DNA of 64,000 nt from Thiobacillus sp. 0-1251 (GTDB lineage Bacteria; Pseudomonadota; Gammaproteobacteria; Burkholderiales; Thiobacillaceae): positions 794,718-858,717 of the forward strand of contig MKWL01000001.1 in NCBI GenBank assembly GCA_001899305.1, given 5' to 3'. Shown piece after piece: positions 1 through 64,000 of the stretch. Below the pieces are notes generated by a model. The model was not told the origin of the DNA, made no database searches, and saw only the letters and a list, made by a program, of their open reading frames with translations. Each line of letters starts with the position of its first letter. The stretch's first letter is position 1. Made by a program: the position numbers and the translations under genes.

Positions 1-8040: not shown

Positions 8041-8595
8041 ATGAATATCCTCCCCGCCACCGCCGAACATGCTGATGCAATCGCAGACTTGCACGCTTCG
8101 AGCTGGAGTATCACATACAACGACGTGCTCAGCCAAGATTACCTACAGAACATTGTTCCTTCTGAGCGTCTGTCGGTGTGGCGAGAGCGATTAATGAATC
8201 CGAGAAAAAATCAATTCGTTTTAGTTGCGGAAGACAATGGTTTTGTTATCGGATTCGCCTGCGTGTTTGTTATGGAACACTTGGAGTGGGGTTCGTATCT
8301 TGAAAACCTTCATGTCCGGCAATCACACCATGGCCGCGGCATTGGTGCCAAGCTGCTTATAGAGGTTGCCACCATATGCGAACAAAAGTGCGCGGGTAAG
8401 GGGTTGTATTTGTCGGTTAACCAAGCCAATCAAAACGCACAGAAATTCTATTTGAAATTGGGCGCAGAAAACGCGCAGGTTTCCGTATGGGACGCGCCCG
8501 ATGGTAGTCATGTGCCAACCTTTCGGTTTGCATGGAAGACCGTCTCTGCTCTTGCAGAACGGGGGCTAACCCATCGTATATGGACCCCCCAATAG
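8041..8595 (+). CDS. GNAT acetyltransferase (cassette-encoded)
   Basis: 184 residues. SYLENLHVRQSHHGRGIGAKLLIEVA (about residues 84-108) carries the GNAT acetyl-CoA loop QxxGRGIG, and NAQKFYLKLGAE is the terminal helix and strand. The ATG sits three bases after the GTTAGCC core, so it is nearly leaderless within the cassette and may depend on an upstream promoter or coupling. Complementary core GGCTAAC lies at 8564-8570, inside the 3' end of the gene. It is not closely related to the paired GNATs at 7020 and 10193. Substrate unknown. Confidence 0.82.
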   Translation: MNILPATAEHADAIADLHASSWSITYNDVLSQDYLQNIVPSERLSVWRERLMNPRKNQFVLVAEDNGFVIGFACVFVMEHLEWGSYLENLHVRQSHHGRGIGAKLLIEVATICEQKCAGKGLYLSVNQANQNAQKFYLKLGAENAQVSVWDAPDGSHVPTFRFAWKTVSALAERGLTHRIWTPQ

Positions 8596-8794
8596 CAAGA
8601 AACCCGATCGATAGTTGTGGCTGGTTTGAATTGCGTGCAGTCGTATATCCGGCATCTTGGGTGGGTTCTGTGTGACCCTTGCCGACATGGAATCTGCTCA
8701 CGGCGCGCCAATCGCTACAAGCGGCAGCTTGGGTGCCGGCAGTGTTACCGGCGTCAGTCCGTGATGAGGCAATCGTTTGAGCCATGATGGACGA
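8596..8794. other. gap between GNAT cassette and IS110 remnant
   Basis: No complete gene is seen. The right part presumably held the missing 3' portion of the IS110 element. A stretch around 8670-8740 encodes a cysteine-rich peptide on the plus strand that vaguely recalls a transposase zinc ribbon, but it is not convincing. Confidence 0.4.
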
Positions 8795-9382
8795 TCAGTC
8801 TCTTCGCAAACACAGAGTGGTGATTTCCTCGACCAGCAGTTTCATCGCGCCGCGGATCAACTCGGGAATGCTGGATGCCGGGTCGGCCAGGACGCGGGCG
8901 ATGGCTTCGACGCCGGTGCGCGAGCCCTGCGGAATGATCAGGCCGAATTCCCGGCAGAAGCCGCGCAGCGCGTTGATGCGGCTGGTGCGGGTGGACATCC
9001 ATAGCGAGCGGGTGCGGTGCATGCCCTGCAGGGCATGCTACTCGACCGACTTGATCCGTACGGGCACGATGTCGGAGGCGCGCAGCGCTTCGAGCAGGAC
9101 CGCCGCGTCGGCGGCATCGGTCTTGTTGCGTTTGACATAGGCCCGGACGTACTTGGCGGGCAGCAGTTTCACATCGATGTCCAGGCCGGACAGATAACGC
9201 GCCCAGTGATGGGCGGAGCCGCAGGCTTCCATGACGACGAGAGAGGCGTCGCGATTGTGGAACCAGCGTTCGAACTGGCTGCGGGTGAGGCGGTGGGTTT
9301 CGATGACTTTCCAGGAAGCATCGGCAACGGCCAGCTGGAAAACGGACTTGGCAAGGTCAACGGCTACGGTAGTAGACTTCAT
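8795..9382 (-). pseudogene. IS110-family transposase remnant (nonsense codon, C-terminus lost)
   Basis: Reading leftwards from 9382 the product starts MKSTTVAVDLAKSVFQLA, the DEDD (RuvC-like) N-terminal domain of IS110/IS1111 transposases, with NKTDAADA further on. An in-frame TAG at 9038-9040 interrupts it after KSVE; the same frame continues with HRTRSLWMSTRTSRINALRGFCREFG to a stop at 8795. About 196 of the usual 340 or so residues remain, so the C-terminal Transposase_20 domain is gone. The element's upstream end is beside an attC site, recalling IS1111-attC elements that target such sites. Inactive. Confidence 0.85.
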
Positions 9383-9474
9383 GTCGGACTCCTTTCGTTG
9401 AGGACATCCGATCCCCATCCCCATGAAGACCAGTGACGCCAACTATGGCAACAAAAAGCGAGGGGAGTCCATCC

Positions 9475-9526
9475 CATCATTCAAGTGGGACGCGCTAAAG
9501 CGCGCCCCTTAATTCAAACGTTGGGC
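9475..9526 (+). other. attC site, left core interrupted next to IS110 remnant
   Basis: GGGACGCGC (9487-9495) pairs with GCGCGCCCC (9500-9508) around a short loop, and ATTCAA stretches flank both arms; the right core is GTTGGGC at 9520-9526. The corresponding left core GCCCAAC is missing where IS110 sequence begins, which suggests the insertion sequence entered this attC. Confidence 0.65.
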
Positions 9527-9537
9527 CCATAAAACCC

Positions 9538-10065
9538 GTGACTCGAAAACTAACCGACATCTTTCATCCCGGCGAGCTCGATGCCCAAAGTCGGTACAAT
9601 TTGCGCACGGCTTGGTCAGACCGGGCGATTGCGGCTGTCGAACACATGTACAAACAAGCCATTGATGATGAAACCGCCTTCTTTGTCGAGGGTCGGCAAT
9701 TCTTCTTCATCGCAACCGCCGATAGCAATGGCAACTGCGATTGCAGCTTCCGGGGTTCAGAGCAAGATGAAACAGGTAAACAACAACTGGCCGTGTTCGT
9801 GGAGAATCCAAAAGTTGTCGTGTTTCCGGACTACAGCGGAAACAAAATGTACAACTCCTTGGGAAACATCCTTGTGAACCCTCACATAGGAATGTTGTTT
9901 CTGGATTTTCCAACGGCTTCACGGTTGCGCATCAACGGCGTGGCGGAGATCATTGAAGACCCGAACACCTATAAACATAAGTGGTCTACCGCAAAGCGGT
10001 ATGTTCGGGTTACGGTGGAGCAAGTATTCTGGAATTGCTCAAAACGGATACCAAAATCGCCATGA
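9538..10065 (+). CDS. pyridoxamine 5'-phosphate oxidase-like flavin-binding split-barrel protein
   Basis: 175 residues from a GTG start 11 bases after an attC right core. The region AFFVEGRQFFFIATADSNGNCDCSFRG (residues about 43-69) and the later VVVFPDYSGNKMYNSLGNIL, GMLFLDFPTASRLRINGVAEI have the FMN-binding split-barrel pattern of PNPOx-like and flavin-nucleotide-binding proteins. Probably an FMN- or F420-type oxidoreductase; the substrate is unknown. It is a single-gene cassette closed by a very regular attC at 10088-10174. Confidence 0.8.
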   Translation: MTRKLTDIFHPGELDAQSRYNLRTAWSDRAIAAVEHMYKQAIDDETAFFVEGRQFFFIATADSNGNCDCSFRGSEQDETGKQQLAVFVENPKVVVFPDYSGNKMYNSLGNILVNPHIGMLFLDFPTASRLRINGVAEIIEDPNTYKHKWSTAKRYVRVTVEQVFWNCSKRIPKSP

Positions 10066-10087
10066 GTCAGTATTTTCGGCACTCGTG

Positions 10088-10174
10088 GCCCAACAACGCC
10101 ATCAGCTCGGACGGTGCAAAGCGGCGCGCCGTCGTCGCCCCGCTTTTCACCGTCGGTTATGGCGAACGTTGGGC
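10088..10174 (+). other. attC site, complete (87 bp)
   Basis: Left core GCCCAAC (10088-10094) and right core GTTGGGC (10168-10174) are exact inverses. Between them AACGCC/GGCGAAC, CGGACGGTG/CACCGTCGG and AAAGCGG/CCGCTTTT pair in order, giving a nearly complete long imperfect hairpin with extrahelical bases, as expected of integron attC folded bottom strands. Confidence 0.88.
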
Positions 10175-10192
10175 GCCAGAACCAAAAACCCC

Positions 10193-10663
10193 ATGAGCAT
10201 TCACATTGCCAGAACTGATACCGAGATTGCTGCTTGCTATCCGGTCATGCGAGAGCTTCGCCCACACGTTGCGGAGGAACAATTTCTTTCCCGGGTCCGA
10301 AGTCAGGAAAGTACGGGCTATCGGCTTGCTTATTTGCTAGGAGCAAATGGTGTGGTTGCCGTCGCCGGATTTCGAGTTGGTGAAAATCTGGCTTGGGGGC
10401 GTTTCCTGTATGTCGATGACCTTGTAACTCTTTCCGGGTATCGTTCAATGGGCTATGGTGCCCTGTTGCTTTCCTGGCTTAAAGAGAAGGCTGGGGAGGA
10501 GGGTTGCGAGCAAATGCACCTTGATTCAGGAATACAAAGAAAAGAGGCACACCGATTCTATGAGCGTGAAGGCATGATCATGGCAAGCCTTCACTTCGTC
10601 GAAAAAATAGCGCCCAACAAGGCGCTCCAGCCGATGCCAAAAAGCGGCGCGGCTGAGCTTTAA
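10193..10663 (+). CDS. GNAT acetyltransferase, cassette copy 2
   Basis: 156 residues. The start ATG is 18 bases after the attC right core; the frame is open further upstream (to 9953) only because it runs through the previous gene and the attC. YRSMGYGALLLSWLKEKAG is the acetyl-CoA-binding loop and HRFYEREGM the C-terminal motif, as in the copy at 7020-7478. The last 17 residues are encoded by the attC itself (stop at 10661-10663), a common property of cassette genes. Substrate unknown. Confidence 0.85.
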   Translation: MSIHIARTDTEIAACYPVMRELRPHVAEEQFLSRVRSQESTGYRLAYLLGANGVVAVAGFRVGENLAWGRFLYVDDLVTLSGYRSMGYGALLLSWLKEKAGEEGCEQMHLDSGIQRKEAHRFYEREGMIMASLHFVEKIAPNKALQPMPKSGAAEL

Positions 10664-10671
10664 CGTTGATC
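10612..10671 (+). other. attC site, complete (60 bp)
   Basis: Left core GCCCAAC (10612-10618); right core GTTGATC (10665-10671), which departs from GTTRRRY at one base. GGCGCTCCAGCC pairs imperfectly with GGCGCGGCTGAGC around an A-rich loop. Length is that of the classical 59-base element. This is the last recognisable attC of the array. Confidence 0.78.
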
Positions 10672-10898
10672 CGCGATCGACCTGTCAAAAACCCGTAGCG
10701 GACGTATTCGCCGCGCTGGGCGTAAGACCGCTTCGGCCGGACAAGAGACGGTCTGGTCCAAGCCCTTGTATTAGCGGACCCTCCAGCGTATCGTTAAATT
10801 TATTTAAATATATCGAATAATTTAACGATTAAAAATGAGGCCGCATTGTCGAAGAATTCGATCATTCTGACGAGCGGCGCCGTACGAGCCCTGGTTTC
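10672..10898. promoter_or_regulatory. non-coding stretch with 10-bp inverted repeat at 10790-10829
   Basis: No gene is seen. ATCGTTAAAT (10790-10799) and ATTTAACGAT (10820-10829) are perfect inverses 20 bases apart, in a very AT-rich context unlike the flanks. This could be an operator or the end of a lost element. Confidence 0.4.
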
Positions 10899-11261
10899 TC
10901 ACCCTCTTTCCAAGTCCGAGGGCATGGCTCTATGGTTGCTTGCGGCGAACATGCCGGCGTCCGGCATGCTGGTATACCGACCACACTCCGCGAACTTTAG
11001 AAGATGCTCATGTATTGATGACGCTTCATACCCAAGTAGCCGAAGCGCTTGATACTTGGGGCAGACAAGCCGCCAAGTCAAAAAATCTTCAAACGAGCCA
11101 CATTCGCGCGCCATCGAGTAGAAAGTGCCAAGCGCTGGTTTGCCATATGGATGAGGCTTGGTCCACGCATTGCGTTTTGACGCGCCAGCGAAGAGCGCGA
11201 GCCAACGCTGCCTATGGGTCTGTGCAAATATCTCGTTAAGTGCGCGATGGGCGACGATCAT
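10899..11261 (-). CDS. hypothetical protein (doubtful)
   Basis: A 120-residue frame with reasonable composition (for example CPKYQALRLLGYEASSIHEH) and no recognised family. It is on the opposite strand to the cassettes, there is no clear SD, and the ATG at 11261 is the only candidate start. It may be the remnant of a longer gene. Two overlapping plus-strand frames look like shadows. Kept with low confidence because no other gene explains the interval. Confidence 0.3.
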   Translation of the reverse strand: MIVAHRALNEIFAQTHRQRWLALFAGASKRNAWTKPHPYGKPALGTFYSMARECGSFEDFLTWRLVCPKYQALRLLGYEASSIHEHLLKFAECGRYTSMPDAGMFAASNHRAMPSDLERG

Positions 11262-11585
11262 CTTATTATCGTATGCTTGCGATTCGGAGTTTTGTTGGTA
11301 GGGGGCAACGGTGGGTCACCTGGGTCCCCAAATTGATTCCGGCCCGAGCGATGAAGGAGGCGAGAGGTCTTGAGGCTCATCGCGACGTTACTTTCAGAGG
11401 CCGGTCAAAATCACCGGCCTTGCGCGGCTTTTCGCGCAAAGTCCGGTGGGATTGCAAGGTTGGGTGTCATGGCTAACACTCTTTTCAGCTGCCACAATTC
11501 GATCTGCATCATAGGGGCCGCTGCAACCCAAAGCAGTGCAATCTTTCAATTCTATTTTTCTAGGCGGTCATTCCAATGACCGCGG
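11262..11585. repeat. non-coding interval with three hairpins
   Basis: No gene is supported. GGCCGGT/ACCGGCC (11399-11419) is followed directly by TTGCGCG/CGCGCAA (11420-11439) with loops of 6-7 bases, and GCGGTCATT/AATGACCGC (11564-11583) is a near-perfect palindrome lying just behind the integrase stop on the minus strand. None has a convincing T-tract in the minus direction, so their role is open. Confidence 0.5.
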
Positions 11586-12677
11586 CTACCCCATCTTCTT
11601 CGCCAAATCCTCTGCCCGCAGGTGGGTGTAGCGCTTGAGCATCTGAAGGGTCTTGTGGCCAGTGATGCTGGCAACCTCCATGCTGTCGAACACGCCTTTC
11701 TCGAACAGGCGTGAGGTGGCTTCGTGGCGCAAGTCATGGAAGCGCAGATCCGACAGAAAACCGTCTGCATGCTGGTCTAAATCCACCAGGCTGTATTCCG
11801 AGGGGATCCGGTGCCACTTTCCCTTATCCTTCAGGTGTTGAACTTGCGCGCGGGTTTTCGCTCTCGTCCATGACTTGTTGAACGAGTCGGCAGCTTTCCA
11901 CCAATAGAACACGCGCCCATCAATCGAGCGGGGAAGGGCTTTCATCCCCTCCAGGACTTCTATCGCAGCACTGGACAGCGGAACGGCACGGAATGCATCA
12001 TTGTTTTTGGTGCCGCGTTCGTTGATCCCGCGAACAATCATTACTCGCTTTTTCAGATCAACATCAACCCACTTAACGGACAGTAGTTCGCCTAGTCGTG
12101 CGGCGGTTTCAATCGCAAACCGAATGAGCGCCTGCATGTGCGGCCCGCATTTGGCTAGCAGTCGTTCGAGTTCATCGCCTTCAAGTCTGCGCTCTCGCGC
12201 CTTCCCCGGCGCCGGCCGGCTGACCAGCTTGCAGGGGTTGGCCTGAATGACTACCCCCCATTCTCGTGCGCCTAAATCGAGCAGGCGCGACAGCAGATTG
12301 ATTTCCTTGCGGATGGTCGAGGCGGACAGCCCGGCCTTGATGCGGCCATCCCGGAACGTTGCAACCAGGGGCGGCGTGATGGCGGCAACTGCATATTGGC
12401 CTAAAGCGTCATCCAGGACGCCGAGCGCATGGCCAAAGTGTTTGCCGCGCTTCGACGGCAACACCTCGACCCGGTAGCGCTCAATCAAGTCGTGGACGGT
12501 TGTTCTTTCGCTTTCCTGCCGGGGAATGAAAGTTCCGGTTGCCATCTCTCTTTCGATTGCTGTCGCCCAGGCTTCCGCGTCCTTCCGGTGAGTGAAGGTT
12601 TTGGTTTGGGTGGGGAATCCTTTCTTGCGAATCTGGACGTGCCACTGGTATTCACCCTTCTTGCGGAATGTCGCCAC
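11586..12677 (-). CDS. tyrosine recombinase / site-specific integrase of the island
   Basis: About 363 residues from a GTG at 12677 (an ATG 15 codons upstream, 12722, is possible). The N-terminal AP2-like/SAM-like part (FRKKGEYQWHVQIRKKGF, then the core-binding domain) is followed by a catalytic domain with Arg in ARLGELL (about residue 215 of the frame), HDLRH and GHKTLQMLKRYTH, giving the R-H-x-x-R-H-Y set. It lies 93 bases from a tRNA-Thr 3' fragment, the usual position of an integrase that uses that tRNA as attachment site. It lacks the IntI-specific context and is a phage/ICE-type integrase. A run of ten G lies just before the GTG. Confidence 0.9.
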   Translation of the reverse strand: MATFRKKGEYQWHVQIRKKGFPTQTKTFTHRKDAEAWATAIEREMATGTFIPRQESERTTVHDLIERYRVEVLPSKRGKHFGHALGVLDDALGQYAVAAITPPLVATFRDGRIKAGLSASTIRKEINLLSRLLDLGAREWGVVIQANPCKLVSRPAPGKARERRLEGDELERLLAKCGPHMQALIRFAIETAARLGELLSVKWVDVDLKKRVMIVRGINERGTKNNDAFRAVPLSSAAIEVLEGMKALPRSIDGRVFYWWKAADSFNKSWTRAKTRAQVQHLKDKGKWHRIPSEYSLVDLDQHADGFLSDLRFHDLRHEATSRLFEKGVFDSMEVASITGHKTLQMLKRYTHLRAEDLAKKMG

Positions 12678-12769
12678 AGTCCCCCCCCCCGTGCTGTGCC
12701 AGAATTGTGCCAGTATATCCATACCAAAATGTTACATCAAGCTATATCGTTATTTCAGCTTGATTTATT

Positions 12770-12819
12770 ACCGCCTTGTAAGCGGTAGGTCGTCAGTTCG
12801 AATCCGACAAGCGGCACCA
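12770..12819 (+). repeat. tRNA-Thr(UGU) 3' fragment, probable att site and island boundary
   Basis: The sequence holds an anticodon stem-loop ACCGC-CTTGTAA-GCGGT (anticodon TGT), variable loop, T-arm with TTCGAAT, the acceptor strand AAGCGGC and ACCA, but no 5' half: upstream is unrelated AT-rich DNA. This is what remains at one end when an element integrates into a tRNA gene and restores the intact gene at its other end. The T stem shows one A-C mismatch, consistent with a copy no longer under selection. The intact tRNA-Thr should lie left of the window. Confidence 0.82.
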
Positions 12820-12823
12820 CATG

Positions 12824-12864
12824 ACACGTTAAAAGACCCGCCGAGCGCGGGTCTTTTGACGTGT
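12824..12864 (+). terminator. strong terminator hairpin after the tRNA-Thr fragment
   Basis: ACACGTTAAAAGACCCGC pairs with GCGGGTCTTTTGACGTGT with one mismatch. The stem with its A/T tracts can terminate in both directions: the old tRNA-Thr transcript (plus) and pilR (minus). Confidence 0.75.
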
Positions 12865-12885
12865 ACCGAGATGGCTCGACATACC

Positions 12886-14208
12886 CTATTCGATTCCCAG
12901 CCGTTCGAGCCGGTAGCGCAGGCTGCGGAAGGTGACGCCGAGCAGGCGGGCAGCGGCAGTCTTGTTGTAGCGCGTCTGTTCCAGTGCTTCGAGGATGGCG
13001 GTGCGTTCCATCTGGTCGAGATAGTCCTGCAGAGGATATTTGCTGCCGGGCGCGGCGCCGGCAGCTGGCAGGGCAGGCACCAGGTTGAGGTCGGCGGCGT
13101 TGATATGCCGACCTTCGCATAGCGCCAGCGCCCGCTCCAGCGTGTTTTCCAGCTCACGCACATTGCCGGGGAAAGCATAGGCGCAGAGCGCCTTTTCCGC
13201 ATCGCGATCCAGTTCGACGTCGGCTCCCCCCAGTTTGTCGAGCAGAAAACGCGCCATTTCCGGGATATCCTTGGCGCGGTCGCGCAAGCTCGGCATGACG
13301 AGATCGATCACATTCAACCGGTAATACAGATCCTGGCGAAAGCGGCCCGTTTCCACGAGCGCGGATAAATCCTGGTGCGTGGCACTCACGATGCGTACAT
13401 CAATGGGCTCTTCGGCCGTGGCGCCGACCTTGCGTACCTTTTTTTCCTGCAGCACGCGCAACAGCTTCACCTGCATCGACAACGGCAGGTCGGCCACCTC
13501 GTCGAGAAACAGGGTGCCGCCGTTGGCTGCCTGAAAGAAACCGTCACGGTCGGCGTCGGCTCCCGTGAACGCGCCTTTTCGATAGCCGAAAAATTCGCTT
13601 TCCATCAGCGTTTCGGGAATTGCGCCGCAGTTGACTGCAACGAAGGACTTGCCGGAGCGGTTGCCGAGACGATGGATCAGGCGTGCCGCGAGTTCCTTGC
13701 CGCTGCCCGATTCACCCGCAATATGTACTGGCGCCTGGGTCCGTGCGAGTTTGGCAATGCGTGCACGGATGTCCTGCATGACGGACGATTGACCGATCAG
13801 CTCGCGCGTTGGGTCATCAACCTGCGCGGATTCGGGAATCGTCAGCGCGGATTTGACCAGCGTACGGAGCTGGTCGAGCGCCACCGGTTTGGCCAGATAA
13901 TCGAATGCGCCCGCTTTCAGCGCGGCGACGGCGTTGCCAGCATTGCCGTAGGCAGTGATGACGGCCACCGGAACCGGCAAGGCCAGTGCGCTGGCACAGG
14001 CAATCACGTCCAGCCCTTCGCCGTCGGTCAGTCGCATATCGGTCAGGCAGAGATCGTAATGTGTCTGCCGCAGCCGGGCCTGCGCCTCGGCGACGCTGAC
14101 AGCGCGGTCGGTTTCCAGTCCCATCTTGACCAGGGTCAGCTCCATCAGATCGAGCAGATCGGGTTCGTCGTCAACCAGCAGGATGCGCGGGGAGGTCGCC
14201 ATGGTCAC
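12886..14208 (-). CDS. pilR: PilR-type sigma-54-dependent response regulator
   Basis: 440 residues. An N-terminal receiver domain (ILLVDDEPD, phospho-Asp in CLTDMRL, about residues 8-125) precedes an AAA+ sigma-54 activator domain with Walker A GESGSGKE, the GAFTGA loop that contacts sigma-54 and FLDEVADLP, then a Fis-type HTH at the C-terminus. It overlaps the kinase gene at 14205 by ATGA. The kinase partner is PilS-like, so the pair probably controls type IV pilin transcription; control of the sigma-54 sites upstream of the PEP-CTERM genes is possible but not shown. NtrC is the main alternative. Confidence 0.85.
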   Translation of the reverse strand: MTMATSPRILLVDDEPDLLDLMELTLVKMGLETDRAVSVAEAQARLRQTHYDLCLTDMRLTDGEGLDVIACASALALPVPVAVITAYGNAGNAVAALKAGAFDYLAKPVALDQLRTLVKSALTIPESAQVDDPTRELIGQSSVMQDIRARIAKLARTQAPVHIAGESGSGKELAARLIHRLGNRSGKSFVAVNCGAIPETLMESEFFGYRKGAFTGADADRDGFFQAANGGTLFLDEVADLPLSMQVKLLRVLQEKKVRKVGATAEEPIDVRIVSATHQDLSALVETGRFRQDLYYRLNVIDLVMPSLRDRAKDIPEMARFLLDKLGGADVELDRDAEKALCAYAFPGNVRELENTLERALALCEGRHINAADLNLVPALPAAGAAPGSKYPLQDYLDQMERTAILEALEQTRYNKTAAARLLGVTFRSLRYRLERLGIE

Positions 14209-15785
14209 TCGCCTCCGCGCAGGACGAGGCGAAAACGCGCGCCGTCACTGCCGGGAACATAGCTCAGCACCGCATGGTTGGCTTCGGCCAGTTCGCGCGC
14301 CAGGAACAGGCCCAATCCGGTCCCCTGCGCATCCGTGGTGAAGAAAGGCTCGAAAAGCTTGTCCTGGTGTTCCGGAGCGACTCCTGGTCCGTCATCCACG
14401 ATCTCGAGCTGCATGTTGCTGCCCTGCATCTGTGCGTTGATGCGAATGCTGCCTGCCTGCTTGCGGCTGAAACGCCAGGCGTTGCGCATGAGATTCCACA
14501 CGATCTGGCGTAGATGGTCGGGGTCGAACTGGAAATGCAGGCTGTCGGGCATGTCGACTATGACGGCGTCTGCTGGGATTTCTTCAGTCTGACGCAGTTC
14601 GTCGACCAATAGGCCAAGCGCCGCAGTGTCGAAGCCGGCCGGGTGAAGCCGGTCGCGCCGGTTGAGCGTCAGCACTTCTTCCACCAGACGATCGAGCCGG
14701 CGTGCATTGTTCTCGATGATCCCGGTCAAACGGATCTGGGTGGTATCGTGCGTTTCCTCGCTCAACAGTTGCGCGGCATGGCTGATGGCCGACAGCGGGT
14801 TGCGGATCTCGTGCGCGATGTTGGCGGTGAGCCGGCCCAGCGCAGCCAGCTTGAGCCGCTGGGCGGCCTGTTCGGCCTGGCTTTGATCTTCCAGCACCAG
14901 CACGCGGCTGTCGTCCGGTATTGCCAGCGGGATGCAGCGCACCCGCAACTGCGCGGCCGCGGTGTGCAGGGTCAGCGTTGTGCCGGGCTGCATCTGCTGC
15001 GACATACGCGCCAGTTCGGGCGAGCAGTCTTCCAGACGGGTGACGCCCGGGATCACTGCTGCCGGGATGCCGAGCAGTGCCAATGCGCGCGGACTGGCGT
15101 GTCGCACGATACCGTCGCCGCGTATGGCCAATAGCCCGTCAGGCGAGTTTTCAATGGCCAGGGCATTGATGCGGTTCAGCAGAGCCAGTTCGCTCGCCTG
15201 CTGTTGCGCCAGTCTTTCCGAACGTAGCGCGCGCAGGGTCAGTGCATGCGCCAGCAAGCCGATCGCGAAATATCCTGCGCATAGCAAACCGACCTGGAAA
15301 AAACTGTCCATCCCCTGGTTGCCACCCAGAATGCTGAAGCCATGCTGGAGCAGAACGGCGATCGATGCCATGGCGGCATAGAGCAGGGTCAGGCGTCCGC
15401 TCCCGACCAGGCCGCCGGAAGCGATGGAAATCGCCAGCAACAAACCCAATCCGCCGGCCAATTGCTCGCTGGTCGACATCATCAGCATGAACAGCACGAT
15501 ATCGGCCGTGATGTGGGCGGTGAGCTGGATCTGGAATCCCGGCCAGCGTGCGCGGATACCCAGCACGAACAATGCCGCGATCATCAGATAGGCGAAGGCA
15601 TAGCTCTGAAAGCGCCCGTTTGCACTCTGGCGGAACAGATCCGACGTGCTGAACAACAGGCCGCTGAACACCAGTGCGGCGGCCAGCGTCAGGCGATACA
15701 AATTGAAGTAATCGAGACTGCGCCAATGGGACGCGAAATAGCCCGGCGTGGTCGGGCGCGGCATCGACGTTGCCGCTGCGTTCAT
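14205..15785 (-). CDS. pilS: PilS-type sensor histidine kinase
   Basis: About 526 residues from ATG 15785, which overlaps the upstream stop (ATGA). Six hydrophobic segments occupy roughly residues 25-190, as in PilS. A PAS-like region (ENSPDGLLAIRGDGIV) follows, then the HisKA motif ANIAHEIRNPLSAISHA with the phosphorylated His, and HATPase motifs with DDGPGVAPEHQDKLFEPFFTT and GTGLGLFLA. It is the partner of the PilR-like regulator. The N-terminal membrane domain in PilS is known to sense pilin in the membrane. Confidence 0.85.
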   Translation of the reverse strand: MNAAATSMPRPTTPGYFASHWRSLDYFNLYRLTLAAALVFSGLLFSTSDLFRQSANGRFQSYAFAYLMIAALFVLGIRARWPGFQIQLTAHITADIVLFMLMMSTSEQLAGGLGLLLAISIASGGLVGSGRLTLLYAAMASIAVLLQHGFSILGGNQGMDSFFQVGLLCAGYFAIGLLAHALTLRALRSERLAQQQASELALLNRINALAIENSPDGLLAIRGDGIVRHASPRALALLGIPAAVIPGVTRLEDCSPELARMSQQMQPGTTLTLHTAAAQLRVRCIPLAIPDDSRVLVLEDQSQAEQAAQRLKLAALGRLTANIAHEIRNPLSAISHAAQLLSEETHDTTQIRLTGIIENNARRLDRLVEEVLTLNRRDRLHPAGFDTAALGLLVDELRQTEEIPADAVIVDMPDSLHFQFDPDHLRQIVWNLMRNAWRFSRKQAGSIRINAQMQGSNMQLEIVDDGPGVAPEHQDKLFEPFFTTDAQGTGLGLFLARELAEANHAVLSYVPGSDGARFRLVLRGGE

Positions 15786-16006
15786 TTCTTGCCGAGTTGC
15801 CGGTGTTCGGGTGTGCAGAAGAAATCGCCGCCGGAATAAATGGCCTCGCTGCGCGGCAGGTTCACGCCACAATGCGCGCACTTCACCATGTCTTCGACGG
15901 TTTTTTCGCGCGTGGATGAGGGCGGCTGGCCGAGCGAGCGCTGGTAGGCACGAAACAAAGCCAGCACGATGAAACCAATCGCGATCAGCAACAGAATCTT
16001 GAACAC
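15782..16006 (-). CDS. PP0621-family small membrane protein with zinc-binding motif
   Basis: 74 residues from a GTG start with SD GGGAGAGG. One N-terminal membrane helix (about residues 2-19), then KCAHCGVNLPRSEAIYSGGDFFC, whose cysteines could bind a metal. Such proteins precede pilSR in several betaproteobacteria. It is translationally coupled with pilS. Function unknown. Confidence 0.75.
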   Translation of the reverse strand: MFKILLLIAIGFIVLALFRAYQRSLGQPPSSTREKTVEDMVKCAHCGVNLPRSEAIYSGGDFFCTPEHRQLGKK

Positions 16007-16537
16007 ATCCTCTCCCTCGAAATGGCGTTCAGCATAGCACGGCGGCGCCACGGTACGTTTCGGGAAAAGGCTGCGATGGGCGGCGGGCGGCATTGTCAGC
16101 CATGTGGGAATGCGCTTGCGATAAAGCGGTTCGGCATAACGTTGGCCCAAGGACACGCCTCAATAAACAGCAGCTAGATAAGTCATCCCTATCGGCAAGC
16201 TACGTTGTCGGGGTTTTTTACAATGGGGCTTGCGCCACGGCAGACGAGCCTGCCGCATCCATGAAAAGCGGCACGCAAACAAGGGCGTGGAGTAGTAAAT
16301 GATCGATGGGCATGCATATTGCTTTGATAGTTCCGGCTAAGCGGATGTTTTTTTGCAGTTTTTTTACCTCCCCACCCGGTATCGGCCCGTTCGGTGGCAG
16401 GAGGAGGAAAAGCGGTACGGGCACCCTTAAATGAAACATACACAAAACGTACATAAAAAAAGCGCATTGTTTCGGCTCAGGCTGACGAGCGATAGGGAGA
16501 TAACCGCAATGTTGAGAATCGAATTGGAGGAAGCATC
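16007..16537. other. 530-bp intergenic region between divergent units
   Basis: No gene is supported. It separates the minus-strand pil unit from the plus-strand PEP-CTERM genes. A sigma-54-like site is at 16308-16323 and a ribosome binding site GGAGGAAG precedes the gene at 16538. Confidence 0.6.
16308..16323 (+). promoter_or_regulatory. sigma-54-like promoter
   Basis: GGGCATG-N4-TTGCT fits TGGCACR-N4-TTGCW with GG and GC exactly 10 bases apart and two core mismatches. It lies about 215 bases upstream of the first PEP-CTERM gene. Confidence 0.45.
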
Positions 16538-17260
16538 ATGAAATTCATTAAACGCACCGCAGCCGTACTGGCGTTGTCGGCTGCTATGCTGAGCGGGCCA
16601 GTGCAGGCCGTTCCGGTCACCGTGGTGGGCACCACAGTCAGCTTTACTTTCGACAGCGCGCTCAGTGGGCTGTTCGGCGTTCCCATGGTGACGGGGGATG
16701 CGCTATTTTTCACGCCCACCACCTATAAGGCCCAGTCTTTCAATGGAACCGGGTTTGCTGCGGCCAGCCAGACCTTCAACATCATGGTCAATGCCAATCC
16801 TGGTTATCAGGTCTCGGCGGTCAACCTGACCGAAGATGGCGACTACTACAACATCGGCGCAGGCTCCAGCGTGGCCGTCGGTGGCAAACTCTATGTGCGC
16901 GATCTGGCGTCGCCACTGACACCTGCCGCCAGCAGCAAAATCAAATCGTCGCTCCCGCTGACCGACATGACCAGCCTGGCGGATTTCGAGACCACCGACT
17001 GGACCTCGCACGCAAACGTCGCGATTCCGGCCGGATGGGGTGGCACAAGCGGCATCGTCAGCGGCGTCAGCGTCACCCTCGAAAACCTCCTGCTGGCCAA
17101 CAGCCTGTCAGTCGGTGGCGCAGCCTTCATCGAGAAAAAATTTGCGGGCGTGTCCATCGTGACGACGCCCGTACCGGAGCCGCAGGCGTATGCCTTGTTC
17201 ATCGCCGGCTTGGCGCTGATAGGCTTCATGGGATGGCGCAAGGGCCGCATCGCGATCTGA
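16538..17260 (+). CDS. PEP-CTERM sorting-domain protein 1
   Basis: 240 residues. An N-terminal signal peptide (hydrophobic residues about 7-20, AVQAVP-like cleavage region) and a C-terminal tail of VPEPQAYALFIAG, a hydrophobic helix and a basic WRKGR end form a textbook PEP-CTERM exosortase signal. The exosortase B gene at 32649 would process it. The mature part is a beta-rich domain without a recognised family, probably extracellular and linked to the polysaccharide. SD GGAGGAAG. A terminator follows at 17281-17307. Confidence 0.9.
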   Translation: MKFIKRTAAVLALSAAMLSGPVQAVPVTVVGTTVSFTFDSALSGLFGVPMVTGDALFFTPTTYKAQSFNGTGFAAASQTFNIMVNANPGYQVSAVNLTEDGDYYNIGAGSSVAVGGKLYVRDLASPLTPAASSKIKSSLPLTDMTSLADFETTDWTSHANVAIPAGWGGTSGIVSGVSVTLENLLLANSLSVGGAAFIEKKFAGVSIVTTPVPEPQAYALFIAGLALIGFMGWRKGRIAI

Positions 17261-17280
17261 GCGTTGGCTGTATTGATGCG

Positions 17281-17307
17281 AAACGGCCTCCTCGTGGGGC
17301 CGTTTTT
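17281..17307 (+). terminator. rho-independent terminator after PEP-CTERM gene 1
   Basis: AACGGCC pairs with GGCCGTT around a short loop and is followed by TTTTT. Confidence 0.8.
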
Positions 17308-17483
17308 CATGTAAGCAGACCAACGGAGCATGTCGGGTCCCCACTCGGCTATTTCATGGGCAAGAAATCGAGACTATTGTGAGTGTCGGTTTTCTTTACA
17401 CATTAAATCAAATGAATGAATGGACGGTGGATTCCAGATAAAAAACATCGGGTAAACAGTATGGTACGAAGCTTTCATGAGCA

Positions 17484-17499
17484 TGGTACGTATTTTGCG
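17484..17499 (+). promoter_or_regulatory. sigma-54-like promoter upstream of PEP-CTERM gene 2
   Basis: TGGTACG-N4-TTGCG matches the -24/-12 consensus TGGCACR-N4-TTGCW at all but two positions and has the exact GG-10-GC spacing. It lies 105 bases before the start codon in an otherwise empty interval (17308-17604). Confidence 0.6.
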
Positions 17500-17604
17500 T
17501 AAAGGGCTGGGGGCACAATGGACAACAAATAAAATTGGCCCCCATTCCATTTCGTGTACGCGATGAAATGGCCTTGCAGCTTGATGTTGGAGGAGGAGAG
17601 TGTC

Positions 17605-18417
17605 ATGAAGCGCATGCGAGTTATGGCAGTAGCACTATTGGCCGTGTCCGCGATGGGGATACAAACGGCCCAGGCGGCATCTAACTGGGCGGGAACGGCC
17701 GATTACACCCAGGCCCCCGGCAGCGGCGGGGATGAGGATGTGGTGGGTCCGTTCGACACCTACGATGCCGGTGCGGGGGTCGTGCTCTTGAAGTCAGCCG
17801 GAACGACAGGGTCGGGACCGAGTCTGGTTTCAAATTTCAATGGGTTTTACCAATCCTTCATCACCAACCATGAACTGGCCGGAACGGTGGCGGCAGCGCC
17901 CAATCTCAATTCGACCTATGAATTGACCGCGGTGGCCAGCTTTACCGAGAGCGTGACGGCCGCCGGCGCGATCAGCGTCACGGGCGGCAGTTTCGCGATT
18001 TATCTGGATACCAATCCGAACCGCAACTTCAATACGGATACGGGATTTACCGATGGCGATGCGATTCTGACCGGCAACATCATCGGCGGGACTGGGGTTG
18101 CCAACTCGGGCTTCTCGTTTGGTGCGACCGATATCACGATAGCCATCACGAGTTTCAATGCCGCCGTGTACCAGCCCCCAACGATCACTTCGGGCGGCGG
18201 GATCTTCACGCTTCGCATGAACGACCCGCTTGATGCCAGTTTCCTGAACCCGATCACCAGCGTGATGGGCAACAGCGTGGCTTCGGGCGATCTCAAATAC
18301 GCGGCAGACGGGTACATTGCGCTGGCGGTCCCCGAAGCCAAAACCTATGCCATGATGCTGGCCGGTCTTGCGCTCGTCGGCTTCATGGCCCGACGCAACG
18401 CACGCCTGTCTGTTTGA
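17605..18417 (+). CDS. PEP-CTERM sorting-domain protein 2
   Basis: 270 residues from ATG 17605, chosen because of the strong SD GGAGGAGG and because a signal peptide (MKRMRVMAVALLAVSAM...AQA) begins here; upstream in-frame ATGs (17554) lack these. The C-terminus has VPEAKTYAMMLAG, a hydrophobic helix and RRNAR, a PEP-CTERM variant (PEA for PEP). The mature domain is beta-rich and of unknown function. Flanked by a sigma-54-like promoter and a terminator, so it is a single-gene unit. Confidence 0.88.
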   Translation: MKRMRVMAVALLAVSAMGIQTAQAASNWAGTADYTQAPGSGGDEDVVGPFDTYDAGAGVVLLKSAGTTGSGPSLVSNFNGFYQSFITNHELAGTVAAAPNLNSTYELTAVASFTESVTAAGAISVTGGSFAIYLDTNPNRNFNTDTGFTDGDAILTGNIIGGTGVANSGFSFGATDITIAITSFNAAVYQPPTITSGGGIFTLRMNDPLDASFLNPITSVMGNSVASGDLKYAADGYIALAVPEAKTYAMMLAGLALVGFMARRNARLSV

Positions 18418-18439
18418 TTGCTGCGTTGCTTCTGACTCG

Positions 18440-18464
18440 CGGCTTCCGCAAGGAAGCCGTTTTC
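18440..18464 (+). terminator. rho-independent terminator after PEP-CTERM gene 2
   Basis: CGGCTTCC pairs with GGAAGCCG around GCAA, followed by TTTTC. Confidence 0.85.
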
Positions 18465-18659
18465 ATTGAAGTTTTTTTACGCGCAAGCAGTACGGGAACA
18501 TATGGTGCGAATGGTCTTGGCAGTTTCAAGTTCCGGCAACATTGGCCCGTTACTTTTGTTGGATAATGCGCCTGCCCCGGCATTAACCGGCGGGCCGACT
18601 GAGAATTACACGCTTGTCTGCCGCCAGGAAACACGCATCGACGCGAAGCATTTGGAGTA

Positions 18660-20042
18660 ATGACAAACCATAACCAGTGGCTGTTCCGGCAGCAGCTTTC
18701 CGTCGTATCGCTGACCAAGATCCTGCTCGATCCCTTCGTGGCCGTGTTGGTGCTGATCGGCTGCGCGCTCTATTTCGGCGAGACCTTCAATGGGCCTTAT
18801 CCCATCCTGGCGCTGATCGTCTTTACACTGACCTTTCCCGGAAAATGGCCCGAAGTGACCTTGCGGGCCTTCTGGAATGAAGTGGTCATGCCGTGGTTTT
18901 TCCTGTCCGGCCTGATCCTGCTGTTCGGTTATTCCACCGGCTATCTCGATTTCTTCCCGCCCGACCTGGTGATGGCCTGGATGCTCGTCACCCCCATCGC
19001 CATGTGGGTGGCGCACCGCGTCGTACGCAAGATCCTGCCGCGCCTGCTGCTGCTGGAAGGCGGCCGCCGCCGCGCGCTCATCGTGGGGGCCGGGCACCTG
19101 GGAACTGAACTGCGCGGTCGTTTTGCCAATGACAGTGCGCTGGGGGTCGACGTGGTCGGTTTTTTCGACGACCGCACGCTCGAACGTACCGAACTGACCG
19201 ACCCGGCCAAACTGCTCGGGCGGCTGGCCGACATCCCCGAATACGTCAACCGCCATGGTATCGACCTGGTCTACATCACCTTGCCGATGGCCTCGCAGCC
19301 ACGCACGCTGAACCTGCTCGACGCCCTGCGCGACACCACTGCGTCGGTCTATTTCGTGCCGGACATCTTCGTGTCCGACCTGATCCAGGCGCGGGTCGAT
19401 CATATCCACGGCATGCCCGTGGTGGCGCTCACCGAATCGCCCACGCTGGGCGTCAGCGGCATCGGCAAACGTATCAGCGACATCGCCATCGCCAGCCTGA
19501 TCCTGCTGGTGATCTGGCCCGTCCTGCTCATCCTGGCCGTCGGCGTCAAGCTGTCGTCCCCGGGCCCCGTCATCTTCAAGCAGCGCCGCTACGGCCTCGA
19601 CGGCCAGGAAATCCTCGTCTACAAATTCCGCTCCATGCGCGTCTGCGACGATGGCGACACCATCAAGCAGGCTGGCCGCAGCGACCCCCGCATCACCCGA
19701 TTCGGGTCCTTCATCCGACGCACTTCGCTCGACGAGCTGCCGCAGTTCATCAACGTCCTGCAGGGCCGCATGAGCGTCGTCGGCCCGCGCCCCCACGCCG
19801 TTGCGCACAACGAGCAGTACCGCAAGCTCATCAAGGGCTACATGCTGCGCCACAAGGTCAAGCCCGGCATCACCGGCTGGGCCCAGGTCAACGGCCTGCG
19901 CGGCGAAACCGAAACCCTCGACAAGATGCGCGCTCGCGTCCAGTACGACATCGATTACATGCGCAACTGGTCACTGGTGTTCGATCTCATGATCATCGGC
20001 AAGACGCTCGCCGTCGTCTGGCGTGATCAGAACGCGTATTAG
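18660..20042 (+). CDS. undecaprenyl-phosphate glucose phosphotransferase (WcaJ/EpsB-like)
   Basis: 460 residues. Four to five N-terminal membrane segments (to about residue 130), a Rossmann-like central region (RALIVGAGHLGTEL near 139), then a membrane helix and the bacterial sugar-transferase domain with KFRSMR, RRTSLDELPQFINVLQG and SVVGPRP. Such polyisoprenyl-phosphate hexose-1-phosphate transferases put the first sugar-1-phosphate, usually glucose, on undecaprenyl phosphate at the inner membrane, so this starts the repeat unit built by the 26-55 kb cluster. It stands alone, about 6 kb before that cluster. Confidence 0.93.
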   Translation: MTNHNQWLFRQQLSVVSLTKILLDPFVAVLVLIGCALYFGETFNGPYPILALIVFTLTFPGKWPEVTLRAFWNEVVMPWFFLSGLILLFGYSTGYLDFFPPDLVMAWMLVTPIAMWVAHRVVRKILPRLLLLEGGRRRALIVGAGHLGTELRGRFANDSALGVDVVGFFDDRTLERTELTDPAKLLGRLADIPEYVNRHGIDLVYITLPMASQPRTLNLLDALRDTTASVYFVPDIFVSDLIQARVDHIHGMPVVALTESPTLGVSGIGKRISDIAIASLILLVIWPVLLILAVGVKLSSPGPVIFKQRRYGLDGQEILVYKFRSMRVCDDGDTIKQAGRSDPRITRFGSFIRRTSLDELPQFINVLQGRMSVVGPRPHAVAHNEQYRKLIKGYMLRHKVKPGITGWAQVNGLRGETETLDKMRARVQYDIDYMRNWSLVFDLMIIGKTLAVVWRDQNAY

Positions 20043-20617
20043 CGATTAAGGCTGGAAAGCGCACCCGGCGGGCTCGGGTCCGAACATCCATCTGGCTGTG
20101 CCGCTCTCATGTTCGGGCTGGTCGGCTTAAGGTCTTTACAAGGTCAACTCACGAATCCCCGATGAGGTCGCGCTTTCAAGGAATGGGTATCTGGCTTGGA
20201 AGCGAAGCGGTGTATTGCCTTCTTCAAGAGCATGGGACGATATATCGAGTCTGTCTCCGTCTGTGAAAGTGCACTCGGATCGATTTACACGTAGCGTTTG
20301 ATTGAAATAGCGCACAAATTTCTTTTATTCATATATCAGAAATACTAATAAATTCGTATTTGTCGATAAATTTTACACATAATGGTTGGCTGTCTGCATT
20401 TCATTAATGTGTTGATTTAAAAGTAGAACAATTTATTTTTTCTGATCTGACTGGCCTATTTGTGTCATGTGAAGCACTTTCTTTCATTCTTGATTAAAAA
20501 ATTTGTCGGAATTTTTTACACGACTGGTTCGAACATACCAAGATGCCTACCAAAAACAACTAAATTCAAATCTTAAATGCTTGATTGTTAAGTCCATAAG
20601 TAAATCCAGGCAAAAGC
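20043..20617. other. long AT-rich intergenic region
   Basis: No gene, RNA or clear repeat is visible on either strand. From about 20290 to 20540 the DNA is far more AT-rich than its surroundings. A sigma-54-like site follows at 20618. The stretch may hold the upstream activator binding sites of the third PEP-CTERM gene or a foreign remnant. Confidence 0.5.
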
Positions 20618-20633
20618 TGGAATGGGCATTGCT
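20618..20633 (+). promoter_or_regulatory. sigma-54-like promoter upstream of PEP-CTERM gene 3
   Basis: TGGAATG-N4-TTGCT has the GG-10-GC spacing of -24/-12 promoters with two deviations from TGGCACR-N4-TTGCW, 118 bases before the start codon. Confidence 0.5.
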
Positions 20634-20750
20634 AAGTGAGAGTCGCCGCTAAGGGCATTATTCGGTGAAGAAGAGTATTACACCGTGTGGCAGGAGGATG
20701 TAGTTGTAGTTCGATCGAAACCTATCTACATGAATGAGGAGATTTATAAG

Positions 20751-21464
20751 ATGAAATTCACAATGACTAAAATTGCTGCTTTGGCTGCGATGGCTTTTGC
20801 ATCCACTGGCGCACACGCTGTACTGACAAGCACCAACACCCTGTCGATCGGAGGCGATGCAACCACCGTCACCACTTCATTTGGGGGCTATACGGTTGGG
20901 ACTAACGGCCCTCTGGCAGATTCTTTCTTCACTATGGGGGGTAATCCGAACAAACTAGCGATGGATACGCAGTATGCTTACCTTTACGGTGGTGTCCTGA
21001 GTTTGAGCGGTGCGACCCAATCGGCCTTCACCAATTGGACTTACTATGGTGCCCCCGGTATCAATAAAACCACAGGTACTGGCATCAGTATCATTTCGGC
21101 TTCCGGTGATACCGCAATTGTGGATATGAGCGGTTGGAAAGTGGATTGGAACCTCAATGTGGCTAATCCTACGCTTAATGTTGATATGGGCAGTGGAGCG
21201 TTTGGCACTGGCTTTGTTAGCGGTCAAGGCCAAGTTACCTGTGCTACAGGGTCGGGTTGTGGGCTTGGTAGCGCCTATACTTTGAAATATACCGCTACTG
21301 TTCCCGCCAATTCTCCCGCCTTTGCAAATGTCAAGTACTACCTTGAATTGCATGGCACGGTTGGCCAAGCCGCTCTGGTTCCGGAAGCCTCTACCTACGG
21401 CATGATGCTGGCCGGTTTGGGCCTGGTGGGCTTCGCTGTGCGCCGTCGCAAGCAAGTCATCTAA
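20751..21464 (+). CDS. PEP-CTERM sorting-domain protein 3
   Basis: 237 residues from ATG 20751 (SD GAGGAG; upstream in-frame start at 20685 lacks one). Signal peptide KFTMTKIAALAAMAF...GAHA, then a beta-rich region with one disulfide candidate (CATGSGC), then VPEASTYGMMLAG, a helix and RRRKQ at the end. A secreted exosortase substrate of unknown function. Its C-terminal signal closely matches that of protein 2 rather than protein 1. Confidence 0.9.
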   Translation: MKFTMTKIAALAAMAFASTGAHAVLTSTNTLSIGGDATTVTTSFGGYTVGTNGPLADSFFTMGGNPNKLAMDTQYAYLYGGVLSLSGATQSAFTNWTYYGAPGINKTTGTGISIISASGDTAIVDMSGWKVDWNLNVANPTLNVDMGSGAFGTGFVSGQGQVTCATGSGCGLGSAYTLKYTATVPANSPAFANVKYYLELHGTVGQAALVPEASTYGMMLAGLGLVGFAVRRRKQVI

Positions 21465-21490
21465 GTTTACAAACGCATTACATGCTAATG

Positions 21491-21518
21491 GACGGCATCC
21501 TTTAGGATGCCGTTTTTT
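21491..21518 (+). terminator. rho-independent terminator after PEP-CTERM gene 3
   Basis: ACGGCATCCT pairs with AGGATGCCGT around a T-rich loop, followed by TTTTTT. Confidence 0.88.
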
Positions 21519-21652
21519 CGCTGCTCTGAAGAAAAGAAGTTGTGTCGAATATTGCACTGTATATCGTGCTCCTTAACTAGTGTGGTACTGCAATCACATA
21601 CATGATGATGATCATGGAAGAATTTAATAAATATCTTGTGGCGGAGGAGTGT

Positions 21653-23737
21653 ATGAAATTCAAGAAACTGGCCATGTATGTGGCAATTGCAGTGGCCGGC
21701 ATGTCTCAAACGCCTGTTTATGCAACCAACGGCATGCTGTTAACCGGATATGGTTTTCGCTCTCAGGGGATGGGGGGCGTAGGTATCGCCTATGGCCGGG
21801 ATTCACTTTCGGTAGCCGCCAACCCTGCGAATGCGACTAAATCCGGCATGCGTGGCGATATGGGAGTGGGCATATTTAATGCGGAGCGCCATGTTGCGGT
21901 TGGTGCAGACGCTGGTCAGACCAGCCCATTCAACTTTCATGGCAGCGTGGAAAGTGACAACAAATACTTCATCATGCCGGAGATGGGGTTCACGATGCCA
22001 TTAACAGAGAAGCTATCCGTGGGATTGGCTTTTGTTCCTAATGGTGGCGGGAATACAACCTTTCGCGAGAATTTTTTCTCCTATCAATCCACACCTACGG
22101 CCGCACAGTATCCCGCTAGAGATAAGACCTTGGGCGTTGATCTGATGCAATTGGTAGCCCCGATTACAGTCGCCTACAAAGTCAATGAAGATCACTCGAT
22201 AGGCGCCTCCCTGGTCTTGGCAGCGCAGCGCTTTCGTGCCTATGGTTTGCAGGCATTTCCACAATTTGGTACGACCGTTCTCTCAGGCCAACTGCTTTCA
22301 GACCCTAACCATCTTACTGACGTTGGCTTCGATTACAGTTATGGAGCCGGGGTACGGCTAGGTTGGCAAGGTGAATTCTTGAATGACCGACTCACGCTGG
22401 GCTTGACCTATGCCAGCAAAACGTACATGACCAAGTTCGACAAGTATCGAGGACTGTTCGCGGAACAAGGCAAGTTGGATATTCCTGAGAATTATGGAAT
22501 CGGGCTTGCGATCAAGCCCGTCAGTAATTTGACCATCGCTGCGGATATCGTGAGGATAAATTATTCGGATGTCGGGGCGATAGGTAATAGAGGTCCTGGT
22601 GAACCACTTAGTACAGGCGGTATTCCTTCTTCCTCCGACCCGACGGTGCTATTAGGGATGGATAAGGGCATGGGGTTTGGCTGGACCAATCAGACGGTAT
22701 ACAAGCTCGGGATCAATTATGGTCTCAATGAACGTTGGCAACTTCGTGCGGGCTACAACTATGGTAAAAGCCCGATTCCTAACGACCAACTTACATTTAA
22801 TACGCTGGCTCCTGCCACCACTGAAAAGCATTACTCGGTGGGGTTTACCTACAAGGCAAACGACAACCTGGAGGTGACCGGGACATATGTGTACGCGGCC
22901 CCACATAGCCAACAGGCGATCAACCAGAATATTCTGGGTGGGGTCCAAGTTGACATGCACCAGAATATTTTTGCCTTGAGTTTGGGGTGGGTGCTGGATC
23001 CGGGCGCGACGGATTATGGCGACGCGCCTTCTGAACCGATTAATTTTGGTTCGGGAGATCGTGGTTTTTATGGTGGCTTCGGCCTTGGCCAGGCACGAGT
23101 CACTTCGTGGAAGGCTGCTGATTTCAATTCTGATTTGACAACAGCATTGGGCTATCCCGCCACCACAGGAGTTGACCAGCGAAGTACGGGGTTTAAGGCC
23201 TATCTGGGTTATAGCTTTAACAAATTCTTCGCTCTTGAAGGCGGTTTTGCTGATTTCAACGACGTCAAGGGCAGCAGCGCCATCACTTATAAAAACTACA
23301 CGAACGCGGGTGGTATCCCTGGAAACCCCGCGCTACAGGTTTTGCCTGGCTCAAGCGTATACACTGCTGAGAATGACGCCTGGATGCTGGCGTTCGTCGG
23401 TAAGCTGCCACTTACTGAAAAAATTTCTGCGCTTGCAAAATTGGGCGCCAGTAGCTGGAGTAGCAACTACCGGGTCAACTATACGAGACTGAATCCAACC
23501 GCAGGTCCACAGCCTCTGCCTCAGCCTAGCGCTGCTACTGCGGCATTGGGAAATCCCTACAACCCCATAGCCCAGTCTGGTTCCGACCGGGGCGTGGATT
23601 TGTATTATGGGCTTGGTGTAAGTTACGACCTTCTTGATAATATTGCGCTACGGGCCGAATGGGAGCGCTTCAAATTCGGCGCGCCTCACGTCGATCATGT
23701 CGATTTGATGACAGCAGGGGTTTCGATGAAATTTTAA
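21653..23737 (+). CDS. fused outer-membrane protein: FadL/OmpP1-like barrel plus OmpA-like barrel
   Basis: 694 residues from ATG 21653 (SD GGAGGAG; the in-frame ATG at 21602 would break the signal peptide). After a signal peptide ending ...PVYA the mature start NGMLLTGYGFRSQGMGGVGIA is the FadL/OmpP1 (Toluene_X) signature, and residues up to about 440 follow that family's beta-barrel. From about residue 465 (GFYGGFGLGQARV...GFKAYLGYSFNKFFALEGGF) a second, shorter OmpA/OprF-like barrel follows and ends in MTAGVSMKF with a terminal Phe. FadL proteins import hydrophobic molecules. Fusion of the two is unusual. Confidence 0.82.
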   Translation: MKFKKLAMYVAIAVAGMSQTPVYATNGMLLTGYGFRSQGMGGVGIAYGRDSLSVAANPANATKSGMRGDMGVGIFNAERHVAVGADAGQTSPFNFHGSVESDNKYFIMPEMGFTMPLTEKLSVGLAFVPNGGGNTTFRENFFSYQSTPTAAQYPARDKTLGVDLMQLVAPITVAYKVNEDHSIGASLVLAAQRFRAYGLQAFPQFGTTVLSGQLLSDPNHLTDVGFDYSYGAGVRLGWQGEFLNDRLTLGLTYASKTYMTKFDKYRGLFAEQGKLDIPENYGIGLAIKPVSNLTIAADIVRINYSDVGAIGNRGPGEPLSTGGIPSSSDPTVLLGMDKGMGFGWTNQTVYKLGINYGLNERWQLRAGYNYGKSPIPNDQLTFNTLAPATTEKHYSVGFTYKANDNLEVTGTYVYAAPHSQQAINQNILGGVQVDMHQNIFALSLGWVLDPGATDYGDAPSEPINFGSGDRGFYGGFGLGQARVTSWKAADFNSDLTTALGYPATTGVDQRSTGFKAYLGYSFNKFFALEGGFADFNDVKGSSAITYKNYTNAGGIPGNPALQVLPGSSVYTAENDAWMLAFVGKLPLTEKISALAKLGASSWSSNYRVNYTRLNPTAGPQPLPQPSAATAALGNPYNPIAQSGSDRGVDLYYGLGVSYDLLDNIALRAEWERFKFGAPHVDHVDLMTAGVSMKF

Positions 23738-23764
23738 GGGATTCCAGTCGCAGAAAATTTAGAT

Positions 23765-23790
23765 AAGGCCAGAGTAACTCTGGCCTTTTT
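23765..23790 (+). terminator. rho-independent terminator
   Basis: AAGGCCAGAG pairs with CTCTGGCCTT with a 3-base loop, followed by T5, between convergent genes; it may serve both. Confidence 0.88.
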
Positions 23791-23862
23791 CATTGCGTTG
23801 ACCCGAATATTCTTATCCTTTTAATTAGTCAGTCTATAAGTAAATTTTCTCAATTTTCTTTG

Positions 23863-25806
23863 CTAGCCAATTTCCTGTAATGCCATCAATGGGGCGATAT
23901 GGGCTTCGTAATGCCGCCAGCGCTCCACTGAGGATGTATAGATCTTCTGCCGTACTTGCCAGACGCTGGCTGTTTTGATGGCGCGTTCATTCTCATGGAA
24001 ATCAAGACAAGCGTTGTCCCACTCTAAGTTGCAGAACTCAATGAGCTTGCGACTCATGCCATCCTGATCGGCAACCAGATCTTCATAATTGAATTCGAAA
24101 AATCGGTTTGCAGGTATTACGCTGCGCCAGTGGCGCATAAGTCGTTCGTACTCATGCCGGTAGAAGGCGAGATTATCAAGATCATAGGCGTAAGGATGGT
24201 CGCCGCGGAAATGCTGGAAGTAAATAGATAGGCAGTTGTCGATTGGATGTCGCCGCACATGGATGATGCGTGCATTTGGGAAGGTGGCATGGATCAGACC
24301 CACGCGCAGGAAATTGTCCGGCATCTTGTCAGTTACCCGTCGGATCTGTTTGCCTGGTGCCCTCACCACGCTCAGATCGCATAGACAGGCCTTTGCAATC
24401 GATTCGATAGTGGTTTGATCAGGCTTGCCTTTAGCAGACCATTCTTTTTCGATTTTCGACCAGAATATTCTTTCTCCACCTCCTGCCACCAGGGGGTGTG
24501 AGGCGATGATCTGCTCGGTCAGGGTTGTCCCTGAGCGCGGCATGCCGACAATGTATATGGGAATTTCGCTGGGGTTGCCGAAAGCGCGTAGTGTTTCGAT
24601 TCCGCTGGCATCGTATTGCTTGATAAGGGAATCGATATATTGACGATGCGATCCTTGGTCGAACTGGAGGGTTTGCGAACGCAATTGGTTGCCGCGCTGG
24701 TAATAGGCAAAGGCGTCCTCGAACTGCTCCAGTTTGTCCATGATTTTGCCGAGGACGAAACACAGATCGATGAGCGCATCCCCTTTTCCGGTTGAGGCAT
24801 CGACTGCGGCACGCGCATTTAGCAGCAGCGGATCGTCGATGCTTTTGAATTTCTGGTGGCTGATGAACTGGGACAGGATGCCGATATCCTTCGGGTTCTT
24901 TTCGTAGGCCCGTCGGAAGAAGGCGAGGGCAGTGTCGAACTTTCCCAGCAAGTTCAGGGTATGGCCTAGCGTGAGATTGAAAATATCCTTGTCTGCGGCC
25001 AGTTCAACACCACTTTGATAGACATCCAGCGCGTTCTCCACCTCGTCGTTCCGCAGATAAATCTGCGCCAGATTGAGCCACGGTTGCCAAGCGCGTGGAT
25101 TTAGTTGGATGGCAGCACGGGATGCAGCCAGTGCCTCCTCGCGGCGATTCAGCAGACCCAGGGCGATGCCCAGATTGTTGTGGCCTTCGGCGTCACCAGG
25201 ATCTCCTGCGATCACTTTTTTAAAGTAGCGTGACGCTTCCTCGATATCGCCAGGGCGGCCGAGCTTGAGCAGGGCGATCCCCAGATTCTTGGCATACTCC
25301 GGGTTCGAGTCATCCAGAGCTACCGCTTTGCGATATGCCTGCTCAGCCTCGTCGATGTTGCCCTGCTCCATCAGCACGCCCCCGAGGTTCTGCCAGGCTA
25401 TGGCATCCTTGGATGCTAGCCGCGTCAATCCCCGATAGGCAGCTTCCGCTTTTTTCCAGTCGCCGGCAGCCTGATAAATCAAGCCGGCGTTGGTAAGGAA
25501 AGGCTTGCTCTGAGGGCGTAATGCAAGCGAGCGTTCGATCAGGGGTAGGGCCAATTGAGTGCGCCCCGTTTGGTGGTGGAGAAGTCCCAGGAAGTGGTTT
25601 GCTTCGGGGTGATCAGGGTTGCGGTGCAGGATGGAAGCGTAGAGGGATTGGGTCTCTGCGATGTGTCCATTGGAATGTGCTATTTGCGCCTGCATGAACA
25701 AGGCATCGATCGCCATGTTTTCGGAGGTTGATTGTTTCCCGAGACAGCACTGTTTGTATTTTTTGCCGCTGCCGCAAGGGCACGGAGAGTTACGACCCAG
25801 TTCCAT
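23863..25806 (-). CDS. SEC-C motif, TPR-repeat sulfotransferase
   Basis: 647 residues from ATG 25806 (a TTG nine codons upstream is less likely). The N-terminus has a SEC-C zinc motif (RNSPCPCGSGKKYKQCC), then about ten tetratricopeptide repeats (residues about 40-330), then a sulfotransferase domain whose 5'-phosphosulfate-binding loop is VGMPRSGTTLTEQ and whose PAPS 3'-phosphate region includes HVRRHPIDNCLS. It would transfer sulfate from PAPS to a sugar or protein. Beside an exopolysaccharide cluster a polysaccharide acceptor is plausible, though TPR-sulfotransferases often act on proteins. Confidence 0.88.
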   Translation of the reverse strand: MELGRNSPCPCGSGKKYKQCCLGKQSTSENMAIDALFMQAQIAHSNGHIAETQSLYASILHRNPDHPEANHFLGLLHHQTGRTQLALPLIERSLALRPQSKPFLTNAGLIYQAAGDWKKAEAAYRGLTRLASKDAIAWQNLGGVLMEQGNIDEAEQAYRKAVALDDSNPEYAKNLGIALLKLGRPGDIEEASRYFKKVIAGDPGDAEGHNNLGIALGLLNRREEALAASRAAIQLNPRAWQPWLNLAQIYLRNDEVENALDVYQSGVELAADKDIFNLTLGHTLNLLGKFDTALAFFRRAYEKNPKDIGILSQFISHQKFKSIDDPLLLNARAAVDASTGKGDALIDLCFVLGKIMDKLEQFEDAFAYYQRGNQLRSQTLQFDQGSHRQYIDSLIKQYDASGIETLRAFGNPSEIPIYIVGMPRSGTTLTEQIIASHPLVAGGGERIFWSKIEKEWSAKGKPDQTTIESIAKACLCDLSVVRAPGKQIRRVTDKMPDNFLRVGLIHATFPNARIIHVRRHPIDNCLSIYFQHFRGDHPYAYDLDNLAFYRHEYERLMRHWRSVIPANRFFEFNYEDLVADQDGMSRKLIEFCNLEWDNACLDFHENERAIKTASVWQVRQKIYTSSVERWRHYEAHIAPLMALQEIG

Positions 25807-26055
25807 AATTGAGTTATTCCGTTTATTGCGCAATAGCGAACAGGCACATTTTATGTCGGGGCAGCGAGGTTTTTAAAATGAATAATGAGAATTCGGCCAT
25901 AAAATCACTTGCATAAATTGGTGTGTGGCAAGCATTTAAATTTTTTCACTCACTTAGTAGTCAGCTATGCCTTCGCTTTTACCATCCAGAGGTAGGCTTG
26001 ATGTAACATTCGTACCACATAATTTCCAATAATCCGGACAAAGAGGAAGACCGAC

Positions 26056-27024
26056 ATGTATGGTTTGAAGAAGCTGTATCTCCCGTTGCTGATCGTTGCG
26101 CTGATGGCTGGTTGCGGCGACAAGAAAGGCGGGGCGGCGGAGGAGGGCAAGCCCACCCAGGTGGCGGCCAAGGTCAACGGCACCGAGCTGACGGTGTCGC
26201 AAGTGAACTACGCGCTGCAACGCATTCCCAATCTCGACAAGGACCAGTCCAAGGCGGCCTCGCTGCAGGTGATCCGTAACCTGGTCGATCAGGAAGTGCT
26301 GGCGCAGAAGGCGCAATCGGAAAAGCTGGATCGCGATCCGGTTGTGGTGCAGGCGCTGGATGCGGTGCGTCGCCAGATCATGGCTGAGGCCTATATGACC
26401 CGTAAACTGGGTACGCCGGCGGAGCCGACCGATGCCGAGGTGACGGATTACTTCGACAAGCATCCGGAGCTATTCACCAAACGCAAGATCTACCGCCTGC
26501 AGGAACTCTCGATCAAGGCGCCCAAAGAGAAGCAGGAAACGATTCGCAAGCAGCTGGCCGATTCCAAGACGCTGAGTGATTTCGCGGCATGGCTGAAAGA
26601 CGAGAAATATCCGGTGCAGGCCTCGCAGGGGGTGAAGCCCGCCGAGCAATTACCGCAGGGGCTCCTGCCCAAACTGGCTGAAATGCCCGATGGTCAGGCA
26701 ATGGTTGTGAATACGCCGGAAGGTCTGCTGGTGATTTTGTTGGCGGATTCGCAGGTGCAGCCGGTGACGCTGGAGCAGGCCAAGCCAGCCATTGCGCGCC
26801 TGTTGCAAAACGAGGCGCGCCAGAAGGCGGCCAAGGCCGAACTCGACAAGGTGAAGGCAGAAGCCAAGATCGAATACGTGGGCGAGTTTGCCGATGCCGG
26901 CAAGGAAGCGCCGGCCCCGGCCGCGGATATTACCCCGACAGCGCCTGCCGAATCGGCTGCAGCCCCGGCTGCACCCGCTGCTGACGCCGATGCGATCAGC
27001 AAGGGCGTGTCTGGACTCAAATAG
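26056..27024 (+). CDS. epsD: EpsD-family peptidyl-prolyl cis-trans isomerase-like lipoprotein
   Basis: 322 residues. A lipoprotein signal with lipobox LMAGC (Cys about residue 20), then a SurA/PrsA-like N-terminal chaperone domain (VNGTELTVSQVNYALQR...QEVLAQKA), a parvulin-like region and an Ala/Pro-rich C-terminal tail (about residues 280-312). EpsD-type proteins open exosortase-B polysaccharide operons. It probably helps fold exported or outer-membrane components in the periplasm. A heptad-repeat array follows directly after the stop. Confidence 0.85.
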   Translation: MYGLKKLYLPLLIVALMAGCGDKKGGAAEEGKPTQVAAKVNGTELTVSQVNYALQRIPNLDKDQSKAASLQVIRNLVDQEVLAQKAQSEKLDRDPVVVQALDAVRRQIMAEAYMTRKLGTPAEPTDAEVTDYFDKHPELFTKRKIYRLQELSIKAPKEKQETIRKQLADSKTLSDFAAWLKDEKYPVQASQGVKPAEQLPQGLLPKLAEMPDGQAMVVNTPEGLLVILLADSQVQPVTLEQAKPAIARLLQNEARQKAAKAELDKVKAEAKIEYVGEFADAGKEAPAPAADITPTAPAESAAAPAAPAADADAISKGVSGLK

Positions 27025-27028
27025 CAAC

Positions 27029-27118
27029 AGTTGCAAGATTCAAGTTGCAAGACGCAAGACAGAGTGTGTGGTGAAGCCACTCGCCCCGTTCTTGTGACTT
27101 GCAACTTGTACTTGAACC
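27029..27118. repeat. heptad-repeat locus E (two inverted arms, no gene inside)
   Basis: Left arm at 27029-27063 reads as seven-base units of the type AGNNNCA (AGTTGCA, AGATTCA, AGTTGCA, AGACGCA). Right arm at 27092-27118 reads TTGTGAC, TTGCAAC, TTGTACT. CAAGTTGCAAG (27041-27051) and CTTGCAACTTG (27098-27108) are perfect inverses, so a hairpin can form. The arms belong to the same AACTTG-type family as the locus at 35400-35890. Confidence 0.85.
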
Positions 27119-27127
27119 TGCTTCCTT

Positions 27128-27787
27128 ATGTCTCCCATATTCGTTCGTAGCCTGCCATTCGGGCTGTATATCGCTTTGCTTGCGCTGGAAAGCCTGTTGC
27201 CCGACTGGGCGCCAGGTTTCGATGTGCGCTGGCTCTATCCGGTGAAAGCTGGACTGGTTGCCTTTGCGCTGGCGGCGCTGTGGCGCCATTACACCGAGCT
27301 CCGGTCGTATGGCTTGCCGTTCAAGCATCTGCTGTTGGCACTGGCAGTCGGCCTCGGCGTCCTGGTGCTGTGGGTCAATCTCGACGCCGCCTGGATGCTG
27401 ATGGGCGAAGCGGGCAAAGGCTACAATCCCTCAGATGAAACCGGCCGCATCGACTGGCTGCTGGTGGCATTCCGCATCGCGGGCGCTGCCTTGGTGGTGC
27501 CGATCATGGAAGAGTTGTTCTGGCGCTCGTTCCTGCAACGCTGGGTGCAGCAGCCCGACTTTTTGACGCTCGACCCGGCGCGGATCGGCTTCAAGGCGCT
27601 GCTTGTCGCCAGTGCACTCTTTGCCGTCGAACACCTGCAGTGGCTGGCCGGACTGGTTGCCGGACTGGCGTATGGCTGGCTGTATATCCGCACCCGCAAC
27701 CTGTGGGCACCGATCATTGCGCACAGCGTCACCAACGGTGCACTGGGTGCGTATGTGGTGACCACGGGTCACTGGGGGTTCTGGTGA
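27128..27787 (+). CDS. CAAX prenyl protease-related protein of exosortase clusters (CPBP family)
   Basis: 219 residues with about seven membrane segments. The glutamate pair in EELFWRSFLQ (about residue 128), FAVEHLQW and APIIAHSVTNG near the end are the three motifs of the CPBP/ABI intramembrane metalloprotease family. A subfamily of these proteins is found in exosortase/EPS loci. It could process membrane or PEP-CTERM proteins; the substrate is not known. Located between epsD and epsL. Confidence 0.85.
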   Translation: MSPIFVRSLPFGLYIALLALESLLPDWAPGFDVRWLYPVKAGLVAFALAALWRHYTELRSYGLPFKHLLLALAVGLGVLVLWVNLDAAWMLMGEAGKGYNPSDETGRIDWLLVAFRIAGAALVVPIMEELFWRSFLQRWVQQPDFLTLDPARIGFKALLVASALFAVEHLQWLAGLVAGLAYGWLYIRTRNLWAPIIAHSVTNGALGAYVVTTGHWGFW

Positions 27788-27832
27788 AGCGGGCTGCGCT
27801 GCATAAAGACCCGTGGGGCGGGCAGCCCCCCA

Positions 27833-27997
27833 CCGTTCGGCCTGAGCCCGTCGAAGGCCAGCATGTTGCGTCGCTGACAATTTGCCCTTCGACAAGCTCA
27901 GGGCGAACGGGATCAGGATTGGAACGTGTCGCGCGGATGGATGCATGCCCTTCGACAGGCCTGTCCGACGCAGCGTCGAAAGGCTCAGAGCGAACGG
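27833..27997. repeat. REP-like dispersed repeat cluster (three copies)
   Basis: A unit of about 25 bases appears inverted at 27833-27857 (CCGTTCGGCCTGAGCCCGTC...) and direct at 27885-27910 (CCCTTCGACAAGCTCAGGGC...) and again, with an insertion splitting it, at 27948-27997. The same unit, TTCGACAAGCTCAGG..GAACGG, is known as a widespread intergenic repeat in proteobacteria. The copies sit between the CAAX-like gene and epsL and fill the region where an epsL leader would be. Confidence 0.85.
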
Positions 27998-28005
27998 TAT
28001 TCGGG

Positions 28006-29298
28006 TTGGATGGTTCGGCACGAGGAGCGGGAATTAAAACAATATGCGGTGGATTGATCGCAGTGCTGGGTGCATCCCTCGCCCTTCCTGCGCAGGCGCA
28101 TGAAGGCGACACCTTTCGTCCGTTCGTGTCTTACGGCACATTCTTCGACAGCAACCTTTTCCGGCTTGCCGACAACGAAAGTCCGGGCACCCCGCGCAGC
28201 GAACGATACAGCGTTCTGAGCGCCGGGCTGAACGTGGACTGGAAGCCCGGCCGTCAGCAAATCGTCGCCAGCGCGACCAAGACCCGGGTGCGCTACAACC
28301 GCAACTCGATTTATGATTCCGACGGCAATGATTATCAGGCCACCTGGAACTGGCGTTTGGGCAACCGGCTGAGTGGCAATGCAGGAGCGACCCAATCGCT
28401 CAGCCAGAGCAATTTCGACAGCGTGGGCCTGGTCAATAACCAGGTGACGCGCAAACGCCGCTTCGGTCGTGCTGAGTGGGAGTTTCACCCGCGCTGGCGG
28501 ATAGGCGGCGGCATCGAGACGGCGGACTATGCTAACAGCGCATCGTCGCTGGTTTCTCAGGATGCCCAGCAACGCACGCAGGACGTCGTCTTGACCTATC
28601 GCACACCCAAGGGGAGCAGCCTGCGTGCGCAAGTGCGTAGGATCGATGCCGAATACCCGAATCCGCAAATCCTGGCATCGGTGTGTTCGTTTCTGTTTTT
28701 CTGTCCGCCCTTTCCCATGAACCCTACGGATGTGGCAGACAATAGTTACAAACAAACCGAATACAACCTGCTTGGCGACTGGAGTGCCTCCGGCAAATTG
28801 AAGTTGCGCGGTCAGCTTGGCTGGGTGGATCGCCAATATAAGAACGTCCTGCGTGGCGATTTCAGCGGCCCCCCGCCACAACTCAAGGATCGTCCCGATT
28901 TCAACGGCCTCGCAGGCCGAGTCTCGGCAGACTGGTATGCCACTGGTAAAACCTTGCTGAGCATATCGGCCTATCAGGAACTGGGCGGCGCGCAGGATAT
29001 CAATGCCAGCTCGGTGCTGAAAAAGGGGGCGAGCGTAAACGGCGTGTGGCTGATACGCGAAAAATGGCGCCTGAATGCCGGCGCGACGTTCGAGAATCGC
29101 GATTTCAAGGGCGACCCCGGCACAACACAACTGCAACGCAACGACGATACCATCAGCGAAACGCTCTCGATCAGCTATATGCCGATTGAAGCTGTTTCGG
29201 TGGATGTCGGCGTCAGCGCGGGACGGCGGGATTCCAACATCTCTGTCGAGGATTACCAGTTTCACATGCTGTTTGCCAACGTCAGGGCCGATTTCTAG
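28006..29298 (+). CDS. epsL: EpsL-like exosortase-associated outer-membrane beta-barrel
   Basis: About 430 residues. Signal peptide KTICGGLIAVLGASLALPAQA, then an all-beta protein of alternating aromatic strands ending in HMLFANVRADF, as in outer-membrane barrels. It matches the position and type of EpsL in exosortase-B clusters, probably the outer-membrane exit channel of the polymer. The start is uncertain: the frame is open upstream through REP-like repeats, no ATG has an SD near the signal peptide, and TTG 28006 is used here. GAGGAGCGG at 28021 is an SD-like stretch before an ATT codon. Confidence 0.8.
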   Translation: MDGSARGAGIKTICGGLIAVLGASLALPAQAHEGDTFRPFVSYGTFFDSNLFRLADNESPGTPRSERYSVLSAGLNVDWKPGRQQIVASATKTRVRYNRNSIYDSDGNDYQATWNWRLGNRLSGNAGATQSLSQSNFDSVGLVNNQVTRKRRFGRAEWEFHPRWRIGGGIETADYANSASSLVSQDAQQRTQDVVLTYRTPKGSSLRAQVRRIDAEYPNPQILASVCSFLFFCPPFPMNPTDVADNSYKQTEYNLLGDWSASGKLKLRGQLGWVDRQYKNVLRGDFSGPPPQLKDRPDFNGLAGRVSADWYATGKTLLSISAYQELGGAQDINASSVLKKGASVNGVWLIREKWRLNAGATFENRDFKGDPGTTQLQRNDDTISETLSISYMPIEAVSVDVGVSAGRRDSNISVEDYQFHMLFANVRADF

Positions 29299-29522
29299 GG
29301 GGCGAACGCCGAACGTTGGCAGGTACGGGTTTTGCATGGCAAACAGGCTGGGCCGGGTGGGCAATTCTGACCATGGACACGGTTAGAATTGCCGCTTGTC
29401 GATGTCAGGCAAGCAACAAAAATAGTTTGTACGGCAATCAGCCGCAGGGTGGATGCCACAAAGATAACAATCGAATGAGGAGCGCGGCTGGCCACACAGG
29501 CTGCCGTCAATTGGAGAGAGCA

Positions 29523-30317
29523 ATGATCAGGTTGTGGCGTAGTGTATGGATGTTGTGCGCGTTGCTGTTGGCGGCGCCTGTATGGAGCGCGGATAACGAT
29601 TACCGGATGGGCACGGGCGATGTCCTGCACATCACCGTGTACGGGCAGCCCGATCTCACCACCGATGCGCGCGTGAGCGAGACCGGCACCATCACCTTTC
29701 CGCTGATCGGCGACGTCAAGATGGCGGACATCACCCCGGCCCAGGGCGAGACCGAAATCGCACAGCGCCTGAGCAAGGGCGGCTTCATCATCAAGCCCTT
29801 CGTCACCCTCAACGTGGTGCAATACCGCAGCCAGCACATCTCGGTGCTGGGGCGCGTCAACCGCCCCGGTCAGTACACGCTGGAAAAAATCAGCCGCGTG
29901 ACCGATGCGCTGGCCCTGGCCGGCGGCATCATCATCGACGGCGCCGACACCGTCACCCTGGTGCGCACGCGCGACGGCAAGACCACCTACCACGATATCG
30001 ACATGGTCGCCCTGTTCAAGCCGGGTGGCGAAGCCAGCAACGAACTGATCCAGGACGGCGACATCATCAACGTGGCTCGCCAGCCGATGTTCTACATCTA
30101 CGGCGAAGTGCAGCGCCCCGGCGCCTTCCGCCTGGAGCAGGGCATGAGCGTGGTACAGGCGCTTTCGATGGGCGGCGGACTCACCCAACGCGGTACCCAG
30201 CGCGGCATCAAGATCCTGCGCCGCGACGATAAAGATGCGATGCAGGAACTGGATGCACAGCTGGCCGACCCGGTCAAGAAAGACGACGTGATCTACGTCA
30301 AGGAAAGCCTGTTCTAA
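29523..30317 (+). CDS. epsE: polysaccharide export protein EpsE (Wza/OPX-like)
   Basis: 264 residues from ATG 29523 (SD GGAGAG); the frame is open further upstream without SD. Signal peptide to about residue 22, then the Poly_export domain (YRMGTGDVLHITVYGQPDL...ARVSETGTITFPLIGDV) and SLBB-type repeats (SVLGRVNRPGQYTL, YIYGEVQRPGAFRLEQGMSV). It would form the periplasmic or outer-membrane part of the export channel. First gene of the tightly packed epsEFGHI series. Confidence 0.92.
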   Translation: MIRLWRSVWMLCALLLAAPVWSADNDYRMGTGDVLHITVYGQPDLTTDARVSETGTITFPLIGDVKMADITPAQGETEIAQRLSKGGFIIKPFVTLNVVQYRSQHISVLGRVNRPGQYTLEKISRVTDALALAGGIIIDGADTVTLVRTRDGKTTYHDIDMVALFKPGGEASNELIQDGDIINVARQPMFYIYGEVQRPGAFRLEQGMSVVQALSMGGGLTQRGTQRGIKILRRDDKDAMQELDAQLADPVKKDDVIYVKESLF

Positions 30318-30327
30318 GGAAGCCGCG

Positions 30328-31716
30328 ATGAACTTTACCCAATTCCTGCTGATCCTGAATGCGCGCAAGGGGATCATCCTTGGCGTGCTGTTGTTGACTG
30401 TTGCTGTGACGGCAACAGTGAGTCTGCTACTGCCGAAGCAATACACGGCCACGACCACACTGATCATCGATTCCAAGAGCAAGGATCCATTCTCCGGCCA
30501 GTTGATGCCGTCCCAGATGTTTCCCGGCTACATGGCTACGCAGGTCGATGTCATCCAGAGTTCGAATGTCGCGCAGAAGGTAGTGAGCGAGCTGAAGCTG
30601 GCAAGTAGCCCTGGCACCCACGAGCAGTTCATGGAGGCGACCGAAGGCAAGGGAAACATCAACCAGTGGCTGGGCGATTTGCTGTTGAAGAAGCTGAGCG
30701 TGGAGCCCTCGCGCGAATCCAGCATCATTTCCATCGCATTCACCGGCTCCGATCCACGATTCTCGGCAGTCATCGCCAACGCTTTTGCCAAGGCCTATAT
30801 CGAAACCAGCCTTGATCTGCGTGTGGAGCCGGCCAAGCAAACCGCTGCCTGGTTCGATCAGCAGATTATCGAATTGCGCAAGAACCTTGATGACGCTCAG
30901 CAAAAACTCACCGCATATCAGCGTGAAAAAGGCATTGTCGAATCCGACGAGCGCCTGGACGTCGAAACCCGTCGCATGGGTGAACTGGCCAGCCAGATGG
31001 TGGCTGCGCAATCGGCGGCATTCGATGCCGGCTCGCGTACCCGCGACAGCGGCAGCATGCCGGAAGTGATCAACAATCCGGTTGTGCAAGGTCTCAAGGC
31101 GCAAGTGTCGCAAGGGGAAGGCAAGCTGGCCGACCTGGCCAAACGCGTAGGCGTGAACCACCCGGATTATCAGCGTACCCTGGCCGAGGTGAACAGCTAC
31201 AAGGCCAGGCTTGCCAACGAACTCAACACGGCAACGCGCGGCGTTGGCGCGACTGCCGGCGCAGCGCGCCAGCGTTACAACGAACTGAGTACAGCCTTCG
31301 CCAAGCAGAAAGCCAACGTGCTGGCGCTCAAGCAGCAACGTGAAGAAGCAGCTTTGTTGGCTCGCGACTTGGACAATGCCCAGCGCATCTACGATGCTGC
31401 GCTGCAGCGGTATGGTCAGAGTCGCATGGAAGCCCAATCCACGCAGACCGACATCGCCGTGCTGAACCCTGCCGCACCGCCACTTGATCCGTCCAAGCCG
31501 CGTGTGATCCTGAATATCTTGCTGTCGTTATTCCTCGGCACGCTACTGGGTGTGGGGGTGGGCTTCCTGGTTGAGTTGCTGGATCGTCGTGTGCGTTCGG
31601 GGCAGGACATCGCCATGGGACTGGACATTCCTGTACTGGCCGAAGTGACGAAAAGAGGTCGCCGCCTGGAAGCGCTACGCCGAATCTTCCGCCGTAACCG
31701 TCCTGCCATGGCTTGA
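30328..31716 (+). CDS. epsF: EpsF chain-length determinant (Wzz-type polysaccharide co-polymerase)
   Basis: 462 residues. Two membrane helices (about residues 15-35 and 395-418) enclose a periplasmic coiled-coil domain with the Wzz N-terminal region and a GNVR-like segment (LDPSKPRVILNILLSLFLG) before the second helix. It sets polymer length with the kinase-like EpsG downstream and links to the EpsE channel. Starts 10 bases after epsE. Confidence 0.92.
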   Translation: MNFTQFLLILNARKGIILGVLLLTVAVTATVSLLLPKQYTATTTLIIDSKSKDPFSGQLMPSQMFPGYMATQVDVIQSSNVAQKVVSELKLASSPGTHEQFMEATEGKGNINQWLGDLLLKKLSVEPSRESSIISIAFTGSDPRFSAVIANAFAKAYIETSLDLRVEPAKQTAAWFDQQIIELRKNLDDAQQKLTAYQREKGIVESDERLDVETRRMGELASQMVAAQSAAFDAGSRTRDSGSMPEVINNPVVQGLKAQVSQGEGKLADLAKRVGVNHPDYQRTLAEVNSYKARLANELNTATRGVGATAGAARQRYNELSTAFAKQKANVLALKQQREEAALLARDLDNAQRIYDAALQRYGQSRMEAQSTQTDIAVLNPAAPPLDPSKPRVILNILLSLFLGTLLGVGVGFLVELLDRRVRSGQDIAMGLDIPVLAEVTKRGRRLEALRRIFRRNRPAMA

Positions 31717-31753
31717 CCGCCGTCACCCTCACACCGCATAAGCCGAGGTCTAT

Positions 31754-32644
31754 ATGAATTCACTCACCAGCGCCAGCGAACAGGGCAGCATCGTCGAAGC
31801 GGCCGCAACCAGCATTCGCGCCGAAGCTAACATTGGCAAGTTGCTGCAGGATGCCGGCAGGCTCAAGCCGCAGGACATGGAACGCGTACTCAAGCTGCAA
31901 CAGGAACAGAACCTGCGCTTCGGCGAGGCCGCGCAAAAACTCGGCCTGGTCACCGAAGCCGACATCCAGCAGGCGCTGTCGCAGCAGTTCGAATACCCTT
32001 ACATCCCTGCTGCCGAGGCCAGCCTCAGTCCTGAACTGACCGCGGCCACCGCCCCCTACAGCAAGGAGGCCGAAGCCTTGCGCTCGGTCCGTTCCGAACT
32101 GTTGCTGCGCTGGTTCAACGAGGGACGCAAGACTCTGGCGGTCGGTAGCACGCGCGCCGACGAAGGCGCCAGCTATCTGGCTGCCAACCTTGCCGTTTTA
32201 TTTGCACAGATGGGGCGCAAGGTGCTGCTGATCGATACCAATATGCGGCAGCCGCGCCAACAGGAAATTTTTCATCTAGGCAACGGCATGGGCCTGTCGG
32301 ATCTGTTGGCCGAGCGCGTACCGTCGCTGCAAGTGCACTCGGTCAAGCCTTTCCATACGCTGGCCGTGCTGCCCGCCGGATCGCCGCCGCCCAATCCCGC
32401 CGAACTGCTGGCGCGCCCGACCTTCGGCGCACTTCTGTCCGGTCTGGAAACCAGCTACGACATCATTCTGCTGGATACCGCGCCGTCGCAACTCACCTCG
32501 GACTTCCAGCTGGTTGCAGCACGCGCCGGCGGCATGCTGATCGCCAGCCGTCGTAACGTCAGCCGTCTGGCCCCGCTGGCCGAACTGAAGGAAAAAATCC
32601 TCTTCACCGGTGCGCAAGTCGTAGGCGCTGTCGTCCTGGATTGA
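31754..32644 (+). CDS. epsG: EpsG, BY-kinase-like protein with degenerate Walker A
   Basis: 296 residues. Residues about 25-80 resemble the small GspE/MshE N-terminal domain (RFGEAAQKLGLVTEADIQQALSQQ). The second part is the CpsD/CapB-type tyrosine-kinase fold with Walker A' VLLIDTNMRQP and Walker B IILLDTAP. The Walker A position, however, reads STRADEGASYLAANLA: the Lys/Arg of GxGK/R[ST] is replaced by Ala. No tyrosine-rich C-terminal tail is present. It probably partners EpsF, but ATP hydrolysis may be impaired. The stop codon overlaps the start region of epsH. Confidence 0.88.
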   Translation: MNSLTSASEQGSIVEAAATSIRAEANIGKLLQDAGRLKPQDMERVLKLQQEQNLRFGEAAQKLGLVTEADIQQALSQQFEYPYIPAAEASLSPELTAATAPYSKEAEALRSVRSELLLRWFNEGRKTLAVGSTRADEGASYLAANLAVLFAQMGRKVLLIDTNMRQPRQQEIFHLGNGMGLSDLLAERVPSLQVHSVKPFHTLAVLPAGSPPPNPAELLARPTFGALLSGLETSYDIILLDTAPSQLTSDFQLVAARAGGMLIASRRNVSRLAPLAELKEKILFTGAQVVGAVVLD

Positions 32645-32648
32645 TGTG

Positions 32649-33548
32649 ATGAATACACTTGTCTCGCGTGCGTCCGTGCTTGATGCCCTTGCACCGCTCA
32701 GAACCTGGTGGCCGGTCGTGCTTGGCCTGTTGGTGCTGTATGTGCCCACCTACTGGATGCTGGCGCATGGGCTATGGAACTCGGAAGAACAAGCGCATGG
32801 CCCCATCGTGCTGGTGGTCGCCCTGTTCCTGATCTGGCAGCGTCGCGCGGTATTTTCGGGTGACGCAGGCGTTTTGCCCACCCGTGCCGAGGTTGCGACT
32901 GGCTGGGCATTGCTTGTCATCGGTTTGCTTGCCTATGCGTTGGGGCGGTCGCAGGACATCCTGTTGTTCGAGGTCGGTTCGCAGATTCCGGTCATCCTGG
33001 GTGCGCTGCTCATCACGCTAGGTACCCGCGCTGCGCGAGCCTTGTGGTTCGCCTTGTTCTTCCTGATTTTCATGATCCCGTTGCCAGGGTTCATCGTCGA
33101 TGCCGCCACCGGACCACTCAAGCAATATATTTCGGTGATTGCCGAACACGTGCTGTACGCAGCAGGCTATCCGATCGCGCGCAGCGGCGTCATGCTTACT
33201 GTGGGGCCTTATCAATTGCTGGTGGCCGACGCCTGTTCTGGCCTGCATTCCATGTTCAGCCTGTCTGCCATGGGACTGCTGTATCTGTATCTGATGCAGC
33301 GGACCAGCATCATGCGCAACCTCATTATCATGGCTGCCATTCTGCCGATTGCATTTGCCGCCAATGTGGTGCGCGTGATGGTACTGGTATTGGTGACCTA
33401 TCATCTTGGCGACGAGGCCGGACAGGGTTTTCTGCATGGCTTTGCCGGCATCATGCTGTTCGTGATCGGCCTGCTGTTTTTGTTCGTACTGGATTGGCTA
33501 TTGGGTTTCATCTTCCCTGACCGTCCACGCGCCCATGCGCAGAGCTGA
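32649..33548 (+). CDS. xrtB: exosortase B (EpsH/XrtB)
   Basis: 299 residues with eight or so membrane helices. The three catalytic residues are visible: Cys in DACSGLHSM (about residue 196), Arg in ANVVRVM and His in GFLHGFAG. Exosortases cut PEP-CTERM signals at the inner membrane and pass the protein to a further acceptor, so the three PEP-CTERM proteins at 16.5-21.5 kb are its likely substrates. A GTG one codon upstream (32646) is an alternative start. Overlaps the end of epsG closely. Confidence 0.95.
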   Translation: MNTLVSRASVLDALAPLRTWWPVVLGLLVLYVPTYWMLAHGLWNSEEQAHGPIVLVVALFLIWQRRAVFSGDAGVLPTRAEVATGWALLVIGLLAYALGRSQDILLFEVGSQIPVILGALLITLGTRAARALWFALFFLIFMIPLPGFIVDAATGPLKQYISVIAEHVLYAAGYPIARSGVMLTVGPYQLLVADACSGLHSMFSLSAMGLLYLYLMQRTSIMRNLIIMAAILPIAFAANVVRVMVLVLVTYHLGDEAGQGFLHGFAGIMLFVIGLLFLFVLDWLLGFIFPDRPRAHAQS

Positions 33549-33563
33549 TACAAGGAGACCAGA

Positions 33564-34259
33564 ATGAAACTCATCAGCTTCAGGCATCTCGTCATCGGTC
33601 TCTGCATGTTTGCAGCAGCGGGCATGGCACTCGCGCTTAAACCGACCGTCAGGATTGTGGATAGCGAACCAAGACTTGATCTTGAAACCCTGATTCCCAA
33701 AACCTTCGGCGACTGGAAGATCGATGAAACCATCGTGCCCCTGATCTCCAATCCCGAGCAGCAAGCGCTGATCAAGAAGATATACAACCAGACGCTGACG
33801 CGTACGTACGTCAATTCAAATGGCGAACACATCATGTTGTCCATCGCCTATGGTGGCGATCAGTCCGACAACATGGCCGTGCACAAGCCGGAAATCTGCT
33901 ATCCCGCCCAAGGGTTTCAGATTCTCAAGAACCCGACTATCAGTTCATTTGCCACCGGCGAAGGAAGCATCCCCGTCAAGCGCCTGGTCGCCACCCAAGG
34001 ACGGCGAATCGAACCGATCACCTATTGGACGACTGTGGGCGATACCGTAGCCGTGAATGGCTTGAAATGGAAACTCCAGCAATTGAAATATGGCCTCACA
34101 GGGAAAATTCCCGACGGGCTGTTATTCAGGATTTCCAGCATCCAGGCCGATGACACCAAGGCTTATCATATTCAGGATGCATTCACGCGCGACCTGCTCA
34201 AGGCGATGTCGCCCGACGGCCGGCAGCGCATTATTGGCCATCCGGCTGCGGCCAGCTGA
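33564..34259 (+). CDS. epsI: EpsI, exosortase-associated protein
   Basis: 231 residues with a signal anchor (residues about 7-24) and the EpsI domain, including [23 protein letters not shown] around the conserved Cys. In exosortase systems EpsI follows or is fused to the exosortase and is needed for polymer production; its biochemical role is not known. 15 bases after xrtB with SD AAGGAG. Confidence 0.92.
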
Positions 34260-34308
34260 TTCGCGCTCTTGTTTAACCCGTTTTGTTCATTTCATTACAC
34301 CCAACACC

Positions 34309-35394
34309 ATGACCAAAAAAGCCCTCATCACCGGTGTCACCGGCCAGGACGGCGCCTACCTCGCTGAATTCCTGCTGGGCAAGGGCTACGAAGTCCACGG
34401 CATCAAGCGCCGCACCTCGCTGTTCAACACCGACCGCATCGATCATCTCTATCAGGACCCGCACGAGCAGGGGCGACGCTTCATCCTGCACCACGGCGAC
34501 CTCACCGATTCGTCCAGCCTCATCCGCATCATCCAGCAAGTGCAGCCTGACGAGATCTATAACCTCGCCGCACAAAGTCACGTGGCCGTCAGCTTCGAAG
34601 AACCCGAATACACCGCCAACTCCGACGCCCTCGGCGCGCTGCGCATCCTCGAAGCCATCCGCATCCTCGGCCTGGAAAAGAAAACCCGCTTCTACCAGGC
34701 CAGCACGTCCGAGCTCTTCGGCCTCGTGCAGGAGATCCCGCAGAAAGAGACCACCCCCTTCTATCCGCGCAGCCCCTATGCCTGCGCCAAGCTCTACGCC
34801 TACTGGATCACCGTCAACTACCGCGAGGCTTACGGCATGTACGCCTGCAACGGCATCCTGTTCAACCACGAGAGCCCGATCCGTGGGGAGACCTTCGTCA
34901 CCCGCAAAATCACCCGCGCACTCGCCCGGATTAAATTGGGCCTGCAGGACTGCCTCTTCCTCGGCAACATGGACGCCAAGCGTGACTGGGGCCACGCCAA
35001 GGATTACGTCGAAATGCAGTGGCTGATGCTGCAGCAGGACCATGCCGAAGACTTCGTTATCGCCACCGGCGTCCAGTATTCCGTCCGCGACTTCGTCAAC
35101 GCCGCCGCCAAGGAACTCGGCATGACCATCCGCTGGGAAGGGCAGGGCGTCGACGAAAAGGGTTACGACACCCACGGCAAATGCATCGTCGCCGTCGATC
35201 CGCGCTACTTCCGTCCCACCGAAGTCGAAACCCTGCTGGGCGACCCCAGCAAGGCCAAGGACAAACTCGGCTGGACGCCGAAGATCAGCTTCGACGAACT
35301 CGTCAGCGAGATGGTGCGCGAGGATCTCAAGGCCGCCGAACGCGACGAACTGGTGAAGAAGCATGGCTACAAGGCCATGGATTACCACGAGTAA
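34309..35394 (+). CDS. gmd: GDP-mannose 4,6-dehydratase
   Basis: 361 residues from ATG 34309. NAD(P)-binding [15 protein letters not shown] at the N-terminus, the TSE triad residues (QASTSELFG) and [15 protein letters not shown] for the catalytic YxxxK, all typical of Gmd short-chain dehydrogenases. It converts GDP-mannose to GDP-4-keto-6-deoxymannose for the GDP-fucose synthase downstream. The two genes are separated by a heptad-repeat unit with a small gene. Confidence 0.96.
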
Positions 35395-35399
35395 GGACA

Positions 35400-35434
35400 G
35401 TTACAAGGAGCAAGTTACAAGTTTCAAGGAGGGA
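35400..35434. repeat. heptad array, left arm of unit A
   Basis: Five seven-base units in exact register: GTTACAA, GGAGCAA, GTTACAA, GTTTCAA, GGAGGGA. It starts five bases after the gmd stop. The last unit supplies the Shine-Dalgarno (AAGGAGG) and the A of the start codon of the four-helix-bundle gene. Confidence 0.9.
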
Positions 35435-35790
35435 TGGTGGCCCGGTTTGAAGATCTCGCGGTTTGGAAGCGATCGGCTCGGTTGAGTGCAGAGCTTTATA
35501 AATCGTTGAGAGAACTCAAGGACTTCGGGTTTCGCGATCAGATCACGCGGGCCGGGCTGTCGATCCCTTCCAATATTGCCGAAAGTTATGAACGTGAGTC
35601 GGCAAAGGAAATGACGAATTTCTTGAATTACGCGAAGGGTTCGGCAGGCGAATTGAGAACCCAGCTGTACATAGGAATGGACATCGGCTACATCGAACGC
35701 GAAGCGGGCATGCAATGGATCAAGGAAGCTGAAGAAATCTCCCGCATGCTTCATGGGTTGATGCAGACGATACGAACACAAAAAACTTGA
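35434..35790 (+). CDS. four-helix-bundle protein (23S rRNA IVP/Avd-like family), unit A
   Basis: 118 residues. [18 protein letters not shown], then [24 protein letters not shown] and [16 protein letters not shown] are the conserved positions of the small four-helix-bundle family known from 23S rRNA intervening sequences and from Avd of diversity-generating retroelements. The biochemical role of stand-alone members is unsettled. It has no metabolic link to gmd and fcl, which it separates. Heptad arrays flank it on both sides (35400-35434 and 35796-35890). A GTG at 35437 is an alternative start with better SD spacing. Confidence 0.9.
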
Positions 35791-35795
35791 GGAAC

Positions 35796-35890
35796 AAGCT
35801 GCAAGTTTCAAGTCGCATGAGCGGCGTTTGTAACTTGAAACTTGTAGCTCGAAACTTGCAGCTTAGGACTTGTAACTTGAAACTCGATTC
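35796..35890. repeat. heptad array, right arm of unit A
   Basis: AAGCTGC, AAGTTTC, AAGTCGC (35796-35816) are followed after a spacer by nine units in exact 7-bp register at 35828-35890 of consensus TTGNARC (TTGTAAC, TTGAAAC, TTGTAGC, TCGAAAC and so on). CTTGAAACTTGTAGC here is the inverse of the left-arm sequence GTTACAAGTTTCAAG with one mismatch. The TTG start of fcl (35877) is the first codon of the eighth unit. Confidence 0.9.
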
Positions 35891-36851
35891 GAAAATCTAC
35901 ATCGCCGGTCACCGCGGTCTCGTTGGCTCCGCCCTCATGCGCATCCTGCGCGATCGAGGCTATGAGAACTTTGTCACGCGCACCCACGCCGAACTCGACC
36001 TCACCAGCCAAGCCGCGGTCGACGCCTTCTTCGCCGCCGAGAAGCTCGACTACGTCTTCCTCGCGGCAGCCAAGGTCGGAGGCATCCACGCCAACAACAC
36101 CTATCCGGCCGAGTTCATTCGCGACAACCTCGCCATCCAGACCAACGTCATCCACGCGGCATACAAAAACAACGTCAAGCGCCTCTTGTTCCTTGGCTCC
36201 AGCTGTATCTACCCCAAGTTGGCACCGCAGCCGATGAAGGAAGAGCACTTGCTCACTAGCGAACTGGAGCCGACCAATCGTCCCTATGCCCTGGCCAAGA
36301 TCGCCGGCATCGAGATGTGCTGGGCCTACAACCGGCAATACAAGACCCAGTATCTGGCCGTCATGCCGACCAACCTGTATGGCCCCGGCGACAACTACCA
36401 CCCTGAGAACTCCCACGTCATCCCTGCGCTGATCCGCCGCTTTCACGAAGCCAAGCTCGCCAATGCACCGAGCGTGACCGTGTGGGGAACCGGCACGCCC
36501 AGACGCGAATTCCTCTACAGCGAAGACATGGCCGATGCCTGTGTCTACCTGATGAACCTGCCGGACGCGCAGTTTGTTCCCTTGCTGGGGCAGGATCGCA
36601 ACGACGGTCTGGCGCCGCTGATGAACATTGGTGTGGGTGAAGATCTCACCATTCGCGAACTGGCCGAGACTGTAAAGGACGTGGTGGGATATACGGGTGT
36701 GATCGAATTCGACACCAGCAAGCCGGATGGAACTCCGCGGAAATTGATGAACGTGGGCCGATTGAATGCCATGGGGTGGAGCGCACATACTGCCATGCAT
36801 AACGGTTTGGATGCGGCGTATCGGGATTTCAAGGCGAACAGCGATTCATGA
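35877..36851 (+). CDS. fcl: GDP-L-fucose synthase
   Basis: 324 residues, the usual Fcl/WcaG length. [16 protein letters not shown] at the N-terminus binds NADP(H); [18 protein letters not shown] and [14 protein letters not shown] hold the catalytic Ser-Tyr-Lys. It epimerises and reduces GDP-4-keto-6-deoxymannose to GDP-L-fucose. The only start that preserves the glycine-rich motif is a TTG inside a heptad repeat, with AGGA 8 bases before it, so the repeat replaced the native initiation region. Confidence 0.93.
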
Positions 36852-36970
36852 CTCGAATCCCCTGTCAGCCTGAATTTGACTGTAAATCTGAGCGCATCGA
36901 ATCGAGGGTTGATCGTGTCTTCAAGTATTGAGCGCCAATTAATAAAGGCTGGCTTGGGACGCAAATAATC

Positions 36971-38233
36971 ATGTCGTCTTCATTCAGGCATATCGTGGCT
37001 GTAGCTACAGCGCGTGGATACGGAACACTCGTGTCAATGATCACGCTAATCGTATCTGCACGCTACCTTGGTCCGGAAGGGCGTGGCATATTCGTAGCGG
37101 CCATTGCCTGGATGTCTACATTCTGCACAGTTTTTCATTTCAGTGTTGGGCCAGCATTGCAATACCGGATCCAGCAAAATCGCGGGGCGTATACCCCACA
37201 GGCGATGATGGGGACCTTGCTAGGGCTTGGATTGATCGCATCGTTGCTTGCATGGACGATCGCAACGATTGGCTTCGCATTGACCAACGGCGAGATGTTC
37301 AAGGGCCTGTCAATCGAAGTGCTGGTACTTGCCTTTGCCACGCTTCCGCTCCTGATGTGGGACCAGTATGCACCTAACATCTATGCCAGCCTGGCGCGCA
37401 TGAATCTGGTCAACCGGGCGCAATACATAGGGCGAACCCTGGGGGTTATCGTGTTCGTGGTGCTGGTGGCTTGGCTGCAGTTCGGGGTCGAAGGAGCGCT
37501 CATCGCCATGTTCATCACGCAGGCAATTGTCGTTCTGAGTGCGTTGATCCCCATGATGCACAGCATCAAATGGAAACTGGCTTGGCTGTCGGAAGAAGTC
37601 AAACCGCTGCTTGCAGCCGGCATCAAGCTGCATCCGGCCTCTGTCAGCGCGTTATTGCTGGATCAGTCCAGCATCCTGATTGCCAATCACTTTTTGGCGA
37701 AAGCCGAAGTCGGTTTCTTTCAACTCGCGCTGCAATTGGTCGGTCTGGTCCTGATCCTGCCACAGAGCACGCTCATGATTTTGTATGGCGATATGGCGAA
37801 GAGCGATCCGGCTCGTTACTGGCCCCACCAACGCAGATTGATCCTGCGCGTGATGGGATTCATTCTGCTGCTCGCACTGGCCGGTTGGCTGCTGGCGCCT
37901 TATCTCATTCCTTTGGTGGCAGGTGAGAAGTTCAGGCCTTCTGTGCCCATGTTTACCGCGTTACTACCTTCGTTACTTGGTTTGTCGCTGTCCATCATGC
38001 TCACCCCTCAATGGCTGGGACGTGGATTGTTCATGCTGAGCAATACAGTCACTTTCATGGCCTTGCTGGTCGTGGTTGCCGGTACTTTCTGGGCAGTCCC
38101 GCGTTACGGTGTGGACGGTGCGATCAATGTTCGTGTCGCGGTATATGCAGTGATTTTGCCTGTGGCGCATCTGCTGTTTTGGCGCTGGTGCAGCAGACAA
38201 TCCAACAACCTTTTTGCTTCAGCCGCGGGGTAG
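36971..38233 (+). CDS. Wzx-type oligosaccharide flippase
   Basis: 420 residues with about twelve hydrophobic segments and no soluble domain, beginning SSFRHIVAVATARGYGTLVSMITLIVSARYLGPEGRG, the N-terminal pattern of the polysaccharide-synthase/MOP flippase superfamily. It would flip undecaprenyl-linked repeat units across the inner membrane. Its position between sugar-nucleotide genes and the polymerase fits. Confidence 0.88.
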   Translation: MSSSFRHIVAVATARGYGTLVSMITLIVSARYLGPEGRGIFVAAIAWMSTFCTVFHFSVGPALQYRIQQNRGAYTPQAMMGTLLGLGLIASLLAWTIATIGFALTNGEMFKGLSIEVLVLAFATLPLLMWDQYAPNIYASLARMNLVNRAQYIGRTLGVIVFVVLVAWLQFGVEGALIAMFITQAIVVLSALIPMMHSIKWKLAWLSEEVKPLLAAGIKLHPASVSALLLDQSSILIANHFLAKAEVGFFQLALQLVGLVLILPQSTLMILYGDMAKSDPARYWPHQRRLILRVMGFILLLALAGWLLAPYLIPLVAGEKFRPSVPMFTALLPSLLGLSLSIMLTPQWLGRGLFMLSNTVTFMALLVVVAGTFWAVPRYGVDGAINVRVAVYAVILPVAHLLFWRWCSRQSNNLFASAAG

Positions 38234-38236
38234 CCA

Positions 38237-38902
38237 ATGAGAGAAACTGAGTCTCAGTACAACGTGAAAACCGAGGATTACTTTTCTCATGCTAGGCGAG
38301 AAATTTTACCTTTACTGCCAAGCCATGCACCGCGTGCATTGGAGGTCGGTTGCGGTGCGGGCCACACTTTATCCCTATTTAAACAACAGGGTTTGTGCGA
38401 CTGGACGTGCGGCATTGAAATATCCCCAACCGCGGCAGCGCAGGCTTCGAAAAGACTGGATCAGGTTATTCAGGGAAATATCGAAGCGATGGAGCTTCCG
38501 ATTGAACCAGGATCGATCGATTTACTGCTATGCCTAGACGTACTGGAGCATCTGGTTGATCCTTGGGAAACCCTACGACGGTTGGCCACTTTATTGAGAC
38601 CAAACGGCGTGCTTGTGGCAAGTATTCCTAATGTCCGCTATTACCGGGTACTGCTTCCGCTCATGCTGGGCGGGCGATGGGACTACCAAGATTCCGGCAT
38701 TCTGGACAGAACCCATCTGCGCTTTTTTACCCGCGCCACAGCGATCGAACTTGTCAAATCTGCGGGTTTTTCAATAGAGCAGGTCAGTGCAACGAATGCA
38801 CATACGAGAAACTGGAAATACCGTCTGCTGGATGCGCTTACCCTGTCGCATGCCCGGCCTTATTTCGAGTTTCAATATCTGATTCGTGCCGATCGGCAAT
38901 GA
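38237..38902 (+). CDS. class I SAM-dependent methyltransferase
   Basis: 221 residues. ALEVGCGAGHTLSLF (about residues 34-48) is motif I, then IDLLLCLDVLEHLVDPW and LRPNGVLVASIPNV, the arrangement of type 11/12 methyltransferases often found in O-antigen and capsule loci. It may methylate a sugar of the repeat unit. Three bases after the flippase stop, so probably coupled. Confidence 0.85.
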   Translation: MRETESQYNVKTEDYFSHARREILPLLPSHAPRALEVGCGAGHTLSLFKQQGLCDWTCGIEISPTAAAQASKRLDQVIQGNIEAMELPIEPGSIDLLLCLDVLEHLVDPWETLRRLATLLRPNGVLVASIPNVRYYRVLLPLMLGGRWDYQDSGILDRTHLRFFTRATAIELVKSAGFSIEQVSATNAHTRNWKYRLLDALTLSHARPYFEFQYLIRADRQ

Positions 38903-38923
38903 GAAAGTAGTCGGGAGCGTTCC

Positions 38924-40384
38924 ATGCTAAGCACTACAACTTACCGCAATATCGAATGGGGACGGGTCTTCGGATTTTCTCTATTGGCCTTGCTGGCCAT
39001 GTTTCTGGCTGCCTTTTTTGGGTTGGCCTCGGCAGTGTTGCCATATTTCTTTGCTCTCGCGCTGATCCTTATCCCCATTACCTTGCTGGTCGCCATCTTC
39101 AACGTTGAGCTTGCCCTTGTGGTATCCGTAGCCTCGATTTTCGGGATCATTCCGATATTTCTGCAACCATCCCTGCCGATCGCAGGCGTGGTTATTCATA
39201 CCGGAGAAATGCTGTTGCTGATGCTGGGTGGTTTGGTGTTAATCAAAACCCTGTACCGGCCTACTGCGATCATGCAAACTCTGCAACCGCTGCATGCGCC
39301 CTTGATTGTGCTGGGTATCATGTATGTGATCAGTATCACCTACAGCGTAGGTATCAAGCACGATGCCTACGGGCTGGCCGAAACACGCAATCTGGTGGGC
39401 TGGATCGCCTTGCCCGTTGCGATCTATGCGTTTCGTTGGCATTTCAAGCGCATGGACTTCTACCTGCGCGCGTTTGCCGTATTGGTTGCATTGCTGCTGG
39501 TGGCACAAACGGTATCGGGTGTGCGCCTGATTTATGCCGACAGGGGTGCCGAACTCATCAGTGAGGAATACAGCGATGTCATTCGCAGTTCTGCCGGTGC
39601 GGCGAACTTCCTGCTTGGTTATGCCTTGTATTACGCACTCGGGCGGGCTGCCATGGCGCGGAACAAATTCCTCTGGGTTGTGCTCGTCAATTTGCTGGGT
39701 TTGGGGCTCATTGTCACCTTCACTCGTGGTGCCTGGTTCGCCGCTTTTGCAGGCATGTTGGTGTTTTTCTTCATCACGCGCGCACATCGACTGATGATGG
39801 GTGCACTCACCCTTACCGTCCTCTTTGCGCTTGTGCTTGGGGGAGGGCTGCTGGTGGCCAAACCTCATCTCATCGGCGCGGTTGAAGAGAGATTGTTCAG
39901 TGTGGAGGAAGAAGGCGGGAAGGGCACTTCAGTCGGCTATCGGCTGAATGAGAATAAACAGGCGCTACGCGCCATTGCGCACAACCCGGTACTGGGTGTC
40001 GGCATAGGCGGCGAATACAAGAAATACAGCGGCACCCACGGAAGAGAAGTCCACGAAGGTGAATTCACCTACATCCACAACAGTTATCTGGGTTTGGCAG
40101 TCAAGCTGGGTCTCTTGGCAATCATCGTGCCGTTCTGGATTTACCGCAATCTGTGGCGGGTATGGGTGCGGCACAGGCCCGTATTGTATGGAAAGGTGGA
40201 AGGGCTGCGTCTGAACCTCGCCGCGGCCATTTCCACAATGAGCATGTTCATGGTCAACACGCTGACTCAACCGGAATGGTTGCGCCTGGGAGGGCTGGTC
40301 ACCGTATCGCTGCTGATCGCCATGATCCTCACCGCATCGAGGCTGATAGACCTCGAAGCACACGCCGGGACGAAGGTGAAATGA
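38924..40384 (+). CDS. O-antigen ligase/polymerase family protein (Wzy-like)
   Basis: 486 residues with ten or more membrane helices and a large periplasmic loop in the Wzy_C region (GVGIGGEYKKYSGTHGREVHEGEFTYIHNSYLGLAVKLG, about residues 350-390), including the conserved HNSYL. In an Eps cluster it most likely polymerises the flipped repeat units. Overlaps the following glycosyltransferase by 4 bases (ATGA). Confidence 0.88.
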   Translation: MLSTTTYRNIEWGRVFGFSLLALLAMFLAAFFGLASAVLPYFFALALILIPITLLVAIFNVELALVVSVASIFGIIPIFLQPSLPIAGVVIHTGEMLLLMLGGLVLIKTLYRPTAIMQTLQPLHAPLIVLGIMYVISITYSVGIKHDAYGLAETRNLVGWIALPVAIYAFRWHFKRMDFYLRAFAVLVALLLVAQTVSGVRLIYADRGAELISEEYSDVIRSSAGAANFLLGYALYYALGRAAMARNKFLWVVLVNLLGLGLIVTFTRGAWFAAFAGMLVFFFITRAHRLMMGALTLTVLFALVLGGGLLVAKPHLIGAVEERLFSVEEEGGKGTSVGYRLNENKQALRAIAHNPVLGVGIGGEYKKYSGTHGREVHEGEFTYIHNSYLGLAVKLGLLAIIVPFWIYRNLWRVWVRHRPVLYGKVEGLRLNLAAAISTMSMFMVNTLTQPEWLRLGGLVTVSLLIAMILTASRLIDLEAHAGTKVK

Positions 40385-41427
40385 ACGCATCAAACCCGGT
40401 TCGCGTGGGCGTTGTATTGGTGAACTGGCGTGGGTGGCGAGATACGCTACTGGCCTTGGAGACCCTGTTCGCAGGGGACTATGTCCATTTTGATGCGGTT
40501 GTCGTTGACAACAATTCCGGCGATGACTCGGTCGAACATATCCTCGCCTGGGCGCAAGGCCGTGAAGTGGCTGTACTGCCCAGCCTGCTTGGCGAGAAGG
40601 TGCGGGTGCGGGCCGAACAAGAAGCAATACCCCATACCTTGCTGGATGAGAGTGAGTTGGCAGCACCACCAGTACCTAGTCGCCTCACTGTTATCCAGGC
40701 CAAATGCAACGGCGGTTTCGCCGCAGGCAACAATCTGGCGCTCAAATATCTTCTCAATCAGGGCACCTACGATTATTTTTGGCTGCTCAATAACGACGCC
40801 TATCCTGCGCCCGACGCATTGAACCATCTGATCGCGCGCGCGGAAGCTGACCCGGACATCGGAATGGTAGGTTCGACGCTGATCTATGCCGGACGGCCAG
40901 AGACGATCCAGGCATTGGGTGGCGCTGAATATCAGCAGGCGAGTGGACGCGGCCTGCATCTCGGCGCCGAATTGCCTGTGGCGCTGTTGCAGGATGTCGA
41001 TGTAGAGGACATCGAGCGTCGCATGGCGTATATCGTTGGCGCATCGATGCTGGTCAGTGCCCAGTTTCTGCAACATGTCGGCTTGATGGAGGAGCAGTAT
41101 TTTCTGTATTTCGAGGAAATCGACTGGGCCGAGCGGGGCAAACCCAAATTCAAGCTGGGATATGCCAAACGCAGCCTTGTCTACCACAAGGCAGGCGGCA
41201 GCACCCAGGCGGCATCGCGGCGCTCTGCACTGGCCGCCTACTACATTGCCCGTAATCGACTTGTATTCACACGGCGCTTTCATCCGGAATATGTCTCCGC
41301 AGTGTGGCGCGCGACGTTGCTGGATGCATTGCGATACACGGCCAAGGCACACTGGTCGGAAGCCAGAGGATTCTCACGTGCAGCCTGGGAGGCTTTGCGC
41401 AATCCTGATACGGAGCAACTCGCGTGA
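40381..41427 (+). CDS. glycosyltransferase family 2
   Basis: 348 residues from ATG 40381. GVVLVNWRGWRDTLLALETL and AVVVDNNSGDDS near the N-terminus and FWLLNNDAYPAPDALNHLI (the DxD-like NND) define a GT2/rhamnosyltransferase-like GT-A fold. YFEEIDWAERGKPKFKLGY is the C-terminal acceptor region. It adds one sugar to the lipid-linked repeat unit; rhamnosyl transfer is possible by similarity but not proven. Confidence 0.9.
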   Translation: MNASNPVRVGVVLVNWRGWRDTLLALETLFAGDYVHFDAVVVDNNSGDDSVEHILAWAQGREVAVLPSLLGEKVRVRAEQEAIPHTLLDESELAAPPVPSRLTVIQAKCNGGFAAGNNLALKYLLNQGTYDYFWLLNNDAYPAPDALNHLIARAEADPDIGMVGSTLIYAGRPETIQALGGAEYQQASGRGLHLGAELPVALLQDVDVEDIERRMAYIVGASMLVSAQFLQHVGLMEEQYFLYFEEIDWAERGKPKFKLGYAKRSLVYHKAGGSTQAASRRSALAAYYIARNRLVFTRRFHPEYVSAVWRATLLDALRYTAKAHWSEARGFSRAAWEALRNPDTEQLA

Positions 41428-42596
41428 GCGTTTGTACGTCGACGGACAATCGCGTACTGATTGTCGATGCCCTGAGCGGTACCAACGATTTCGCTGTCGA
41501 TCTATGCCAGACCCTGTCGGGCCGCTGCAAATTGAGCGTGCTTACTGTTGAAAACAGCCGGCTGAACGAAGCCAACTTTCACGGCAGGCTGTTCAAGCTC
41601 TGGCCGTATTTTGGCGGGGGTCTTGGTTTGGCTGCGCTCGGCAAGGCCGCGCGTGCCTTTGCCCGGTTGATTCGGGAACTTTGGCGACACAGGCGAGGGG
41701 TCGTGCATTCGCAGTTTCCGCGTTTCTACGCCATGGAACTGGCAGTTTTCATGCTTGCCCGGCCCTTTCTGTGCAGGCTGGTGTTCACCGCGCACAATGC
41801 GGTTCCACATGAACGCAGTCCCTGGCGTGAGGCACTGTTGCATATCTGGTACCGCGTGCCGCATCGTATCGTCGTACTGAGCCAGAACGTACGGCGCGAA
41901 ATCGTCGATCGCTTCGGCATCCCTACCGAGAAAATCGACGTGATTCCGCACGGCAGCTATGTTGCGATGCGCGAATCCTGCAAAGAACAGGCACCGAGCC
42001 CGTTGGCGGTAGACATTCTGACGCGCATGCAAGGCAAGCTTCTGATATTCCAATTCGGCATCATTCGCGAGTACAAGGGTGTCGACACATTGATCGCTGC
42101 GGCACGCGCACTTCCCGTCGAACAACCGTGGCACATCCTGGTCATGGGCGGCGGGTCGCCCGAGCTGGTGGAACATTACCGAACGCAGATACTTGAAGCT
42201 GGACTGGACTCGCGCATAACCATCCAGCGCACATTTCTCTCGAACACAGATCTGGCCGCCCTGGCAGAACGGGCAGATATTCTCACTTTTCCCTACCACA
42301 ACATTTCTCAGAGCGGCGCGCTCATGTTGGGCTTGTCATTTGGCAAGCCCTGCGTATGTAGCGATATTCCCGGTTTTCGCGAATACCTTGCCGAAGACGA
42401 AGCGCTGTTCTTCGGCGTACGGGATAGTAGCCAGCTCGCCGCCATCCTCACCCAGTTGTTGTGTGAGCCTGAATTGCGCGAACGACTGGGCGATGCCGCC
42501 TGGCGGGCCGCGACTGGACGTTATGCCTGGGAAAGCGTAGCCGATCGCTATCTTGAGTCATATGGTTTGACTGGGAGGCGTCCATGGCCCATTTAA
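41424..42596 (+). CDS. glycosyltransferase family 4
   Basis: 390 residues from GTG 41424 overlapping the upstream stop. C-terminal GT-B donor-binding domain: LIFQFGIIREYKGVDTLIAAA, then ADILTFPYHNISQSGALMLGLSFGKPCVCSDIPGFREYL with the acidic donor residue region. N-terminal part has RLVFTAHNAVPHERSPWR. It acts at the cytoplasmic face on the growing repeat unit. The 3' end overlaps the lyase gene by 13 bases. Confidence 0.88.
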   Translation: MSVCTSTDNRVLIVDALSGTNDFAVDLCQTLSGRCKLSVLTVENSRLNEANFHGRLFKLWPYFGGGLGLAALGKAARAFARLIRELWRHRRGVVHSQFPRFYAMELAVFMLARPFLCRLVFTAHNAVPHERSPWREALLHIWYRVPHRIVVLSQNVRREIVDRFGIPTEKIDVIPHGSYVAMRESCKEQAPSPLAVDILTRMQGKLLIFQFGIIREYKGVDTLIAAARALPVEQPWHILVMGGGSPELVEHYRTQILEAGLDSRITIQRTFLSNTDLAALAERADILTFPYHNISQSGALMLGLSFGKPCVCSDIPGFREYLAEDEALFFGVRDSSQLAAILTQLLCEPELRERLGDAAWRAATGRYAWESVADRYLESYGLTGRRPWPI

Positions 42597-44539
42597 AGCT
42601 CGCCTTGCTACTCTTTTTTTCCAGCTTGGCTTGTGTGGTCGGGATATCTGCCGCCCAAGCCGGACCGACGGACGATCCGTATGCCGCTTATAAATACAGT
42701 CGCGATATGCCGCAGTCTGTCGAGGACTGGGTGCTTGCGCGAAGCAGGATGGATGCCGATCCGGCCTGGAAAAAATGGGTGGATTCCGAGCGAGTTCGCC
42801 TGCAGCGCTGGCAGGCGCGCGGCGGCGATCACCCCGACTGGGTGGCCGGGTACATGCACGACTATTTCGATCCGGCAACCCTCAAGGAAATGCAGTGGAC
42901 GGAAGACACGCCCCTGCCACCGACAGGCTTGCCAGGCACACCCGAGGCAAAGCGCTTCGGCGGCTGGGTTTTTTATTTCCGCACACGCAATGCGTCCTAT
43001 GTATTGCTTGCCGCACGCCTCTTCAAGCTGACGGGTGACCGGCAGGCGCTCGATTGGGCACGCAGTCAGATCGACCTGTATACCCGCCAGTATTCGCGAT
43101 GGCCTATGCAGACGCGCGCGGGAAGCAAGACGCGCCTGATGAGCAGCAGCCTCGACGAAGCCCAGGTAATGGTGATGCTGGTTCCAGCCATCCGTCTGAT
43201 TCAGGCAGATGTGCCTGCTAAAGAACTGGCGAGATGGAAGTCCAATCTGATCGTACCGTCAGCCCGCAATCTGCTCGACAGCTTCAATGGTTTCAACAAT
43301 ATTTCCGTCTGGCAGCGCGGTGCGGTCGCCAGCATGGCACTGTTGCTGAATGACTCGGCTTTGTGGCACGAGGCGGTGTGGGGCGATCGGGGCGTAGCGG
43401 CCATCCTGCGTGCCGCGACGACCCGCGACGGCCTCTGGAACGAGGGCACATTCGGCTACAGCGAATATGTGGTGTATGCCCTGCTGCCTTTCCTGCACGA
43501 GGCAGCAGTCTATGGCAAACAGAATGAAGTGGAGCCCATCCGGCAGGCTGCACATAACCTTCTGGTCGCGCCGCTTGCCCTGCGCTTTCCCGATGGCACG
43601 TTGCCCAACCCCGGCGACAATCGGGGTGAGCCGATGGCGTTCAATCGCTATCTGTTGCGCGAAGCAGCCTATCTGTTGCCGACGCAGGTGGGTGTTGTCG
43701 AATGGCTGTCGGCGAAAACCTGGCCACGGCTGTATGTCGACTGGAATCCGGAAATATCCGCCCCTGCGCCTTTACCCCTTGAATCACGCCGTATGGATGA
43801 CACGGGTTTCGCCATGCTGCGGCATCAAGGCTGGCATCTGTTTCTGCATTTTGGCCAGGCCTCGCGCAACCATGCGCAATACGAGGCACTTTCGTTCGAG
43901 CTGCATCATGACCAGGGTCGTATCGTGACCGACCTGGGAACGACGGTTTATAGCAGTCCGCTGCATCAGAATTATTTCACCCGTGCCGCCGCTCACAACG
44001 TGCCCATTATCGATGATCGGGGCCAATACCGGTTTACCCTGGGCCAGTTGCTCAGCTTTGAGCCCGCGCTTGGGCGCATGTCGGCACAGCAACCGGACTA
44101 TCAGCCGGGTGTGTCGGTTACGCGTCAATTCATGCTGGATGCACAAAGCGTTACCGATGTCATCGAGGTGAACCGCAGCCAGGCTCCTGACGGGACGATA
44201 GGCACCATCCTGCATATGGATTGCGATCTTGCATTGCCGAAGCTCCAGGGCGCAACACGGCCGAGTCTGCCTGCCGAGTCAGGATTTGGCTACTGGAAAC
44301 AAACAGGGACCTACCGCTTACCAGCTCGTTTCGAATTCAATGCTACCTGCGGAACCATGGTGTTGAGCGTCCAGGTTGAGGGACCGGCCGAGGGGGTCAT
44401 GCTCGTGGGCAAGCCGCCGGTACTCGACAAGCGGAACAGATCTGCAATCTATGTTCGCTATCCTGTTAGCCAAGGGCGAATCCAGACCATGTATACGCTG
44501 GTTGGGCCAGTGCAGGCGGGCGCGGCCGCAATGGAGTGA
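42584..44539 (+). CDS. heparinase II/III-type polysaccharide lyase with alginate-lyase-like domain
   Basis: 651 residues. Signal peptide to about residue 27 (ISAAQA), an alpha-toroid alginate_lyase-like domain (about 60-380, including RNASYVLLAARLFKLTGDRQALDWAR and FNNISVWQRGAVASMALLL), then a heparinase II/III C-terminal beta domain (HLFLHFGQASRNHAQYEALSFELHHDQGRIVTDLG). It would cleave uronic-acid-containing chains in the periplasm. Its presence suits a polymer with an acidic sugar, which the UDP-sugar dehydrogenase at 48887 could supply. Confidence 0.87.
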   Translation: MAHLKLALLLFFSSLACVVGISAAQAGPTDDPYAAYKYSRDMPQSVEDWVLARSRMDADPAWKKWVDSERVRLQRWQARGGDHPDWVAGYMHDYFDPATLKEMQWTEDTPLPPTGLPGTPEAKRFGGWVFYFRTRNASYVLLAARLFKLTGDRQALDWARSQIDLYTRQYSRWPMQTRAGSKTRLMSSSLDEAQVMVMLVPAIRLIQADVPAKELARWKSNLIVPSARNLLDSFNGFNNISVWQRGAVASMALLLNDSALWHEAVWGDRGVAAILRAATTRDGLWNEGTFGYSEYVVYALLPFLHEAAVYGKQNEVEPIRQAAHNLLVAPLALRFPDGTLPNPGDNRGEPMAFNRYLLREAAYLLPTQVGVVEWLSAKTWPRLYVDWNPEISAPAPLPLESRRMDDTGFAMLRHQGWHLFLHFGQASRNHAQYEALSFELHHDQGRIVTDLGTTVYSSPLHQNYFTRAAAHNVPIIDDRGQYRFTLGQLLSFEPALGRMSAQQPDYQPGVSVTRQFMLDAQSVTDVIEVNRSQAPDGTIGTILHMDCDLALPKLQGATRPSLPAESGFGYWKQTGTYRLPARFEFNATCGTMVLSVQVEGPAEGVMLVGKPPVLDKRNRSAIYVRYPVSQGRIQTMYTLVGPVQAGAAAME

Positions 44540-44566
44540 GAGTAGCCGGGGAGCGCCGTACTGATA

Positions 44567-45802
44567 ATGAAACCAACCAGTGAAACATCGATGAAAATCT
44601 TACTGAGTGCTTTTGCCTGCGTGCCAGCTGCTGGTAGTGAGGGCGGTGGAGGGTGGCGCTGGGCGCTGGAGCTGGCGGCGGATCACGAGGTGACCGTGGT
44701 GACTGACATCACGCGTCGCGAGGCGATCGAAGCACGACTCTCCCAAGAGAGGCATCCTAATTTGCGCGTCATTTATTTCCGGCCCGCTTGGTTAAGACCT
44801 GTTCCCCTTAATTTTTCAACGGCGCAACTGCTATACACAGCCTGGCAATTCGCCCTGCTGCCTTTTGCCTGGCGGCTTCAAAAGCAGAGCCATTTCGATC
44901 TCGCCATGCACATTAGTTATGGGGTTTATCGCACTCCGTCGTTTCTGGGTTATTTGGGAATTCCGTTTGTGTTTGGCCCATTAGGGGGCGGGGAAGATGC
45001 ACCTTTGCGACTCAAGCGTTCAATCAAGGGACGGGAGAAGATTAGGGAGCTACTGCGAACCCTAGTCAACAAACTGGCGTTGTTTGATCCGTTTCTGTGG
45101 GCTGCTTACGCCAAGGCCGCATTGATTCTGGTTAGAACAGAAGATACTCGTAATGCCTTGCCCTGGCCTTACCGTAAGCGAGCTATTGTGCATCAAGAAA
45201 TCGGCATTGATGTGCCTGCAGATATCAAGCCGGCCATTAGACAGGTGGGCGAGCCGCTGCGTGTGCTATACGCAGGAAGATTGTTGGGCCTGAAGGGCGT
45301 GCATTTCGCTATTCGTGCCATGGCGACATTATGGCGCCATGGCACCAATTGTGAATTTACCGTGGTTGGACGAGGTCCTTACGAAACCGAGCTCCGACGC
45401 TTGGCGCGCGAGGAAGGCGTAGAGGAGCGTATCCGCTGGATCAGTTACCTTCCGCAGTCTGAACTGTTTTCACTGTATCGTGAGATGCATTGTTTGCTCT
45501 TTCCCAGTCTGCATGATTCTGGCGGAAATGTAGTGTTGGAGTCACAAGCGTATGGTTTGCCAGTGATATGTCTGGATTTGGGCGGGCCGGCAACTTTGGT
45601 AAGGCCTGACACGGCCATCATCGTATCTACCCAGAATCAGAATGAGGAAGGCCTAGTGCGTGGCCTTGTTGAGGCAATCAAGCAGTTGGCCGGAGATGAA
45701 ACGCGTCGTGTGGCAATGGGACGGGCGGCAATTACCAATGTGAGTGAAACAATGTCGTGGAAAAATCGGGTGAAAGTCGCACTGACGCTTTTGAATAAAT
45801 AA
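44567..45802 (+). CDS. glycosyltransferase family 4
   Basis: 411 residues. The first visible motif MKILLSAFACVPAAGSEGGGGWRWALEL (from Met9, 44591, an alternative start) has the SEGG pattern of a GT4 subfamily; LRVLYAGRLLGLKGVHFAIRA and LFPSLHDSGGNVVLESQAYGLPVICLDLGG form the C-terminal GT-B donor domain. It adds one sugar to the repeat unit. The gene is visibly lower in GC than its neighbours at about 44.6-46.2 kb. Confidence 0.88.
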   Translation: MKPTSETSMKILLSAFACVPAAGSEGGGGWRWALELAADHEVTVVTDITRREAIEARLSQERHPNLRVIYFRPAWLRPVPLNFSTAQLLYTAWQFALLPFAWRLQKQSHFDLAMHISYGVYRTPSFLGYLGIPFVFGPLGGGEDAPLRLKRSIKGREKIRELLRTLVNKLALFDPFLWAAYAKAALILVRTEDTRNALPWPYRKRAIVHQEIGIDVPADIKPAIRQVGEPLRVLYAGRLLGLKGVHFAIRAMATLWRHGTNCEFTVVGRGPYETELRRLAREEGVEERIRWISYLPQSELFSLYREMHCLLFPSLHDSGGNVVLESQAYGLPVICLDLGGPATLVRPDTAIIVSTQNQNEEGLVRGLVEAIKQLAGDETRRVAMGRAAITNVSETMSWKNRVKVALTLLNK

Positions 45803-45850
45803 CAATAAATATAAATCGTCTGCCATTTCGATTTGGCACTGGGGGAGTTG

Positions 45851-46966
45851 ATGAAGCATGTTCTATTTATCTTTGACAGGGTTGCGCATTATCACCGCGA
45901 GCTTTTCAAAGCGCTGGAAAAGCAGCTAGAGGATCATGGTATTGAATTACATCTGCTTTCTGGGCAGACATCAGGCTCTGCAGTGGGTCGGGTCGGTGTA
46001 AAAGAATCGGTGATTACACGCGAATCAAAATTCGATTTTAGGGAATATCGGATAGGCACTTACGTTTTCAGAAATCAAACTGGCGTCCTGGAAAAAATTC
46101 ACGAAATCAAACCCGAAATCGTCGTGGACATGTGTCATGTGGGGAATGTCACACACTGGAAAATTGCGGGGCTGAAAAAGCGGCTCAGTTTTAAATTGGT
46201 GGCTTGGCAATGTGGATATGAGTATCACCCGGGAAAGCTGAAGGGCTTTTTGCTCGATCGTTTTATTCCACGCTACGACTATCACCTCGCCTACCATTCC
46301 AACGCGCGCGATTACGCCATGAGCCACGGTGCGCGCGCGGACCAGGTGACGGTGATGCACAACACCATCAACGAGGAAAAGATTGCCACCCTGCCCAAGG
46401 CCGAGGCACGCGCGTTGGTGGTCGGCCAGCATCCTGAGATCGGCGACCGCAAGATCATCCTGTTTGTGGGCGCGGTGCTGGCGGAAAAACGCATCGAGGT
46501 GATCCTGCAGGCGTTGGATCGGATGCAGCGCAAGGATGCGGTGCTGGTGCTGGTGGGCGATGGAGAGCATCTGCCTGTGATCCGGCAGTTATGTACGGGG
46601 CGCGACGATGTGGTGCTGACGGGATCGATTGTGGAAGGCGTGGGGCCGTATTTCGATGCGGCCGAAATGTACGTACTGCCGGGTACCGGCGGGCTGGGGA
46701 TCAATGAGGCGATGGCACATCGGCTGCCGATCGTGTCGGGGTTTGCCGATGGCAGCGCAGACGATCTGGTGGTGGATGGAGAAAACGGCTTTCGCTTGCG
46801 CGAGAACACGCCCGAAGAGCTGGCCGAGAAGATGGCCAGGATTCTGGATTCGCCGGAGTTGGCTGCCCGCATGGGTGAACGTTCACGCGAGATGATTACC
46901 GGCAAGTTTGCCTTCCGTGAATTTATCAACCGCATTGTGACCGAACTGACGAGGCTGGCCCGATGA
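45851..46966 (+). CDS. glycosyltransferase (GT-B, family 4-like)
   Basis: 371 residues from ATG 45851 (SD GGGGAG); an upstream in-frame TTG at 45833 lacks an SD. ILFVGAVLAEKRIEVILQAL and MYVLPGTGGLGINEAMAHRLPIVSG are the GT4 donor-site motifs. Base composition changes inside the gene near 46250 from AT-richer to GC-richer, suggesting past recombination within the reading frame. Overlaps wecB by ATGA, which hints that it uses or feeds a ManNAc-type sugar. Confidence 0.85.
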   Translation: MKHVLFIFDRVAHYHRELFKALEKQLEDHGIELHLLSGQTSGSAVGRVGVKESVITRESKFDFREYRIGTYVFRNQTGVLEKIHEIKPEIVVDMCHVGNVTHWKIAGLKKRLSFKLVAWQCGYEYHPGKLKGFLLDRFIPRYDYHLAYHSNARDYAMSHGARADQVTVMHNTINEEKIATLPKAEARALVVGQHPEIGDRKIILFVGAVLAEKRIEVILQALDRMQRKDAVLVLVGDGEHLPVIRQLCTGRDDVVLTGSIVEGVGPYFDAAEMYVLPGTGGLGINEAMAHRLPIVSGFADGSADDLVVDGENGFRLRENTPEELAEKMARILDSPELAARMGERSREMITGKFAFREFINRIVTELTRLAR

Positions 46967-48060
46967 AAACACTCTACCTGGTGGCAGGTGCACGCCCCAA
47001 TTTCATGAAGATCGCGCCGATCGTGCGGGCGCTGGAATCCCACGGCGGGCTGCGCTACAAGATCATCCATACCGGCCAGCACTACGACCGCGAGATGAAT
47101 GAAGTGTTCTTCGAGGAATTGGGCATTCCGGCACCGGATGTGTTCATGGGGGCGGGCGGCGGATCGCACGCGGAGCAGACGGCGAAGATCATGCTGGGCT
47201 TCGAGCAATTGTGTCTGGCCGAGCGGCCGGATGCGGTGCTGGTGGTGGGCGATGTGAATTCAACGATCGCCTGTTCGATCGTGGCGAAGAAGATGCATAT
47301 TCCGGTGGCGCATGTGGAAGCGGGTCTGCGCAGCGGCGATATGGCGATGCCGGAAGAGATCAATCGCATCGTCACCGATTCGATCTCGGATTGGTTCTTC
47401 GTCACTGAACCTGCCGGGGTGGACAACCTGCTGCGCGAAGGCAAGGCCAGGGAGAAGATCCATTTTGTGGGCCACGTGATGGTGGATAACCTGCTGTATC
47501 AGCACGACAAGCTGCAGGAGGTGGATATGAGTGGGTTCCCAACAGCAGCCTACAAGACAGGACAGCCGCGTTACGGTGTGGTGACCTTGCACCGGCCGTC
47601 CAATGTCGATCATGCAGAGACATTTACGGGTATTGGGAATTCGCTTCGCGAGATCAGCGAGACCTTGCCGCTGATCTTTCCGGTTCATCCGCGTACCCGG
47701 GCCAATCTGGATAAGTTTGGCATCGATCTGGGCGAACGGGTGACACTGACCGGGCCGTTGGCCTATATGGAATTTCTCCATCTGTGGAAGGACGCTGCGG
47801 TCGTGATGACCGACAGTGGCGGCCTGCAGGAGGAAACGACCGCATTGGGCGTGCCTTGCTTCACCCTGCGTGAAAATACCGAGCGGCCGGTAACGGTCGA
47901 AGAAGGGACCAACGTCCTGGTAGGCACGCGGCCCGAGAATATCCTGGCCGCATTTGCGGGCCTCGGTGAGACGAAAACAGGACGCCGGCCGGAACTGTGG
48001 GACGGCCGAGCGGCCGAGCGGATCGTGGCGATCCTGGCAGCCGATCTGGCGAGATCCTGA
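46963..48060 (+). CDS. wecB: UDP-N-acetylglucosamine 2-epimerase (non-hydrolysing)
   Basis: 365 residues with VAGARPNFMKIAPIVRAL at the start, IIHTGQHYDREM, AHVEAGLRSGDM and TDSGGLQEETTALGVPCFTLRENTERP, the conserved set of WecB/MnaA. It makes UDP-ManNAc from UDP-GlcNAc. Together with the UDP-sugar dehydrogenase at 48887 it may lead to UDP-ManNAcA. Confidence 0.95.
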   Translation: MKTLYLVAGARPNFMKIAPIVRALESHGGLRYKIIHTGQHYDREMNEVFFEELGIPAPDVFMGAGGGSHAEQTAKIMLGFEQLCLAERPDAVLVVGDVNSTIACSIVAKKMHIPVAHVEAGLRSGDMAMPEEINRIVTDSISDWFFVTEPAGVDNLLREGKAREKIHFVGHVMVDNLLYQHDKLQEVDMSGFPTAAYKTGQPRYGVVTLHRPSNVDHAETFTGIGNSLREISETLPLIFPVHPRTRANLDKFGIDLGERVTLTGPLAYMEFLHLWKDAAVVMTDSGGLQEETTALGVPCFTLRENTERPVTVEEGTNVLVGTRPENILAAFAGLGETKTGRRPELWDGRAAERIVAILAADLARS

Positions 48061-48063
48061 GCC

Positions 48064-48813
48064 ATGTCATCCAAGCGAACCATCGGCTCGGTGCTCGGTG
48101 CCCACATAGATGCCTTGTCGTGGGCCGACGCGATGAGTCGTTTGCTCGGCTGGGCGCATGCGCGCGAAAGCCGCTATGTGGCGATCTGCAATGTGCATGT
48201 GGTGGTGAGCGCATGGCGTGATGCGACCTACCGCGCAGTGATCAACGGATCGGACATGGCGACGCCAGATGGCGCCCCTGTGGCGTGGATGCTGAGGCGA
48301 CAGGGGTTTGACGGCCAGCCGCGCATCAGCGGACCGGATCTGATGTGGGCATTGTGCGAGCGCGCGGCGAATGAGGGCGTGCCCATCTATTGCTACGGCA
48401 GCACCGAGGCAACGTTGGGGCTGCTGAAAGGGCGCTTGCCGGCGGCATTTCCAAATTTGCAAATGACAATGGAGTCGCCGCCGTTTCGCGCGCTGACGGC
48501 AGAAGAGGATGCCGCAGCAGTCGCCCGGATCAATGACAGCGGCGCAGGCATCGTGTTCGTCGGGCTCGGCTGCCCCAAGCAGGAACGCTGGATGGCCGAG
48601 CATCGGGGACGCGTCAATGCGGTGATGATCGGGGTGGGGGCGGCCTTTGATTTCCATGCGGGCACGGTACGGCGCGCGCCGGCATGGATGCGCGACAACG
48701 GTCTGGAATGGCTGCACCGTCTGGTATCGGAGCCGCGGCGGTTGTGGAAACGTTATCTGGTGACGAATACCTTGTTCATCCTGGGCGCGGCGTTGCAGCT
48801 ATTGAGGAAGTGA
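48064..48813 (+). CDS. WecG/TagA/CpsF-family glycosyltransferase
   Basis: 249 residues. CNVHVVVSAWRD, TPDGAPVAWMLRRQG, FVGLGCPKQERWM and GVGAAFDFHAGTVRRAPAWM are the conserved blocks of GT26 enzymes that transfer ManNAc or ManNAcA to lipid-linked acceptors. It directly follows wecB, which makes the ManNAc donor, supporting that specificity. The C-terminus (RLLWKRYLVTN-like) is a membrane-associated helix. Confidence 0.93.
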   Translation: MSSKRTIGSVLGAHIDALSWADAMSRLLGWAHARESRYVAICNVHVVVSAWRDATYRAVINGSDMATPDGAPVAWMLRRQGFDGQPRISGPDLMWALCERAANEGVPIYCYGSTEATLGLLKGRLPAAFPNLQMTMESPPFRALTAEEDAAAVARINDSGAGIVFVGLGCPKQERWMAEHRGRVNAVMIGVGAAFDFHAGTVRRAPAWMRDNGLEWLHRLVSEPRRLWKRYLVTNTLFILGAALQLLRK

Positions 48814-48886
48814 GTTCAGTATTCGGGGCAACATCAGGACAGAGTTCCATGATGCAAGTTCTAGTGATTAATATTGGGGAGCGACC

Positions 48887-50170
48887 ATGACGGTTGTTGC
48901 TGTTGTTGGCCTGGGTTACGTCGGTTTGCCTTTGGCAGTTGAATTTGGCAAGAAATTCGAGACGATCGGTTTCGATCTGTCGGCGTCAAAAATCGCCAGC
49001 TACAAGAACCATTGCGACCCCACCGGGGAAGTCAGCACGGAAGACCTGAAAGCGGCGACCCGCTTGAGCGTCAGCACCGATCCCAGCACGATTTCCAAGG
49101 CTGATTTCATCATCATCGCCGTGCCCACGCCGGTCGATGAAGCCCACATCCCCGATTTCTCTCCGCTGGTCGGTTCTTCTACTACGGTCGGCAAGCACAT
49201 GAAGAAGGGTGCCACCGTAGTGTATGAATCCACGGTCTATCCTGGCGCCACGGAAGAAGTCTGCATCCCGCTGCTGGAAAAGCACTCGGGCATGACATGG
49301 AAGCAGGATTTCCATGTGGGCTATTCGCCCGAGCGGGTCAATCCGGGCGACAAGGAACGCACCATCACCAGAATCGTGAAGGTTGTGTCAGGCGATGACG
49401 ATCCCACCTCCGAAGCGGTCGCGAAACTCTATGCGTCGGTCATCACCGCTGGCGTGCATCGTGCCAGTTCGATCAAGGTCGCCGAGGCGGCCAAGGTGAT
49501 CGAGAACACGCAGCGTGATCTCAATATCGCCCTGATGAACGAGCTTGCGCTGATTTTCGATCGTCTTGGCATTGATACCCTGGAGGTTCTGCAAGCAGCG
49601 GGTACCAAATGGAATTTCCTGCCGTTCCGCCCCGGACTGGTCGGTGGTCATTGCATTGGCGTCGATCCCTATTACCTGACCCACAAGGCCGAGATGCTGG
49701 GCTACCATCCGCAGGTGATTCTTGCAGGCCGCAAGATCAACGATGGCATGGCGGCCTACGTAGCACAGCAAACCGTCAAAGGCATGATCAACAACGGCGG
49801 AACGGTGAAGGGTGCAAAAGTCATCGTGCTGGGGCTCACCTTCAAGGAAAACTGCCCTGACCTGCGCAATTCCAAGGTGGCCGATCTGGTAAAGGAGTTG
49901 CAAGATTTCGGCTGTGACGTTGCCGTTCACGACCCCATTGCCGAATCGCAGGAGGCCGAGCACGAATATGGCATCCGCCTGACTCCCTGGGACCAGTTGC
50001 CCGACAATGCCGATGCCATCGTGGCAGCGGTGTCACATGCGGAGTATTTGGCCATGCCTTTGGCCGATCTGACCTCCGGGCTGCGGAAGGGGGGGATTTT
50101 TACCGATGTTAAGTCAGCTTATGACCAGGCTACCATCAAGGCGGCCGGGTTTAATGTCTGGCGTTTGTAG
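48887..50170 (+). CDS. nucleotide-sugar dehydrogenase (WecC/TviB/WbpA-like)
   Basis: 427 residues. [19 protein letters not shown] binds [33 protein letters not shown] and [17 protein letters not shown] with the catalytic Cys define the UDP-glucose/GDP-mannose dehydrogenase family. The sequence is closest in pattern to TviB/WbpO-type enzymes that oxidise C6 of UDP-HexNAc, rather than UDP-glucose dehydrogenase. With wecB, UDP-ManNAcA is one possible product, UDP-GalNAcA or UDP-GlcNAcA are others. SD GGGGAG. Confidence 0.92.
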
Positions 50171-50190
50171 ACTGTGATTAGGAATTTATC

Positions 50191-51270
50191 GTGATATTCG
50201 TGACAGGCGGTGCCGGCTTCATCGGTGCGAACTTCATTCTGGACTGGCTGCGGGTCAACGATGAGCCGGTCGTCAATCTCGACAAGCTCACGTACGCGGG
50301 CAACCTGGAGAACCTGGCCAGTCTGAAAGGCGATCCGCGCCATGTCTTCGTGCAGGGCGACATCGGTGACCGTGCGCTGGTCGGCCAATTGCTGAGCCAG
50401 CATCGCCCACGCGCGATCGTCAATTTTGCCGCCGAGTCGCATGTCGACCGTTCGATCCACGGCCCGGAAGACTTCATCCAGACCAACGTGGTGGGGACGT
50501 TTCATTTGCTGGAGGAGGTGCGCGGCCACTGGATGGGCCTGGCGGAAGCGGAGAAAGCTGCGTTCCGATTCCTGCATGTGTCCACCGACGAGGTCTACGG
50601 TTCGCTGGGACCTGACGATGCGCCGTTCACCGAGACCACGCCGTTTGCCCCCAACAGTCCGTATTCGGCCAGCAAGGCGTCGTCCGACCATCTGGTGCGG
50701 GCGTATCACCACACGTATGGCTTGCCGGTGTTGACGACCAATTGCTCGAACAATTACGGTCCCTATCAGTTTCCTGAAAAGTTGATCCCGCTGATGATCC
50801 TCAACGCCACCCGCGGCAAGCCGCTGCCAATCTACGGCGACGGCATGAACGTGCGCGACTGGCTGTACGTCACCGATCACTGTTCGGCGATCCGGACCGT
50901 GCTGGAAAAAGGAAGATCGGGCGAGACCTACAACGTCGGCGGCTGGAACGAGATGCCGAACATCGAGATCGTGAAAACGGTATGCGCGCTACTCGACGAG
51001 ATGCGTCCCGATTCTGCCGGGCCGTATGCGCGCCTGCTCACCTATGTGAAGGACCGTCCTGGCCACGACCGCCGCTACGCCATCGACGCCAGCAAGATCC
51101 ATCGCGAACTCGGCTGGAAGCCGGCCGAGACCTTCGAGACCGGCATCCGCAAGACCGTGCGCTGGTATCTGGACAATATGGCGTGGGTGGAGCATGTGGC
51201 GAGTGGGGAATATCGGAGGTGGGTGGATGTGCAGTATGGTGAGCGGGGAGCAGTAAGCGGTGAGCGGTAA
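50191..51270 (+). CDS. rfbB: dTDP-glucose 4,6-dehydratase
   Basis: 359 residues. [18 protein letters not shown] (NAD site), [10 protein letters not shown] and [22 protein letters not shown] (catalytic Tyr-Lys) are diagnostic of RfbB. It performs the second step of dTDP-L-rhamnose synthesis. The last eleven residues, [11 protein letters not shown], are encoded by the left arm of a heptad-repeat array and do not belong to the family, so the native C-terminus was replaced or extended. Confidence 0.95.
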
Positions 51271-51272
51271 GC
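51238..51272. repeat. heptad array, left arm of unit B
   Basis: Five units in exact 7-bp register: GGTGAGC, GGGGAGC, AGTAAGC, GGTGAGC, GGTAAGC. They encode the end of rfbB and overlap the GTG start of the four-helix-bundle gene. Confidence 0.92.
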
Positions 51273-51622
51273 CCCACGAGCGGCTCGAGGCGTGGAAAAG
51301 TGCGATGGAATTGGTCGAGGTGGTTTATCGGATCACTGCGACTTTTCCGGCACAGGAACAGTACGGTTTGGTGTCGCAGATGCGCCGTGCTGCGGTTTCC
51401 ATACCGAGTAATCTGGCTGAGGGCGCTGCTCGGGATGGAAGCCGCGAATTCACCCGGTTTCTCAGCATTGCTCGGGGTTCGTTAAGTGAATTGGATACCC
51501 AACATCAAATTGCCATCCGACTCGGATTTGTGAGATCAGATGAAAACCAGGTCGAGCCCTTGCTTGAAAGAACGAGCAAACTGATTTTTGGCCTGCACAA
51601 AAAAATGAAAGAGACCGAATGA
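51260..51622 (+). CDS. four-helix-bundle protein (23S rRNA IVP/Avd-like family), unit B
   Basis: 120 residues from a GTG at 51260 that lies inside the heptad array. [45 protein letters not shown] and [19 protein letters not shown] are the conserved blocks of the same family as the protein at 35434, including SIPSN(I/L)AE, yet the two are clearly diverged. It separates rfbB from rfbA and overlaps both (rfbB by 11 bases, rfbA by ATGA). Heptad arms in inverted orientation flank it (51238-51272 and 51640-51667). Function unknown. Confidence 0.9.
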
Positions 51623-52542
51623 CCATGCAACCCCCAACCGCTCCCCGCTCCCCGCTCACCTCTCCCAGAAAAGGCATCATCCTCGCCGGTGGCTCCGGCA
51701 CCCGTCTGTATCCGGCGACGCTTGCCGTATCCAAGCAGCTGCTGCCGATTTACGACAAGCCGATGATCTATTACCCGCTCACTACGCTGATGCAGGCAGG
51801 GATTCGGGACATATTGGTCATTTCGACGCCTCAGGATACGCCGCGTTTCGAGCAGTTGCTGGGCGACGGCAGCCAGTGGGGCGTCAATCTGCAGTATGCG
51901 GTACAGCCTGATCCGGAAGGGCTTGCCCAGGCGTTCATCATCGGTGCGGATTTTGTGGGGAACGGTCCCAGTGCGCTGGTGCTGGGCGACAATATTTTCT
52001 ATGGCCATGACATGGCGAAAGACCTGTGTGCGGCGAGCGAACGGGAAACCGGCGCGACGGTGTTTGCTTATCGTGTGCACGACCCGGAACGTTATGGCGT
52101 GGTGGACTTCGATGCCACAGGAAAGGCGGTCAGCCTGGAAGAAAAACCCGCCCGGCCCAAATCGCATTACGCAGTCACCGGGCTTTATTTCTATGACAAG
52201 CAGGTGGTCGACATTGCCCGCAACCTGAAGCCCTCGCCGAGAGGCGAACTGGAGATCACCGACGTCAACCGGCACTATCTTGACGCGGGCGAGCTCGATG
52301 TGTCGATCATGGGGCGTGGGCATGCCTGGCTGGATACGGGTACCCACGAATCGATGCTCGAAGCTTCGCTGTTCATCGAAACGATCGAGAAACGCCAGGG
52401 CCTGAAGATCGCCTGTCCGGAGGAAATCGCCTATCGGCAGGGATATATCACAGCCGAGCAGGTGGAGAAGTTGGCTGCACCCATGCGGAAGAATGGGTAT
52501 GGGCAGTATTTGCTGAATATGTTGAATGAACGGATTTTTTGA
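51619..52542 (+). CDS. rfbA: glucose-1-phosphate thymidylyltransferase
   Basis: 307 residues. [37 protein letters not shown] is the nucleotidyltransferase signature of RfbA. It forms dTDP-glucose for rfbB. The first 16 or so residues ([16 protein letters not shown]) precede the normal family start and are encoded by the right arm of the heptad array, so translation now starts at the ATG overlapping the four-helix-bundle stop. Confidence 0.95.
51640..51667. repeat. heptad array, right arm of unit B
   Basis: GCTCCCC, GCTCCCC, GCTCACC, TCTCCCA in register; these are inverse complements of the left-arm units GGGGAGC and GGTGAGC. The array lies inside the 5' end of rfbA. Confidence 0.92.
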
Positions 52543-52545
52543 AAT

Positions 52546-52657
52546 GGGGAGCAGGGAGCGGTGAGCAGTAAGCTGAAACCGCTCCCCGCTCCCCGCTCCC
52601 CGCTCACTGCTCACTGCTCACTGCTCTCCACTCACCACTCACCACTCACCACTCACC
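52546..52657. repeat. heptad array C: 16 units in exact register, no gene inside
   Basis: Four units of the GGGGAGC/GGTGAGC type (52546-52573), one spacer unit TGAAACC, then eleven inverted-type units: GCTCCCC x3, GCTCACT x3, GCTCTCC, ACTCACC x4. It fills the whole rfbA-rfbC gap and can fold as a hairpin because the two halves are complementary. Confidence 0.95.
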
Positions 52658-52661
52658 TAAA

Positions 52662-53204
52662 ATGAACGTACTCGAAACCTCCCTCCCCGGCGTCCTTATC
52701 CTTGAACCCAAGGTGTTCGGCGACGCGCGTGGCTTCTTCCTGGAAAGCTGGAACAAACTGACGTTTGCGAAACTTGGCCTTGAAGCGGATTTCGTGCAGG
52801 ACAACCATTCGCGTTCAGCCAGGGGCGTATTGCGCGGGCTGCATTACCAGGTCAACGAGCCGCAGGGAAAACTGGTACGCGTGGTGAGTGGCTCGGTCTT
52901 CGACGTGGCGGTGGATCTGCGCAAATCCTCGCCGCATTTCGGACAATGGGTCGGCTACGAGCTCTCGGCTGAGAACCAGCGCATGATGTGGATCCCGCCC
53001 GGATTCGCGCATGGCTTCCTGGTGTTGTCCGATAGCGCTGATTTTCTCTACAAGACCACCACCTACTACGCCCCGCAATGGGATCGCGGCATCCGCTGGG
53101 ACGATCCGCAGATCGGGGTGGCATGGCCGCTCGAAGGGACGCCCGTGCTATCCGCCAAGGACCAGGTTCAACCCCTGCTCAAGGATGCGGAGGTGTACGC
53201 ATGA
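52662..53204 (+). CDS. rfbC: dTDP-4-dehydrorhamnose 3,5-epimerase
   Basis: 180 residues. VLILEPKVFGDARGFFLESW, FVQDNHSRSARGVLRGLHYQ (catalytic His) and WIPPGFAHGFLVLS are typical of RfbC cupin epimerases. Third step of dTDP-rhamnose synthesis. No SD is present because the heptad array ends four bases before the ATG; it may rely on reinitiation. Overlaps rfbD by ATGA. Confidence 0.95.
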   Translation: MNVLETSLPGVLILEPKVFGDARGFFLESWNKLTFAKLGLEADFVQDNHSRSARGVLRGLHYQVNEPQGKLVRVVSGSVFDVAVDLRKSSPHFGQWVGYELSAENQRMMWIPPGFAHGFLVLSDSADFLYKTTTYYAPQWDRGIRWDDPQIGVAWPLEGTPVLSAKDQVQPLLKDAEVYA

Positions 53205-54124
53205 CGCCTGCTCCCCGCTCCCCGCTCCCCGCTCACCGCATTCTCCTCACCGGCGCCCGTGGCCAGGTCGGCTGGGAGCTGCGGCGTACGCTCGGTTGCC
53301 TGGGCGAGGTGGTCGCACTGGATTCGCGGGCCATGAATCTGGCCCATGCCGATGCGGTGCGCCGGACGGTACGTGACATTGCGCCGGGCATCATCGTCAA
53401 CCCGGCTGCCTATACCGCGGTGGACAAGGCCGAGAGCGAGCCGGAGCTGGCGCATGCGGTGAACGCCGTTGCACCAGGCATCCTGGCCGAAGAGGCGGCC
53501 CGGCTGAACGCGTTGCTGGTGCATTACTCCACCGACTATGTGTTCAATGGCAGTGGCGGCACGCCCTGGAAAGAGGACGCCGCCTGCGATCCGCTCAATG
53601 TGTATGGCGCAAGCAAGCTGGCGGGCGAACGCGCCATCGGGGCAACCGGCTGTCGACATCTCATTTTCCGCACGTCCTGGGTGTACGGTGCGCGCGGCAG
53701 CAATTTCCTGCTGACCATGCGCCGCCTGATGCGGGAGCGGCCGGAACTGAAGATCGTCGCCGACCAGGTCGGGGCGCCGACCTGGTGCCGCGACCTGGCC
53801 GAAGCGACGGCCTTGGTCTTGAGTCAGGTCGCCGCGCCCATGTCAGCCGCGAATCAAGCCGAGCCCTGGGGTATCTATCACATGAGCAATGGCGGCGAGA
53901 CCTCGTGGCACGGCTTCGCAGAGGCGATCCAGTCGCTCGATGAATTCGACGAGACCTGGGTGCCGGGCCGGCTGATTCCGATCCCGAGCAGCGATTACCC
54001 GACCCCGGCAACACGCCCGCTCAATTCACGACTGAACAACGACAAGCTTGAACAGACGTTCGGTATACGACTGCAGGATTGGCGCGCGGCGCTGGCGCTG
54101 TGCCTGGAGACAGACGGTAAGTAA
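53201..54124 (+). CDS. rfbD: dTDP-4-dehydrorhamnose reductase
   Basis: 307 residues from ATG 53201 overlapping rfb[19 protein letters not shown] (NADPH site), [11 protein letters not shown] and [14 protein letters not shown] (Tyr-Lys) define RfbD, the last step to dTDP-L-rhamnose. Residues 2-12 ([11 protein letters not shown]) are encoded by a heptad array (53210-53237) inserted right behind the start codon and precede the usual N-terminus. Confidence 0.94.
53210..53237. repeat. heptad array D, one arm within the rfbD start region
   Basis: GCTCCCC x3 and GCTCACC in exact register, in the coding frame of rfbD. Confidence 0.9.
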
Positions 54125-54140
54125 TACGGAGGAGACGCAT

Positions 54141-55151
54141 GTGAAAGTGTTATTGACCGGCGGCGCGGGCTATATCGGCTCACACACCGCCGTGGAGTGC
54201 CTGGCGGCGGGGCATGAGGTGACGGTGTTCGACAATCTGTCGAACAGCAGCGTGAAATCGCTGGAACGGGTGGCGCAGATTGCCGGCCGGCCGGTGACAT
54301 TCGTACAGGGCGACATTCGCGACCGGACGGCGTTGCGTAGACTGTTCGCGGATCACGCGATCGATGCGGTGGTGCATTTCGCCGGGCTGAAGGCGGTGGG
54401 CGAATCGGTGGAAAAACCGCTCCTGTATTACGACAATAACATCGCCGGTAGCATCGCACTGTTCGAGGAAATGGCGGCGGCCGGCGTGAAGGCGGTGGTG
54501 TTCTCGTCGTCCGCCACGGTGTACGGCGATCCGGCGACGGTGCCGATCACCGAGGATTTTCCGCTGTCGGCGACCAATCCCTATGGCCGTTCCAAACTGT
54601 TCATCGAGGACATGCTGCGCGATATCGCCCTGGCCGATCCAGCCTGGAACATTGCGCTGCTGCGCTATTTCAACCCGGTGGGTGCGCACGAATCGGGACT
54701 GATCGGCGAGGATCCGCGCGGTATCCCCAATAACCTGATGCCCTATGTGGCACAGGTGGCGGTAGGCAGGCGCTCGCATCTCAATGTGTTCGGCGGCGAC
54801 TATCCGACGCCGGACGGTACCGGCGTGCGCGACTACATCCATGTGGTCGACCTGGCGCGCGGGCATGTGGCGGCGCTGAACCGGCTGCATCAGCTGGGTG
54901 GCGTGCAGACCTGGAACCTGGGCACCGGGCGCGGGGTGAGCGTGCTCGACATGGTGCGTGCGTTCGAGGCGGCCAGCGGCAAGCCGGTGCCGTACCGGAT
55001 CGTGGCGCGTCGTGCCGGAGACGTGGCGCAATGCTGGGCCGATCCGGCCCGCGCAGCGAGCGAGCTGGGTTGGCGGGCCGAATATGATCTGCCGCGCATG
55101 TGTGCCGACGCCTGGCGCTGGCAGGCGGGGAATCCGGAGGGGTATGTTTAA
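54141..55151 (+). CDS. galE: UDP-glucose 4-epimerase
   Basis: 336 residues from GTG 54141 with [29 protein letters not shown] (NAD site), [10 protein letters not shown] and [14 protein letters not shown] (catalytic Tyr-Lys) mark GalE. It interconverts UDP-glucose and UDP-galactose and ends the polysaccharide locus. The frame is open upstream into rfbD, but the glycine-rich motif fixes the start. A two-codon ATGTGA overlaps the start out of frame. Confidence 0.95.
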
Positions 55152-55302
55152 GGCCGGGGCAAATTAAAAGGACCAAGGCACAAACGGCCCGTACCGGGGG
55201 GAAGGGCGTGAGGGCCTGGCCGGGTTTTGCCTGGTGCCTGTCCTGGAATTCTGGATTATGCTTGGCGTATTACTTTTGCAGTTTTAGATGGGGGAGCGGG
55301 CC

Positions 55303-55536
55303 ATGACGCAGGGGCTTGATCGTATTACTCAACAAGCCGAGGTGATGGGCGGCAAAGCCTGCATTCGGGGGATGCGCGTCACGGTCGGCATGGTTGTGAG
55401 TCAGATCGGCGCGGGCCGAAGCATTGAAGAAGTACTCGCAGACTACCCCTATCTCGAACGCGAGGACATCATGCAGGCACTGCGATACGCGGCATGGCGT
55501 GCCGAAGAACGTGAGGTCACGCTGGCCAGCGCATGA
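55303..55536 (+). CDS. DUF433 protein, probable antitoxin
   Basis: 77 residues from ATG 55303 (SD GGGGAG). The DUF433 signature GGKACIRGMRVTVGMVVSQIGAGRSIEEVLADYPYL with a small winged-HTH-like fold. DUF433 proteins commonly precede PIN-like DUF5615 toxins, as here: the stop overlaps the next gene's ATG. Antitoxin function is inferred from the pairing. Confidence 0.85.
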   Translation: MTQGLDRITQQAEVMGGKACIRGMRVTVGMVVSQIGAGRSIEEVLADYPYLEREDIMQALRYAAWRAEEREVTLASA

Positions 55537-55904
55537 AGGTGCTCGTGGACATGAACCTTTCGCCGCGTTGGGTGGGCTTGCTGAATGGGTTCGGTCTAAA
55601 GGCGGATCATTGGTCGGCCATCGGAAGAGTAAACGCCCCTGATTCGGAAATCATGGCCTATGCCGCCGAAAATGATTATGTCGTGCTCACCCATGATCTT
55701 GATTTCAGTGCGATTCTGGCGGCGACGCATGGCGAAAAACCCAGTGTCGTGCAAATCCGTGCAGAGGATGTCAATCCGGACAAAATCGGCGCTCAGGTGG
55801 CTGCTGCCCTGCGTCAGATGGAATCAGAACTGCAGGAAGGTGCTTTGCTGACGGTTGATTCAAGTCGCACACGCTTGCGTTTGTTGCCGTTGCATCGCAC
55901 GTAA
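55533..55904 (+). CDS. DUF5615 PIN-like protein, probable toxin
   Basis: 123 residues. VLVDMNLSPRWVGLL with an early Asp, APDSEIMAYAAENDYVVLTHDLDF with two acidic residues near residues 43-64, are typical of the DUF5615/Mut7-C-like PIN fold, in which acidic side chains bind a metal for RNA cleavage. Coupled to the DUF433 gene. A chromosomal type II toxin-antitoxin module is likely. Confidence 0.83.
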   Translation: MKVLVDMNLSPRWVGLLNGFGLKADHWSAIGRVNAPDSEIMAYAAENDYVVLTHDLDFSAILAATHGEKPSVVQIRAEDVNPDKIGAQVAAALRQMESELQEGALLTVDSSRTRLRLLPLHRT

Positions 55905-55922
55905 TTTCTATGGCGGGCAGTC

Positions 55923-56516
55923 TCAGCGCTTGCCGAACACCCCGCGCCCGCGGAAATACTGCACCCCCAGCCAGCCGCCGAACAGCCCGCCGAGATGGGC
56001 GAAATGGGCGACGCCCGCATCGGTGCTGGTGAGGCCGAGGACAAGCTCGACGACTCCATAGCCGAGCACGAAGAGGCGTGCCGGGATGCGGATGAAGGGC
56101 AGGAAAATGATGCTGACGACACTGCGGGGAAAATACAGCGCATAGGCCAGCAGGAGGCCGAACACGCCGCCGGAGGCGCCGATGACGGGGCTGCTGCTGT
56201 GCAGGAAGTAGCCGGAGACGGCGATCTGCGTCATCGCGGCTACGACCACGCTGAGCAGGTAGGTCAGCAGGTAGCGCAGGTCGTTCCAGCGCCTTTCCAG
56301 TTCGGCGCCGAACATCCACACGGCGAACATGTTGAATCCAAGATGGGTAAGCGAGCCGTGCAGGAAGCTGTAGGTGACCAATTGCCACAGATGGAACGTA
56401 CCGTCCGAGCCCGGCGGCCACAGGGCGAAGATGCGAATGATCTCGGGCCCGGTGACGAGTTCGAGTACGTAGACGAGAACATTCAGCAGGATGAGGATGA
56501 GTGTGATCGGCGGCAT
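55923..56516 (-). CDS. rhomboid-family intramembrane serine protease
   Basis: 197 residues from ATG 56516. Six membrane helices; HLGFNMFAVWMFG (oxyanion side), GASGGVFGLLLAY with the catalytic Ser in GASG, and AHFAHLGGLFGG with the catalytic His. Cleaves membrane-protein helices; in proteobacteria rhomboids can remove bad membrane proteins or process signals. It is downstream of recJ in the same orientation; a much longer open frame to 58217 is a shadow of recJ. Confidence 0.9.
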   Translation of the reverse strand: MPPITLILILLNVLVYVLELVTGPEIIRIFALWPPGSDGTFHLWQLVTYSFLHGSLTHLGFNMFAVWMFGAELERRWNDLRYLLTYLLSVVVAAMTQIAVSGYFLHSSSPVIGASGGVFGLLLAYALYFPRSVVSIIFLPFIRIPARLFVLGYGVVELVLGLTSTDAGVAHFAHLGGLFGGWLGVQYFRGRGVFGKR

Positions 56517-56545
56517 GGCGGTTAGCGTGTCAGATGGCAGGGAAA

Positions 56546-58240
56546 TCAGCCTGCGGGCTCCCAGTGCTGCAGCTTGAGTTGCAATGACTGCTGCCCATTG
56601 AATTCGTTCGGCATCAGCGCGTAGACGGCGCGGATGCGGTCGGGCAGCGGGTCGGCCTGGAAGAACCGCATGGCATCGAATGAGGTCTCCCCGCGTGCCA
56701 GCTTGAGTTTTAGGTGCTTTTCGCCGACGACGCGCTGTGCCACAACGTCGAAGGTGGCGGTGAACAGCGGTGCGGGAAAGCCCTGTCCCCAGACCGCATG
56801 GTCGAACTGCTCGGCGAGCGCGTAGCTGTGTTCGGCGAGGTCCAGTTCGCCGTCGGTTTCGATTCTGCCATCGAGATCTGCAGGGTCGATCAGTTCGCGC
56901 ACCACGGCCTCGAATGCTGTGCTGAACTCCGCATGGCGCCCGGCGGGAATGCTGAGCCCGGCGGCCATGGCGTGGCCACCGAACTTGACGATCAGGCCAG
57001 GGTGGCGCTTGTCGATCAGGTCGAGCGCATCGCGCAAATGCAGGCCGGGGATGGAGCGGCCGGAACCCTTGAGTTCCCCTGTCTCGCTGCGGGCGAAGAC
57101 GAGGGTGGGGCGGTGGAATTTGTCCTTCAGGCGCGACGCCAGGATGCCGATCACGCCGACGTGCCAGCCGGGCTGATACGCGGTGAGGCTGTGGCTGTCG
57201 GTCGGGTTGAAGGTGGCGAGGATGGCAAGCGCCTCCTCCAGCATATCGGCCTCGACGTCGCGCCGCGCGCGGTTGAGCGTGTCGAGCTGTTGCGCCAGTC
57301 GCTGCGCAATGGCGGGGTCGTCGGCCAGCAGGCATTCGATGCCGAGCGCCATGTCGTCGATGCGGCCGGCGGCGTTCAATCGCGGACCGAGCATGAAGCC
57401 GAGGTCGAACACGGTGGCACGCGTTGGGTCGCGCCCGGCGGCGCGGAACAGCGCGTTGACGCCGGCGCAGGCCTTGCCCGCGCGCATGCGCGCCAGCCCC
57501 TGGGCGACCAGGGTGCGGTTGTTGGCGTCGAGCTTGACGACGTCGGCCACCGTGCCGAGCGCGACGAGGTCGAGCAGGGCGCGCAGATCCGGCTCGGGCA
57601 TGTCGGCATAGGCGCCGCGCTGGCGCAGCTCTGCGCGCAGTGCCAGCAGTACGTAGAACATCACGCCGACGCCTGCCAGGTTCTTCGAGCCGAAGCTGCA
57701 ACCCGGCTGGTTGGGATTGACGATGCAGGCGGCGTCCGGCAGCGCGTCGCCGGGCAGGTGGTGGTCGGTGACCAGTACGGGGATGCCGAGGGCATTCGCC
57801 GCCGCCACGCCTTCGACCGCAGCGATGCCGTTGTCCACGGTGACCAGCAGATCGGGCTGTCGTGCGGCGGCGAGCGTCACGATGTCGGGCGTGAGGCCGT
57901 AGCCGTGTTCGAGCCGGTTGGGCACGATGAAATCGACCTGCGCGCCGAGCAGGCGCAGGCCGCGTACGCCGACCGCGCAGGCGGTGGCGCCGTCGGCGTC
58001 GTAGTCGGCGATGATGAGCAGGCGCTGGTTGTCGCGAATGGCGTCGGCCAGCAGCGCGGCAGCGCGGTCGATGTGCAGCAGGCCGGCGGGTGGCAGCAGC
58101 TGTGGCAGGCGGTGGGCGACTTCGTCCGGATGGTTGACGCCGCGGGCGGCATACAGCCGCGCCCAGGCGGGGGCGAGCCCGGCCTGCTCGAGAGCGGTGC
58201 GGGCGTCGGCGGGACACGAGCGGATAGTGATGGACGGCAT
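56546..58240 (-). CDS. recJ: single-stranded-DNA-specific exonuclease RecJ
   Basis: 564 residues from ATG 58240; family length. DHH-type motifs: IIADYDADGATACAVG, VTVDNGIAAVEG, VTDHHLPGDALP and FMLGPRLNAAGRIDD, and the DHHA1 motif GGHAMAAGLSI. Degrades ssDNA 5' to 3' in RecF recombination, mismatch and base-excision repair. Divergent from the gene at 58344. Confidence 0.95.
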   Translation of the reverse strand: MPSITIRSCPADARTALEQAGLAPAWARLYAARGVNHPDEVAHRLPQLLPPAGLLHIDRAAALLADAIRDNQRLLIIADYDADGATACAVGVRGLRLLGAQVDFIVPNRLEHGYGLTPDIVTLAAARQPDLLVTVDNGIAAVEGVAAANALGIPVLVTDHHLPGDALPDAACIVNPNQPGCSFGSKNLAGVGVMFYVLLALRAELRQRGAYADMPEPDLRALLDLVALGTVADVVKLDANNRTLVAQGLARMRAGKACAGVNALFRAAGRDPTRATVFDLGFMLGPRLNAAGRIDDMALGIECLLADDPAIAQRLAQQLDTLNRARRDVEADMLEEALAILATFNPTDSHSLTAYQPGWHVGVIGILASRLKDKFHRPTLVFARSETGELKGSGRSIPGLHLRDALDLIDKRHPGLIVKFGGHAMAAGLSIPAGRHAEFSTAFEAVVRELIDPADLDGRIETDGELDLAEHSYALAEQFDHAVWGQGFPAPLFTATFDVVAQRVVGEKHLKLKLARGETSFDAMRFFQADPLPDRIRAVYALMPNEFNGQQSLQLKLQHWEPAG

Positions 58241-58343
58241 GACGGAATTGTATTGGCAGACGGGGCGGAACGAGCGAATCAGGGATTCAGAATCTGGTGA
58301 AGTGCCGATTCTGTCCGCCGCGGACACGGAGTACCATCGTGCC

Positions 58344-59804
58344 ATGAGCCATTTACTTCCGCTTTCCCGTGTGGCCAAGCTGGTCGGCCAGCCGCGTCAT
58401 GCGCTGCAGGAAATGATCCGTGGTGGTGTGCTGGCAACTTTTGACGGCATGGTCGAGCTCGACGAATTGCTGCGCGTGTTCCCGGATGTGAAATGGGACG
58501 ACGATGCCGAGTTTCGCCGGGTTCAGGAAATCAAGGACAAGGCGTTCGCCAAGCGGGTGCTGGAGCGTGCGCTGCCCGACAAGGACGTGCTGGTGGCGCG
58601 CCTGAACGCGCTGGGCAACGACTATGCGGCAGCCAAGGCCTTGCTGCTGCATTACGGTAACGTGATGACCTGGCTCGACGAGAAGATCGACGAAATCGAG
58701 GAAGACCAAAGCGCGGAAACGCGCCATGCCCTGCATACCGTACGCGCATTTCTGCTGCGCAATCTGGCCGAGGTTCCGCCGGATGCGGTGCAGGCGCAGG
58801 CGACGATTGCGCAGGAAAGGATATTCAAAATCATGTCAGCCCATGTGACCATCCAGCCCAGCGGCCACGAATTCTACGTGGAGGGCAACGACACCCTGCT
58901 GGAAGCCGCGTTGCGCAATGGCGTGTCGCTGAATTACGGCTGCAGCAACGGCAATTGCGGCGACTGCAAGGCGCGCGTGCTGTCGGGCGAGGTGACGAAA
59001 GTCCATGCGCACGACTATGTCCTGAAAGAAGCCGAAAAAGAAGCCGGGGTGGTCCTGCTGTGCGCCTATGCGCCGGTCAACGACGTGGTGATCGAAGCCA
59101 ACGTGGCAGGCGCGCGCGATATTCCGGTGCAGCAGCTGACCGCCAAGGTGAAGTCGATCGAGGTGTTCAATCCGCACATGGCCGCGCTGCATATTCTCGC
59201 GCCGCGCAGCCAGCGCCTGCGCTATCTCGGCGGCCAGAGCGTCGACGTGTCGATCGACGGGGTGAAAGGGCGCTACGCCATTGCCAGTTGCCCGTGCGAG
59301 GATCGCCACATCGAGATCCAGATCCCGCGCCGGGCGGACGATGCGTTTGTCGAGAGCGTGTTCGGCAGCTTGAAGGCCAATGACGTGGTGAAGGTGGAAG
59401 GGCCCTTCGGCGAATTCGTGCTGGATGAGGACTCGCCGCGTCCGGTGATTTTCCTCGCTTTCGGCGCGGGCTTCGCGCCGATCAAGAGCCTGATCCAGCA
59501 TGCCATGTCGCTGGAGCTGGCCGAGTCGATGGACCTGCACTGGTTGGCCGATGAGGCCGGGCATTATCAGGACAACCTGTGCCGCGCCTGGGCCGATGCA
59601 CTGGACAATTTCAACTACCTGCCGCATGCACTGACCGACGATCCGGAGGCCGTGTTGCAAAGCATCGTGATGGATTACCCGGATCTGCATCGCTTCGACG
59701 TATATGCAGCTGGAACCGCAACGCAGCTCGAGCAGGCGCGCCGGCATTTCGTGGCGGAAGGCTTGCATGAAGCACGCTGGTTCGCGGGGGTGATGGATAC
59801 CTGA
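58344..59804 (+). CDS. 2Fe-2S ferredoxin/NAD(P)H reductase fusion protein
   Basis: 486 residues from ATG 58344. The first 160 residues (HLLPLSRVAKLVGQPRHALQEMIRGG) form a helical, HTH-like domain found in betaproteobacterial homologues. Residues about 165-255 are a plant-type 2Fe-2S ferredoxin (YGCSNGNCGDCKARV ... LLCAY, four cysteines), then an FAD- and NAD-binding reductase of the CDP-6-deoxyglucoseen reductase/phenol hydroxylase type (RYLGGQSVDVSI, FLAFGAGFAPIKSLI). An electron-transfer protein; its partner oxygenase or reductase is not in the window. Confidence 0.85.
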   Translation: MSHLLPLSRVAKLVGQPRHALQEMIRGGVLATFDGMVELDELLRVFPDVKWDDDAEFRRVQEIKDKAFAKRVLERALPDKDVLVARLNALGNDYAAAKALLLHYGNVMTWLDEKIDEIEEDQSAETRHALHTVRAFLLRNLAEVPPDAVQAQATIAQERIFKIMSAHVTIQPSGHEFYVEGNDTLLEAALRNGVSLNYGCSNGNCGDCKARVLSGEVTKVHAHDYVLKEAEKEAGVVLLCAYAPVNDVVIEANVAGARDIPVQQLTAKVKSIEVFNPHMAALHILAPRSQRLRYLGGQSVDVSIDGVKGRYAIASCPCEDRHIEIQIPRRADDAFVESVFGSLKANDVVKVEGPFGEFVLDEDSPRPVIFLAFGAGFAPIKSLIQHAMSLELAESMDLHWLADEAGHYQDNLCRAWADALDNFNYLPHALTDDPEAVLQSIVMDYPDLHRFDVYAAGTATQLEQARRHFVAEGLHEARWFAGVMDT

Positions 59805-60254
59805 ATGTGCCGCTCCCTGCGCTATCTGTGGGCGTTGCCGGTTACCTTGTTGGGCGTGCTGGCCGCGCTCGCTGCACGGGGGAGCGGAGGTGCTGTACGG
59901 CAGGTGGAAGGTGTGCTGGAAGCTGCTGGCGGCTGGCCGGCATGGGTGTTGCGACGTGGCTTTCCGTTCAGCGGGCCGGTTGTGGCAATCACGCTGGGAC
60001 ACGTCGTACTGGGCGTGTCATCGAGCGCCCTGGCCGCGACGCGCATGCACGAGCGTGCGCATGTCAGGCAATTTGAACGCTGGGGTGTTTTGCTGTTGAT
60101 GCTGTATCCGCTGGCCGGGCTGCTTGCGTGGTTACGCGGCGGCAATCCCTATCGCGACAATCTGTTCGAGCGCGAGGCACGGATGGCGGAAGTCGCAGGC
60201 CAGGAGGTATCCAGGCGATCCCGCCTGGCCGGAGATCAGTCGACGGGGCGGTGA
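59805..60254 (+). CDS. hypothetical membrane protein with HERAH motif
   Basis: 149 residues starting directly after the reductase stop. Signal or membrane helix at residues about 7-24, a second hydrophobic segment near 98-112. THMHERAHVRQFERWG-like sequence (residues about 82-95) has an HExxH-like zinc motif, and NPYRDNLFEREARMAE follows. It could be a small metallopeptidase, but no family is recognised with certainty. Confidence 0.6.
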   Translation: MCRSLRYLWALPVTLLGVLAALAARGSGGAVRQVEGVLEAAGGWPAWVLRRGFPFSGPVVAITLGHVVLGVSSSALAATRMHERAHVRQFERWGVLLLMLYPLAGLLAWLRGGNPYRDNLFEREARMAEVAGQEVSRRSRLAGDQSTGR

Positions 60255-60511
60255 GATGCTTCGCCAGGGTCGCCGGTGTCGGGGTCGATCCAGTCGGAAA
60301 TTCCGATCTCTTCTTCGGCCTCTTCCACTGTTTCGCCAGGCTCGTAGTCGCTGTCGGCGTTGTACTCCATGTCCTGTACGGCTTCCATCAGACTGGCAAA
60401 GGGACCGTATTCCTCGCCGGTCATGGCATCGATCCAATAGCATCCATCCGGCCGCTCGATGATGCGGGTGTGGTCGTATTCAGCAGGGGTCTCGGGTATG
60501 GCAGGTTTCAT
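60236..60511 (-). CDS. small acidic hypothetical protein
   Basis: 91 residues, very acidic, with SD GGAGG before ATG 60511. YDHTRIIERPDGCYWIDAMTGEEYGPF resembles conserved small betaproteobacterial proteins of unknown function. Convergent with the preceding gene and overlapping its 3' end by 19 bases. Confidence 0.7.
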   Translation of the reverse strand: MKPAIPETPAEYDHTRIIERPDGCYWIDAMTGEEYGPFASLMEAVQDMEYNADSDYEPGETVEEAEEEIGISDWIDPDTGDPGEASHRPVD

Positions 60512-60563
60512 GATGCGTCCTCCGTGCCTTGACTATAGGGCGGGAAGCCGGGCAGGGCAAGCG

Positions 60564-61475
60564 TCAGGCTGTGCGCCCGAGCAGCGTCAAGCCGATCAGG
60601 GCGGCCATCGTCAGCGCCAGGTGCAACCAGCTCCATAGCCGAAAATGTCGCACCAGCGCGGTGACTTCGCGGTTGGCAATCAAGAAGGGGCGGCCATGCG
60701 ACGACTTGCGCACAAGATGGATGCCGTCTTTCAGGCGGATATCGAGATGAGCGCGGTCGACTTCGTCGGATGCGGCCTGGCGCGCGTGCTCCCACTCGTC
60801 AAGACTGATTTCGCCGTCGCGGTCGGCGTCGAAACGTGCCAGGAGTGCAGTCTTGTCGGCCTTCCATTCGGTCAGCAGCGTAGCGAGATCGGCCTTCTTG
60901 TCGAGCACGGCATTGGGACCGCCCAAGGTCACGTGGTCGCCGATCACGTAAATGGTGTCGCCTTCGATCAGCGTCCATTCTGTTTTGCGATAACCGCCTG
61001 AGGTCGCGACCTGTTTGCGCGAAGTCAGAATTTCGGCGCCGTCGGGATCGACCAGTACGCTGCCGCTGCCGTCGTCCACGCCGAACGTGTCATGCGATAT
61101 TCCGGATTCGACGTATTCCCAGCGGTCACCGTTCTTGCGCTCGATGCGGTAGCGGTACCACAGGCAGGGCAGGCCGTTGACCGGGCTGATCAGGTTGTCG
61201 CCCGGTGGCTGGCTGCCGCGCCCGACGAGTTCGATGTAGCCTTGGGGCGCCGAGGCGATGCGCGAGGTCGGCGTATCTGCCACGGTGCGATAGCGCTTGA
61301 GGTTGGCAAACCACGCCCAGAAACTGGTCAGCCCGACCAACGCAAAACTGATTTGCCAGCCTAGATGGGAATGCAGCTGGAAGCCGAGCAGCAGAATGGC
61401 CAGATTGCCGCCGCCCAGCGCGAAATTGGCGTAGTCGTGCCGCCATTCGGCCGTCCAGCGTACCGGGAGCATCAA
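60564..61475 (-). CDS. GIDE-domain membrane protein with EF-hand
   Basis: 303 residues with membrane helices near the N-terminus (about 20-55) and C-terminus (about 280-300). The middle (LISPVNGLPCLWYRYRIER ... GSVLVDPDGAEIL ... EGDTIYVIGDHV) matches the GIDE domain of mitochondrial MULAN/MUL1-like proteins, without a RING. A canonical EF-hand loop DADRDGEISLDEW is inserted near residue 218. It is coupled to the lemA gene upstream by overlapping codons. Function unknown; an envelope role is suggested by the LemA partner. Confidence 0.75.
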   Translation of the reverse strand: MMLPVRWTAEWRHDYANFALGGGNLAILLLGFQLHSHLGWQISFALVGLTSFWAWFANLKRYRTVADTPTSRIASAPQGYIELVGRGSQPPGDNLISPVNGLPCLWYRYRIERKNGDRWEYVESGISHDTFGVDDGSGSVLVDPDGAEILTSRKQVATSGGYRKTEWTLIEGDTIYVIGDHVTLGGPNAVLDKKADLATLLTEWKADKTALLARFDADRDGEISLDEWEHARQAASDEVDRAHLDIRLKDGIHLVRKSSHGRPFLIANREVTALVRHFRLWSWLHLALTMAALIGLTLLGRTA

Positions 61476-62044
61476 CGGTCGAAGAGCTGCTTCAGGTCAA
61501 CGTCTTTCTTTTCCTCGGCAGCGAAGCGCAACAGCGGAAACAGACGGAAGGCGAACAGACGCGCCACGAGGGTGTCGGGAAACTGCTCCACCCGCACGTT
61601 ATTGACGTTGACCGAATCGTTGTAGAACTCGCGACGGTCGGCAATCGCGTTTTCCAGCCCGGTAATGCGCGCTTGCAGATGCAGGAAGGTTTCGTTGGTC
61701 TTCAGTTCGGGATAGGCCTCTGCAACCGCGAACAGATTGCCAAGGCCCACGCGCAATGCGCCTTCGGCCTGCCCCAGCGCGGGGATGTTCTGCGATTCCC
61801 GGGCGCTCGCGACCTGGCTGCGCGCATGCATCACTTTTTCGAGCGTCTCCTGTTCGAACTGCATGTATTGCTTGCAGGTTTCGACCAGCTTCGGCAGCTC
61901 GTCATGGCGCTGCTTGAGCAGGATGTCGATATTCGACCAGGCCTTGCCGACGTTATGCTTCAGCGTGACAAGCTGGTTGAAGATGAACACGCCATAGACG
62001 GCCGGAAGTGCGAGCACGATGAAGAAAAGCAGGAGGCCGGGCAT
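61472..62044 (-). CDS. lemA: LemA family protein
   Basis: 190 residues. One N-terminal membrane helix followed by YNQLVTLKHNV-like FNQLVTLKHNVGKAWSNIDILLKQRHDELPKLVETCKQYM, the LemA signature, and a long helical body. LemA proteins have an N-out topology with a helical bundle outside or in the cytoplasm depending on species; their role is not settled. Overlaps the GIDE-domain gene by 4 bases. Confidence 0.92.
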   Translation of the reverse strand: MPGLLLFFIVLALPAVYGVFIFNQLVTLKHNVGKAWSNIDILLKQRHDELPKLVETCKQYMQFEQETLEKVMHARSQVASARESQNIPALGQAEGALRVGLGNLFAVAEAYPELKTNETFLHLQARITGLENAIADRREFYNDSVNVNNVRVEQFPDTLVARLFAFRLFPLLRFAAEEKKDVDLKQLFDR

Positions 62045-62108
62045 GGTTGCGTTCCAGATGATGAGGTCGCAGAAATAGCGGACGACAGCCGTTTAACTTG
62101 AGCGGGCG

Positions 62109-63296
62109 TCAGATGCGTGCGGTGAGAATGCCTGCGATTTCAGCGTCGGTGAGTGCAATCGGATTGGTTTTCATGCTGCTACCGCGGCTGTTGGCCACGA
62201 TGCGCGGGATATCGGCGTGCGTCACACCGTACTGTGCCAGAGTTGGAAGCTCAAGTGCGCGTGTCCAGGCGTCGAGCGTATCGATCAGGACGGCGTGTGA
62301 CGCTGTCTGGTTCAGTTGGCCCTGCTTGCTCAGCAGGCGCCCTACTTGTGCGTATTTTTCTAGCGCCGGGTGATCCGCTTCGCGCGCTTGCAATGCCTCG
62401 ATATTGACGCGCGTGGCCTGCGCCACCAGCGTGCCGCACGCGACGCCGTGCGGAATCGGGAAGAATGCCCCCAATGGTGCGGCCAGCCCGTGCACCGAGC
62501 CGAGCCCGACCTGCGCCAGTGTGATGCCCGATACCAGCGCCGCGTAGGCCATGCGATTGCGCGCCGCCGCATCGCCGGCATCGGCATACATGGCCAGCAG
62601 GCCGTCGCGGGCGGCCTTCATGCCACCCCAGGCGAGTGAATCGGTCAAGGGGGCGGCGCGGCAGGAAACGTAGGACTCCAGCAGCTGGGTGAAGGCATCC
62701 ATCCCGTTCGCCGCGATCACTGAGGCAGGGCAGGTGGCGAGGAGATCGGGATCGACCAGTGCAACTTCGGCCACCAGTTTTTCGTCGCGGAAGGATTTCT
62801 TGAAGCCATCCGCGCCCTGCACGCTTAATACGGCGTTCTTGGTCGCCTCCGAGCCGGTGCCGGCGGTGGTCGGTACGGCAATGAACGGTGTGGCCGGACC
62901 GACGTACGCGAGTTCGGGCCCCACGCCTTCCAGGTGGTCCATCACCGAGTTGCCGGGTATGAGCAGACCGGCAATCGCCTTGGCTGCATCCAGCGCGCTG
63001 CCGCCACCGAAGCCGATGACCACGTCAATGGATGCCGGGCGCAAGGCGAGCACGGCCTCATCCACCATCTGCGGAGACGGTTCGCCCGGAATGGCCAGAT
63101 GCAACCATGAAACCCCCTGTGCCTTCAGCCCGTCCGTCATGCTTGTCCAGAATGGCGAATTTCTCAGCGAATTCGCGCCAGTCACCAGCAAAGCACGCGT
63201 GCCGTAGGTGCGGGCAATGGCCGGCAACTTGCCGAGCACGCCGGGGCCGAACTCGATGCGCGGCAGGCGCGACAGGGAAAAATCGGAAATATGCAC
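62109..63296 (-). CDS. iron-containing alcohol dehydrogenase
   Basis: 395 residues. IGFGGGSALDAAKA (NAD site, about residue 95), AVPTTAGTGSEATKNAV, and the metal-binding Asp and His residues around ANGMDAFTQLLESYVS and GLGSVHGLAAPLGAFFPIPHG define the type III Fe-ADH family. Oxidises an alcohol or reduces an aldehyde; substrate not predictable. Separate from the LemA pair by 64 bases. Confidence 0.92.
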   Translation of the reverse strand: MHISDFSLSRLPRIEFGPGVLGKLPAIARTYGTRALLVTGANSLRNSPFWTSMTDGLKAQGVSWLHLAIPGEPSPQMVDEAVLALRPASIDVVIGFGGGSALDAAKAIAGLLIPGNSVMDHLEGVGPELAYVGPATPFIAVPTTAGTGSEATKNAVLSVQGADGFKKSFRDEKLVAEVALVDPDLLATCPASVIAANGMDAFTQLLESYVSCRAAPLTDSLAWGGMKAARDGLLAMYADAGDAAARNRMAYAALVSGITLAQVGLGSVHGLAAPLGAFFPIPHGVACGTLVAQATRVNIEALQAREADHPALEKYAQVGRLLSKQGQLNQTASHAVLIDTLDAWTRALELPTLAQYGVTHADIPRIVANSRGSSMKTNPIALTDAEIAGILTARI

Positions 63297-63506
63297 AAGT
63301 GGACTTTACTATCGACGGGACGCCAAATGGTAGCGAGTTTGCCGACGCATTGTCTGCACAATAAGTGTGCATGGTTTCCGGCTGTTTCGCGCTGTCGGCC
63401 GTTATCGCCATCTGTGCCTGCGGTGGCAGGGCCCATTCAGTCGATTGAAAACATTGGAAATGTTGCCAATGGCGCTTAATGGGCTGTGCCATAAAGCCCG
63501 CAAGTG
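63297..63506. other. intergenic region before tRNA-fMet
   Basis: No gene or repeat supported; short open frames are shadows. The alcohol dehydrogenase promoter (minus) should lie here. Confidence 0.5.
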
Positions 63507-63536
63507 TTGACGGGGCTAAACACGCTTTGCTATAGT
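63507..63536 (+). promoter_or_regulatory. sigma-70 promoter of tRNA-fMet
   Basis: TTGACG (63507-63512) and TATAGT (63531-63536), 18 bases apart, 38 bases before the tRNA. Confidence 0.7.
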
Positions 63537-63573
63537 TCCGCTTCTCGATTGACGCGGTTTCATTTGCGACAGG

Positions 63574-63650
<77 letters not shown>

Positions 63651-63665
63651 TTTCGAAAATAAGTG

Positions 63666-63693
63666 TTGACGCAATCTGTAGGTTCTGTAGAAT
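63666..63693 (+). promoter_or_regulatory. rRNA operon promoter
   Basis: TTGACG, a 16-base spacer and TAGAAT, with a GC-rich discriminator GCGCACC behind it as in growth-regulated rrn promoters. About 220 bases before 16S. Confidence 0.75.
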
Positions 63694-63742
63694 GCGCACC
63701 TCTCGAAACGGCAACGCAGCTGAAGCAAAGTCGATAAGAGAT

Positions 63743-63754
63743 TGATCTTTAACA
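63743..63754 (+). promoter_or_regulatory. rrn leader boxA antiterminator
   Basis: TGATCTTTAACA resembles the boxA consensus TGCTCTTTAACA used by Nus factors in rRNA leaders. Confidence 0.75.
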
Positions 63755-63914
63755 ATTTACAGCCGATAGGTGTGGGTGTTGTGGTGGTAGTTGGGCTGAC
63801 TTGTGTTGGTCTGACAGCTAGCATAAATGCTCACACTTAGATGAAGTGTCGTTTTAATTAACGGCATGAGTTTGAGTTGAGCGACAGAAGTATTTGAAGT
63901 AATAGCAGAGATTG

Positions 63915-64000
63915 AACTGAAGAGTTTGATCCTGGCTCAGATTGAACGCTGGCGGAATGCTTTACACATGCAAGTCGAACGGCAGCACGGGAGCTTGCTC
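63915..64000 (+). rRNA. 16S ribosomal RNA, 5' end (continues beyond window)
   Basis: AACTGAAGAGTTTGATCCTGG with GAACGCTGGCGGAATGCTTTACACATGC downstream is the conserved 16S start; CAAGTCGAACGGCAGCACGGG is typical of betaproteobacteria. Only the first 86 bases or so are visible; the exact mature 5' end is estimated by alignment with E. coli. Confidence 0.97.

Follow-up and report, generated by a model that had tools for sequence, protein, structure and literature searches.

The window, a stretch of 64,000 nucleotides from a Thiobacillus genome (G000), carries two small genes for four-helix-bundle (FHB, PF05635) proteins, each bracketed by arrays of 7-bp units of which the right array is the reverse complement of the left (Table 1). 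The best explanation, held with a probability of about 0.6, is that these units are free-standing relatives of the 23S rRNA intervening sequence, in which an FHB gene lies between complementary arrays of 7-bp, sometimes 8-bp, repeats, and which would be mobile among operon spacers and processed in the manner of intervening sequences. Comparison of sequences demonstrates the architecture of the unit, its recurrence across phyla and within 23S rRNA, the occurrence of filled and empty sites, the tracking of the protein by the arms, and purifying selection on the protein. The initial annotation had proposed a possible undescribed mobile unit between gmd and fcl, and this now appears largely right, the units being widespread and their sites filled in some genomes and empty in others.

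Table 1. FHB genes, their heptad arms and gene-less heptad places in the window
Feature	Position	Strand	Remarks
Solo inverted heptad pair	27030-27125	+	Gene-less; left part about 27030-27060 (array score 10), inverted right part about 27094-27125, read by eye
Unit A, left arm	35400-35430	+	Degenerate heptads GTTACAA, GGAGCAA, GTTACAA, GTTTCAA
Unit A, FHB (23S_rRNA_IVP) gene	35434-35790	+	118 aa; PF05635, TIGR02436, AlphaFold2
Unit A, right arm	about 35792-35885	+	A stretch in the orientation of the left arm, then inverted heptads TTGTAAC/TTGAAAC
Unit B, left arm	51238-51272	+	GGTGAGC-type heptads; codes for the C-terminal end of rmlB and its stop; overlaps the FHB start
Unit B, FHB gene	51260-51622	+	120 aa; GTG start; PF05635, E 2.2e-34; stop overlaps an rmlA start (ATGA)
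Unit B, right arm	51632-51666	+	CCGCTCC/GCTCACC heptads
Solo inverted heptad pair, rmlA-rmlC gap	52547-52657	+	Gene-less; unit B heptads; RNA fold 52540-52660, z -5.9
Single heptad array, rmlC-rmlD junction	53207-53239	+	Unit B heptads; without FHB gene

In profile searches, the protein of unit A, which is inserted between gmd and fcl, matches PF05635 with an E-value of 4.9e-33 and TIGR02436 with 2.8e-32. The bracketing of this IVP/Avd-like gene by heptad arrays of the GTTACAA type on the left and of the TTGTAAC/TTGAAAC type on the right was confirmed, as was the presence of both orientations in the right arm. Because of these two orientations, the local score of the left arm is 13 against the reversed right side and likewise 13 in direct orientation. 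Neither arm reaches the cut-off of 9 at lag 7, both passing at lag 14 only, and the left array is absent from the output of Tandem Repeats Finder for the window; the evidence for the period from unit A taken alone is weak. Where relatives have an empty gap, fcl shows an ATG that is missing here, and its reading frame is open back through the right array. The recurrence of the architecture at 51238-51667, between rmlB and rmlA, held up, with another heptad (GGTGAGC/GCTCCCC) and a protein that is 31-32% identical to that of unit A. If rmlA starts at 51619, the right arm of unit B forms an in-frame N-terminal extension of RmlA.

When the window was scanned at lags 4-30, segments scoring at least 12 were found only at lags 7 (three), 14 (four), 21 (one) and 28 (two), the lag-21 segment being perhaps an unrelated 21-bp repeat at 43648. 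Chance is excluded for period 7 across the window as a whole. At the same score, 463 kb of G000 contained 11 period-7 segments, one of which is an arm of unit B, and two genomes without FHB genes contained none in 200 kb each. The idea that FHB-bearing genomes are generally enriched in solo arrays was considered and rejected, with 3 versus 2 segments (score of at least 11) in ten versus ten genomes over 400 kb each. Paired occurrences of the GGTGAGN pattern number 19 in all of G000, versus 10 for the reversed control, which is a weak difference. A CCTCACC-type heptad array of G000 (L372, 12065-12091) lies within a long open frame near pdhB-aceF and perhaps codes for a linker.

The association of FHB genes with heptads is family-wide. 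A pool of 119 units was assembled after exclusion of those with less than 160 bp before or less than 120 bp after the gene, and open frames of at least 90 codons in the same loci served as controls. Period-7 arrays were present on both sides of 52 of the 119 units, as compared with 6 of the 154 control genes (Fisher 3e-16), and complementary arms in 70/119 and 6/154 (Fisher 2e-25); the strict threshold for two-sided arrays was missed by 67 of the units. An excess of heptads over neighbouring genes, which the initial annotation had suggested looking for around homologues, is thereby established. Among 36 genomes of the genus searched for the family, 24 have at least one FHB gene, and G000 carries a third besides those of units A and B.

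Scanning of named genomes yielded at least 573 relatives, the best 80 of which were taken as loci and are hence biased towards similarity. They span Pseudomonadota, Bacteroidota, Verrucomicrobiota, Planctomycetota, Bacillota, Acidobacteriota and others. Period-7 segments occurred within 220 bp upstream of the gene in 45/80 and downstream in 40/80, versus 61 of 1514 windows elsewhere in these loci. Periods 4-6 and 9-13 were found in at most 3/80, and period 8 in 6/80 and 8/80, so that some arrays are made of octads. Of 398 genomes in a second draw across the phylum, 62 had a match, and the best 30 loci by score had period-7 arrays upstream in 18/30 and downstream in 20/30. That arms are universal in PF05635 was rejected: 14 units of divergent branches had both arrays in 5 cases and complementary arms in 7. 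In one clostridial genome (G090, L274-L277), divergent FHB genes without arms occur alongside armed units, two of them in tandem in L274.

The family also extends to plasmids and viral contigs. Among named cyanobacterial plasmids, 29 records had a match, of which six were read; five of these have two-sided period-7 arrays (two being nearly identical) and the sixth has octads. Their sites are cas6-cas4, cmr2-cmr3, a gap between an AAA ATPase gene and parB, and nrdB-nrdA, the latter in antisense; two of the units (L436 and L438) thus sit within CRISPR-Cas operons, at cas6-cas4 and cmr2-cmr3. The two arrays of L436 share one orientation, and an inverted stretch is found further upstream. Viral contigs yielded 22 relatives, with both arms above threshold in 10, and the protein of unit B was without match in 50,697 phage records at an E-value of 1e-5.

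The sequence of the arms is matched within units and free between them. The left arm scored at least 12 against the reversed right arm of the same unit in 65 of the 109 units with enough flank, as compared with 2.4% of pairs from different loci and 9/109 in direct orientation. In genomes with several units (G087, G082, G085), the heptads were found by reading to differ mostly from one unit to the next. The arrays had initially been taken as the ends of the unit; the paired complementary arms stand, but with a sequence this free they are not fixed ends. Upstream arrays are G-rich (G exceeds C in 53/63, C exceeds G in 6/63) and downstream arrays C-rich (45/56, versus 8/56 for the opposite), and the polarity of the arms is therefore fixed relative to the gene. 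The RNA folds predicted for units A and B have z-scores of -4.1 each.

Arms matched better within a unit than across species in 16/19 at pdhB-aceF and in 4/7, 4/5, 2/3 and 1/3 at four other sites, an excess that is not uniform. For the pdhB-aceF arms, 24 rows were reduced to 22 by dropping two without an arm anchor, leaving 14 distinct rows; 93.9% of the positions pair, a value reached by none of 1000 shuffles of the right arms, for which the figure is 89.0%. Compensatory change in these arms was rejected, as double-change pairs (7/27) did not exceed those of the shuffles and further pair types were fewer than in the shuffles. Slippage inside the arms and copying from one to the other may preserve their likeness; alternatively, the arms may be rewritten whenever the unit moves.

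The protein of unit A is predicted by AlphaFold2 with a pLDDT of 96. Its best structural match is 2gsc (Xcc0516 of Xanthomonas), with a TM-score of 0.86, followed by 2rld (BT_0352) and then by Avd (4dwl). The match to 4dwl, with a TM-score of 0.77, a Foldseek E-value of 0.018 and an identity of about 14%, is weaker than those to 2gsc and 2rld. The Avd fold was recognized, chains of 4dwl and 8ub7 both being matched with TM-scores of about 0.75. Xcc0516 is reported to be a homopentamer (PMC4990558). The FHB protein is under purifying selection, with a median dN/dS of 0.05-0.10 at four sites.

Within the genus, units occupy five shared sites, pdhB-aceF, yebC-ruvC, rmlB-rmlA, gmd-fcl and guaB-guaA, the gene names outside the window being taken from reading of the protein ends. 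Occupancy was counted at the first four by reading the printed gaps in the best 30 loci per search of 56 genomes. At gmd-fcl, three loci contain the FHB gene, a plain gap of 17 bp is seen in 13, three retain only a stretch resembling the right arm (one of these scars has no gmd match in its locus), and the remaining 11 contain a different insert, run into a contig end or lack an adjacent gmd. At rmlB-rmlA, five are filled, 21 have plain 17-bp gaps (six of them at rmlA copies that are 78-80% identical and perhaps a second locus), three have arm-like ends without a detectable FHB gene and one is unpaired. At yebC-ruvC, seven are filled, 16 have plain gaps of 13-14 bp and seven contain other genes. 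At pdhB-aceF, 15 are filled, eight hold gene-less heptad hairpins, six have other spacers, one is unpaired and no plain short gap was seen. In the filled and empty pair formed by G000 and G060 at yebC-ruvC, the flanks are 91% and 96% identical, and the unit substitutes for the spacer from the yebC stop to the ruvC start. No target site duplication was seen on reading filled and empty sites at these four places, the G000/G060 pair included. Heptads that were rare around homologues, or a gmd-fcl gap occupied in every strain, had been named at the outset as results that would speak against a mobile unit; heptads proved to be common around homologues, and empty gmd-fcl sites do exist in relatives.

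Some of these gaps hold other material. In other genomes of the genus, at L118 (944-1492) and also at L125, an ORF6N-domain gene (PF10543, E 1e-34 for L118) without heptad arms occupies the gmd-fcl gap, which therefore accepts unrelated inserts. The seven yebC-ruvC loci with other small genes (L150, L151, L153, L155, L164, L166 and L172) have inserts of 352-698 bp, and these genes resemble toxin-antitoxin pairs by eye. In four of the 30 pdhB-aceF loci (L179, L188, L189 and L198), the gap contains gene-less hairpins with a repeat of about 9-10 bp, of the GCGAAGGAC type. Two gmd-fcl scars (L114 and L134) show a short repeat, of the CCTGAGC..GTCGAAGGGC type, between gmd and the leftover right arm.

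Arms are shared across different sites according to the relatedness of the proteins. At a score of at least 12, sharing was observed in 21% of 179 different-site pairs with a protein identity of 60% or more, 7% of 1360 pairs at 50-60%, 1.7% of 5346 at 40-50%, 1.2% of 6027 at 30-40% and 1.4% of 905 below 30%. Since sharing rises with the closeness of the proteins, the gene and its arrays seem to travel together, which supports the joint spread initially proposed. Close pairs at different sites without shared arms also exist (L059/L078, 79.6%; L056/L253, 77.9%). Two units of one Prevotellaceae genome, 79% identical (L110/L248), align over gene and arms, and the alignment stops at the arm ends; the homology of the pair L084/L089, one unit planctomycete and the other neisserial, stops there likewise. 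With the exception of the array-less pair L275/L276 (90.5%), identity between copies at different sites reaches only about 79-80%, and movement is therefore old or rare in the sample; no unit was caught moving in the sampled genomes. On a FastTree phylogeny of 194 FHB rows, in which resolution is poor (91 of the 190 inner branches are open), 80 units with 15 site labels require 22 changes of site, versus a minimum of 14. By neighbour label, gmd-fcl units fall in five places of the tree, in four of which the fcl start is legible in the sequence. The mobility of FHB-heptad units is strongly suggested by these comparisons.

As to the means of movement, the FHB gene is the sole gene between the arms, Pfam gives PF05635 only, and no transposase was found in the unit. 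No match to the RVT_1 reverse transcriptase was found in G000, and a resident reverse transcriptase is therefore seemingly not required. Movement driven by such an enzyme in the genus was also rejected on its distribution: RVT_1 is present in 18 of 56 genomes and, among the 36 also searched for FHB genes, in 6/24 with and 2/12 without them. Co-orientation with the neighbours was 93/117 on the left and 82/111 on the right, versus 219/311 for controls (p 0.07 and 0.54). Strict operon co-orientation was thus rejected as a signature, being barely above background, and one unit (L435) lies antisense between nrdB and nrdA; both observations weaken the need for operon transcription.

A unit of this kind was found inside 23S rRNA. 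G311, a genome from another genus of the window's family, has two identical FHB genes within 23S rRNA, each flanked by heptad arms left and right; for one of the copies (L333), the match to the bacterial LSU model (1-2921) spans the insert. On this ground, rRNA intervening sequences appear to be the same kind of element as the operon units. The initial annotation had named the IVP family as one known from 23S intervening sequences; the common family stands, and the statement is amended in that the package itself is tied to such a sequence by the G311 insert. With those intervening sequences that carry an open reading frame the window units share the PF05635/S23p protein and a gene placed in the loop of complementary ends, which are predicted to form a stem. 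They differ in lying outside any 23S gene, in protein operons (gmd/fcl, rmlB/rmlA), with the coding frames of the neighbours entering the arms. For the 23S insert of Coxiella, tandem heptamers just before the S23p gene, terminal inverted repeats and cutting by RNase III have been described, in a source that calls unclear how 23S intervening sequences, on record since 1990, arose, spread and function (PMC4990558). Genes of PF05635 are also recorded at cas loci and, in CPR bacteria, within rRNA inserts, in passages that leave heptads unmentioned (PMC3936711, PMC11270868). Among the matches listed in the open literature, a scope outside which most subscription papers and bioRxiv fall, heptads are tied to PF05635 only for the Coxiella insert.

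Other known systems resemble the units in part. Avd of diversity-generating retroelements has the four-helix-bundle fold in common with the FHB protein, whereas the sequence identity is low, as given above, and no reverse transcriptase was detected in the window's genome. Unlike insertion sequences or MITEs with a transposase, the units showed neither a transposase gene nor, at the sites read, a target site duplication. REP/BIME palindromes go with RAYT transposases; there too a gene lies between inverted palindromic repeats and gene-less copies of the repeat are found elsewhere, but the FHB gene is without a Y1 (HUH) transposase domain, and the arms are tandem heptads that vary between units. 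Heptameric repeats without a settled cause have been reported as the GGGAATC type in Xanthomonas and Nostoc, TAACTGA in Beggiatoaceae and GGACCGG in Geobacter (PMC4692102, PMC4679880, PMC2700814). Like the arms, these have a period of 7, are largely intergenic (in Geobacter also inside genes) and, in Xanthomonas, often form inverted pairs; unlike the arms, they are not linked to an FHB gene in the relevant parts of these papers. As to horizontal transfer, the TAACTGA paper states that a mechanism is not evident.

The gene-less inverted heptad pairs of the window and of the rest of G000 might indicate that solo hairpins came first, were spread by something else, and serve as the target into whose loops the FHB gene homes. 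The eight hairpin-bearing pdhB-aceF loci beside 15 filled ones, and the 70-75 inverted heptad pairs per genome reported for Xanthomonas (PMC4692102), agree with such an order of events. It is nevertheless unlikely, since the plain gaps at gmd-fcl, rmlB-rmlA and yebC-ruvC are heptad-free, the arms at different sites track protein relatedness, and the solo heptads at pdhB-aceF are unlike those of the FHB units there. Moreover, the gene has been lost in L114, L134, L214 and L220 while pieces of the arms remain, so that full units can themselves yield solos.

Retention of the unit for the benefit of the host, with the hairpin and the translated gene uncoupling or tuning the operon neighbours and the protein acting as a regulator, would account for the strong purifying selection, for the start and stop codons of neighbours within or overlapping the arms, and for the repeated finding of units in identical operon gaps among unrelated groups (clustering of the neighbours gave 15 units at cysD-cysN, nine at gmd-fcl and six at rmlB-rmlA). 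This seems rather improbable in view of the patchy presence of the units and their clean absence from close relatives, of sites as different as 23S rRNA, nrd operons and cas operons, which share no apparent function, and of the decayed copies at rmlB-rmlA. The units might also be old operon passengers that are not self-mobile and spread only by transfer of whole operons, their arrays remaining alike through slippage and inter-arm copying. Same-site units of the genus do form clades on the FHB tree, and orthologous units persist across many species. Such a history is very improbable given the five separate places of gmd-fcl units on that poorly resolved tree, the related units that a single family (f69) and a single genome (L110/L248) each carry at two sites, and the planctomycete and neisserial units whose homology stops at the arms.

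On the favoured explanation, the unit would lodge in operon spacers, replacing the spacer and often the start of the next gene, and would presumably be expressed with the host operon. Folding models suggest that the arms pair in the transcript into a stem with the gene in its loop. By analogy with 23S inserts, RNase III or a similar enzyme may cut this stem, whereby the host operon would tolerate the insert. The least certain step is that the Avd-like, probably pentameric protein may bind its own stem and aid copying elsewhere with host enzymes. The arm sequence would be free because only pairing matters.

The units represent a real and widespread generalisation of the rRNA intervening sequence that has apparently not been described. 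A bolder reading, held tentatively and at somewhat less than even odds, is that they form their own class of mobile element, without transposase, with matched 7-8 bp arms of free sequence and an Avd-fold protein as sole gene, a class that would include the 23S intervening sequences and some of the heptamer repeats that lack an explanation, as special cases or leftovers. If so, the freedom of the arms together with their match would imply that copying of the unit involves rewriting of each arm from its partner. A heptad-armed package in operon gaps across many phyla offers at least 573 relatives in which its movement and RNA processing may be tested.
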